A stretch of DNA of 40,656 nucleotides. Source: Litoreibacter sp. Its GTDB lineage: Bacteria; Pseudomonadota; Alphaproteobacteria; Rhodobacterales; Rhodobacteraceae. Positions 1 to 40,656 of this stretch are shown piece after piece. Both the position numbers and the translations under genes were made by a program. The first letter of the stretch is position 1. Each line of letters begins with the position of its first letter. Location: the NCBI GenBank assembly GCA_026710325.1, contig JAPORH010000017.1, positions 1 through 40,656 of the forward strand. Reading direction: 5' to 3'. The notes below the pieces were generated by a model. That model did no database searches. It saw only the letters and a list, made by a program, of their open reading frames with translations, and was not told the origin of the DNA.

Positions 1-295
1 CGGGCGCTTTCAAGCCCAAAATCGAAGGCTATTTCGCCGTGAGTCGTGTACCGTGCCTTTGCGCTTAAAACTACGGAGCGTTTTGGGCAGAACAAGTCCC
101 CCGTCGAACCGCTCGCGCAAATGTTTGCTATTATGAATGTCTAGGCGCGGTTTTGCGCCGAAATGTAGATCGTGAAATCGGCTTAAATTGAAATTCTAGG
201 TAGATGTAGGTGCCATCGTGGCCAAAATTCCCCCCTTGGCTTACCTTAACGCATCGAGCGCCCTCGAAAAGCCCCTTAAGATGACGGCGCGTCGA

Positions 296-334
296 TAAAG
301 AAAAAGCCCCCGACGCTGCGCGCGACGGGGGCCG
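296..334 (-). terminator. Rho-independent terminator downstream of ubiK
   Basis: GCCCCCG (306-312) pairs with CGGGGGC (326-332). On the minus strand it is followed by TTTTTCTTT. Confidence 0.8.
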
Positions 335-368
335 AATTATTTTAGATAAAATAATTCCGCGCAGTGGC

Positions 369-629
369 TTAAGTTTTCTTTTTGGACCCTTTTGTCTCGA
401 GCGCATCCAGCCTGGCTTTGAGCGCCTCATTCTCTTCACGCGCTTTCTGGGCCATCGCGCGGACGGCATCAAATTCCTCCCGCGTGACGAAATCACGATC
501 CGCCAGCCAGCGATCCATCATGGATTTCATGGCGTTTTCCGCTTCGCTGCGCGCGCCTTGGGCCACGCCCATGGCGTTGGTCATGAGCTGGCTCATGTCA
601 TCAAAAAACTTGTTGCGGGTTTGCATGTC
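369..629 (-). CDS. ubiK: Accessory factor UbiK family protein (BMFP domain)
   Basis: Translation MQTRNKFFDDMSQLMTNAMGVAQGARSEAENAMKSMMDRWLADRDFVTREEFDAVRAMAQKAREENEALKARLDALE. The start is trimmed from the longer track ORF. Confidence 0.85.
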   Translation of the reverse strand, partial: DMQTRNKFFDDMSQLMTNAMGVAQGARSEAENAMKSMMDRWLADRDFVTREEFDAVRAMAQKAREENEALKARLDALETKGSKKKT

Positions 630-721
630 GCGCCCTCTTTCCTTGGTTGCCTCTCTATATGGTGAAGCGAAGCGCCGGAGACAAGGTTGACATCGCCGCA
701 GCCCCGGCCCACTCAACCGTT

Positions 722-1615
722 ATGACGCGTTTTGCCCTGCCCTTTCCTGACATCGGCCCAAACATCGTGGCCTTTGAGATTTTTGGCTTCGAGCTAGCAC
801 TGCGCTGGTACGCGATGTCGTATATTGTCGGCATCCTGATCGGTTGGTGGATGGCCGCTCGGCTGATCAAACGCGCGCGGCTTTGGAAAGACGACACATC
901 GCCGATGACCGGGGAGCAGCTGTCCGACCTGATCACTTGGATCGTGCTCGGTATCATTCTGGGGGGGAGGCTTGGCTTTGTGCTGTTTTATCAGCCAGCC
1001 TATTACGTCCAAAACCCTGCGGAAATTTTGCAGGTCTGGCAGGGCGGGATGTCGTTCCATGGCGGCGCTTTGGGCGTGCTTATTGCCGGGCTCATCTTTT
1101 GCTGGCGCAACAAGATCTCGCCCTTTGAGGCGGGCGACATGATCGTTGTGGCAACCCCACCCGCGCTGTTTTTGGGCCGCTGCGCCAATTTCATCAATGC
1201 GGAGCTCTGGGGCCGCCCGACCGAGCTGCCCTGGGGCGTGATCTTCCCCGGCGACGCGGCGCAGGCTTGCGCGACAATTGACCAACTCTGCGCGCGCCAC
1301 CCGTCGCAGCTTTATGAAGCCATTCTGGAGGGGTTGGTCCTTGGTATCGTTTTGCTGTGGTTCGCGCTGCGCAAAGGGTGGTTGAAGACACCCGGCGCCT
1401 CTATTGGCGTGTTTTTCGCAGGCTACGGGCTTGCGCGCTTTTTTGTAGAATTTTTCCGACAGCCAGATGCGCAGTTTTTCTCGGAGACCAACCCCTATGG
1501 CTATGCCCTGGAGATTGCCGGTCCAATTGGGCTCACCATGGGACAGCTGCTTTCCACACCAATGATCGTGATCGGGGTCATCATCGCGCTGGCCGCGCGC
1601 CGACGGGCTTTATGA
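722..1615 (+). CDS. lgt: Prolipoprotein diacylglyceryl transferase
   Basis: Multi-TM protein with MSFHGGALG and GRCANFINAELWGRPTELPWGVIFP...RHPSQLYEA motifs. Start MTRFALPFPDIGPN. Confidence 0.95.
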   Translation: MTRFALPFPDIGPNIVAFEIFGFELALRWYAMSYIVGILIGWWMAARLIKRARLWKDDTSPMTGEQLSDLITWIVLGIILGGRLGFVLFYQPAYYVQNPAEILQVWQGGMSFHGGALGVLIAGLIFCWRNKISPFEAGDMIVVATPPALFLGRCANFINAELWGRPTELPWGVIFPGDAAQACATIDQLCARHPSQLYEAILEGLVLGIVLLWFALRKGWLKTPGASIGVFFAGYGLARFFVEFFRQPDAQFFSETNPYGYALEIAGPIGLTMGQLLSTPMIVIGVIIALAARRRAL

Positions 1616-1625
1616 GACTGGCGCT

Positions 1626-2687
1626 ATGAGTCTGAAAGACCGGCTCTTGCGTCAAATTGCGGTCGATGGCCCGATGAGCCTCGCCGAATATATGCAAGCC
1701 TGCCTCTTGGACCCGAAGCATGGCTACTACACGAAACAGGACCCTTTGGGCGCGGCAGGCGATTTTACCACTGCGCCGGAGATGTCTCAGATGTTTGGCG
1801 AGCTTTTGGGGCTGTCCCTCGCGCAGGCGTGGATGGCCCAGGGCAGCGGTGCGTGCGTCTTGGCGGAGCTTGGCCCGGGACGCGGCACCTTAATGGCCGA
1901 CATGTTGCGCGCGATGCGCGCGCTTCCGTATTTGCAACCTGACGTCCATCTTGTAGAAGCGAGCTCCGCGCTGCGCGAAGTCCAGCGGGACACGCTGGAA
2001 GGGTACAACGTTACCTGGCACGACAACGTCTCGGAGCTTCCACAGGCACCGCTTTTCCTTGTCGCAAACGAGTTTTTCGACGCGCTCCCGATCCGACAAT
2101 TTGTCCGGGACGGCCGTGGCTGGGCGGAGCGCCGGGTTGGCGCAAAAGACGAACTGCTGCAGTTTGGGCTTACCGAGCCCGTCCCCATGGAGGCACTGGC
2201 GCCCCGGCTAGCAGATACGGGTGACGGCGACATAGTCGAGATTTGCGCCAGCGCTGGCCCGATCATGTCCGAAATCGGTGCGCGGATCGAAGCGCATGGC
2301 GGCGCGACCATCATTGTGGATTATGGCGATTGGCGCTCAAAGGGCGACACGTTTCAGGCCGTCAAAGCACACATGCCCTGTGACCCGTTGGAAGCGCCCG
2401 GCGCAGCCGACCTGACCGCGCATGTCGATTTCGAGGCGCTGAGCCTGGCCGCGCATTGCGCGGTCAGCCAAATGACGACGCAAGGCGCGCTGCTAAATGC
2501 GCTTGGCATTGGGCCCAGAGCGCAAAAGCTGGCCGAGCGCCTTGACGATGCGGGCGACATCAAAGGGCTCGAGACGCATCTGGCAGCCTACAAACGCTTG
2601 ACGGACCCGGATGAGATGGGGAACCTGTTCAAAGCGATCGCTCTTTACCCGCAACGCGCGGCACCGCCGCCGGGATTTACCCCATGA
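1626..2687 (+). CDS. Class I SAM-dependent methyltransferase, MidA/NDUFAF7 family
   Basis: MSLAEYMQACLLDPKHGYYTKQDPLGAAGDFTTAPEMSQMFGELLG...LAELGPGRGTLMADMLRA...VANEFFDALPIRQF. Confidence 0.92.
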   Translation: MSLKDRLLRQIAVDGPMSLAEYMQACLLDPKHGYYTKQDPLGAAGDFTTAPEMSQMFGELLGLSLAQAWMAQGSGACVLAELGPGRGTLMADMLRAMRALPYLQPDVHLVEASSALREVQRDTLEGYNVTWHDNVSELPQAPLFLVANEFFDALPIRQFVRDGRGWAERRVGAKDELLQFGLTEPVPMEALAPRLADTGDGDIVEICASAGPIMSEIGARIEAHGGATIIVDYGDWRSKGDTFQAVKAHMPCDPLEAPGAADLTAHVDFEALSLAAHCAVSQMTTQGALLNALGIGPRAQKLAERLDDAGDIKGLETHLAAYKRLTDPDEMGNLFKAIALYPQRAAPPPGFTP

Positions 2688-3436
2688 CGCTTGAGATCAT
2701 CACTGCCGACAGCCTAGCCCCTTTGCGACACGGGTTTTTCACGCGGCGCGGTGGCGCGTCCTCGGGCATTTACGAAGGTTTGAATTGCGGCTTCGGCTCC
2801 TCTGACCAACGCGACGCCGTGGCGACAAACAGGGCCCGAGTCGCTCAAGCTATGGACGTCGCAGCGGATCATCTGCTTACCGTTCATCAGGTGCATTCGG
2901 CCGATGTGGTGACGGTGGAAGACCCAAAAGCAGAGCGCCCCAAGGCGGACGCTATGGTGACCAACATGCCGGGCGTTGCATTGGGCATATTGACGGCCGA
3001 CTGCCAGCCCGTGCTGTTTGCCGACCCCGTAAATGGTGTGATTGGAGCCGCCCATGCCGGTTGGGGCGGGGCGTTTAAAGGCGTCTTGGAGGCCACCGTC
3101 GATGCGATGGAAGCAATCGGGGCGGAGCGGTCCAAGACACGCGCCGTAATTGGCCCCGCGATCAGCCAAGCCGCCTATGAGGTCGGGCCAGAATTTTTCG
3201 ACCGCTTTATGGAGCAGGATTCGGAAAACGGGCGTTTCTTTGCCAGTGGCGCGGGTAATCGGATGCAGTTTGACCTTCCCTGCTACGGGCTAGAGCGGTT
3301 GCGCAAAGCGGGGATCGAGGCGGAATGGACTCGCTATTGCACCTATTCCGATCCCAAACGGTTTTATTCCTACCGTCGTTCTGTTCACGAAAAGCAGCCC
3401 GACTACGGACGCTTGATCGCAACAATCAGGCTTTAG
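2684..3436 (+). CDS. pgeF: Peptidoglycan editing factor / laccase-domain (multicopper polyphenol oxidase-like) protein
   Basis: VHQVHSADVV, ADAMVTNMPGVALGILTADCQPVLFADP, GAAHAGWGGAFKGVLEATVDAM. ATGA overlap with the preceding gene. Confidence 0.92.
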   Translation: MTLEIITADSLAPLRHGFFTRRGGASSGIYEGLNCGFGSSDQRDAVATNRARVAQAMDVAADHLLTVHQVHSADVVTVEDPKAERPKADAMVTNMPGVALGILTADCQPVLFADPVNGVIGAAHAGWGGAFKGVLEATVDAMEAIGAERSKTRAVIGPAISQAAYEVGPEFFDRFMEQDSENGRFFASGAGNRMQFDLPCYGLERLRKAGIEAEWTRYCTYSDPKRFYSYRRSVHEKQPDYGRLIATIRL

Positions 3437-3558
3437 CTGGGCTACATTGTTTCCTGTATCATGACAGTATCGGGGCAAATCGCGTCTTAGTTTCGCCACT
3501 TTGATCAATCGGCCACAAAAAAACCATTTGAAATCAATGTATATCCGGTTGCCCGGGG

Positions 3559-3588
3559 GCGCAAAAAATTTTCTTAAATTTTTTGCGC
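3559..3588. repeat. Perfect 13-bp inverted repeat with 4-nt loop
   Basis: GCGCAAAAAATTT-TCTT-AAATTTTTTGCGC. Confidence 0.85.
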
Positions 3589-3657
3589 TCGCCATTCTTG
3601 CGCCCGATTGCCCGGCCAATTTGCATCTTGTCCCTAGGTGGGGACATCAACGATCGG

Positions 3658-3705
3658 CCGGGTCAACCTTCCAAGTTGGCCCCCTCCAACTCAACCCGGC
3701 TGACC
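3658..3705 (+). ncRNA. Candidate structured 5' leader with mutually exclusive hairpins
   Basis: GGTCAAC(3661-3667)/GTTGGCC(3675-3681) competes with CCGGGT(3658-3663)/ACCCGG(3694-3699) plus GTTGG(3675-3679)/CCAAC(3686-3690). It lies just upstream of an SD and small ORF. Confidence 0.45.
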
Positions 3706-3722
3706 AACGATGGAGAGACAAG

Positions 3723-3878
3723 ATGGCAAAAACATCGAGATGGATGGCATGGATCCTCAAGGAAAGTGCCAAACCGCAAGACGCTTTGCCCTGGGCTCGT
3801 GGCAGGCCCTCCCCTCGTCTTTCCGACACGACCCAAAAAGGGTCAGACCGTGGCGAAGCAGACGCCCAAACGGCCTGA
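3723..3878 (+). CDS. Small basic protein (51 aa), unknown function
   Basis: GGAGAG SD 6-7 nt before ATG. MAKTSRWMAWILKESAKPQDALPWARGRPSPRLSDTTQKGSDRGEADAQTA. Bounded by a structured leader and a strong terminator. Confidence 0.55.
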   Translation: MAKTSRWMAWILKESAKPQDALPWARGRPSPRLSDTTQKGSDRGEADAQTA

Positions 3879-3898
3879 CTTTCTTTTTGGCGAACAAG

Positions 3899-3950
3899 AG
3901 GCGCGCGCTCAGGACCCCTCAACCTCTTTGAGCGCGCGCCTTTCTTTTTG
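3899..3950 (+). terminator. Strong Rho-independent terminator
   Basis: AGGCGCGCGCTCA (3899-3911) / TGAGCGCGCGCCT (3929-3941), a perfect 13-bp stem followed by TTCTTTTTG. Confidence 0.9.
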
Positions 3951-4002
3951 CTTTGCAGATCGTGACTTGACGGGACATGCACCGGCGCTCTTATCCTAAG
4001 AC

Positions 4003-4557
4003 ATGAGACGCCTGCTCCTTTGCTTCATATGTTTGCCCGGCCTCGCTATGGCCGAATGCCCCGCACCGTCCGAGCGATCCGAGCGGCAAAACATGCTGAT
4101 GTCCGAGATCGCGAAAGCAGAGACGGAGGCAGAGGCGCAAGAGCTTTCAAACGCGCTCTGGGAAATCTGGACAACGGCACCGGATGACGCAGCGCAGGAT
4201 ATGTTGACCAACGGCATGGCGCGGCGCGGCTCTTACGATTATCTGGGGGCGTTGACGCAATTCGACGCGCTCGTGGCCTACTGCCCCGATTATGCAGAAG
4301 GCTACAATCAACGGGCCTTCGTGCATTTCCTATCAGGCTCTTACGACAAGGCGCTGCAGGACCTCGACCGGACGCTTGAAATTACCCCCGACCATATTGG
4401 CGCCTTGTCGGGACGCGCATTAACCCTGTTTGAACTTGGACGAGAGGAACAAGGCCAGCTCGCGCTACGCGCCGCACTTGCATTTAACCCGTGGCTGCCC
4501 GAGCGGTTCCGGCTGCGCCCACTTGAGCCGAAAGATCCTGACGATACCGAGCTCTAG
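4003..4557 (+). CDS. Exported tetratricopeptide repeat protein
   Basis: Signal peptide MRRLLLCFICLPGLAMA. TPR-like repeats (YDYLGALTQFDALVAYCPDYAEGYNQRAFVHFLSGSYDKALQDLDRTLEITPDHIGALSGRALTLFELG). Confidence 0.8.
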   Translation: MRRLLLCFICLPGLAMAECPAPSERSERQNMLMSEIAKAETEAEAQELSNALWEIWTTAPDDAAQDMLTNGMARRGSYDYLGALTQFDALVAYCPDYAEGYNQRAFVHFLSGSYDKALQDLDRTLEITPDHIGALSGRALTLFELGREEQGQLALRAALAFNPWLPERFRLRPLEPKDPDDTEL

Positions 4558-4676
4558 CCCGTCACGGAAAGGGCTCGTTAACCAAAAACTGTCACTTCTA
4601 GAGCGTCAGGCCATTGTTTTTGAAAGATGCAACGGCTAGGCACGCGATCAGGGCCTTGAGCCTGTCCCACGCGTTT

Positions 4677-4762
4677 GCGGGCGTGGTGGAATGGTAGACA
4701 CACCAGACTTAAAATCTGTTGGGCGAATGCCCGTGGGGGTTCGAGTCCCCCCGCCCGCACCA
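4677..4762 (+). tRNA. tRNA-Leu (TAA anticodon)
   Basis: Acceptor stem GCGGGCG/CGCCCGC, anticodon arm CAGACTTAAAATCTG, T arm GGGGGTTCGAGTCCCCC, encoded CCA, long variable arm. Confidence 0.95.
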
Positions 4763-4813
4763 CTTTCATAAAACAAATGCCGTAGAGCGTCGCGCTTGCA
4801 CGTAGGCGCCCGT

Positions 4814-5932
4814 TCAACAAAACCGCTCAAGTAACCTCGACAGAAAGGCATCGCAGGTTTCGAGCTGTTCAGCCTCGATAGACTCGTCTGCTTTGTGCCC
4901 CTGCCCCGCCATTGAGCCTGGGCCGCAGACAAGCGTTGGCACGCCCATGTCGGACAAGACGCCGGCTTCGGTTCCAAAGGCGACCTTTGTCGGGCTTTGC
5001 GCCGCGATATTCTGAATTTCCCTGACCCAAGGCAGGGTCGCATCCACATCGAGGCCGGGGTAGCTATTGGTGCAAGACAGATCGACCTGTGCTGCGCCGC
5101 CACGGGTCGCCAGCGCCTCGATACGCGCGTAAAGCGCCTTTACATCCTGCGCGGCGAGAGAGCGCATCTCGAACTTCATTTCGGCCATTTCGGGAACTAT
5201 ATTGAGCGCGGTGCCGCCCGACAAAGTGCCTACATGCAAGGTTGTGTAGGGTACATCATAGCCGTCATCGAAAGGGCCGTCTTGCGCGATCTCGGATTGG
5301 AGCGCGCGCAACCCGGTGATGAAATCCGCGGCCAGATGCAACGCGTTTTGGAAGCGCGGGGCGAGCGCGGAGTGGCCCGCCTCACCGTGGAATATGGCCT
5401 TGTAGGCCGACTTGCCTTTGTGACCTGTCGCAATTTGCATTTCGGTCGGCTCGCCCACGATGCATAACGCAGGTGCTTTTAGAAGGGACGCAAGTTGGGA
5501 CTGGATCTGTTGCAACCCCACACAGCCAATCTCTTCATCATAGCTCAGGACAAGGGCGAGCGGGCGCTTCAACGAGGCGTTTTGCGTTTTGATCGCTAGG
5601 GCGAGCGCGCAAGCGACAAAGCCCTTCATATCTGTGGTACCACGCCCGAAAAATTTGCCGCCCTCTGATGTGAGCTTGAAGGGTGGTTTGCTCCAGTCCT
5701 GCCCCTCGACCGGGACCACATCAGTGTGGGCTGACAAAAGCAGACCGCCCGCGACCTCCGGCCCGATTTCTGCATAGAGACCCGCTTTCTCGCCGCAGGG
5801 GGATGGCAGGCGGGTCGTGCGGAAGCCGGCCTTTTTCAACAGTGCCTCGACAAAGTTGATCAGGGCTAAGTTGCTCCTATGACTGACCGTGTCGAAACCG
5901 ATCAGCTTTTCGAGGATGTCGAGCCGGTTCAC
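4814..5932 (-). CDS. argE: Acetylornithine deacetylase / M20 family metallo-amidohydrolase
   Basis: LLSAHTDVVPVEGQDW, FGRGTTDMKGFVACALA, SYDEEIGCVG, GHKGKSAYKAIFHGEAGHSA. GTG start overlaps the LysR stop codon (GTGA). Confidence 0.85.
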   Translation of the reverse strand: MNRLDILEKLIGFDTVSHRSNLALINFVEALLKKAGFRTTRLPSPCGEKAGLYAEIGPEVAGGLLLSAHTDVVPVEGQDWSKPPFKLTSEGGKFFGRGTTDMKGFVACALALAIKTQNASLKRPLALVLSYDEEIGCVGLQQIQSQLASLLKAPALCIVGEPTEMQIATGHKGKSAYKAIFHGEAGHSALAPRFQNALHLAADFITGLRALQSEIAQDGPFDDGYDVPYTTLHVGTLSGGTALNIVPEMAEMKFEMRSLAAQDVKALYARIEALATRGGAAQVDLSCTNSYPGLDVDATLPWVREIQNIAAQSPTKVAFGTEAGVLSDMGVPTLVCGPGSMAGQGHKADESIEAEQLETCDAFLSRLLERFC

Positions 5933-6831
5933 GGGTTCATCTCCGTGATGCAATGCTCCAGAAACGCTTTGCAAACCCGGCGGCGCAAAGACCCTTTGGC
6001 ACAAAGCACGCCCACGGGAATGGGCGGCACATCACTGATGAGCGGGACGAAGGTGAGGGGTTTTCCGTCAGGGGCATGCGTCCCGATGGGACGGTAATTT
6101 GCAATGGAATAGCCGAACCCATTGGCCACCAGACTGCGGGCCACGGCCATATCCTTGGTTCGCTCCGCGACGCGTGGTGACGCGCTGACCGCGTCGAAGA
6201 AGGACCGGAAGTAGTCAGAGCTGAGCGGCAGGTCGAGCAGTACCATTTCAAAAGGGGCAAGTTCGGCAACTGTCAGGCTCTCAGCCCCCGCCAAAGGATG
6301 ATCAGGGGCGAGCATCACGAAAGGCGGAAGCGTTTTTATCGGGTGAAACTCCAGATCATCGGGGATGTCGATGGCGTAGCTGAGGCCCAGGTCAATTTCA
6401 GCGCGCCGGATGGCTGCGAATATGTCGGGCTGGGTCAGCTCGGTCTGGCTGATGGAGACGCCAGGATGCGCGCCCTCGAAAATGCGGCGTAGGTCTGGCA
6501 CCACGATCTGCGCGAATGTCACCAGACAACCAAGCCTGAGCGGGCCTTGTACCGCGTCCGAGACGGTTCCGGCGAGCCGGGTCAGCTCAGTGGCCTCGGA
6601 CAAGACCTTTTTGGCCTGCGCGGCCAAGGTGCGACCCGCCTCGGTCAAAGAGAGGCCTTGGGCACGGTGACGCAAGAAAAGGGCAGTTCCGAGCTCGGCT
6701 TCCACTTGCGACAGTGCGGTCGAGATCGAAGCGGAGGAGACGTTCAGGACACGCCCAGCAGCAGCGATACTTCCGACCTCCGTGACGGCGGTAAAATACT
6801 CCAACTGTCTGAGTGTGAATCGCGTCTGCAT
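5929..6831 (-). CDS. LysR family transcriptional regulator
   Basis: N-terminal HTH TLRQLEYFTAVTEVGSIAAAGRVLNVSSASISTALSQVEAELGTALFLRHRAQGLSLTEAGRTL plus a substrate-binding domain. Confidence 0.93.
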   Translation of the reverse strand: MQTRFTLRQLEYFTAVTEVGSIAAAGRVLNVSSASISTALSQVEAELGTALFLRHRAQGLSLTEAGRTLAAQAKKVLSEATELTRLAGTVSDAVQGPLRLGCLVTFAQIVVPDLRRIFEGAHPGVSISQTELTQPDIFAAIRRAEIDLGLSYAIDIPDDLEFHPIKTLPPFVMLAPDHPLAGAESLTVAELAPFEMVLLDLPLSSDYFRSFFDAVSASPRVAERTKDMAVARSLVANGFGYSIANYRPIGTHAPDGKPLTFVPLISDVPPIPVGVLCAKGSLRRRVCKAFLEHCITEMNP

Positions 6832-6888
6832 GACCCGATGGTGGCCGAGCCCGGATGCGCGGTCAAACATGCCCGTCAGTTGTCCCTA

Positions 6889-7563
6889 TCAATCATCCCC
6901 GGGCACGCCGTAAGACGGGGCCTCCCGCGGGTCGATAGCTCGTTGAACATAAGCGTCGAGCTGCGGTTTGTAGACCTCCCAAGCCGTGGCGATGGCTTCA
7001 ATCGGGCAGTCCTCGGTCCAGTCGCAGCGCAGATCGGCCACGGGCCAAGGCACCCGGTCGACCAGCTTGAGCCCGGCCGAATGCACAGGGCCTGCTTCGC
7101 CCCCTGCCGCAAGACCCGCGCGCAAAGCAGCGATCAGCCGGTCGCCCAGATGGCCCGTGCTGTTTTTAAAGCCGTCCACAATGGCGGCAGGCACGTCCTC
7201 ATTTGCCAGGAGATTGCCGCCAGAGGCTACGTCCTCGCCCTGCGCTTGGGTCCAGATGCCAAGCGAATTGGGGCCAGAGTGAATGGCGGTGCTGCCCGCT
7301 TTGTCGATGGCCAGAACCTGCCGGTACTCGATGAATTTGCCAATGGATTGCACGCCCTGAATGGCCTCCGCCGCCGACATGCCGCCTTGCATCAAATCCA
7401 GCGCGAGGGGTCCGAGCGTGGGGTCCGTAACGTTCTGCGAGGCGACCGCGCCCACGCCTGCGCGCGCGTAAGAACAGCGTGCGGCCACAGCAGGGGAAGA
7501 GGATGAGATCGCAAGGCCAAACATCCCCGTCTCGGCACAGCGGGCCACGAGCGAGAAGGTCAT
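6889..7563 (-). CDS. DUF1028 domain-containing protein (putative Ntn-hydrolase-like)
   Basis: MTFSLVARCAETGMFGLAISSSSPAVAARCSYARAGVGAVASQNVTDPTLGPLALDLMQGG... Confidence 0.88.
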   Translation of the reverse strand: MTFSLVARCAETGMFGLAISSSSPAVAARCSYARAGVGAVASQNVTDPTLGPLALDLMQGGMSAAEAIQGVQSIGKFIEYRQVLAIDKAGSTAIHSGPNSLGIWTQAQGEDVASGGNLLANEDVPAAIVDGFKNSTGHLGDRLIAALRAGLAAGGEAGPVHSAGLKLVDRVPWPVADLRCDWTEDCPIEAIATAWEVYKPQLDAYVQRAIDPREAPSYGVPGDD

Positions 7564-7979
7564 GCCGGGATCACCGCGGTGCCGTCGATCTCCACAAGCC
7601 ATTCGGGCCGCGCGAGCGCTTGTACCACCAGTCCTGTCGAGACCGGATGCACGCCTTTGATATATTCGCCCATGGTGCGATAGACGGCCTCCCGGTGGCG
7701 GACATTAGTGATGTAGACGACGACTTTGACCAGATGGCTCATATCGCCGCCCACCTCCTCGATCAGCTGCTTGATGTTCTGCATCACCTTATGGGTCTGC
7801 TCGACCGGGTCATGGCTGTCGATATTGGCCGCATCATCCAGGTTTTGCGGGCATTGGCCGCGCAGCCAGACGATCTTGCCGCTGGCCTCGGTCACCACCG
7901 CCTGACAGAGATCATTGTCGAGGTTTTGTTCCGGATAGGTGTCGGAGGTGTTGAATTTGCGGATGCGGGTATGGGCCAT
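7560..7979 (-). CDS. RidA/YjgF family protein
   Basis: KIVWLRGQCPQNLDDAANIDSHDPVEQTHKVMQNIKQLIEEVGGDMSHLVKVVVYITNVRHREAVYRTMGEYIKG. ATGA overlap with the DUF1028 gene. Confidence 0.88.
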   Translation of the reverse strand: MAHTRIRKFNTSDTYPEQNLDNDLCQAVVTEASGKIVWLRGQCPQNLDDAANIDSHDPVEQTHKVMQNIKQLIEEVGGDMSHLVKVVVYITNVRHREAVYRTMGEYIKGVHPVSTGLVVQALARPEWLVEIDGTAVIPA

Positions 7980-7988
7980 GAGCTGTCC

Positions 7989-9092
7989 TTAAATGCGGTA
8001 TTGCGCTGCCAGCCATAGCTGAAAATCGCGGATCGTGCCTTCGTAATCGTCACCAGCAAGCGGGCCGGACAGCGCGTAATCTGATCCGAGAGCAACTTGC
8101 ATGCGTTCCAGCTTTTCGCGATCCTCCTGATTGACCTCCTCCCACAGTTTGACGCGGGCCGCGACGGTATCGGCGTCCAGATCATCGCCATAGGTCGAGA
8201 GCGTCCATTTTACGCGCACTTGGCCAGCGTTCAGCGGGAAGAGGAAGAGAGAGACGAGAAGGCTCGCCGCCTGGCTTGCGACCTGAGTGGGAAAAACTGA
8301 GAAAAGCGTGGACCTGAGCCGTTCATCTTCAGTCAGGTTTGGTGCGCCCAGCCCGCGTGACGGAATGTCCTTTGGGTAGTTCGCAGCGTAGGAGGTGAAG
8401 CCGTCGCCGCCTTCCAGCTTACGAGCGAGACCTGTGGGCGTGTAACTGTGCAGCGTTTCCGGATGGACGACCGAGAGGTGGTAGCCCTCCATGAAATTCT
8501 CGACCAGGCATTTCCAGTTTGTGTTCCAGACCTCCTCCGCGACATGCGCGATCTTGAAATCGGCGCTTTGGTAGTTGGCCAGAAGCTTATCGAGAGCGGG
8601 ATGGTCAAACGGCAGGGCGTCTGCGTCGAGGTTCACGTAGATGAACCCGTTCCAAAGCTGGATGTTGTGGCGGTGTAGGCTGCAATTTTTGGCGTCAAAG
8701 CCTGCGTTTTTCATGCGCGCCGCGCGCAAGAGACCACCGTCGAGGTCGTAGGCCCATGCGTGGTAGGAGCACACGAAACGCTTTGTGCTCCCCCTGCCCT
8801 CCGCCAGCGGCATGCCCCGGTGGCGACAGACATTGGCGAGGACCGCGATATCGCCATCTGTTTGTCTGACAACGATCAACGGCTCGTTTAGTACCTGCGC
8901 GGTGAAGAAGTCGCCCGCCTCACGAACCTCGTCCGCGCGACCAAGACAGTGCCAGCCGCGCCGCAAAACACCGGCTGCCTCCCGCTTGAACTGGTCTTCG
9001 CAGGTGTAAAACGCGCCGGGCATGGTCATGAGGCGGTCCGCGGGAAGGGCTGCCACCTGCTGCAATTGCGCGGAAAGCGTTTGCATGCTCAC
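7989..9092 (-). CDS. Aromatic ring-hydroxylating dioxygenase alpha-type subunit (Rieske), copy 1
   Basis: Rieske motif CRHRGMPLAEGRGSTKRFVCSYHAWAYDLDG. Mononuclear iron region NWKCLVENFMEGYHLSVVHPETL. Confidence 0.93.
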   Translation of the reverse strand: MSMQTLSAQLQQVAALPADRLMTMPGAFYTCEDQFKREAAGVLRRGWHCLGRADEVREAGDFFTAQVLNEPLIVVRQTDGDIAVLANVCRHRGMPLAEGRGSTKRFVCSYHAWAYDLDGGLLRAARMKNAGFDAKNCSLHRHNIQLWNGFIYVNLDADALPFDHPALDKLLANYQSADFKIAHVAEEVWNTNWKCLVENFMEGYHLSVVHPETLHSYTPTGLARKLEGGDGFTSYAANYPKDIPSRGLGAPNLTEDERLRSTLFSVFPTQVASQAASLLVSLFLFPLNAGQVRVKWTLSTYGDDLDADTVAARVKLWEEVNQEDREKLERMQVALGSDYALSGPLAGDDYEGTIRDFQLWLAAQYRI

Positions 9093-10255
9093 CCCTCGCC
9101 GAGACCAGCCGGAACGTAGGACGGATCCATCCGGCTCATCAGATATTGGGCGAAGTCAAAATTCGGGCGTTCCAGATGCGACAGATGACCCGGCTCCGCC
9201 CCATCAGCGGAAAGGCCGCGATAAACCTTCTCGGTGCAACCGCGATCCTCGACATTGACCTCGTCGAGGAGCGTTTTGAGGTCGAGCAGATTTTGCTGCG
9301 CCTCCGCGTCTTCTTTGTAGTCATCCGACATGCCCCCGCCAAAGCGGATTTGCACTTGACCGGGGCCTTGTGGATGCAGGCTGAGATACCAGAAATAGCC
9401 AGGCGTCAGAGTGATCAGAAGGCTGGGGTAGATCGCCAGCAGGAACGTCGTGCGCCGCTCATCGCCCATCAATCGGTCATTCTTGGGATGCGCCATCGCA
9501 ATACGCAGCGTCTCGTCTTTCAGGATCGTGTGGTAATTGAACGCCTTGCGCCCGGGTGGGCAGATCATCTCATCGAGCTTGGAAAGGCCGCCAATCGTGC
9601 CCGCGTGGCAGACCGGTAGGTGATAGCTTTCCATGAAATTCTCGGCGAGGACCTTCCAATTCGTGTCCCAAAGATGCTCTTCAAAAAACGTCTCGGTGTA
9701 GTTGGTCATGTCATAGCCTTTGACCAGCTCTTCGACCTCCTTCAGCTCTTCGGCCACGGGTGTGGCGTCGGGGTTCAGGGTGATGAAGACCCAGCCGAGC
9801 CATTCCTCGCAAGCGACATCGGGCAGGCTGTAATCGTCCTTGCAAAAGGCTGTGTTGCCATTCATCGCGGGTGCGCCGCGCAGGCTGCCATCGAGATTAT
9901 AGGTCCAGGCGTGATAAGGGCAGACGATGGTTTTCGCGTTGCCTCGGCCATGCAGCAGCGTCGACATACGGTGGCGGCAGACATTGGAGAAGGCCCGCAG
10001 CGCCCCATCCTTGTCGCGCAGCACGATCACAGGTTGGCCCGCCAGATCGCAGGTCACATAGTCACCGGGGTTTGCCAAAGCGCTGGCCCGCCCGACGCAG
10101 AACCAAGTTTTCTTGAAGATATGTTCCAGCTCCGCCGCGACGAAAGTCTCGGAGGTGTAGACCTCCGGCGGCATGGCGCGCGCCTGTTCGAACGGCACGG
10201 AGACGTTGGAGCGCAGCGTTTCGATCGGGTTTGGAATTGGCTTGGCGATGGTCAT
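9089..10255 (-). CDS. Aromatic ring-hydroxylating dioxygenase alpha-type subunit (Rieske), copy 2
   Basis: Rieske motif CRHRMSTLLHGRGNAKTIVCPYHAWTYNLDG. Iron-site region NWKVLAENFMESYHLPVCHAGTIGG. 4-bp overlap with copy 1. Confidence 0.93.
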   Translation of the reverse strand: MTIAKPIPNPIETLRSNVSVPFEQARAMPPEVYTSETFVAAELEHIFKKTWFCVGRASALANPGDYVTCDLAGQPVIVLRDKDGALRAFSNVCRHRMSTLLHGRGNAKTIVCPYHAWTYNLDGSLRGAPAMNGNTAFCKDDYSLPDVACEEWLGWVFITLNPDATPVAEELKEVEELVKGYDMTNYTETFFEEHLWDTNWKVLAENFMESYHLPVCHAGTIGGLSKLDEMICPPGRKAFNYHTILKDETLRIAMAHPKNDRLMGDERRTTFLLAIYPSLLITLTPGYFWYLSLHPQGPGQVQIRFGGGMSDDYKEDAEAQQNLLDLKTLLDEVNVEDRGCTEKVYRGLSADGAEPGHLSHLERPNFDFAQYLMSRMDPSYVPAGLGEG

Positions 10256-10271
10256 GATGCGGCTCCCAGTC

Positions 10272-11528
10272 TCAGGCGGATGCGGGGCGATAATCGCGGT
10301 AGTTGCGTTGGATCTCTATCTGGTCTGCGACATGTGCAGCGTCGTGCCAGACCCCCCAGATAAAGGTGGAGCCCCGGCGCGATTGCCATGGCAAGCCTAA
10401 AAAATAGAGCCCCGTCTCAGGCGAGACCCCGCGCTGATGGAGCGGTGCACCGGTTTGATCAAAGGCATGAGGCAGATCAATCCAGCTGAAATCCTGCCGG
10501 TAACCCGTCGACCAGATCACGGTTGTGATCCCGGCTGCGGCCAGATCAAGTTCCCGAATAGGATTGGTCAGACAATCTGGGTCGGCGGGCAGCACGTAAG
10601 CCTCAGGCTCCTCGGGCAGGTCGAGGCCAAACCGCTCGATATAGGCATCGGCCTGCGCCAGCATGTCGAGGTAATTGGCGTCGCCCGCCGCGATATTCTC
10701 CGCCAAATCACCATCGAACAAAAGCTTTCCGTCCTCGAAACCGGAAGCACGACCCAGAAGCGTCATACTCGCATGCGCGAGCCTGCGGAAATCAACCGTT
10801 TCGCCGCCCCGCGCGCCGCTGACCGAAATAGTGAGATGCTCAGTGCCCGGGGCTTTCGCGGCCAAATCCCAAAGACCTAAAACGCCGAGCCACCAGCAAT
10901 AGTCGCGGCCGCGATAGCTGCGCGGCGGGCGATCATGGGGGCCTACACATAGATAGACCTTGCGCCCGGCGCGTTGCAGCTCATCCGCGATCTGCCCGCC
11001 GGATGAGCCCGCACCCACCACAAGCACGGCACCTTCGGCCAACTGATGCGGGTTTCGGTAGCTGGCAGAATGGATTTGCGCCACCCCTGCGGTTTCGGGG
11101 ATGAAATCGGGAAAGACCGGCGTCTGGAATGCGCCCGTGGCGGACACGATGTTTTGCGCCTCGATCGTACCCTCAGATGTGTCGACCAAAAAACCGGACC
11201 GACCCGCCGCGCGTCGTGCTTGTTTGACCTCGACCCCGGTGCGGATTGGCGCGTCATGGGTTTCGGCGAAGCTTTGCAAAGTGTCAGCAACTTCATCCTT
11301 GCCCGGAAACCCCTCGGGGCCCGTGTTTGGAAAACTCATGCCCGGAAAGCAGTCATGCCAAGCGGGGCCGTTGGCCACGAGCGAGTCCCAGCGGCGCGAC
11401 CGCCAGCTTTCTGCGATACGGTCCCGCTCCAGAACAAGATGCGGGATCCCGCGCCGCGTCAGATGCGCGCTCGCAGCAATTCCCGCCTGCCCGGCGCCGA
11501 CGACGAGTGTATCTATGGTTTCGCTCAA
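10272..11528 (-). CDS. Flavin-containing monooxygenase-like NAD(P)/FAD-binding protein
   Basis: DTLVVGAGQAGIAASAHLTRRGIPHLVLERDRIAESWRSRRWDSL and VLVVGAGSSGGQIADELQRAGRKVYL. TTG start inferred from AAGGAG 8 nt upstream. Confidence 0.85.
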   Translation of the reverse strand: MSETIDTLVVGAGQAGIAASAHLTRRGIPHLVLERDRIAESWRSRRWDSLVANGPAWHDCFPGMSFPNTGPEGFPGKDEVADTLQSFAETHDAPIRTGVEVKQARRAAGRSGFLVDTSEGTIEAQNIVSATGAFQTPVFPDFIPETAGVAQIHSASYRNPHQLAEGAVLVVGAGSSGGQIADELQRAGRKVYLCVGPHDRPPRSYRGRDYCWWLGVLGLWDLAAKAPGTEHLTISVSGARGGETVDFRRLAHASMTLLGRASGFEDGKLLFDGDLAENIAAGDANYLDMLAQADAYIERFGLDLPEEPEAYVLPADPDCLTNPIRELDLAAAGITTVIWSTGYRQDFSWIDLPHAFDQTGAPLHQRGVSPETGLYFLGLPWQSRRGSTFIWGVWHDAAHVADQIEIQRNYRDYRPASA

Positions 11529-11602
11529 AACGCACACTCCTTGGTGAACAAGCTGATTTTGCAGCTCAGTAGCCTCAAATAAAGCGCAAATTCCCAAAGG
11601 CC

Positions 11603-11623
11603 GCGTTAGGCAAAGCCTAACGC
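11603..11623. promoter_or_regulatory. Perfect palindrome, candidate LysR-type operator for the FMO-Rieske operon
   Basis: GCGTTAGGC-AAA-GCCTAACGC. It contains TAGGCAAAGCCTA (T-N11-A) about 75 bp upstream of the first gene of the operon. No U-tract on either strand. Confidence 0.6.
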
Positions 11624-11637
11624 TGGTGGCACTCGAT

Positions 11638-12066
11638 TCAAATGACTTCCCGAAGGAGCGGGCAGGTCGCCGAATTTGAAACGCCGGGGATTTCACGGAT
11701 GCGGTTAAGGACCGCATCGAAATCGGACAAAGTGGATGTCTCAAGTTGGATGACCATATCCCAGACGCCACAGGTGCGATGCAGACGCACCACTTCGCTC
11801 ATACGTTTTAGCGCCTTTTCAACGCTCGCTGCCGCATTGCCGCGCACCTCGATCATCATCATGGCGTGGACTCGCTCGCGCGTTTCGACCTCCCCCAACT
11901 CGACCGTGAAGCGTTTGATGGCGCGGGTTTCGGTCAAACGTGAAAGGCGGTTTTGCACGGTACCGCGCGCCAGCTTCAATTGCCCAGCGAGGGTCGTGAC
12001 AGAAGCGCGCGCATCGAGCGTGAGCGCGTCGATGAGCTTTCTGTCGATATCGTCCAGTTCGATCAT
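11638..12066 (-). CDS. Lrp/AsnC family transcriptional regulator
   Basis: LDDIDRKLIDALTLDARASVTTLAGQLKLARGTVQNRLSRLTETRAIKRFTV. Divergent from arginase. Confidence 0.93.
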   Translation of the reverse strand: MIELDDIDRKLIDALTLDARASVTTLAGQLKLARGTVQNRLSRLTETRAIKRFTVELGEVETRERVHAMMMIEVRGNAAASVEKALKRMSEVVRLHRTCGVWDMVIQLETSTLSDFDAVLNRIREIPGVSNSATCPLLREVI

Positions 12067-12094
12067 TTTGATTTTTTGACCTCATCTTTCTGAG

Positions 12095-12149
12095 CAAAAT
12101 TATCAACGATCAATCAATTTTGAAAGAGACTGATCAAAATGAGCATCAG
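12095..12149. promoter_or_regulatory. Divergent AsnC/arginase regulatory region with inverted repeats
   Basis: CAAAATT(12095-12101)...AATTTTG(12116-12122) and CTGAT(12130-12134)...ATCAG(12145-12149). Confidence 0.4.
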
Positions 12150-12175
12150 ATATTACCTTCAAAGGAAGGCTACAG

Positions 12176-13111
12176 ATGCAAAAACACTGCTCGATACTTG
12201 GAATACCCGTTGAATCAGGCGCCGGGCGGCGCGGCTGCATGATGGGCCCGGACGCTATGCGCACCGCAGGCCTTGCGGAGACGCTGGACAGCTTGGGCTA
12301 TGTTGTTGAGGACCTCGGCAATTTGGTGCCACCGCAGGACATCGTAGACGTCAAAGGGCCCGCACATCTGGTCCGGCTCAGCGAAACGGTGGCTTGGACC
12401 CAAACCATTCACGACGCGGCCTATGCGCTAAGTCAAAAAGAGACATGCCCGATCTTTGTCGGCGGGGATCACTCGATGGCGGCCGGTACGCTGACGGCAA
12501 TGAGCCGCCTCGCCGCCGAGCAATCCCGCCCGCTTTTTGTCCTCTGGCTTGATGCGCATCCGGATATGAACACGTTGAGCTCGACCGTGTCGGGTCACCT
12601 GCACGGTACACCCGTGGCCTACGCCATGGGGCAGGACGGATTTGACGGCATCTTTCCACCTGTGGATCACCCGCTCGACCCCGCGAAACTATGCATGATT
12701 GGCCTGCGCTCGATTGACCCGCCAGAACAGAAGCTGATCGGAGAGCTCGGCGTCGACGTTTGGGATATGCGTCGGATTGATGAGGGCGGTGTAAAGGGTG
12801 CCATCATCGACCTGTTGGAACGCGTAAACGCGGCGGATGGCTTGCTGCATGTCAGCTTCGATGTCGACTTTCTGGACCCCAGCATTGCCCCTGCGGTTGG
12901 CACGACTGTGCCGGGTGGTGCTACCTTTCGGGAGGCCCATCTGATCATGGAACTGCTCGCTGATAGCGGGCGTGTCACCTCCCTCGAACTCACCGAGCTT
13001 AACCCGTTTCTCGACACGAGCGGCAAGACCGCAGACCTGATGACTGATCTGACCGCGTCGCTGTTTGGCAAACGCGTGCTCGACCGCCCAACTGCTAGGA
13101 GCGCCGCATGA
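12176..13111 (+). CDS. rocF: Arginase
   Basis: GGDHSMAAGTL, LWLDAHPDMNT, SGHLHGTPVAYAMG, LLHVSFDVDFLDPSIAPAVGTTVPGG. Confidence 0.93.
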   Translation: MQKHCSILGIPVESGAGRRGCMMGPDAMRTAGLAETLDSLGYVVEDLGNLVPPQDIVDVKGPAHLVRLSETVAWTQTIHDAAYALSQKETCPIFVGGDHSMAAGTLTAMSRLAAEQSRPLFVLWLDAHPDMNTLSSTVSGHLHGTPVAYAMGQDGFDGIFPPVDHPLDPAKLCMIGLRSIDPPEQKLIGELGVDVWDMRRIDEGGVKGAIIDLLERVNAADGLLHVSFDVDFLDPSIAPAVGTTVPGGATFREAHLIMELLADSGRVTSLELTELNPFLDTSGKTADLMTDLTASLFGKRVLDRPTARSAA

Positions 13112-14157
13112 CCCCTCCCTCCGCACTTGCCCTTGTACCCTTCGTCAGCGTCGCCAACATGATGCGGCTGATCCACGCCATTGGCCCGCGCAGTGCGGTG
13201 GCCGATATGGTTGGCTATATCGAGGAAGACTTTCGACGCTGGAAACAGTTTGACAAAACCCCGCGCGTGGCCGCGCATTCCGAGGAAGGCGTGATTGAGC
13301 TTATGCCCACGGCCAATGACGAGCTTTATGGGTTCAAATATGTCAACGGCCACCCCGCCAATATGAAACGAGGCTACCAGACCGTGACGGCTTTTGGCGT
13401 CTTATCCAAAGTAGCCACCGGCTACCCCGTGTTGTTGACCGAGATGACGCTTCTGACCGCACTTCGCACTGCGGCGACATCCGCTATGGCCGCGAAATAT
13501 CTTGCGCCCGAAGGTGCCACTGTCATGGCGATGATCGGCAATGGGGCTCAGTGCGAATTTCAGGCCTTGGCTATGGCCGAGATTTGCGGGATCAAGACGG
13601 TGCGGCTTTACGATATCGATCCTAGCGCGACTGAAAAGTCGGCTACGAATTTGCAGGGCCAAGGGCTAGACGTCATTAGCTGCGCCACGCCAGAAGAGGC
13701 CATCGCAGGCGCGCAGATCATCACCACCTGCACAGCCGATAAACGCAATGCGACGGTGCTGACGGACAATATGGTCGGCGCGGGCGTCCATATTAACGCC
13801 ATTGGCGGCGACTGCCCCGGCAAGACCGAGCTGCACCCGGATATCTTGCATCGTTCCGACATCTTTGTGGAGTTTCCGGACCAAACCTGGATTGAAGGTG
13901 AAATTCAGGTGTTGGACCGCGATCATCCGATTACCGAGCTTTGGCGCGTGATTTCGGGGGAAAAATCGGGGCGCGAAAACGCAAACCAAATCACGCTATT
14001 CGACAGTGTCGGCTTCGCAATGGAGGATTTTTCGGCGCTCCGCTACATCCGCGACCAATTGGACAAGCATCCCTATTTTGACGAGTTGGATATGCTGGCC
14101 GACCCTGATGAGCCGCGCGATCTGTTTGGGATGCTGCAGCGCTCCTCCGCTGCATGA
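13108..14157 (+). CDS. Ornithine cyclodeaminase
   Basis: NGHPANMKRGYQTVTAFGVLSKVATGYPVLLTEMTLLTALRTAATSAMAAKYLAPEGATVMAMIGNGAQ. ATGA overlap with arginase. Confidence 0.93.
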   Translation: MTPPSALALVPFVSVANMMRLIHAIGPRSAVADMVGYIEEDFRRWKQFDKTPRVAAHSEEGVIELMPTANDELYGFKYVNGHPANMKRGYQTVTAFGVLSKVATGYPVLLTEMTLLTALRTAATSAMAAKYLAPEGATVMAMIGNGAQCEFQALAMAEICGIKTVRLYDIDPSATEKSATNLQGQGLDVISCATPEEAIAGAQIITTCTADKRNATVLTDNMVGAGVHINAIGGDCPGKTELHPDILHRSDIFVEFPDQTWIEGEIQVLDRDHPITELWRVISGEKSGRENANQITLFDSVGFAMEDFSALRYIRDQLDKHPYFDELDMLADPDEPRDLFGMLQRSSAA

Positions 14158-14257
14158 AAGGAGGGGCGTGGCCTGAAATCGGCGCGGTGCAGGCTCAAAT
14201 TGTTCGACCAGTCGCGATGTTCGCGTCGGATACATTCAATGAGTTCCATGATCATTT

Positions 14258-15229
14258 ATGATGCGGTACCAACAACGCGCTGAGCTCAGGAGGCGCGATT
14301 TGACGGCTGCACCATCTCGAACCGAACTACAGGACATGCTTTCGAGGATTGACTGCGACGTTCGCGCGACTGCGGATTGGGGAGTGCCTGCACAGTATAT
14401 TCCGCAACTGGCCCAAATTGAGCCTGCCCAACTTGGGATCGCGATTTGCGACGCGAGCGGGGAGTGCTTCACCGCCGGTGATGCGAGCGTGCCCTTTTCG
14501 ATCCAGAGCGTGTCCAAGGTCTTCGCCCTGATCGCCGCCCTCGGACGGATCGGCGATCAGCTTTGGTACCGCGTCGGGCGGGAACCGTCGGGGACTTCAT
14601 TCGATTCAATGGTGCTTTTGGAAAGCGAGGCCGGGCGCCCGCGCAACCCGTTTGTGAATGCTGGCGCTTTGGTGGTGACTGACGCGCTTTTGTCCGGGCG
14701 GGCACCAAAACAAGCACTGGCGGAGGTTCTTGGGCTCGTGCGCGCCCTCTCCGAGGATGACGCCATTCATATCGACGCGGATGTCGCCCGGTCGGAGCAA
14801 GCGACAGGTGCGCGCAACAAAGCGCTCGCGCACTACCTCGACAGCCACAAGAACCTGCGCGAAGAGCCGGAGAAAGTCCTGGGCACTTATTTCCACCAAT
14901 GCGCGATTGAAATGACTTGCGTACAACTGGCCATGGCCGGACGCAGCCTTGCGGGGCTGCCGGGCGCGCCTTCTGTTTTGTCCGAAACAAGGGCACGGCG
15001 CATAAACGCCTTGATGATGACCTGTGGCCATTATGATGGATCTGGCGAGTTCGCGTTTCGCGTGGGTCTACCCGGCAAATCCGGCGTCGGCGGCGGCATT
15101 TTGATCATTGCCCCTGGACGCGCGTCCATTGCGGTTTGGTCGCCTGGGCTGGACGAATACGGGAATTCGAAAGCCGGAACTCGGGCAGCGGCCTTGCTCA
15201 GCGAAGCCACAGGGTGGTCGGTGTTTTGA
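14258..15229 (+). CDS. glsA: Glutaminase A
   Basis: VPFSIQSVSKVFALIAAL, GRPRNPFVNAGALVVTDAL, MTCGHYDGSGEFAFRVGLPGKSGVGGGILIIAPG. Confidence 0.95.
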   Translation: MMRYQQRAELRRRDLTAAPSRTELQDMLSRIDCDVRATADWGVPAQYIPQLAQIEPAQLGIAICDASGECFTAGDASVPFSIQSVSKVFALIAALGRIGDQLWYRVGREPSGTSFDSMVLLESEAGRPRNPFVNAGALVVTDALLSGRAPKQALAEVLGLVRALSEDDAIHIDADVARSEQATGARNKALAHYLDSHKNLREEPEKVLGTYFHQCAIEMTCVQLAMAGRSLAGLPGAPSVLSETRARRINALMMTCGHYDGSGEFAFRVGLPGKSGVGGGILIIAPGRASIAVWSPGLDEYGNSKAGTRAAALLSEATGWSVF

Positions 15230-16065
15230 ACGACAACACCCCTCAGCAGCTGAAGCTTGGGTTGATCGGCGACAAGATCGCATCGTCACGCGCCCCCGCG
15301 CTGCACCGTGCAGCTGGCACTATTGCAGGGTACCAGGTCACCTATGACCTGCTGATACCGCAAGAGCGCGGTCTGCCTTTTGAAGCGCTTTTTGAATGGG
15401 CGCGAGACGCAGCCTATCACGGGTTGAACATCACCTACCCGTATAAAGAACGGGTTGTCGAATACGTCACTATCGATGGTGTGGAATTACGGGCGCTTGG
15501 CGCGGTGAACACAGTTTTGTTCCAGCCAGACGGGGCGCGCGGGTTCAACACCGATCACGACGGGTTCTTGTACGCCTTTAGGGAGGCCCTCGGTGATATG
15601 CATCCGGGCGTGATCTGCCTCATCGGTTGCGGCGGTGTTGGGCGCGCGATTGGCTTTGCCCTCGCGGGATTAGGCGCGGCTGAAATCCGCTGCGTCGACC
15701 TTGATCTTTCGCGTGCAGAACGACTTTCAGATGACCTGAGCCGCGCGTTTCCTTTGCTTCGCGCATGTCCGTCGCGCGATGCGGTGACCTCGGCGCAGGG
15801 CGCCCAGGGCGTGTTGAATTGCACGGCAGTTGGTATGGAGGGCAAAGGTGGTCCGGTTTTGACCTCTACTCAGCTAGACGGGGCCGATTGGGCTTTTGAC
15901 GCCGTCTATACCCCTATGAAAACAGGGTTTTTGAGAGAGGCCGCAGCCGCCGGGGTCCAGATCATAAGCGGTTATAAGTTGTTCTTCTGGCAAGGCGTCT
16001 ATGCTTGGAAGTTGTTTTCCGGCACAGATATCGATCCTGCGGCTTTGAGACGCGCCTTGGTCTGA
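15226..16065 (+). CDS. Shikimate dehydrogenase family protein (atypical)
   Basis: LGLIGDKIASSRAPALHRAAG, GLNITYPYKERVVEYV, ALGAVNTVLF, GFNTDHDGFLYAF, GCGGVGRAIGFALAGLGA. Probable TTG start overlapping the glsA stop. Confidence 0.82.
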   Translation: MNDNTPQQLKLGLIGDKIASSRAPALHRAAGTIAGYQVTYDLLIPQERGLPFEALFEWARDAAYHGLNITYPYKERVVEYVTIDGVELRALGAVNTVLFQPDGARGFNTDHDGFLYAFREALGDMHPGVICLIGCGGVGRAIGFALAGLGAAEIRCVDLDLSRAERLSDDLSRAFPLLRACPSRDAVTSAQGAQGVLNCTAVGMEGKGGPVLTSTQLDGADWAFDAVYTPMKTGFLREAAAAGVQIISGYKLFFWQGVYAWKLFSGTDIDPAALRRALV

Positions 16066-16224
16066 AGCGCGTCACACACAGGAATTTCGAGCTATTTTTT
16101 TGGATTTTCGACCAAACGATCTACCTCACTTACTAGTCGTGGTCGGGTGCGGCAATTTGTAGAGCTTAACGCGCAAAAGTTTGTGTGGTTAGGCTTGGCC
16201 CAGCACAAAGAACGGAGCGGTTTC

Positions 16225-17631
16225 ATGCTCGACGGCTTTTCCGCGGAACACCTGGCGCGATTTCAGTTCGCCTTCACTGTGTCCTTCCACATTATTTTCC
16301 CGGCCTTTTCGATCGGGCTGGCCTCTTACCTGGCAGTCCTCAATGGCCTGTGGTTGCGGACGCGGGATGAGGTTTACCTGAGCCTCTTCAACTACTGGAA
16401 AAAGATTTTTGCCGTAGCCTTTGGGATGGGTGTCGTGTCGGGCATCGTGATGTCCTACCAGTTTGGCACCAACTGGTCGGTTTTCTCGGACAAGACGGGG
16501 CCAATCCTTGGGCCCTTGATGGCCTATGAGGTGCTGTCTGCCTTCTTCCTCGAGGCAGGCTTCCTTGGCATCATGCTTTTTGGCCGCGAACGCGTCGGCG
16601 ACAAACTGCATTTCTTCGCCACCGCGATGGTCGCCTTTGGCACATTGATGTCCGCCACCTGGATCCTGAGCGTGAACAGCTGGATGCAGACGCCTGCGGG
16701 CTATTCGATGAACGAGGTTGGGCAGTTTGTGCCGGAAAACTGGTGGGAGATCGTGTTCAACCCCTCCTTCCCCTACCGACTGACGCATATGGTGTTGGCC
16801 GCCTATCTGACCACGGCACTGGTCGTCGGTGGAGCCGGAGCTTGGCATTTCCTGCGCGGCACCGCCGGGCCAGCATCCAAAAAGATGTTTTCGATGGCCA
16901 TGTGGATGTTGGCGGTGGTCACCCCGTTGCAGATCGTTGCGGGTGATTTCCACGGGATCAACACCTACGAGTACCAGCCGCAAAAAGTCATGGCGATGGA
17001 GGGGCATTTTGACAGCTACCCCGAAGGCGCGCCGTTGATCTTGTTTGGCATCGTCAACGAAGAAGAAAAGCGGGTCGACTATGCGGTAGAGATACCAAAA
17101 CTGTCGTCCCTCATCCTCAAGCACGATTTGAACGCACCGATGGACGGTCTCGACACGATCCCAGATGAGCTGGAGCCGCCCATCACTATCGTTTTCTGGT
17201 CCTTCCGCGTCATGGTGGGGCTTGGCTTTGCGATGCTGGGGCTTGGGCTGTGGTCGCTCTGGGCACGCTACCGGCGAACCTTCTATGAAAGCATCTGGCT
17301 GCATCGCGCGGCATTCGTAATGGGCCCCACGGGCTTTGTTGCGGTGTTGGCAGGCTGGGTGACGACAGAAGTCGGGCGCCAGCCATTTACGGTTTACGGG
17401 CTTTTGCGAACCTCGGATTCGCTCGCCCCCATTGCTGCGCCCGCGGTTGCGGCCTCGCTCATTGCATTCATCGTGGTTTATTTCTTCATTTTCGGGGCGG
17501 GGACATTTTATCTGCTTCGCATGATGGGCGTACCGCCGAAAGACGCCGACAAGATCAAGCTGCGGGAGGGGCCGTTACGCTCCACCGGCATCCACCCCGC
17601 CCCACCCCCACGCACCACACCGGCGGAGTAA
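16225..17631 (+). CDS. cioA: Cytochrome bd-type (cyanide-insensitive-like) ubiquinol oxidase subunit I
   Basis: LARFQFAFTVSFHIIFPAFSIGLASYLAVLNGLWLRT...GRQPFTVYGLLRTSDS. Short Q-loop. Confidence 0.93.
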   Translation: MLDGFSAEHLARFQFAFTVSFHIIFPAFSIGLASYLAVLNGLWLRTRDEVYLSLFNYWKKIFAVAFGMGVVSGIVMSYQFGTNWSVFSDKTGPILGPLMAYEVLSAFFLEAGFLGIMLFGRERVGDKLHFFATAMVAFGTLMSATWILSVNSWMQTPAGYSMNEVGQFVPENWWEIVFNPSFPYRLTHMVLAAYLTTALVVGGAGAWHFLRGTAGPASKKMFSMAMWMLAVVTPLQIVAGDFHGINTYEYQPQKVMAMEGHFDSYPEGAPLILFGIVNEEEKRVDYAVEIPKLSSLILKHDLNAPMDGLDTIPDELEPPITIVFWSFRVMVGLGFAMLGLGLWSLWARYRRTFYESIWLHRAAFVMGPTGFVAVLAGWVTTEVGRQPFTVYGLLRTSDSLAPIAAPAVAASLIAFIVVYFFIFGAGTFYLLRMMGVPPKDADKIKLREGPLRSTGIHPAPPPRTTPAE

Positions 17632-17636
17632 TCGAT

Positions 17637-18644
17637 ATGTTTGGATTGGAACTCTCCTTTATCTGGGCCGGCATCATCGCCTTTGCGGTGTTGGTCTATG
17701 TTATTCTCGACGGGTTTGACCTTGGCGTTGGCATCCTTTTCCCGGTCACCACGGATGAGGAAGAGCGGGACGTCATGATGAACTCAGTCGCCCCCGTCTG
17801 GGACGGCAACGAGACATGGCTGGTGATGGGCGGTGGCGGGCTGTTTGCGGTCTTCCCGCTGGCCTATGCGGTCGTCATGCCCGCGCTTTATATGCCGATA
17901 ACTTTGATGCTACTGGCGCTGGTATTTCGGGGCGTGGCCTTTGAATATCGCTGGCGCACGGAGCGTTGGAAGCGGGTTTGGGACATGGCGTTCGCGGGCG
18001 GCTCGCTTGTGGCGGCCTTCACACAAGGGATCGCACTTGGCGCCTTGGTGCAAGGGATCGAAGTTGCCGATCGCGCCTATGCAGGCGGCTGGTGGGACTG
18101 GCTTACGCCATTCTCGATCCTGACAGGTATCGCGCTGACCGTGGGCTACGCGCTTTTGGGCGCGACGTGGCTGGTGATGAAGTTGGAGGGCCGCATTCAG
18201 CGCCATATGCAGCGTCTGGCGCTGCCCCTCGCCGTGGGCACGGTCTGCTTCATGGGCGCGGTCAGCTTTGCGACGCCTTTCCTGAACGAAGAGTATTTCC
18301 ACCGCTGGTTCGACTGGCCCAATGTGCTGTTCGTCTCCGTCGTGCCAACTCTGGTTGCGATCTGCATTGGCGGGTTGTTCTACAGGCTGCGGCGCATGAA
18401 CGACCACCTGCCCTTCTTGTCGGCCATGGGCATGTTCATTTTGGGCTTCATTGGCATTGGCATCAGCTTCTATCCCAATATCGTGCCGCCTTCGTTGACC
18501 ATCGTTGAGGCGGCCGCCCCGGACTCGAGCTTAAAATTCGCGCTGGTGGGAACAGTAATCCTAATCCCCCTGATCCTCGCCTATACGGCCTATGCCTATT
18601 GGGTCTTCCGCGGCAAGATTGACCCGGCCGAAGGGTATCACTGA
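17637..18644 (+). CDS. cioB: Cytochrome bd-type ubiquinol oxidase subunit II
   Basis: LDGFDLGVGILFPV, VAPVWDGNETWLVMGGGGLFAVFPLAYAVVMPALYMPI. Confidence 0.94.
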   Translation: MFGLELSFIWAGIIAFAVLVYVILDGFDLGVGILFPVTTDEEERDVMMNSVAPVWDGNETWLVMGGGGLFAVFPLAYAVVMPALYMPITLMLLALVFRGVAFEYRWRTERWKRVWDMAFAGGSLVAAFTQGIALGALVQGIEVADRAYAGGWWDWLTPFSILTGIALTVGYALLGATWLVMKLEGRIQRHMQRLALPLAVGTVCFMGAVSFATPFLNEEYFHRWFDWPNVLFVSVVPTLVAICIGGLFYRLRRMNDHLPFLSAMGMFILGFIGIGISFYPNIVPPSLTIVEAAAPDSSLKFALVGTVILIPLILAYTAYAYWVFRGKIDPAEGYH

Positions 18645-18736
18645 TGCAACGGATCGCGTGGTTCATCGGCATTTGGCTGGCCAGCGTCGCGGTGTTGGGC
18701 GTCGTCGCCTACGCGATCCGTTTGGTGCTGCTGTAA
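18644..18736 (+). CDS. DUF2474-like small membrane subunit of the bd oxidase (30 aa)
   Basis: MQRIAWFIGIWLASVAVLGVVAYAIRLVLL, start codon overlapping the cioB stop (TGATG). Single TM helix. Absent from the supplied ORF track. Confidence 0.78.
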   Translation: MQRIAWFIGIWLASVAVLGVVAYAIRLVLL

Positions 18737-18741
18737 GCCCC

Positions 18742-20082
18742 ATGAGCAAGGAGGCGAAGGTTCCCGCGACGCGGCTGTCGCGCATGGCCCGGATGGGTGG
18801 GTTGGCGGCGGGGCTTGCAGGAAATATGGCCCTGACAGGTGCGGGGCAATTGGCCAGCGGCAAGCGCCCGCAAGCGCGCGATCTCTTCATGACCCCCGCC
18901 AACGCGACCCGGCTGCGCAACCAGCTATCGCAAATGCGCGGGGCCGCCATGAAGGTCGGGCAAATGCTGTCGATGGAGGCCTCCGACCTGATGCCGCCCG
19001 AGTTCGGGGAGATTATCGCGGCCCTTCGTTCTGACGCGCATATCATGCCTGGCCCCCAGCTGAAGGCGCAGTTGACGGCCAGCCTTGGTGCGGGCTTCAT
19101 GCAGCATTTCAAGCGCTTTGACGTCCACCCCATTGCCGCCGCCTCCATAGGGCAAGTGCATCGCGCGACCCTGAAAGACGGGCGCGAGGTCGCGCTGAAA
19201 GTGCAATACCCCGGCGTACGCGACAGCATCGACAGCGACATTCGAAACCTCGGCACCTTGATCAAACTGTCCGGTATGTTGCCGCGCGGCGTCGATCTTT
19301 CGGATTTGCTGGAGGAAGCCCGGCTGCAACTGCACGAGGAAGCCGACTACACGCGGGAGGCTGATTACCTGCAACGCTATCGCGCGGCCCTCAGCGATGA
19401 CACGCGGTTCGCGGTGCCGGAGCTGATCGAGGAACTCAGCGGCACCGATCTGCTCGCCATGGAGTTCATGCCGGGGGGCCCTATCGAGGAGTTGGAACAA
19501 GCGGATCAGGAAACGCGCGACCGCGTCGCCACCGAGCTGATCGCACTGACCCTGCGGGAGCTATTCGAATTTGAACTGATGCAGACCGACCCGAATTTCG
19601 CCAATTACCGATACAACAAAGGGAGCGGCCGCCTCATTCTGCTGGATTTCGGCGCAACACGGGTTTTTGCCCCTGAAATGGCACCGCAATATCGCGCACT
19701 TTTGGATGCTGGGCTCAGGGCCGACCGAGCGGCAAGCCGAACTGCGATGCTGGACATAGGCCTCTATGACGCGGGCATACCGGATGCGGTTGAAACCGTC
19801 CTTCTAGATCTGTTTGCCATGGCGATGGAGCCACTTCGCAACGAGGCAATGTATGATTTCGGCGATACCGACCTGTTGGGCGATCTGCGCGCAGCTGGAA
19901 TGGATATGGCCGAGGACCGCGCCTATGTGCCGCTCCCCCCTATCGACAGCCTGTTTTTACAGCGCAAAATTGGCGGGATGTATCTGCTCGCAACTCGGTT
20001 GCGCGCGCGGGTCAACATGCGAGCGCTCTTGGAGCCCTATGCCTCGTCTTCTGAGACATCCCGTCCCGCGCGCGCCTTATAG
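18742..20082 (+). CDS. AarF/ABC1/UbiB-family atypical kinase
   Basis: MRGAAMKVGQMLSMEASDLMPPEF, AAASIGQVHRATLKDGREVALKVQYPGV, LMQTDPNFANYRYN, LILLDFGATR. Confidence 0.93.
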   Translation: MSKEAKVPATRLSRMARMGGLAAGLAGNMALTGAGQLASGKRPQARDLFMTPANATRLRNQLSQMRGAAMKVGQMLSMEASDLMPPEFGEIIAALRSDAHIMPGPQLKAQLTASLGAGFMQHFKRFDVHPIAAASIGQVHRATLKDGREVALKVQYPGVRDSIDSDIRNLGTLIKLSGMLPRGVDLSDLLEEARLQLHEEADYTREADYLQRYRAALSDDTRFAVPELIEELSGTDLLAMEFMPGGPIEELEQADQETRDRVATELIALTLRELFEFELMQTDPNFANYRYNKGSGRLILLDFGATRVFAPEMAPQYRALLDAGLRADRAASRTAMLDIGLYDAGIPDAVETVLLDLFAMAMEPLRNEAMYDFGDTDLLGDLRAAGMDMAEDRAYVPLPPIDSLFLQRKIGGMYLLATRLRARVNMRALLEPYASSSETSRPARAL

Positions 20083-20690
20083 GCGGGCAAGGACCAGTTG
20101 TAGCGCAGTGCCAGAACACGGGCGATAAAGGCAAAGGTGAAGGCCGTTCCCAGGGACAGGGCGCGTTCCACCCCGGCCCAGCTCATCTCAATGTAGCTTG
20201 CAGACCCCAGAACGGCCGCAGCCACATAGATCTCGCGTCGCAGGATAATCGAGGGTTCCTGTCCAAGCGTGTCGCGGATGATCCCGCCAAGCGCGGCGGT
20301 CATCACGCCCATCATCACGGCCACGAGCGCCGAGGTCCCAGCATCCAACCCTTTGGCCGTGCCCACAACAGCCACCAGCGCCATACCAAAAGCGTCGAAC
20401 AGCAGGATGTAGCGGTAGCGGCTTTCCATCAGATGGGCCGCAAAATGCACGATGATAGCCGTGAGGATACACGCCACGACAGGTGTCGGATCGACAACCC
20501 AGAACACAGGCACGCCCAAGACAAGGTCACGCACGGTTCCGCCGCCGACCCCAGTGATCACGGCAAGCCATATGAACCCTAGAATATCGAGTTGCTTACG
20601 CGAAGCCACCAACGCCCCGGTGATCGCGAAGGCCACGGCAGCTGCAAGGTCAAGCGTGTAGAGTATGGGGGTCGCCGTATCGAGAAACAT
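20037..20690 (-). CDS. TRIC cation channel family protein (former UPF0126)
   Basis: Multi-TM, with AFAITGALVASRKQLDILGFIWLAVITGVGGGTVRDLVLG and a second repeat GMALVAVVGTAKGLDAG...GGIIRDTLG. Confidence 0.9.
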   Translation of the reverse strand: MFLDTATPILYTLDLAAAVAFAITGALVASRKQLDILGFIWLAVITGVGGGTVRDLVLGVPVFWVVDPTPVVACILTAIIVHFAAHLMESRYRYILLFDAFGMALVAVVGTAKGLDAGTSALVAVMMGVMTAALGGIIRDTLGQEPSIILRREIYVAAAVLGSASYIEMSWAGVERALSLGTAFTFAFIARVLALRYNWSLPAYKARAGRDVSEDEA

Positions 20691-20723
20691 GGGGACAGAC
20701 TATCGCAGTCTTTCGTTCCAGAC

Positions 20724-20757
20724 AAAAAAACGCGCCCCGGCAGGGACGCGCTTTTTC
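20724..20757 (-). terminator. Terminator downstream of the 20777-21091 gene (bidirectional-looking)
   Basis: Minus strand GCGCGTCCCTGCCGGGGCGCGTTTTTTT. A T-run is also present on the plus side. Confidence 0.8.
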
Positions 20758-20776
20758 GGTTTGCTTTTGTCTTTGG

Positions 20777-21091
20777 TCAGGCGGCTTCGGCCTGGGAGCG
20801 ACGCTCGCTCTCTTCGCGCGACAGCGCGACGGAGGTGCGTACCCCATTGCCGACAAATTCCATCAGGCCGGAGACCACGCGCTCATTGGGATCAATCCCC
20901 GCGCAGCTCAGAACTTCGCGCCCGTCGCGGGAGCGTGCCCAGCGAGCAATTTGTTCTGGTCCATTGCCATATTTTTTATCATCCGCAATGGCATCATCCA
21001 ATGCGGCCAAGACAACGGCAGCAAAGAGTTTGCGTGCACGTTGACCCTGTTCAAAGTTGAAAGCTGTACCGTCTACGAAATCAGCAGCCAT
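20777..21091 (-). CDS. Conserved hypothetical protein (DUF6280-like)
   Basis: MAADFVDGTAFNFEQGQRARKLFAAVVLAALDDAIADDKKYGNGPEQIARWARSRDGREVLSCAGIDPNERVVSGLMEFVGNG. Clean terminator downstream. Confidence 0.75.
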   Translation of the reverse strand: MAADFVDGTAFNFEQGQRARKLFAAVVLAALDDAIADDKKYGNGPEQIARWARSRDGREVLSCAGIDPNERVVSGLMEFVGNGVRTSVALSREESERRSQAEAA

Positions 21092-21181
21092 TTCGCGTCC
21101 TTTATTTTTGCTCTTGTATCTTTGGCGTGACGTCCCTTATGAAGCATATTTTCCGATTCGTCATTGCAAATCTTTCATGAC

Positions 21182-21204
21182 AGCCATGCAATTTGCGCAT
21201 GGCT
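21182..21204. repeat. 8-bp inverted repeat between efp and the divergent hypothetical gene
   Basis: AGCCATGC-AATTTGC-GCATGGCT. Confidence 0.7.
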
Positions 21205-21306
21205 TCATTAAGATTTTCACTGCATTTAGCGATCTTGCCCCATAAACATTCAACAGATATAGGTGCCGTCAACTTTTCTTCAACCTTTCGCCAGGGATTT
21301 GACACA

Positions 21307-21870
21307 ATGCCAAAAATTAACGGGAACGAGATTCGCGGGGGCAATGTTCTGGAGCATAATGACGGCCTTTGGGTCGCCGTGAAGGTCGATCACGTCAAAC
21401 CCGGAAAAGGCGGCGCCTTTGCCCAGGTTGAAATGAAAAACCTGCGCAACGGATCGAAATTGAACGAGCGTTTTCGCTCTGCCGACAAGGTCGAACGCGT
21501 CCGGCTCGAGCAAAAGGACCAGCAGTTCCTATACGAGACCGACGGGATGCTGACCTTTATGGACACCGAGACCTATGAGCAGATCGAGTTGCCTTCGGAC
21601 TTGCTTGGCGAGCGACGCCCCTTCCTCCAAGACGGAATGGTCGCACAGATCGAATATTACGAAAGCGAGGCGTTGAACGTCACGCTCCCGCAAAAGGTCA
21701 CCTGCACCGTGACGGAGACCGAGCCAGTGGTAAAAGGCCAGACCGCATCCAAGTCCTTCAAACCTGCGGTATTGGACAATGGCATGCGCATCATGGTGCC
21801 GCCGTTCATTTCAGTCGATGAAGCCATCGTGGTCGACACCGAAAGCATGGAATATAGCGAACGCGCTTGA
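21307..21870 (+). CDS. efp: Elongation factor P
   Basis: [58 protein letters not shown]... Confidence 0.96.
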
Positions 21871-21938
21871 TCGCGATGCGCGGGATGGCGGGTGGGGCGA
21901 TGCGCAAGCTGCGCGAGCGTCACCCAGCCAGCAAAAAA

Positions 21939-22682
21939 CTACTTTCGCTTGCGAATTACCGGCACCGTTGAAGGTGAATATTTAGCTTCGGGATGGGGTG
22001 GATGCCCGTCTGTCTGGCGCCAGAAGGTCTGACCACCACGTCGAAGCCAAAACGGGATCAGAAGCAAGAAGCCGACCACAAATCCACCCGCATGGGCCCA
22101 GTAAGCCACGCCACCGCCGGACAGGTCTGCCGTCACCCCATTGAAGACCTGAAATGCCATCCAAAGGCCCAGCATCACCCAGGCGGGGATCGGGAAGATT
22201 TTGAAAAACACAATGAAAATAACAAAAATGTCGACCTGCGCTTTAGGGAAAAGCAGCAAGTAGCCGCCCATCACGCCCGCAATCGCGCCCGAAGCGCCCA
22301 CATTTGGAATTGGGCTTGTAGGGTCGGCAAGTATCTGACCGAAATCTGCGAGCACGCCGCAAAGCAGGTAAAAGATCAGAAAAGGGACATGTCCCAACTG
22401 ATCTTCGAGATTGTCCCCGAAGATATAGAGAAACAGCATATTTCCCGCCAGATGCATCCAACCGCCGTGTAGAAACATCGAGGTCACAAGAGTATGCAAG
22501 TCTACGCCATTGACGATCTCCACCGGCCGCATCGCCCAAGCATCCCAAAACGCAGCCAACCCTGATGGATCATTTGTCTGCAAAGGCCAATAGCTCAAGA
22601 AAATCAGTATATTAGCAGCGAGCAGCCCGTATGTGACATAAGGCGTTCGCTCAGACGGGTTGTGGTCACGAATTGGAAACAT
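21939..22682 (-). CDS. Rhomboid family intramembrane serine protease
   Basis: FLHGGWMHLAGNMLFLYIFGDNLEDQLG, GASGAIAGVMGGY, AYWAHAGGFVVGF. Confidence 0.93.
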   Translation of the reverse strand: MFPIRDHNPSERTPYVTYGLLAANILIFLSYWPLQTNDPSGLAAFWDAWAMRPVEIVNGVDLHTLVTSMFLHGGWMHLAGNMLFLYIFGDNLEDQLGHVPFLIFYLLCGVLADFGQILADPTSPIPNVGASGAIAGVMGGYLLLFPKAQVDIFVIFIVFFKIFPIPAWVMLGLWMAFQVFNGVTADLSGGGVAYWAHAGGFVVGFLLLIPFWLRRGGQTFWRQTDGHPPHPEAKYSPSTVPVIRKRK

Positions 22683-22709
22683 GCGGGCAGAGTGGCCTTC
22701 CCTGCCCGC
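22683..22709 (-). promoter_or_regulatory. Hairpin abutting the rhomboid start codon
   Basis: Minus strand GCGGGCAG-GGAAGGCCACT-CTGCCCGC immediately followed by ATG. A purine-rich SD-like GGAAGG sits in the loop. Confidence 0.55.
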
Positions 22710-22733
22710 TTTGGCAAGCGACCTAATGCAATG

Positions 22734-25700
22734 CTATCCCGCCGCCTCTGCCAGTAGCTGCGCGTTGCCGCCTGCAGCGGTTGTATCTATGCAGACATGG
22801 CGCTCGGAGATGACATCGGCCGCGCTCGGTTGGCCCGTGATAAGGGGAAGGATAGGACCCTCGCGCAGCGCCAAGGCCTGCCTGATGGACCGGGTGGTGC
22901 CATCGTCGCCCCACCAGATCACGCCGCCAAAATTATCGCGTTTGGTCCAGTCATCGAGCGCTCCAACCACAGCCTGACCACCCGCAGCAACTATTGCCTT
23001 TTCCTGCGCTTCTTTATCAGGGCCCAGGCATAGGATCGGAGCACGGGGAGAGATGGAAAGGCGGTTGCTCTCCCCGGTTGGCCCCGGCAAGACATGATCA
23101 GTCAGCGCCGGCGAAGGTGCGTCTGCTTGCAGGAACTTCATCAGGTAGTGTGGACCACCCGCCTTGGGCCCCGTGCCCGACAACCCCTCCCCGCCAAAGG
23201 GTTGGGAGCCGACGATCGCGCCGATCTGGTTGCGGTTGACGTAGATATTTCCGGCATGAACCTGATCCACAACTTCTTGGACACGGTCATCAATGCGGCT
23301 GTGCAACCCGAAGGTCAGGCCGTAACCGGTGGCGTTGATATCAGCGATCACCTGCTGGTGCGTCTCAGCCCTGAAACTCGCGATGTGCAGCACGGGGCCG
23401 AAAATCTCCTCTTTCATTTCTTCGATATCATTCACGCGGATTAGGGTCGGCGTTGCGAAATTGCCCTTTGCATCGGGGGGCGTTTCAAACATCACGCGGC
23501 CCTCCGCGCGAGCGCGCTCAATGTGAATTGCGATCTTGTCCCGCGCAGGCGCGTCGATGATCGGGCCGATATCTGTTTCCATATCCCACGGATCACCCAC
23601 CCGCAGCTCGGCCATGGCGCCGGTCAGCATCTCTATCAGATCATCTGCGATGTCTTCCTGCACATAGAGGCATCTGAGCGCAGAACAGCGTTGGCCTGCG
23701 GACTGGAAGGCGGAGGCCACAATATCGCGAACGGCTTGTTCGGGAAGCGCCGTGCTGTCAACGATCATCGCATTGAGCCCGCCGGTCTCCGCAATCAGCG
23801 GCGCTTTGGCGTTGCCGTGGCGCGCAAGCGTGTCATGTATGCGTTTCGCAGTCGCTGTCGAGCCGGTGAAACACACGCCATCAATCCTGGGGCTCGCTGT
23901 CAGCGCAGCTCCAACCGCACCGCCGCCGGGCAGCAGTTGCAAGGCCGATTTCGGCACGCCAGCCTCATGCAGCAGCCGCGTGGCCAGCGCGGCAATCGCG
24001 GGGGTTTGTTCCGCCGGTTTGGCCAGAACCGCATTCCCGGTTGCGAGCGCTGCCGCGATCTGGCCTGTGAAAATGGCCAAAGGAAAGTTCCAGGGCGAAA
24101 TGCAAGTAAAGACGCCGCGCGCCCTGCCCTGCTGTTTTGGAGCCTCGTCAGCATAATAGCGCAAGAAATCCACCGCTTCGCGAAGTTCACCTATTGTATC
24201 GAGCGTCGTCTTCCCCGCCTCTTTGGCCAATATCGCAAAGATCTCACCATGATGCGCTTCATAGAGGTCCGCCGCTTTGCGCAAGACTGTTGCGCGTTGC
24301 TTCACGTTAGCATCCCACGGGGTGGCATCCGCCAACGCACCCTCGATTTCTTCCTCGGACGCTGGCGCGACTTTCAAGTCAGTCTGCGCGAATGGAGCTC
24401 GCGCCGCCTCAATTTCAGTCATATCCACCGGGTCGTTCCAATCCCATCCGCGCGAGTTCTCGCGCGCGCCGAAAACCCGCGACGGGTGGCAAACTGCGGG
24501 CAACGTTAGCCCGTCAATTTGATCGAACGGGTCGGCGGCCACGGTCTCGGCCGGAACCTCCTCATCCACGATCTGGTTCACGAAAGAGGAGTTTGCGCCA
24601 TTTTCCAGAAGTCTGCGCACCAAATAGGCCAGAAGATCGCGATGCGCGCCGACTGGGGCGTAGATACGGCAACGCGCGCCGCTGCCGTCCATGACAAGAT
24701 CGTGCAGCCGTTCGCCCATGCCGTGCAGGCGCTGGAACTCAAACGCGCTCATGTCATCAGCCATATGCAAGATAGCCGCGACCGTATGCGCGTTATGGGT
24801 GGCGAATTGTGGGTAGATGCGGTCAGTCATCCCAAGCAGCTTTCGCGCATTCGCGATGTAGCTGATATCTGTGGCTTGCTTATGCGTGAAGACAGGAAAT
24901 CCTGAGAGCCCCATGACTTGCGCGCGCTTGATCTCGGTATCCCAATAAGCGCCTTTGACGAGCCGGACCATGATCTTTCGGTCCAACTCTTCTGCCAGCT
25001 TGTAGAGCCAGTCGATCACATGGCCTGCGCGGAAGCCGTAAGCCTGAACGACGACCCCAAACCCGTCCCAGCCTGCGAGCCCTTCATCCCGAAGCGTCGC
25101 CTCAATCACGTCGAGCGACAGGTCCAGCCGGTCGGCCTCTTCCGCGTCGATGTTAAGCCCCACCCCGGCCTCGGCGGCTTGCCCGCAAAGTTCAAGCAGG
25201 CGCGGTTGCAACACCTCCATCACGCCGCGCTTTTGCGGTGTCTCATAGCGCGGATAGAGCGCGGAAAGCTTGACGGAGATCCCGGGATTTTCGCGGATAT
25301 CTGATTTATTGGTGCGGCGCGCGATGGCATTAATCGCATGGGTGTAGCTGTCAAAATAGGCGCGGGCGTCTACCTCAGTCTTCGCGGCCTCGCCCAGCAT
25401 GTCATAGCTATAACTGTACCCCTGCTCCTCCTGGGTGGTGCCGCGCTGCATTGCGCCCTCGATCGTCTCGCCCAGCACGAATTGGCGCCCCATCTCTTTC
25501 ATGGCGCGCGCAGTGGCGGCCCGGATCACAGGCTCCCCCAGCCGCTTGACCATGGAATGGATTTGCCCCGCGATCCCTGGGCTGTCCTCGGCCAAAACCT
25601 TGCCCGTTAGCATCAACCCCCATGTTGAGGCATTGACGAGGGAGGAAGCCGATTTGCCCAGATGCGTCCCCCAATCGGACGGCGCGATCTTGTCTTCGAT

Positions 25701-25988
25701 CAAGGCATCCATCGTCTCGGCATCAGGCACGCGCAACAAAGCTTCGGCCAAACACATGAGGGCGACGCCCTCATCCGTGTTGAGCCCGTATTCGGCGAGG
25801 AAGACTTCCATCAGGCCGGGTTTGGCCGAGCTGCGTATGTCGCGGACGAGTTGAGCGGCGTGGTTCGAGATGCTTTTTCGGTCTTCACTGGTGAGCCGAG
25901 ACGCTTGGATCAGGCGCGCGAGCGTAGCAGCCTCGTCAGGTGCGGTATTGGCTCGTATTTGGGACCGGTAGGAAACGAGATCGGACAT
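22734..25988 (-). CDS. putA: Bifunctional proline dehydrogenase / L-glutamate gamma-semialdehyde dehydrogenase
   Basis: PRODH region (VRLVKGAYWDTEIKRAQ, FATHNAHTVAAI, YAPVGAHRDLLAYLVRRLLENGANSSFV). ALDH region (CISPWNFPLAIFTGQIAAALATGNAV, SAGQRCSALRCLYVQ, GGEGLSGTGPKAGGPHYL). Confidence 0.97.
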   Translation of the reverse strand: MSDLVSYRSQIRANTAPDEAATLARLIQASRLTSEDRKSISNHAAQLVRDIRSSAKPGLMEVFLAEYGLNTDEGVALMCLAEALLRVPDAETMDALIEDKIAPSDWGTHLGKSASSLVNASTWGLMLTGKVLAEDSPGIAGQIHSMVKRLGEPVIRAATARAMKEMGRQFVLGETIEGAMQRGTTQEEQGYSYSYDMLGEAAKTEVDARAYFDSYTHAINAIARRTNKSDIRENPGISVKLSALYPRYETPQKRGVMEVLQPRLLELCGQAAEAGVGLNIDAEEADRLDLSLDVIEATLRDEGLAGWDGFGVVVQAYGFRAGHVIDWLYKLAEELDRKIMVRLVKGAYWDTEIKRAQVMGLSGFPVFTHKQATDISYIANARKLLGMTDRIYPQFATHNAHTVAAILHMADDMSAFEFQRLHGMGERLHDLVMDGSGARCRIYAPVGAHRDLLAYLVRRLLENGANSSFVNQIVDEEVPAETVAADPFDQIDGLTLPAVCHPSRVFGARENSRGWDWNDPVDMTEIEAARAPFAQTDLKVAPASEEEIEGALADATPWDANVKQRATVLRKAADLYEAHHGEIFAILAKEAGKTTLDTIGELREAVDFLRYYADEAPKQQGRARGVFTCISPWNFPLAIFTGQIAAALATGNAVLAKPAEQTPAIAALATRLLHEAGVPKSALQLLPGGGAVGAALTASPRIDGVCFTGSTATAKRIHDTLARHGNAKAPLIAETGGLNAMIVDSTALPEQAVRDIVASAFQSAGQRCSALRCLYVQEDIADDLIEMLTGAMAELRVGDPWDMETDIGPIIDAPARDKIAIHIERARAEGRVMFETPPDAKGNFATPTLIRVNDIEEMKEEIFGPVLHIASFRAETHQQVIADINATGYGLTFGLHSRIDDRVQEVVDQVHAGNIYVNRNQIGAIVGSQPFGGEGLSGTGPKAGGPHYLMKFLQADAPSPALTDHVLPGPTGESNRLSISPRAPILCLGPDKEAQEKAIVAAGGQAVVGALDDWTKRDNFGGVIWWGDDGTTRSIRQALALREGPILPLITGQPSAADVISERHVCIDTTAAGGNAQLLAEAAG

Positions 25989-26101
25989 AGCGAATAACCT
26001 ATGCAAAGGGGTTTTGTTTGACTTTATCCGTTTCTCAGTTCTATTTTTCGCCAGTTTTCAAAAATATGCAGCCTAAATCTCCATAGAAAGGGCGCCAGGA
26101 A

Positions 26102-26563
26102 GTGAATTCAAAAGACAAACTGGACGACTATGATAGAGCCATTCTGCGGCTCATGTCTGCTGAAGGACGCATTTCCATCACTGAGCTGGCGGGACGGATC
26201 AACCTGTCCAACACGCCCACACAGGCGCGCGTGAAACGATTGGAAAAAGACGGGATCATTCGCGGATACAAGGCGCTGCTCGACCCCGTGCAATTGGGCC
26301 TCGACCATATCGCCTTTGTTGAAGTGAAGCTCGACGACACGCGAGAGGCCGCGCTGCGCGCCTTCAACGAGGCTGTGATGGCTGTTCCGGAGGTGGAAGA
26401 ATGCCATATGACTGCCTCCCAATTCGACTATTTGCTCAAAGTGCGCACCTCAGACATTCGTGCCTATAGGCGGGTTCTTGGTGAGCAAATCTCCGCGCTG
26501 CCGCATGTCTCGAACACCTCGACACATGTGGTGATGGAGGCGGTCAAAGAAGAGCTGCTTTAG
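26102..26563 (+). CDS. putR: Lrp/AsnC family regulator divergent from putA (PutR-like)
   Basis: LDDYDRAILRLMSAEGRISITELAGRINLSNTPTQARVKRLEKDGIIRGYKA. GTG start. Divergent from putA. Confidence 0.88.
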   Translation: MNSKDKLDDYDRAILRLMSAEGRISITELAGRINLSNTPTQARVKRLEKDGIIRGYKALLDPVQLGLDHIAFVEVKLDDTREAALRAFNEAVMAVPEVEECHMTASQFDYLLKVRTSDIRAYRRVLGEQISALPHVSNTSTHVVMEAVKEELL

Positions 26564-27135
26564 CCGTCAAAAACAAAAATCCAAATGAAGACAGGAAAGA
26601 GCTGCATTGCGCCCGCCGCAAGCAGCACCAAACGCGGCAACCAGGTTTTAAACCTCCGCCACAAGATGCCGAGGCAAATCACGCTCGCAAGCATTTCCAA
26701 CGGGCCGACAATTCCGCCATAGTGGTCCCGGTCCCAGTAACTGACAGGGCTAACAAACCTCCAATCCGTTACAGGCCAGAAATGCGCGCGAGCGTCGTCA
26801 TGGTGCAGCGGAAAATCAAGCGCCAGATGCAAGAGCCCGGCGCCCGCAAAAGCAATGAACGCTGGGCTGCGCAGCCAAAGCGCAAAACCGAGCGCCCCGC
26901 CCCAGACGAAGAAAGAATTGTCGACCGCAAAGATAGCCTGCCAGAGGTCGGAAAAATACAGGACATTGAAAACGATCTGTGCCTCGGTGCCTAGAACAAA
27001 CAAATGCCAGCCTGCCATCAGGTAAAGTGACAGATCCGGCGCTAAGGCACCGGCTAAGGCGGCTAGCGTCACGTTCAGTGCGCCCGGCCGCGCGAAAGCG
27101 GCAGCCCCAAAGATCAAATGGGCGGGTGTGTTCAT
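26560..27135 (-). CDS. Membrane protein, metal-dependent hydrolase-like, adjacent to cobQ
   Basis: MNTPAHLIFGAAAFA...LAGALAPDLSLYLMAGW...LLHLALDFPLHHDDARAHFWPVTDWRFVSPVSYWDRDHYG. Several TM segments. Confidence 0.78.
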   Translation of the reverse strand: MNTPAHLIFGAAAFARPGALNVTLAALAGALAPDLSLYLMAGWHLFVLGTEAQIVFNVLYFSDLWQAIFAVDNSFFVWGGALGFALWLRSPAFIAFAGAGLLHLALDFPLHHDDARAHFWPVTDWRFVSPVSYWDRDHYGGIVGPLEMLASVICLGILWRRFKTWLPRLVLLAAGAMQLFPVFIWIFVFDG

Positions 27136-27193
27136 AGGCTCTTTACTTCCCCCTCGCTTCGCGTCACCTCGAACTTAGCGGGAGGGATCCAAG

Positions 27194-28645
27194 ATGACCA
27201 AGGCAATCATGATCCAAGGGGCAGGCTCGAATGTGGGCAAGTCAATGGTTGTCGCAGGGTTGTGCCGGCATTTTACCCGCAAAGGGCTGCGTGTACGCCC
27301 GTTCAAGCCGCAAAACATGTCCAACAACGCAGCGGTCACGGCGGATGGCGGCGAAATTGGACGCGCGCAAGCTTTGCAAGCACTGTCCTGCGACGTGCCA
27401 CCGATGGTCGACATGAACCCGGTTTTACTCAAACCCGAAACCGACATTGGCGCGCAGGTCATTGTACAAGGAAAACGCTTCGCCACGCTCAAGGCGCGCG
27501 ACTATGCCAAAGCCAAGCCAGAGCTTTTGAGCCGTGCTGTGGAAAGTTACCACAGGCTCGCACAAGACGCCGATCTGATCATCATCGAAGGCGCCGGCAG
27601 CCCTGCAGAGATCAATCTTCGCGCGGGCGACATCGCGAATATGGGCTTTGCCGAAGCGGTCGACGCGCCTGTCATTCTGACCGGTGACATAGACCGGGGC
27701 GGCGTGATTGCGCAGCTCGTCGGCACCCATGCTGTGCTGCCTGAAGCGGATCGGAACCGGATTGTCGGCTTTATCGTCAACAAGTTTCGGGGCGATGTCT
27801 CGCTTTTTGACGGCGGGCGGGTCGAGATAGAAAGCCGGACCGGCTGGGCCGATATCGGCGTTTTGCCCTGGTTCGCAGATGCCTGGAAGCTGCCCGCTGA
27901 GGATATCATGGATATCTCTTCCAGTGCGGGGGATGGTTTCAAGGTCGCTGTGCCGCGCCTTTCGCGGATCGCGAATTTTGACGACCTAGACCCGCTGAGC
28001 CAAGAACCGGGCGTGACAGTTGAGATCATTGAGGCAGGGCGCCCCCTACCCGGCGACGCTGATTTGGTTCTGATCCCGGGTTCAAAATCCACGATCAGCG
28101 ATTTGCAGCATTTTCGCGCGCAGGGGTGGGATATTGACTTGCTGGCCCATGTAAGGCGCGGCGGGCATGTCTTAGGCGTTTGCGGTGGCTACCAAATGCT
28201 GGGCCGAAAAATCGCCGATCCTGAAGGCATCGAAGGCCCGCCGGGAGAGACAGAGGGGCTGGGTCTGCTGAATGTGGAAACCACTATGTCGCCGCAAAAA
28301 CGGTTGGCGCGCGTTGAGGGGTTTGATCTCGCGTCAGGCAGCCCCGTGACTGGGTATGAGATCCATATCGGCGAAACGCATGGGCCCGATTGCGCGCGCG
28401 CCTGGCTTGAGATGGAGGGCAAGCAGCAAGGCGCTGCAAGCGCTGATGGGCGCATCAAAGGCTGCTATATTCACGGGCTTTTCTCGGCCGACAGCTTCCG
28501 GGCGGCATATCTTCAAGGGCTTGGGGCAGTCTCAGAGATCAAGGACTACGCAACACAGGTCGACACGGTGCTCGACGCGCTCTCTGATCACATCGCATCG
28601 CATCTTGAGTGCGACACGCTCCTGAGCTTGGTCAAAGACACTTAG
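27194..28645 (+). CDS. cobQ: Cobyric acid synthase
   Basis: MIQGAGSNVGKSMVVAGLCRHFTRKGLRVRPFKPQNMSNNAAVTADGGEIGRAQALQA...IPGSKSTISDL...GVCGGYQMLGRKI. Confidence 0.96.
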   Translation: MTKAIMIQGAGSNVGKSMVVAGLCRHFTRKGLRVRPFKPQNMSNNAAVTADGGEIGRAQALQALSCDVPPMVDMNPVLLKPETDIGAQVIVQGKRFATLKARDYAKAKPELLSRAVESYHRLAQDADLIIIEGAGSPAEINLRAGDIANMGFAEAVDAPVILTGDIDRGGVIAQLVGTHAVLPEADRNRIVGFIVNKFRGDVSLFDGGRVEIESRTGWADIGVLPWFADAWKLPAEDIMDISSSAGDGFKVAVPRLSRIANFDDLDPLSQEPGVTVEIIEAGRPLPGDADLVLIPGSKSTISDLQHFRAQGWDIDLLAHVRRGGHVLGVCGGYQMLGRKIADPEGIEGPPGETEGLGLLNVETTMSPQKRLARVEGFDLASGSPVTGYEIHIGETHGPDCARAWLEMEGKQQGAASADGRIKGCYIHGLFSADSFRAAYLQGLGAVSEIKDYATQVDTVLDALSDHIASHLECDTLLSLVKDT

Positions 28646-29910
28646 TCGAGCTCGCGCGCTGCCAAGGCGCGGTTGATCTCCTGACGCACAAGCTTGCGCA
28701 CATTGCGGGTGATCCGTTCGCCAAGTGCGCCGGTCAGCTCCTCGCGCACGATATCTGCGACGAGCTCGCGTAGCACATCCTCGTTGAGCAGGTCTTCATC
28801 GAACAAATCTGGTTCGTCCTCGAGCGGTTCGGCTTCAAGAATGTCTAGCTCTTCATCTGCAAGCTCTGCATCCAATTCGTGGGTCTCGACCTCTGTGTAG
28901 GTGATCTCCCGTCCCGAGCGAACAAAAGTCGCGATCCCTGCAACCTCCGCGTCGTCTTGCTCCCGTGAAAACGGCGCACTGCCCGCCGTGACGACCTCAT
29001 CCCAAGGTTCGGGTGCAGCCTCGGCGGCGGCAAGATGGGCATCAGAGTTGCGCGTACTCTGCCAGGTTTCCTCGTTAGCATCGTTTGAGGTCCGATCATC
29101 CGCGTCAAGATCGTCAAAATCCCAGTCGGTTTGAAAAGAAACATCTGATTTTGACGAACTCCATCCCGGGTCGATCATCGAGACTTGTGTTTCGTCCTCG
29201 ACCCCAGTGGGGTCTAAGTCTGTATCCGCGTGCAGGGCGGAGGCGGCTTCGGCCTCTGAATGCGGCTCTTGCTCAGTCAGAGGGGACAGAACCTCATCAG
29301 TTGTCGCGTCATCAAAGGAAAGATCAGCATCATCGGACGATGGCTCGATAAACGCCTCAGCGTCGTCCAAATCGCTTTCCTCTGGCGCAGCAGAGCTATC
29401 CCCATTTTGCCCTGGTTGATCGTTGGCCTTAGAAGCAGGTGTCAGGTGAAGTACCTCTGCACTCGCTGGCTTTACCGGCGCGACCGAAACATCATCAGGT
29501 GAGAAAGCGTTGGGGTCATCCGCGGCTTCGTCCTCGTAATACTCACTCACTGGGCTTGGCGCGATCCAGTGCAGGGACGCCGTCGGGTGTTCCTCGGGCT
29601 CAGTGGAGGCGGGTCCACTGGCATTTTCAATCGTTTCACTGACGGAGGCGCGCAAACTGTCCAGAGTGCTTTGCTCCACCTGATCTCCGGGCAGCACACG
29701 TTGCGCCGAGGTCAACAAGAGCGCCGTAGGCTTTGCGCCCGTCGCATCAGCTTTAGATACTGAGTCGCCTGAGGGTCCGCGATCTGTTTCCTCGGGTTTT
29801 TCAGCGCCAGTTTCGGCAGTATGCGCCGTATTTGACACCAAACGTTTGATCGAAGACAGCACGTCCTCGACATCTTCAGATTGCTCAGAATTGGCGACTC
29901 TGTCTGACAT
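28642..29910 (-). CDS. Highly acidic low-complexity protein with PopZ/DUF2497-like ends
   Basis: N-terminal EDVEDVLSSIKRLVS, long D/E/S/P-rich centre, C-terminal helices EDVLRELVADIVREELTGALGERITRNVRKLVRQEINRALAARELD. Next to tolC and pcm. Confidence 0.7.
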   Translation of the reverse strand: MSDRVANSEQSEDVEDVLSSIKRLVSNTAHTAETGAEKPEETDRGPSGDSVSKADATGAKPTALLLTSAQRVLPGDQVEQSTLDSLRASVSETIENASGPASTEPEEHPTASLHWIAPSPVSEYYEDEAADDPNAFSPDDVSVAPVKPASAEVLHLTPASKANDQPGQNGDSSAAPEESDLDDAEAFIEPSSDDADLSFDDATTDEVLSPLTEQEPHSEAEAASALHADTDLDPTGVEDETQVSMIDPGWSSSKSDVSFQTDWDFDDLDADDRTSNDANEETWQSTRNSDAHLAAAEAAPEPWDEVVTAGSAPFSREQDDAEVAGIATFVRSGREITYTEVETHELDAELADEELDILEAEPLEDEPDLFDEDLLNEDVLRELVADIVREELTGALGERITRNVRKLVRQEINRALAARELD

Positions 29911-29984
29911 CGCTCAGCCTCGTTAATTTTGTACAAACCGTAACGATTTGCTTGGGGGCTGACAACTAAAGGGTCAGATACTCG

Positions 29985-31376
29985 TTAATTTTCATACCGT
30001 TTTAAGATCCGATCCAGCTTGGCACCTTGCTTGGATCGTTTGATGGGCGCGGATTTTACGGCGTTGAAATACTCCGCCGGGTCATATTGCGCTACGGGCA
30101 AACCAAGGCCCGTGACCGTCAAATCGCCCATAGCAAAGAGAAGCTGATAGGCTGCGGAGAAGACCTGAGTTTCAAATACCACGCCATTGGTCCGCGCATT
30201 TAGCAGCGATTGTTCCGCATCAAGCACGTCAAGCGTGGTGCGCGCACCAAGCTTGGCTTCTTCGCGCACGCCTTCGAAGGCAACCTGTGCTGCACGGATT
30301 TGACGTTCGTTCGCCTCTAGTTGCGCGCGCGCGACTGCAAGCTGGGACCAGCTATCCGCCACGTTCTGGCGCGCGATGAGCACCGTTTGATTGAGATTTG
30401 CGCGTGACGCGTGCACCTGCGCCAAGGCACGTCGCTCCAGCGCACGAAGTTGGCCGCCCTGATAGAGAGGCACCGAAAGCTGCAACGCAACAGAGGAATT
30501 GTTATCCGTGCGCTCGTTGTGACCAACGCTGCCCGACAGGCTAAGCTGCGGCGAGGTTGCTTTTTGTGCGCGCGCCGCGTTTAGCTCGCTAGCTTTGACT
30601 TGATGCTGCGCCTGGTCAATGCTGGGCTGCATGCGAACAGCACGCGCGGTTGCGGCGTCCAGGCTGGCAGGTAGCTTGGGAAAGGACAGCCCGCCATTCA
30701 GCGTGCCTGAGCTGCGACCGACGGCTGCGCGATATTGCTCGCGCGCAATGGCGAGATTGCCAACAGCTTGCGCCAGTTGGCCACGTGCTTCAGCCAAGCG
30801 CGCCTCGGCTTGCGCGACATCCGTACGGGTGACCTCACCCACCTCAAAACGGTCACGCGCAGCGCGCAGCTCTTGCGTAATCAACCGCAGATTGCTCTCG
30901 CGCAGGTTGACCGTCCGCTGTTCTCTCAAGACGCCAAGATAGGCGTTGACCGCCGTGAGCAGGACGGATTGCTCCTGCGCCAGCAACTGCGCGCGGGTCG
31001 CCAGAACTGTCTCTTTTGCAGCTTCAACCGCAAGCTTGGTTGCGCCGCCATCGTAGATCAAAAGCTGCATCTGCAACTCCACCGACGAGGTCAAAGACCC
31101 GCCAGGGAAGTTGGACGCTTGGTCGGCTTGTGTGACGCGCCCAACAGCCGAAATCTGCGGCCGCAGCACCGACAAAGCCACGGCGACATCCTCGTCTGTC
31201 GCGCGCAACAAGGCACGGTTTTGTTCTAGAAGGTTTGAATTCTCATAGGCCGCCGCCAAAGCCTGGCGCAGGCTATCCGCGAAAGACGAAGTCGGCGCGA
31301 AGGCCAAAAAAGCGCCTAAAGCCAACGCAGTACTGCGCCGGCGCAGTTTTGAGTAACATATTACAAATCGTGTCAT
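29985..31376 (-). CDS. tolC: TolC family outer membrane protein
   Basis: Signal peptide, SLRQALAAAYENSNLLEQNRALLRATDEDVAVALSVLRPQISAVG, VGEVTRTDVAQAEARLAEARGQLAQA, KLGARTTLDVLDAEQSLLNARTN. Confidence 0.94.
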   Translation of the reverse strand: MTRFVICYSKLRRRSTALALGAFLAFAPTSSFADSLRQALAAAYENSNLLEQNRALLRATDEDVAVALSVLRPQISAVGRVTQADQASNFPGGSLTSSVELQMQLLIYDGGATKLAVEAAKETVLATRAQLLAQEQSVLLTAVNAYLGVLREQRTVNLRESNLRLITQELRAARDRFEVGEVTRTDVAQAEARLAEARGQLAQAVGNLAIAREQYRAAVGRSSGTLNGGLSFPKLPASLDAATARAVRMQPSIDQAQHQVKASELNAARAQKATSPQLSLSGSVGHNERTDNNSSVALQLSVPLYQGGQLRALERRALAQVHASRANLNQTVLIARQNVADSWSQLAVARAQLEANERQIRAAQVAFEGVREEAKLGARTTLDVLDAEQSLLNARTNGVVFETQVFSAAYQLLFAMGDLTVTGLGLPVAQYDPAEYFNAVKSAPIKRSKQGAKLDRILKRYEN

Positions 31377-31395
31377 CGGCCTCTCGCCTCATAAC

Positions 31396-32049
31396 CTATA
31401 ATGAAAAATCTTGTGCCGCCTCGAACCCTGGCAAAACAGGTGCGCTCGCGTTGAAGGCGCGTCGCCAAGTGACCTGGCCATCAACAAAGTAGCCTATACG
31501 GCACTCACCCAAAGCGCCTTCCATGAAAATTGCGGCGATGCGCCCGCCCTCTTTGAGCTGCGACAAAAGCGTTTCGGGCACGGCCTCTACGCCGCCTTCA
31601 ATCACGATAGCATCATAAGGACCGTGTTTGGCTGCGCCCGCGGTCAGCGCGCCTTCAAGAACCACAACATTGTCGGCCCCTTCTTCCAAAAGGCTGGCTT
31701 CCGCATCCTTGGCGAGCGCCGCATCTTCCTCAAGGGCTATGACGGCGTCGCACATGCGCGATAGAAGCGCCGCAGTGTAACCAAGCCCGGTCCCAATTGC
31801 CAAAACGACGTCGGAGTTTTGAAGCTCCATCACGTCCAGCATCTTAGCAAGACTGCGCGGCTCCAGGATCACGCGATTGGGGCTCAAAGCGATGTTTGCG
31901 TCAACGTAAGCTGTCTCTTTACGCCCACGAGGAACAAAGGCCTCTCGCCTTACGCTCAACATGGCGTCTATAATTGGAAATTTTGTAACGTCTGACGGCC
32001 GCACTTGGGTGTCGACCATCATCACGCGATTGGCAGAAAAATCAGTCAT
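31396..32049 (-). CDS. pcm: Protein-L-isoaspartate O-methyltransferase
   Basis: MMVDTQVRPSDVTKFPIIDAMLSVRREAFVP...VLAIGTGLGYTAALLSRMCDAVIALEED. Confidence 0.88.
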   Translation of the reverse strand: MTDFSANRVMMVDTQVRPSDVTKFPIIDAMLSVRREAFVPRGRKETAYVDANIALSPNRVILEPRSLAKMLDVMELQNSDVVLAIGTGLGYTAALLSRMCDAVIALEEDAALAKDAEASLLEEGADNVVVLEGALTAGAAKHGPYDAIVIEGGVEAVPETLLSQLKEGGRIAAIFMEGALGECRIGYFVDGQVTWRRAFNASAPVLPGFEAAQDFSL

Positions 32050-32195
32050 TGACTAAACTCTTCGGTCTAGTTTCGGTCATTCTCGTTTGACACAGAAATG
32101 TCGACCGAACAACAGATAAGACCCAAACCGAAGGCAGACGTCGGCATGGGTGCGACTTATGTGACAAGTTTTTCTACGATAGCCCCGGAGGAGCG

Positions 32196-32291
32196 ATGTC
32201 ATCATGCCGCATCAAAACGACATGGCCTTGGCTTTTAGACACGAAGCCAAAACATGCTCACAGAGGCTTAAACAACTGCCGCGATAGCTGA
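32196..32291 (+). CDS. Possible 31-aa small ORF (weak)
   Basis: CGGAGGAG directly upstream of ATG; MSSCRIKTTWPWLLDTKPKHAHRGLNNCRDS. No homology recognised. Confidence 0.2.
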   Translation: MSSCRIKTTWPWLLDTKPKHAHRGLNNCRDS

Positions 32292-32528
32292 AGACACTTC
32301 AGACCAAGGTTCAAAGCGGTTTGGGATAGTTGACGAAGATCGAACCATCGTCTCTACCCATCACCTTTCAGGCCCCTGGCGCCAAACCCAGCAGCGTCGC
32401 TTTTTCGATCTAATCGAAAGAAAAAACCTAGTTGTGACCAAGGCAAATAATCTGGCTGCCGCCCATTCTCTCAGCCAATTCGGCCTTGACGACCAATTCC
32501 ATGCAGATCAAAAAGAACTCACCACGGC

Positions 32529-32602
32529 GGCGAGTTGGCGGAGTGGTGACGCAGCGGATTGCAAATCCGTGTACACCGGTTCGATTCCGGTACTCGCCTC
32601 CA
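32529..32602 (+). tRNA. tRNA-Cys (GCA anticodon)
   Basis: GGCGAGT/ACTCGCC acceptor stem, anticodon arm CGGATTGCAAATCCG, T arm ACCGGTTCGATTCCGGT, encoded CCA. Confidence 0.95.
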
Positions 32603-32837
32603 AACAAAATCAATTGCTTAACTAATATCTAGGCGTCACAACAGTGAGCTAAGTCTCTTTTTAATCTCATCGAAAATCGTGTTCCGATAAGTTCAGGAAT
32701 GCTCAACCCTGTATGAGCGGAATCGACTATCCCGGCTTGAAATCGCGCGATCTCAATTTCCAACTCGAGTCCGAGGTCTGCGCTAACCACGATGTAGTCT
32801 GGAGCGGATGTTCGCTCTGCGCGCAGCTAAAGCCCGG

Positions 32838-32970
32838 AAGGAGCCCATGGCAGTCATTGCGATTTCTCGCTGCGCGCGCACGCAGCAAGAAAGTCGCCGC
32901 ACGTGCGCGGTTCATGACGCCGCGCGGCGGCGGCCATCGCTGCCATTCGTTCACGGCGCAGCGAGAAATT
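32838..32970 (+). other. Structure-rich segment with alternative pairings downstream of an SD-ATG
   Basis: TTTCTcGCTGCG(32863-32874)/CGCAGCaAGAAA(32881-32892) competes with ATTTCTCGCTGCGC(32862-32875)/GCGCAGCGAGAAAT(32956-32969). GGAAGGAG-CCC-ATG at 32838-32849. Confidence 0.4.
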
Positions 32971-32993
32971 TCAAAGCAACTCACTCTTCGCGG

Positions 32994-33031
32994 GACAAAA
33001 CGGTCGCTGGTTTCGCGTCTGGCAACGACCG
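32994..33031 (-). terminator. Terminator of the DUF1127-STAS operon
   Basis: Minus strand CGGTCG-TTGCCAGACGCGAAACCAG-CGACCG-TTTTGT. Confidence 0.6.
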
Positions 33032-33070
33032 CTCTGACCTCGTTCCTTCTTCCGAAGAAATATAGAGAGG

Positions 33071-33409
33071 CTAAGCCGCGACGTCCGATTGAGCCTCGCA
33101 GCGTAGCTTGACATCGAACAGGTGATCGTAGCCAGAACCCTCAAGGATGGCTGCGATGTCACGGGATGCATCATGAACCAGGAGTTTCTCACCAGTTCGT
33201 GTGTGAAGCAACTTAGCGGCAACAATCAAAGCCTTGGTGCCTGCGCGCGTCGCCTGCTCTACTTCGCTCAGGTATACCATGACCTTGCCGGGCTCTATTG
33301 ATCCAAGATTAACAATTGAATCGTAGACCGAGCCCATGCCTTTGCTGTCGAGCCGTCCTTGTAACCTCACGCGGGTGACGGGTCCCGTTTTTTCGATGCT
33401 AACCTTCAT
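33071..33409 (-). CDS. STAS-domain (anti-sigma factor antagonist-like) protein
   Basis: MKVSIEKTGPVTRVRLQGRLDSKGMGSVYDSIVNLGSIEPGKVMVYLSEVEQATRAGTKALIVAAKLLHTRTGEKLLVHDASRDIAAILEGSGYDHLF. Confidence 0.8.
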   Translation of the reverse strand: MKVSIEKTGPVTRVRLQGRLDSKGMGSVYDSIVNLGSIEPGKVMVYLSEVEQATRAGTKALIVAAKLLHTRTGEKLLVHDASRDIAAILEGSGYDHLFDVKLRCEAQSDVAA

Positions 33410-33767
33410 GGCCCATTACCTCCCGTCGCGCACTCAAAGAAGCAACTTCTTTTGCAATCGCATCTTGCTTCAAAGCTCGCTTGGATCCTGCGATCGCCAA
33501 TCCTTCTAAGGTTAAGTCTGACCTGGAAAGCCCGATATCATAGAGTTCGTAGTCACTCATTCGGTTCAATTCAGCGAAGACGAGTCGGTTTCTACGATCC
33601 TCTGACATTTCCCTGAACGTCGAACGGATCGCATCGCGCATTCGCCGAAGCGCGGTACTGCTCCCTCTGCCGAGGGCGTTCATCGAGGCATATGCGAGTC
33701 TTTGGATTTCAGTTTGCCTTAGGCGCAATGCCGCACCGAATTTCGGGGAGTAAGTCTTTGTATCCAT
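33399..33767 (-). CDS. DUF1127 (YjiS-like) domain protein
   Basis: C-terminal half RNRLVFAELNRMSDYELYDIGLSRSDL is the DUF1127 signature. 11-nt overlap with the STAS start. Confidence 0.82.
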   Translation of the reverse strand: MDTKTYSPKFGAALRLRQTEIQRLAYASMNALGRGSSTALRRMRDAIRSTFREMSEDRRNRLVFAELNRMSDYELYDIGLSRSDLTLEGLAIAGSKRALKQDAIAKEVASLSARREVMGHEG

Positions 33768-33928
33768 TTTCTTTTCCAATCCATGGGGAACCAAGCCGCT
33801 GCAGTGCCATGCCTCGACCAGCCCCGGGAAGATGCTCGGAGCGTGTTCTGATTTGTGATGAGGCTCATCTTGTGAACCTGTGCCGCTTTTTAGGGGTGGA
33901 CGTTTACGAGGTGGTATCGAAAGTATCG

Positions 33929-33948
33929 CGTTCGAAACGAACGTTTCG
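33929..33948. promoter_or_regulatory. Overlapping palindromes in a divergent promoter region (candidate Lrp/AsnC operator)
   Basis: CGTTCG-AAA-CGAACG (33929-33943) overlaps CGAAACG-AA-CGTTTCG (33933-33948), followed by a T8 run. Confidence 0.5.
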
Positions 33949-34003
33949 CATTTTTTTTGGTTTTGTGCGAAAATCGCGCATCCGGAAAATTTGGGCATAG
34001 AGC

Positions 34004-34456
34004 ATGGAAGAACTTGATAGCTTTGACCGCAAAATCTTGGCGCTGATGGAAGTCGATGCACGCCGGACCGGAGACGACTTATCCGAAGCAATTGGGTTAT
34101 CGTCGGCTGCATGCCTCCGCCGCCTTCAACGTCTGAGAAAAATTGGGGCTATCGAGCGCGAGGTTGCGGTGATCAACCCGATCTACAAGCGCAAGGGCAT
34201 CGAGATTTTCGTACTGGTGCGTTTTGATCCTCATAATCTGAAGCGGATTGGAACTTTGATGAAACGATTTGGCAAACATCCAGATGTCGAACGCGTCTGG
34301 TCGGTTACCGGCGAGGAAGACGTTGTGCTGTTCTTAAACTGCGCGTCGATGGAGGAGTTCTCTGACTTTGCGGATGCTTACTTGTTTCAACCACCCGTCG
34401 ATGGATTCTTGAGCCTTGTTGTGCTCAAGGAGCTAGCGAAAGAGGCGAGCGTGTAG
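34004..34456 (+). CDS. Lrp/AsnC family transcriptional regulator
   Basis: LDSFDRKILALMEVDARRTGDDLSEAIGLSSAACLRRLQRLRKIGAIEREVAVINP. Confidence 0.92.
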   Translation: MEELDSFDRKILALMEVDARRTGDDLSEAIGLSSAACLRRLQRLRKIGAIEREVAVINPIYKRKGIEIFVLVRFDPHNLKRIGTLMKRFGKHPDVERVWSVTGEEDVVLFLNCASMEEFSDFADAYLFQPPVDGFLSLVVLKELAKEASV

Positions 34457-34589
34457 GTCGAACGCGGGCAAAGATGAGTAGCGCAGAATCCAATAACTTG
34501 GGCTCTTCCTGTCGCTTAGCCGCATCTTGGGCGGGAATACAAAATGGCTGCTAGCCGAGAGATCGCTCTGCAACGGGCAAGCCGCGGAC

Positions 34590-34628
34590 GAACCGACCAT
34601 TCATCTCGCATCGATGAATAACCGGTTC
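34590..34628. repeat. Extended imperfect hairpin
   Basis: GAACCG-acc-ATTCATC-tcgcatc-GATGAAT-aac-CGGTTC. Confidence 0.65.
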
Positions 34629-34690
34629 ATAGTCTTCTAGGATTCAAACCCTCTTTTCAAAGCTATATCGAAGGCAGAATGCGCAGGCGA

Positions 34691-34810
34691 TTATGCGGCC
34701 TTTCGTTCGAAAGCCAATGGGCTTTTGTATCCTAAGGCTGAGTGTTTCCTGCGTAGATTGTAAAATCCGTTGATGTATTGAAACAGGGCGGTTTCGGCCT
34801 GCCGTCTTGT
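34691..34810 (-). pseudogene. IS3-family transposase (OrfB) C-terminal relic
   Basis: Reverse strand reads TRRQAETALFQYINGFYNLRRKHSALGYKSPLAFERKAA*. An in-frame TAG lies immediately upstream. Confidence 0.85.
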
Positions 34811-34828
34811 CTAGCAAGATTGCCGCGA

Positions 34829-34883
34829 AGAAAAATGCAGCTGAGGTCTGAGAAACGCCAGGCGCTTGCGATCCTCAGCTGCA
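34829..34883 (-). terminator. Terminator of the VPLPA-CTERM gene
   Basis: Minus strand TGCAGCTGAGG...CCTCAGCTGCA (11-bp arms) followed by TTTTTCTT. Confidence 0.8.
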
Positions 34884-34927
34884 ACCGTGTGGTGCAAAGA
34901 CCACAATAGGGGGTGCATAGATACTGT

Positions 34928-35737
34928 CTACGAAACCATTGAACGCTTACGCAATCGCATGCAACCCAAAGCGCCCAAACCACAGACTATCAAAGGTAGA
35001 CCAGCCGGCAGTGGAACCGGCGCGAGGTCGTCCAGAACCGGACGGAAGTCGCCCGTAGAACTGACCATCCAATCACCATCCAAATTGAGCGTTCCTTGGA
35101 AGAATGCGCCGATCGGCGTGAATTGTCCCATCTGTCCAAACAGGACCATCTCGACGGAAAATTCTTCACCCGCTGCCACGTCTATCTGTCCAGAAAAATC
35201 GAGCGTTCGTATGCCGCCATTGGTGAGAAAAATCGGGTCCGGATCAAGCGTGGACTCATAAATTTGGCCGTAATTGCTTGTCTCGCCGACCAGCGCCAAG
35301 CTGAGGCCATAGTTGTAAAAGTCCCGTAAAGGGGCAAGATCGCTCACGAGCAAATGGAAAATGTCCAAGGTGTAGTCAAAGGTGATGGTTCCGGCTGTAT
35401 CTGCGATATAGCTTTGCCGTTCCTCAACGCGCCCCACACTTGCTGCAAATGCGTCCGGGCTGTTTTCCTGCGTTCGTGCAGAAACCCCGACCCTGTGGTC
35501 ATGCGTGCCTTCATCCGAGGCGGAAAATGTAGATCCACCTGTGTCAGCCGCATTGAGAACCAAGGAATTCTCAGTATTTTCCGGCGGAGCGTCAGTTGCG
35601 AATGGGCCAATATTCTGAATACGGTCGTTATCACTCGTTTCAATGAAGCTTAGAAGTGAGACTGTGCCTGCCTGAGCAGAGGCACAAAAAAGCAGCAAAC
35701 CGCTGAATGCGATTGCGCCAAGAGGCAATTTTGTCAT
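34928..35737 (-). CDS. Exported protein with VPLPA-CTERM sorting signal
   Basis: N-terminal signal peptide (MTKLPLGAIAFSGLLLFCASAQA). C-terminal VPLPAGLPLIVCGLGALGCMRLRKRS (motif, TM, basic tail). Confidence 0.85.
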   Translation of the reverse strand: MTKLPLGAIAFSGLLLFCASAQAGTVSLLSFIETSDNDRIQNIGPFATDAPPENTENSLVLNAADTGGSTFSASDEGTHDHRVGVSARTQENSPDAFAASVGRVEERQSYIADTAGTITFDYTLDIFHLLVSDLAPLRDFYNYGLSLALVGETSNYGQIYESTLDPDPIFLTNGGIRTLDFSGQIDVAAGEEFSVEMVLFGQMGQFTPIGAFFQGTLNLDGDWMVSSTGDFRPVLDDLAPVPLPAGLPLIVCGLGALGCMRLRKRSMVS

Positions 35738-35957
35738 GCCGAATTTCCTGTTCTGTTATCAGTGTCCAATGTCCGGGTTTGCCCTGCGAAGAAGGTCTTC
35801 GAGTGCACGCCAGCGTGTCGGGAAATAGCATCATCGAAGTTTCCGAACTTGAGGATTGCCTGAGGGTTTTATGAAGTTTCGAGGTGACCGATCCATATTT
35901 GGTGCGATCATCCACAAGGACTGTGCCGCTAAGAATTTTGATGTGTGTTCAGCCGGC

Positions 35958-36827
35958 TCATTCGGCTTGTTCGACGGTCACGATGTGCTGTTTTATCAGC
36001 TCGGCGGTTTGATCCCTGAATATCACTGGGCCGAGATGGTTCGCACCTTCATGGGCCACGACACGTGCCTGCGTCATGTTGCTTTTCAAAATCTCAACGA
36101 TCCGGCGCGTATGCGCATGTGTTTGAGTTCCGTAAATCAGCGTTAAGGGTATGTCTTGTGGCATCGGTTCTGAACTGTCTTCATAAAGCAATGCGCCGCA
36201 ATCCAAAGGTGCTTTGGGTGCCCAACGCGCCAGCGCGTCTCTGCGTTGGAGGGTCAGGGCTTCCCAGGCGCCGAGCCCGCCCCAAAACTCTGTCATCAGT
36301 TGGGCTCCGAATTCCGGAACCCCGCGCTCAACAGCATCCTGGATCGCAACGCCGAGCATCTCCAGATCTTGAAACAGGCGACGATCCGCGTGGCTTCCAA
36401 AGCGCAAGACGTAGAAAGACGTAGGCTCATAAAGACACAGCGAGGCGACCAATTGCGGATGCGTGCGTGCAATATGAAGGGCGATACTGCCCCCAAAAGA
36501 GTGACCAACCAAATGTACAGGGCCGCCAGCCCGGCGGATTGTGTCAACAAGCGGCGCGGCCTCATTTTGCAGGCGGTAATTTTCCATTGTCCAACCCCGC
36601 GCAACCATTTCGGCTTCACCGAGTTGCGGGAAGTCGTATGTACGGTTTACCCCCAATACATCCCTCAAATAGTGCCATTGTCCCGCACCTGCGCCAGAAC
36701 TGTGCAGGGCCATAATGGGTCGTATGGCAGAGATACCTGACGATACAGGTGGGGAAGAAAACAACGCTTCCAACTCGCTTGGCGTCACTTGATCTGGTTG
36801 TGAAAAATCAGAGAAAATCTGTTTCAT
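35958..36827 (-). CDS. Alpha/beta hydrolase
   Basis: PIMALHSSGAGAGQWHYL, VHLVGHSFGGSIALHIA nucleophile elbow, EGANHLGPV catalytic His region. Confidence 0.9.
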   Translation of the reverse strand: MKQIFSDFSQPDQVTPSELEALFSSPPVSSGISAIRPIMALHSSGAGAGQWHYLRDVLGVNRTYDFPQLGEAEMVARGWTMENYRLQNEAAPLVDTIRRAGGPVHLVGHSFGGSIALHIARTHPQLVASLCLYEPTSFYVLRFGSHADRRLFQDLEMLGVAIQDAVERGVPEFGAQLMTEFWGGLGAWEALTLQRRDALARWAPKAPLDCGALLYEDSSEPMPQDIPLTLIYGTQTHAHTRRIVEILKSNMTQARVVAHEGANHLGPVIFRDQTAELIKQHIVTVEQAE

Positions 36828-37038
36828 TTTGCTGCCTTTCAAAAGGATCTCAGTTGGTGCGAAAGGTTGTCTTGGCATTGCCATTCAACGTTTCACCGAT
36901 GCGCCATTTGTCGGCTTGATCGGAACCGAATGCTTGATGATCCCATGAGGTGTTCGTGAAGATTTGCGCCTGCCATACGCCCCCTCAGTCAGGCATTGCC
37001 ACTTTTCGCTAGGCTATCCCGACGTTAACATCGCGAAT

Positions 37039-38592
37039 ATGGAATACAGGTTTGAAGACTTCACACTGAGTACATCGCGGGTCGAACTGCGTTCCGAAGC
37101 TGGTTTGGTGGATCTGGAACCCAAGACGTTCGATCTGCTGTCATTTCTTGTGAAGAACCACCATCGCGCTGTCAGCAAGGACGAGGTTCTGGAGGCAGTT
37201 TGGCCGGGCGTATTTGTCTCTGATGCGTCAATTTCACAGGCACTGAAACAGCTTCGTCGCGCGCTCGGGGATGATGGAAGAAATCAGAAGTTCATCAAAA
37301 CATTGCGAGGCAAAGGTTTTCGTTTTGTCGCTGACGTCACCGAAGTGTCCCTGAAACCTGCAATACCTCAAGACATCCAACCGACCAGCCCTCAAGGTCA
37401 ACAAAAGCAGCAGCTTCCCGGTGTCGCGGTTCTTCCTTTTGATTTGGTGGGAGAGGAAAACGGGGATTTGGTTTTGGCCATGGCGGTGGCGCATGACGTC
37501 ATTCAGGCTCTATCGCGCCTGCATTGGCTTCGCGTAATTGCGCGCGCAAGCGCCTTTCAGCTTAAAGGCCGTCCGCTGGGCGAAGTGGCCGAACACTTGG
37601 GCGTAAAGTACTGTCTGACGGGAACAATCGAACGTTTGCCTGATCGCTTGGTGATTGCGGCAGAACTTGTTGATTTGTCTCGAAACAGCGTTGTTTGGGT
37701 CGATCAGTTCGAAGGGCCGATTGATGACGTTCATGATTTGCGTGCAAAGATTGTGCGCGGCACTATGGCTTCAATCGAAATGCGCATCTCCCAGCACGAG
37801 GCACGCTTTGCTCAGTCAGATGCAACTGAAAGCCTTGATGCGTGGTCCGCGTTTCACGTTGGCCTCATCCATATGTATCGGTTTACGCAATCGAACAATG
37901 CCCGTGCAATCTCGTTATTTGATCGGGCGATTTCGCTGGATTCCACATTCGCAAAAGCGCATGCAGCTCTGTCATTCGCGCATTTTCAGAGTGCGTTCAA
38001 CGTGTATGACGGCACAGACAAATCCGGGTCAGCGAAGCTGGCGGTTGCGGCCGCTGAACGCAGTTTGGAACTGGATGAATTCGACCACTTCGCAAATTTT
38101 GTCCGTGGCCGAGCCTGTTGGCTGACCGGAGACTTGGAGCGTGGACTTGGTTGGGTATCGCGTTCCATTGAGATAAATCCCAACTTTGCGCAAGGGCATT
38201 ACTCGCAAGGCCTGTTGGGTGTTTTGTCTGATACTGACATCGACTTCTTGGGGGCCTCCGACCAAGCCACGTTGCTCAGCCCGACGGATCCGTTGATGTA
38301 TGGGTTTCATGGCATACGTGCACTCGGGTACCTTCACGAGGGCGCCTATGCAGACGCCGCGATCTGGGCAGACAAATCAGCGCGTGCGCACAATTCCTTG
38401 GTAGTGATGGATCTGGTCGCTGTGATCGCCAATGATCTGGCAGGGAATGGTGACGCGGCGCAACGTTGGGCTTCCCGCGCGCATGACCGACATCCAGGAA
38501 TAAGCAGTGCGTACTTGTTCGATGCGCTGCCCTTCCGGAACCCCGATTTTCTCGCCAAGGCCACGCAGGTTCTCGGAAAATACGGGGTCTAA
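37039..38592 (+). CDS. OmpR/ToxR-type winged-helix regulator with TPR-like C-terminus
   Basis: YRFEDFTLSTSRVELRSEAGLVDLEPKTFDLLSFLVKNHHRAVSKDEVLEAVWPGVFVSDASISQALKQLRRALGDDGRNQKFIKTLRGKGFRFVADV, then LPGVAVLPFD... and TPR repeats. Confidence 0.9.
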   Translation: MEYRFEDFTLSTSRVELRSEAGLVDLEPKTFDLLSFLVKNHHRAVSKDEVLEAVWPGVFVSDASISQALKQLRRALGDDGRNQKFIKTLRGKGFRFVADVTEVSLKPAIPQDIQPTSPQGQQKQQLPGVAVLPFDLVGEENGDLVLAMAVAHDVIQALSRLHWLRVIARASAFQLKGRPLGEVAEHLGVKYCLTGTIERLPDRLVIAAELVDLSRNSVVWVDQFEGPIDDVHDLRAKIVRGTMASIEMRISQHEARFAQSDATESLDAWSAFHVGLIHMYRFTQSNNARAISLFDRAISLDSTFAKAHAALSFAHFQSAFNVYDGTDKSGSAKLAVAAAERSLELDEFDHFANFVRGRACWLTGDLERGLGWVSRSIEINPNFAQGHYSQGLLGVLSDTDIDFLGASDQATLLSPTDPLMYGFHGIRALGYLHEGAYADAAIWADKSARAHNSLVVMDLVAVIANDLAGNGDAAQRWASRAHDRHPGISSAYLFDALPFRNPDFLAKATQVLGKYGV

Positions 38593-38764
38593 GGCGCGCT
38601 GAAACGTTTGTCCGATTACGGACAGGGCCAACTTAAGCGCTTCCGGATGTTTTCCTCTGACGTTTCAAGAAATCCTCACAGAACCATCAAATGCGGCTCA
38701 AGCACGAACGCCAGGGTCTTTCTAAGGCTGATGCGATCAAATCAGACCTTTGAGAGGACCCAAC

Positions 38765-39532
38765 ATGCAACGCATCTTGATCTTTGTGTACGGCATCGCC
38801 GCTTACATTCTTTTTCTGGCAGTCTTTGGCTATATGGCTGCATTTCTTCTGCAACTGTTCGTACCAAAGAACATCAACGACCTGGGAATTTCTGCACCCG
38901 GAGGTGTGCTTGGCGCAATTGTCCTTAACATCGCGCTGATCGCATTATTCGGTTTCTTGCACAGTCTGTTGGCCCGCGATTGGGTCAAATCAAAGCTGTA
39001 CGGCGTCCTGCCCCGCGCCGCGGAACGCAGCACTTATGTTGTCCAGTCAAGCCTCTGTCTTGCGCTGGCAATGTGGCTTTGGCAGCCATTGGACACCATT
39101 ATTTGGTCCGTTTCAGGACCCATGCAGATGATGGCTTTTGCCTCCTTTGCTCTGGGGACCATGCTTGTGCTTTGGTCCACATTCCTGATTGACCACTTTG
39201 AGCTGTTTGGCTTGCGGCAAATCTGGACACATCTGCGCGGGAAGGACATGCCACAACCAGAATTCAAAACACCAGTGCTTTACCGTTTGGTGCGCCATCC
39301 TATGCAGCTTGGGATCATCGTTCTGGTATTTTCAACACCGCATATGACAGTTGGTCACTTGCTCTTTGCCAGTTCAATGACGGCCTACGTTTTTGTTGGT
39401 CTTTACTTTGAAGAGCGGGCTTTGCTGCGCGTTTTCGGTGCACGCTATGAGGTGTATCAGAGGGACGTTCCCTTCTTATTTCCGCTTCCGTTTCGGAAAG
39501 CCAACCGTCGTTCAAACACCGCTGACCTGTAG
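38765..39532 (+). CDS. NnrU/isoprenylcysteine methyltransferase-type membrane protein; candidate methanethiol S-methyltransferase (MddA-like)
   Basis: Multi-TM, with LGTMLVLWSTFLIDHFELFGLRQIW and LYRLVRHPMQLGIIVLVFSTPHMTVGHLLFA...YFEERALLRVFGARYEVYQRDVP. Confidence 0.72.
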   Translation: MQRILIFVYGIAAYILFLAVFGYMAAFLLQLFVPKNINDLGISAPGGVLGAIVLNIALIALFGFLHSLLARDWVKSKLYGVLPRAAERSTYVVQSSLCLALAMWLWQPLDTIIWSVSGPMQMMAFASFALGTMLVLWSTFLIDHFELFGLRQIWTHLRGKDMPQPEFKTPVLYRLVRHPMQLGIIVLVFSTPHMTVGHLLFASSMTAYVFVGLYFEERALLRVFGARYEVYQRDVPFLFPLPFRKANRRSNTADL

Positions 39533-39597
39533 GTCAGACCTATGCCAGCAGGTGCGCCAACCTGCAGGCCCACTCCTTACAATTAGGACTTAAGCCA

Positions 39598-40323
39598 ATG
39601 ACACAGCATCAAATTATTGCATCTCAAACCTCACTACTTGACCGCCCAATCTGGAACGCGCTGAACACAGATTTTGCCCCAATCGCAGAGTGTATGGGAA
39701 CAGCGCGAGCGCTGCCACGCGAGATGAGCCCATTTGCTGCGTGCGCAGGACTTGCGCTAAACCAGATCCGGGACTTCCTTTTGCTCATCGCGCACCGAAA
39801 GGAGCCCGTGATGACGATCGAAGTGGAAACACCCATATGTCGGCGTCAGTGTATCTTGGAAGACCCAACAGTCGGTATCCAGATGATTGCCAAGCAGCCA
39901 GAGCCGCCGAAAAACACATTAGCAGTTCGCGACCTGAGCGATGCACATGCCACACAGGTTTTGGATTTGGCCGAGCGTTGCAAGCCAGGTCCGTTTCGGT
40001 CCCAAACCCATCGGCTGGGTGACTTCATTGGTGTGTTTCGAGACGAGAGACTTGTTGCAATGGCGGGTCAACGTCTCAAGCTGCCGGGCTTCACCGAAAT
40101 CAGCGCCGTTTGTGTTGAACCGGAGTATCGCGGGAGCGGCTTCGGAGCAGAGCTGGTGCGATGCATGAGCGAACGCATCCCGGATAGTGGAAACGTCCCT
40201 TTCTTGCATGTCTATGCATCCAATACCTCAGCAATTGCGCTGTACGAGCGTTTGGGTTTCGAAGCCCGCGTTCAAGTTCAAGCAACCAACTGGATCAGAA
40301 ACGCGGCGGTCCAGCACGACTAG
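39598..40323 (+). CDS. GNAT family N-acetyltransferase
   Basis: EISAVCVEPEYRGSGFGAELVRCMSERI...FLHVYASNTSAIALYERLGFEARV. Confidence 0.88.
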   Translation: MTQHQIIASQTSLLDRPIWNALNTDFAPIAECMGTARALPREMSPFAACAGLALNQIRDFLLLIAHRKEPVMTIEVETPICRRQCILEDPTVGIQMIAKQPEPPKNTLAVRDLSDAHATQVLDLAERCKPGPFRSQTHRLGDFIGVFRDERLVAMAGQRLKLPGFTEISAVCVEPEYRGSGFGAELVRCMSERIPDSGNVPFLHVYASNTSAIALYERLGFEARVQVQATNWIRNAAVQHD

Positions 40324-40384
40324 GGTCAGGATCCTTGGCACACCACTGGCTTGCGGCAATGTGATAATCTGTTGGTAGCCAAGA

Positions 40385-40656
40385 CTACCCGTCTACGCCG
40401 CTCAAAGGAGTTCCTACATTCAGCCCACCCTTTGTCCACCCATCAAAAGCTCTACGGACGAGTGGGCCAGTAGCGTAGTGAAAGACCAGCTCGTGGCGGA
40501 TGTCGCGCTCAAAGGTGGGCATGACTTTCAATAAGGCCAGCCTAGCAACTTCAACGGCATTAGCATTACCAAGCTCGGCATAAAACCAGACCTGATGGGC
40601 ATGATACCACGGAAAACCGGGCATCGGCACCTTCTCGATCTCCAGCAGTGCGGCTT
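40385..40656 (-). CDS. Hypothetical protein, truncated by the right window edge
   Basis: Open reading continues past the track ATG to the window end (AALLEIEKVPMPGFPWYHAHQVWFYAELGNANAVEVARLALLKVMPTFERDIRHELVFHYATGPLVRRAFDGW). Confidence 0.5.
   Translation of the reverse strand, partial: AALLEIEKVPMPGFPWYHAHQVWFYAELGNANAVEVARLALLKVMPTFERDIRHELVFHYATGPLVRRAFDGWTKGGLNVGTPLSGVDG

Follow-up and report, generated by a model that had tools for sequence, protein, structure and literature searches.

A candidate hin-type imidazole-4-acetate operon with two tandem Rieske oxygenases as predicted feeder enzymes in Litoreibacter sp.

Analysis of a 40,656-nucleotide stretch of DNA from Litoreibacter sp. 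(assembly GCA_026710325.1, contig JAPORH010000017.1, positions 1 to 40,656; hereafter the window) uncovered a tight unit of seven intact genes on the minus strand (4814-11528), in the order FMO-Rieske-Rieske-RidA-DUF1028-LysR-M20. Its gene content makes it a very strong candidate for an imidazole-4-acetate (ImAA) ring-degradation core of the hinFLHG kind, ImAA being the acid derived from histamine. The hin pathway is already known; the new part is the module formed by the two Rieske oxygenases, RO1 and RO2, which are quite likely feeder enzymes of the ImAA pathway. Taken as a whole, this is probably a hin-type ImAA operon with its own LysR regulator, in which the Rieske enzymes would N-demethylate a methylated imidazole compound to ImAA. 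The features are as follows.

10272..11528, minus strand: FMO, Pyr_redox_3/FMO-like, with a TTG start; candidate HinF-type imidazoleacetate 4-monooxygenase (EC 1.14.13.5)
9089..10255, minus strand: RO1, CntA/GbcA-like alpha subunit of a Rieske oxygenase; predicted to yield imidazole-4-acetate by N-demethylation
7989..9092, minus strand: RO2, the second of the two Rieske alpha subunits; predicted to act ahead of RO1
7560..7979, minus strand: Rid-family protein (PF01042); putative HinL equivalent
6889..7563, minus strand: DUF1028 protein (PF06267, 206 bits); putative equivalent of HinH ('amidase') and probable Ntn hydrolase opening imidazolone-acetate
5929..6870, minus strand: LysR-type regulator (PF00126/PF03466), HinK-like; alternative start ATG at 6831
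4814..5932, minus strand: M20 deacylase (PF01546/PF07687), automatically named argE; putative HinG equivalent (candidate N-formylaspartate deformylase)
11606..11620, no strand assigned: inverted repeat TTAGGCTTTGCCTAA; the operon's predicted operator for the HinK-like LysR protein

The spacing from one gene to the next is short. A preliminary description of this DNA, made from its letters and open reading frames, had reported one unit with 4-bp overlaps at three junctions; the unit stands, as do the overlaps at RidA/DUF1028 and LysR/M20, which are certain, whereas the one between RO1 and RO2 hinges on a GTG start at 9092, an in-frame ATG at 9086 leaving a 2-bp gap instead. The gene arrangement is not due to chance, because seven genomes that form one FMO clade, including that of the window, all carry RO1-RO2 and keep FMO-RO1-RO2 intact. 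A tRNA-Leu gene on the opposite strand borders the 3′ end of the operon, and no transporter lies next to it. Upstream of the operon are an Lrp/AsnC gene and divergent arginase and ornithine cyclodeaminase genes; weak or distant matches aside, the operons of relatives lack these neighbours.

The FMO, RidA, DUF1028 and M20 genes equal hinFLHG in gene types and in the order F-L-H-G. In Pseudomonas aeruginosa, hinFLHG (PA5393-PA5390) converts ImAA to aspartate, and the ImAA sensor is HinK, a protein of the LysR type (PMC8231116). The four enzymes comprise the FAD-monooxygenase HinF (EC 1.14.13.5), the enamine deaminase HinL and two amidases, HinH and HinG, of which HinG is EC 3.5.1.8 (PMC6467879). 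Orthology to the Hin proteins (AWA45227-AWA45230 in P. putida) was judged here from family, gene order and co-occurrence, and it is its position in the gene order that suggests the DUF1028 protein to be HinH. The bare four-gene set in the same order, with no Rieske genes, is found in Ideonella, Mycolicibacterium and Klebsiella plasmids.

Among the 150 genera of the same family that were sampled, the FMO is present in 53. An orthologue of histamine dehydrogenase (HDH; at least 66% identity) was recovered from 26 genomes in this set, and all 26 also encode the FMO (Fisher p ~1e-14). In relatives, the HDH gene, whose product scores 1211 bits to PDB 6de6, is encoded in one operon with FMO, RidA and DUF1028, and these operons also hold an aldehyde dehydrogenase gene. 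The co-occurrence of HDH with FMO and the hin gene order together give high confidence that the ring-opening core is the ImAA pathway. One member of the seven-genome clade (G117) has a second FMO adjoining a histamine dehydrogenase, and locus L150 combines everything in a single operon (FMO-RO1-RO2-RidA-DUF1028-LysR-HDH-M20); the window genome has no HDH. An OYE-type protein of 690 aa in relatives had prompted a stachydrine or N-methylproline reading, which was dropped when the protein proved to be histamine dehydrogenase. The preliminary description had envisaged a single route that opens an N-methylated or N-heterocyclic compound and ends in an amino acid such as glutamate. One pathway, ring opening and an amino-acid end all agree with the hin-type reading, and N-methyl groups may plausibly play a part, but the product would be aspartate rather than glutamate and, from the correspondence to hinF, hinL, hinH and hinG, the heterocycle would be imidazole.

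Thr2 of the DUF1028 protein is conserved in every one of 60 sequences, a pattern that an N-terminal nucleophile hydrolase would be expected to show. In the window and in 47 of 59 relatives, the Rid protein has Ser in place of the catalytic Arg105 of E. coli RidA; because this Arg is missing, the Rid-protein step is uncertain. In the M20 protein, H69, D101, E133, E134, E161 and H346 are conserved and the metal-site residues are kept. It passes two acetylornithine deacetylase models (TIGR01892, 333 bits with a cut-off of 298; NF005710, 456 bits with a cut-off of 412), but since hin-type M20 genes throughout share the automatic name argE, such models fail to separate HinG from ArgE.

Evidence for a common regulon comes from the intergenic inverted repeat TTAGGC-N3-GCCTAA upstream of FMO (11606-11620), whose outer TTAG and CTAA are invariant in seven of seven close relatives. 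The collected loci (1.8 Mb) contain 58 TTAG-N7-CTAA sites (52 non-redundant) compared with 5.8 in shuffled sequence, and 49 of these 52 immediately precede hin-type or associated genes (FMO 19, RO1 11, HDH 5, LysR 4, HpaB 4, ABC ATPase 3, M20 2 and RidA 1). RO1 keeps the box even where it has no neighbouring FMO, RidA or DUF1028 genes (L038, L047 and L052). As the box is shared by RO1 and the hin-type genes, RO1 belongs to the same regulon, and this is strong evidence that is independent of proximity. The perfect TTAGGCN3GCCTAA sequence is present as a single copy in the 4.19-Mb window genome, with no second perfect site elsewhere in it. The best solved match of the LysR protein is 6m5f (155 bits), which we take to be HinK, and the LysR protein is the presumed binder of the predicted box.

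Both Rieske proteins are complete, as the preliminary description had recognized, with the pattern CxH...CxxH, NW...ENFMExYHxxxxH and a conserved Asp further on. The Rieske and iron-site residues are C93/H95/C112/H115 and H212/H217/D337 in RO1, and C89/H91/C108/H111 and H205/H210/D324 in RO2; both proteins have the bridging Glu at the iron site where CntA has Glu. The solved structure nearest to RO1 by sequence is CntA. A structural model of RO1 (pLDDT 92) likewise returned CntA as the top fold match, followed by stachydrine demethylase and 3n0q; these make up its best 18 PDB fold matches, with aromatic-ring dioxygenases ranking below. The curated GbcA model NF058607 (cut-off 670 bits) was not reached by either protein (153 and 151 bits). 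By sequence and fold, RO1 and RO2 fall closest to the quaternary-ammonium oxygenases CntA and Stc2, and they are related to GbcA but distinct from it. Their chemistry we infer, because an identity to CntA of about 25% is too low for a reaction to be assigned.

The operon also holds no ferredoxin or reductase gene, again in agreement with the preliminary description. No Rieske reductase appears among the annotated recurrent neighbours, and of the only two FAD_binding_6 proteins in the window genome one is GbcB-like and encoded beside a GbcA-like gene on another contig; a missing reductase in the operon is therefore unremarkable.

The distribution of the Rieske genes bears on their place in the pathway. 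RO1 is present in 41 of the 150 genera, in 37 of these together with FMO (p 4e-18) and in 22 genomes less than 400 bp from it, while four genomes carry RO1 without this HinF. RO2 (at least 59% identity) is found in 14 of 150 genera, invariably (14/14) with both RO1 and FMO. Occurrence is thus nested, FMO, then RO1, then RO2, as would be expected if the core received its substrate from RO1, and RO1 in turn from RO2. Cultured strains that have the RO1-RO2-hin arrangement include Defluviimonas aestuarii JCM 18630 (L072) and Parasedimentitalea marina W43. In Burkholderiales, RO1 adjoins the core and a polyamine-type ABC transporter, and no dehydrogenase is present; some RO1 genes sit isolated among unrelated genes, and the mixed neighbours of these stand-alone copies give no hint of a substrate. 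A strict exclusion between RO2 and HDH, apparent in the first loci, is broken by L150 and by genomes carrying both. On pW43C, RO1 and RO2 lie near a gene for a GcvT-like demethylase, and in L038 a formate dehydrogenase gene is found beside RO1-RO2, but two cases are too few for formaldehyde- or formate-handling genes to serve as a signature of demethylation.

What the Rieske enzymes do chemically is the point at which readings diverge, and we give N-demethylation by RO1 and RO2 slightly less than an even chance. The nearest relative with a solved structure, CntA, breaks the carnitine C-N bond, and on the same ImAA core RO2 or RO1 might do likewise, splitting a methylated amine off N,N,N-trimethyl- or N,N-dimethylhistamine or hercynine and leaving imidazole acetaldehyde or imidazole pyruvate to be oxidised to ImAA. 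Of the loci examined, a single one contains both RO2 and HDH, as if RO2 had replaced the amine-removing step; that one locus, L150, nevertheless has RO1, RO2 and HDH together in one operon, and an aldehyde product would require an aldehyde dehydrogenase, which neither the window operon nor the burkholderial RO1 clusters contain. We regard such C-N cleavage as unlikely. It is also rather doubtful that RO1 is no demethylase but a second ring hydroxylase, acting on ImAA or a ring-substituted analogue to aid or replace HinF. The oxygenases around the core do vary (Rieske, HpaB), and in L051, L054, L061 and L092 RO1 adjoins RidA and DUF1028 in a stretch that lacks FMO, but HinF is also encoded in 37 of 41 RO1 genomes, the Pseudomonas ImAA pathway needs no Rieske gene, and RO1 is closer to quaternary-ammonium than to aromatic-ring oxygenases.

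A different substrate altogether was raised in the preliminary description, which likened the genes to the homABCDER operon for homarine (N-methylpicolinate) catabolism. Homarine is an N-heterocycle, the oxygenases are of the methylated-amine type, and the setting would be marine Rhodobacterales; the reported participation of Mgd in homarine catabolism (PMC13390433) also counts in its favour. Weighed on gene content, the match finds no support and is very improbable: FMO-RidA-DUF1028-M20 corresponds in types and order to hinFLHG rather than to a route from picolinate to glutamate, and HDH is present in orthologous operons, with FMO in 26 of 26 HDH genomes.

For the favoured hin-type operon with demethylating Rieske enzymes, the order of events would be as follows. 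RO1 and RO2 would act before HinF, most likely as demethylases of an imidazole-acetate (or histamine-type) compound that carries N-methyl groups. RO1 would yield ImAA, and RO2 would catalyse the step before that. Electrons would come from a shared GbcB-type reductase, for which the GbcB-like protein encoded beside the GbcA-like gene is the only clear candidate in the genome. The HinF-type FMO would add oxygen to the imidazole ring of ImAA; for this and the later core steps, the enzyme activities are those described in work on P. putida U and P. aeruginosa. The DUF1028 protein (HinH), as an N-terminal-threonine amidase, may then convert imidazolone-acetate to N-formimino-aspartate, the Rid protein (HinL) may remove the formimino nitrogen, and the M20 protein (HinG) would deformylate N-formylaspartate to aspartate. 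Transcription would be controlled through the TTAGGC-N3-GCCTAA box by the LysR protein, which is probably ImAA-responsive.

Candidate substrates of the Rieske enzymes are N-methylimidazole-acetates, N-methylhistamines and marine imidazolium betaines. Zooanemonin has been reported in the literature from sponges and Anemonia, and its name and the structure of norzooanemonin, a 4-carboxylate (PMC11342128), suggest by analogy that it is 1,3-dimethylimidazolium-4-acetate. As a tentative and rather long-odds proposal, RO2 and then RO1 could be consecutive N-demethylases of a zooanemonin-like imidazolium betaine or of N-methylimidazole-acetates, from dimethyl to monomethyl to ImAA and, through the hin core, to aspartate. 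We know of no earlier bacterial route for imidazolium betaines, and this would be the first. If the Rieske enzymes are demethylases, they raise the question of the marine fate of methylated histamines and imidazolium betaines.

These results give a substrate class to a gene group automatically annotated as 'NAD(P)/FAD-dependent oxidoreductase', 'SRPBCC family protein', 'DUF1028' and 'argE'. About one in three of the sampled related genera carry this group, as do plasmids from several phyla. The results point to the DUF1028 proteins of the hin-type group as imidazolone-ring amidases, supply a predicted operator and regulon that can be tested, and indicate that interchangeable modules supply the ImAA core: histamine dehydrogenase, the Rieske enzymes and possibly HpaB or alcohol oxidase.

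Among known systems, the operon most resembles hinFLHG with hinK of P. putida U and P. aeruginosa, with which it shares a LysR regulator and, ordered F-L-H-G, an FAD-monooxygenase, a protein of the enamine-deaminase type and a pair of amidases. It differs in having two Rieske genes between hinF and hinL and in the place of the LysR gene, which here lies within the operon, flanked by the hinH and hinG equivalents; unlike in the Pseudomonas hin system, no histamine aminotransferase, aldehyde dehydrogenase or permease is encoded nearby. RO1 and RO2 resemble CntA and GbcA as single-chain alpha subunits with Rieske and iron motifs and the bridging Glu, and RO1 has its best fold match in this group, but they share only about 25% identity with CntA, score about 150 bits where the GbcA cut-off is 670, and are linked to hin genes with no adjoining reductase gene. 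Stc2 (3vca, 4qup), which N-demethylates a betaine, is the second-best fold match, at 22-23% identity and in a different gene neighbourhood. The Rhodobacterales HDH operons (e.g., Parasedimentitalea pW43B, L123) have the same core genes and regulator; there HDH and aldehyde dehydrogenase (plus HpaB) feed the core, whereas the window has RO1-RO2 in their place.

The two Rieske oxygenase alpha subunits RO1 and RO2, predicted feeders of the hin core (HinF, HinL, HinH and HinG), also occur in other gene settings. In Parasedimentitalea marina, the hin core lies on plasmid pW43B and RO1-RO2 on a separate plasmid, pW43C (L126, 12001-23670), where the neighbours of the pair are an amino-acid ABC transporter, a GcvT-like demethylase, a histamine dehydrogenase-like protein, and two CrtO-like FAD oxidoreductases. 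In five further loci (L065, L071, L081, L091, and L094), RO1 is accompanied by a glutamine-synthetase-like enzyme, a class-III aminotransferase, and an unannotated protein of 240-280 aa, which suggests a gamma-glutamylation branch. The window's own genome encodes two more GbcA/CntA-like Rieske proteins (contigs C230 and C111; loci L031 and L032), scoring 151 and 145 bits against the GbcA model NF058607 (cut-off 670 bits), each with an aldehyde dehydrogenase gene in its stretch.

A LysR substrate-binding domain is joined to a flavin reductase domain in one protein in L078 (11134-12303), and this fusion is also present in L056, L074, L093, and L099. In most of these stretches an HpaB-type monooxygenase gene adjoins the fusion gene, and no hinF was seen within them; HpaB with a ligand-gated reductase may therefore substitute for HinF there.

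Clusters resembling hinFLHG are frequent on enterobacterial plasmids, with a DUF1028 match in 105 Klebsiella records. On a Klebsiella variicola plasmid (L162), the accompanying GMC oxidoreductase, aldehyde dehydrogenase, and cytosine permease suggest feeding from an imidazole alcohol. An E. coli plasmid (L161) carries the run RidA-DUF1028-argE, with an adjoining IS element and no annotated FMO.

Elsewhere, the window contains an ordinary arginine-to-proline module:
11638-14157, Lrp/AsnC regulator with divergent arginase and ornithine cyclodeaminase genes
22734-26006, PutA

In the Rid proteins of hin operons, from the window (7560-7979) and 47 of 59 relatives, serine replaces the catalytic Arg105 of E. 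coli RidA. Because of this replacement, the name "RidA family" may mislead as to their chemistry.
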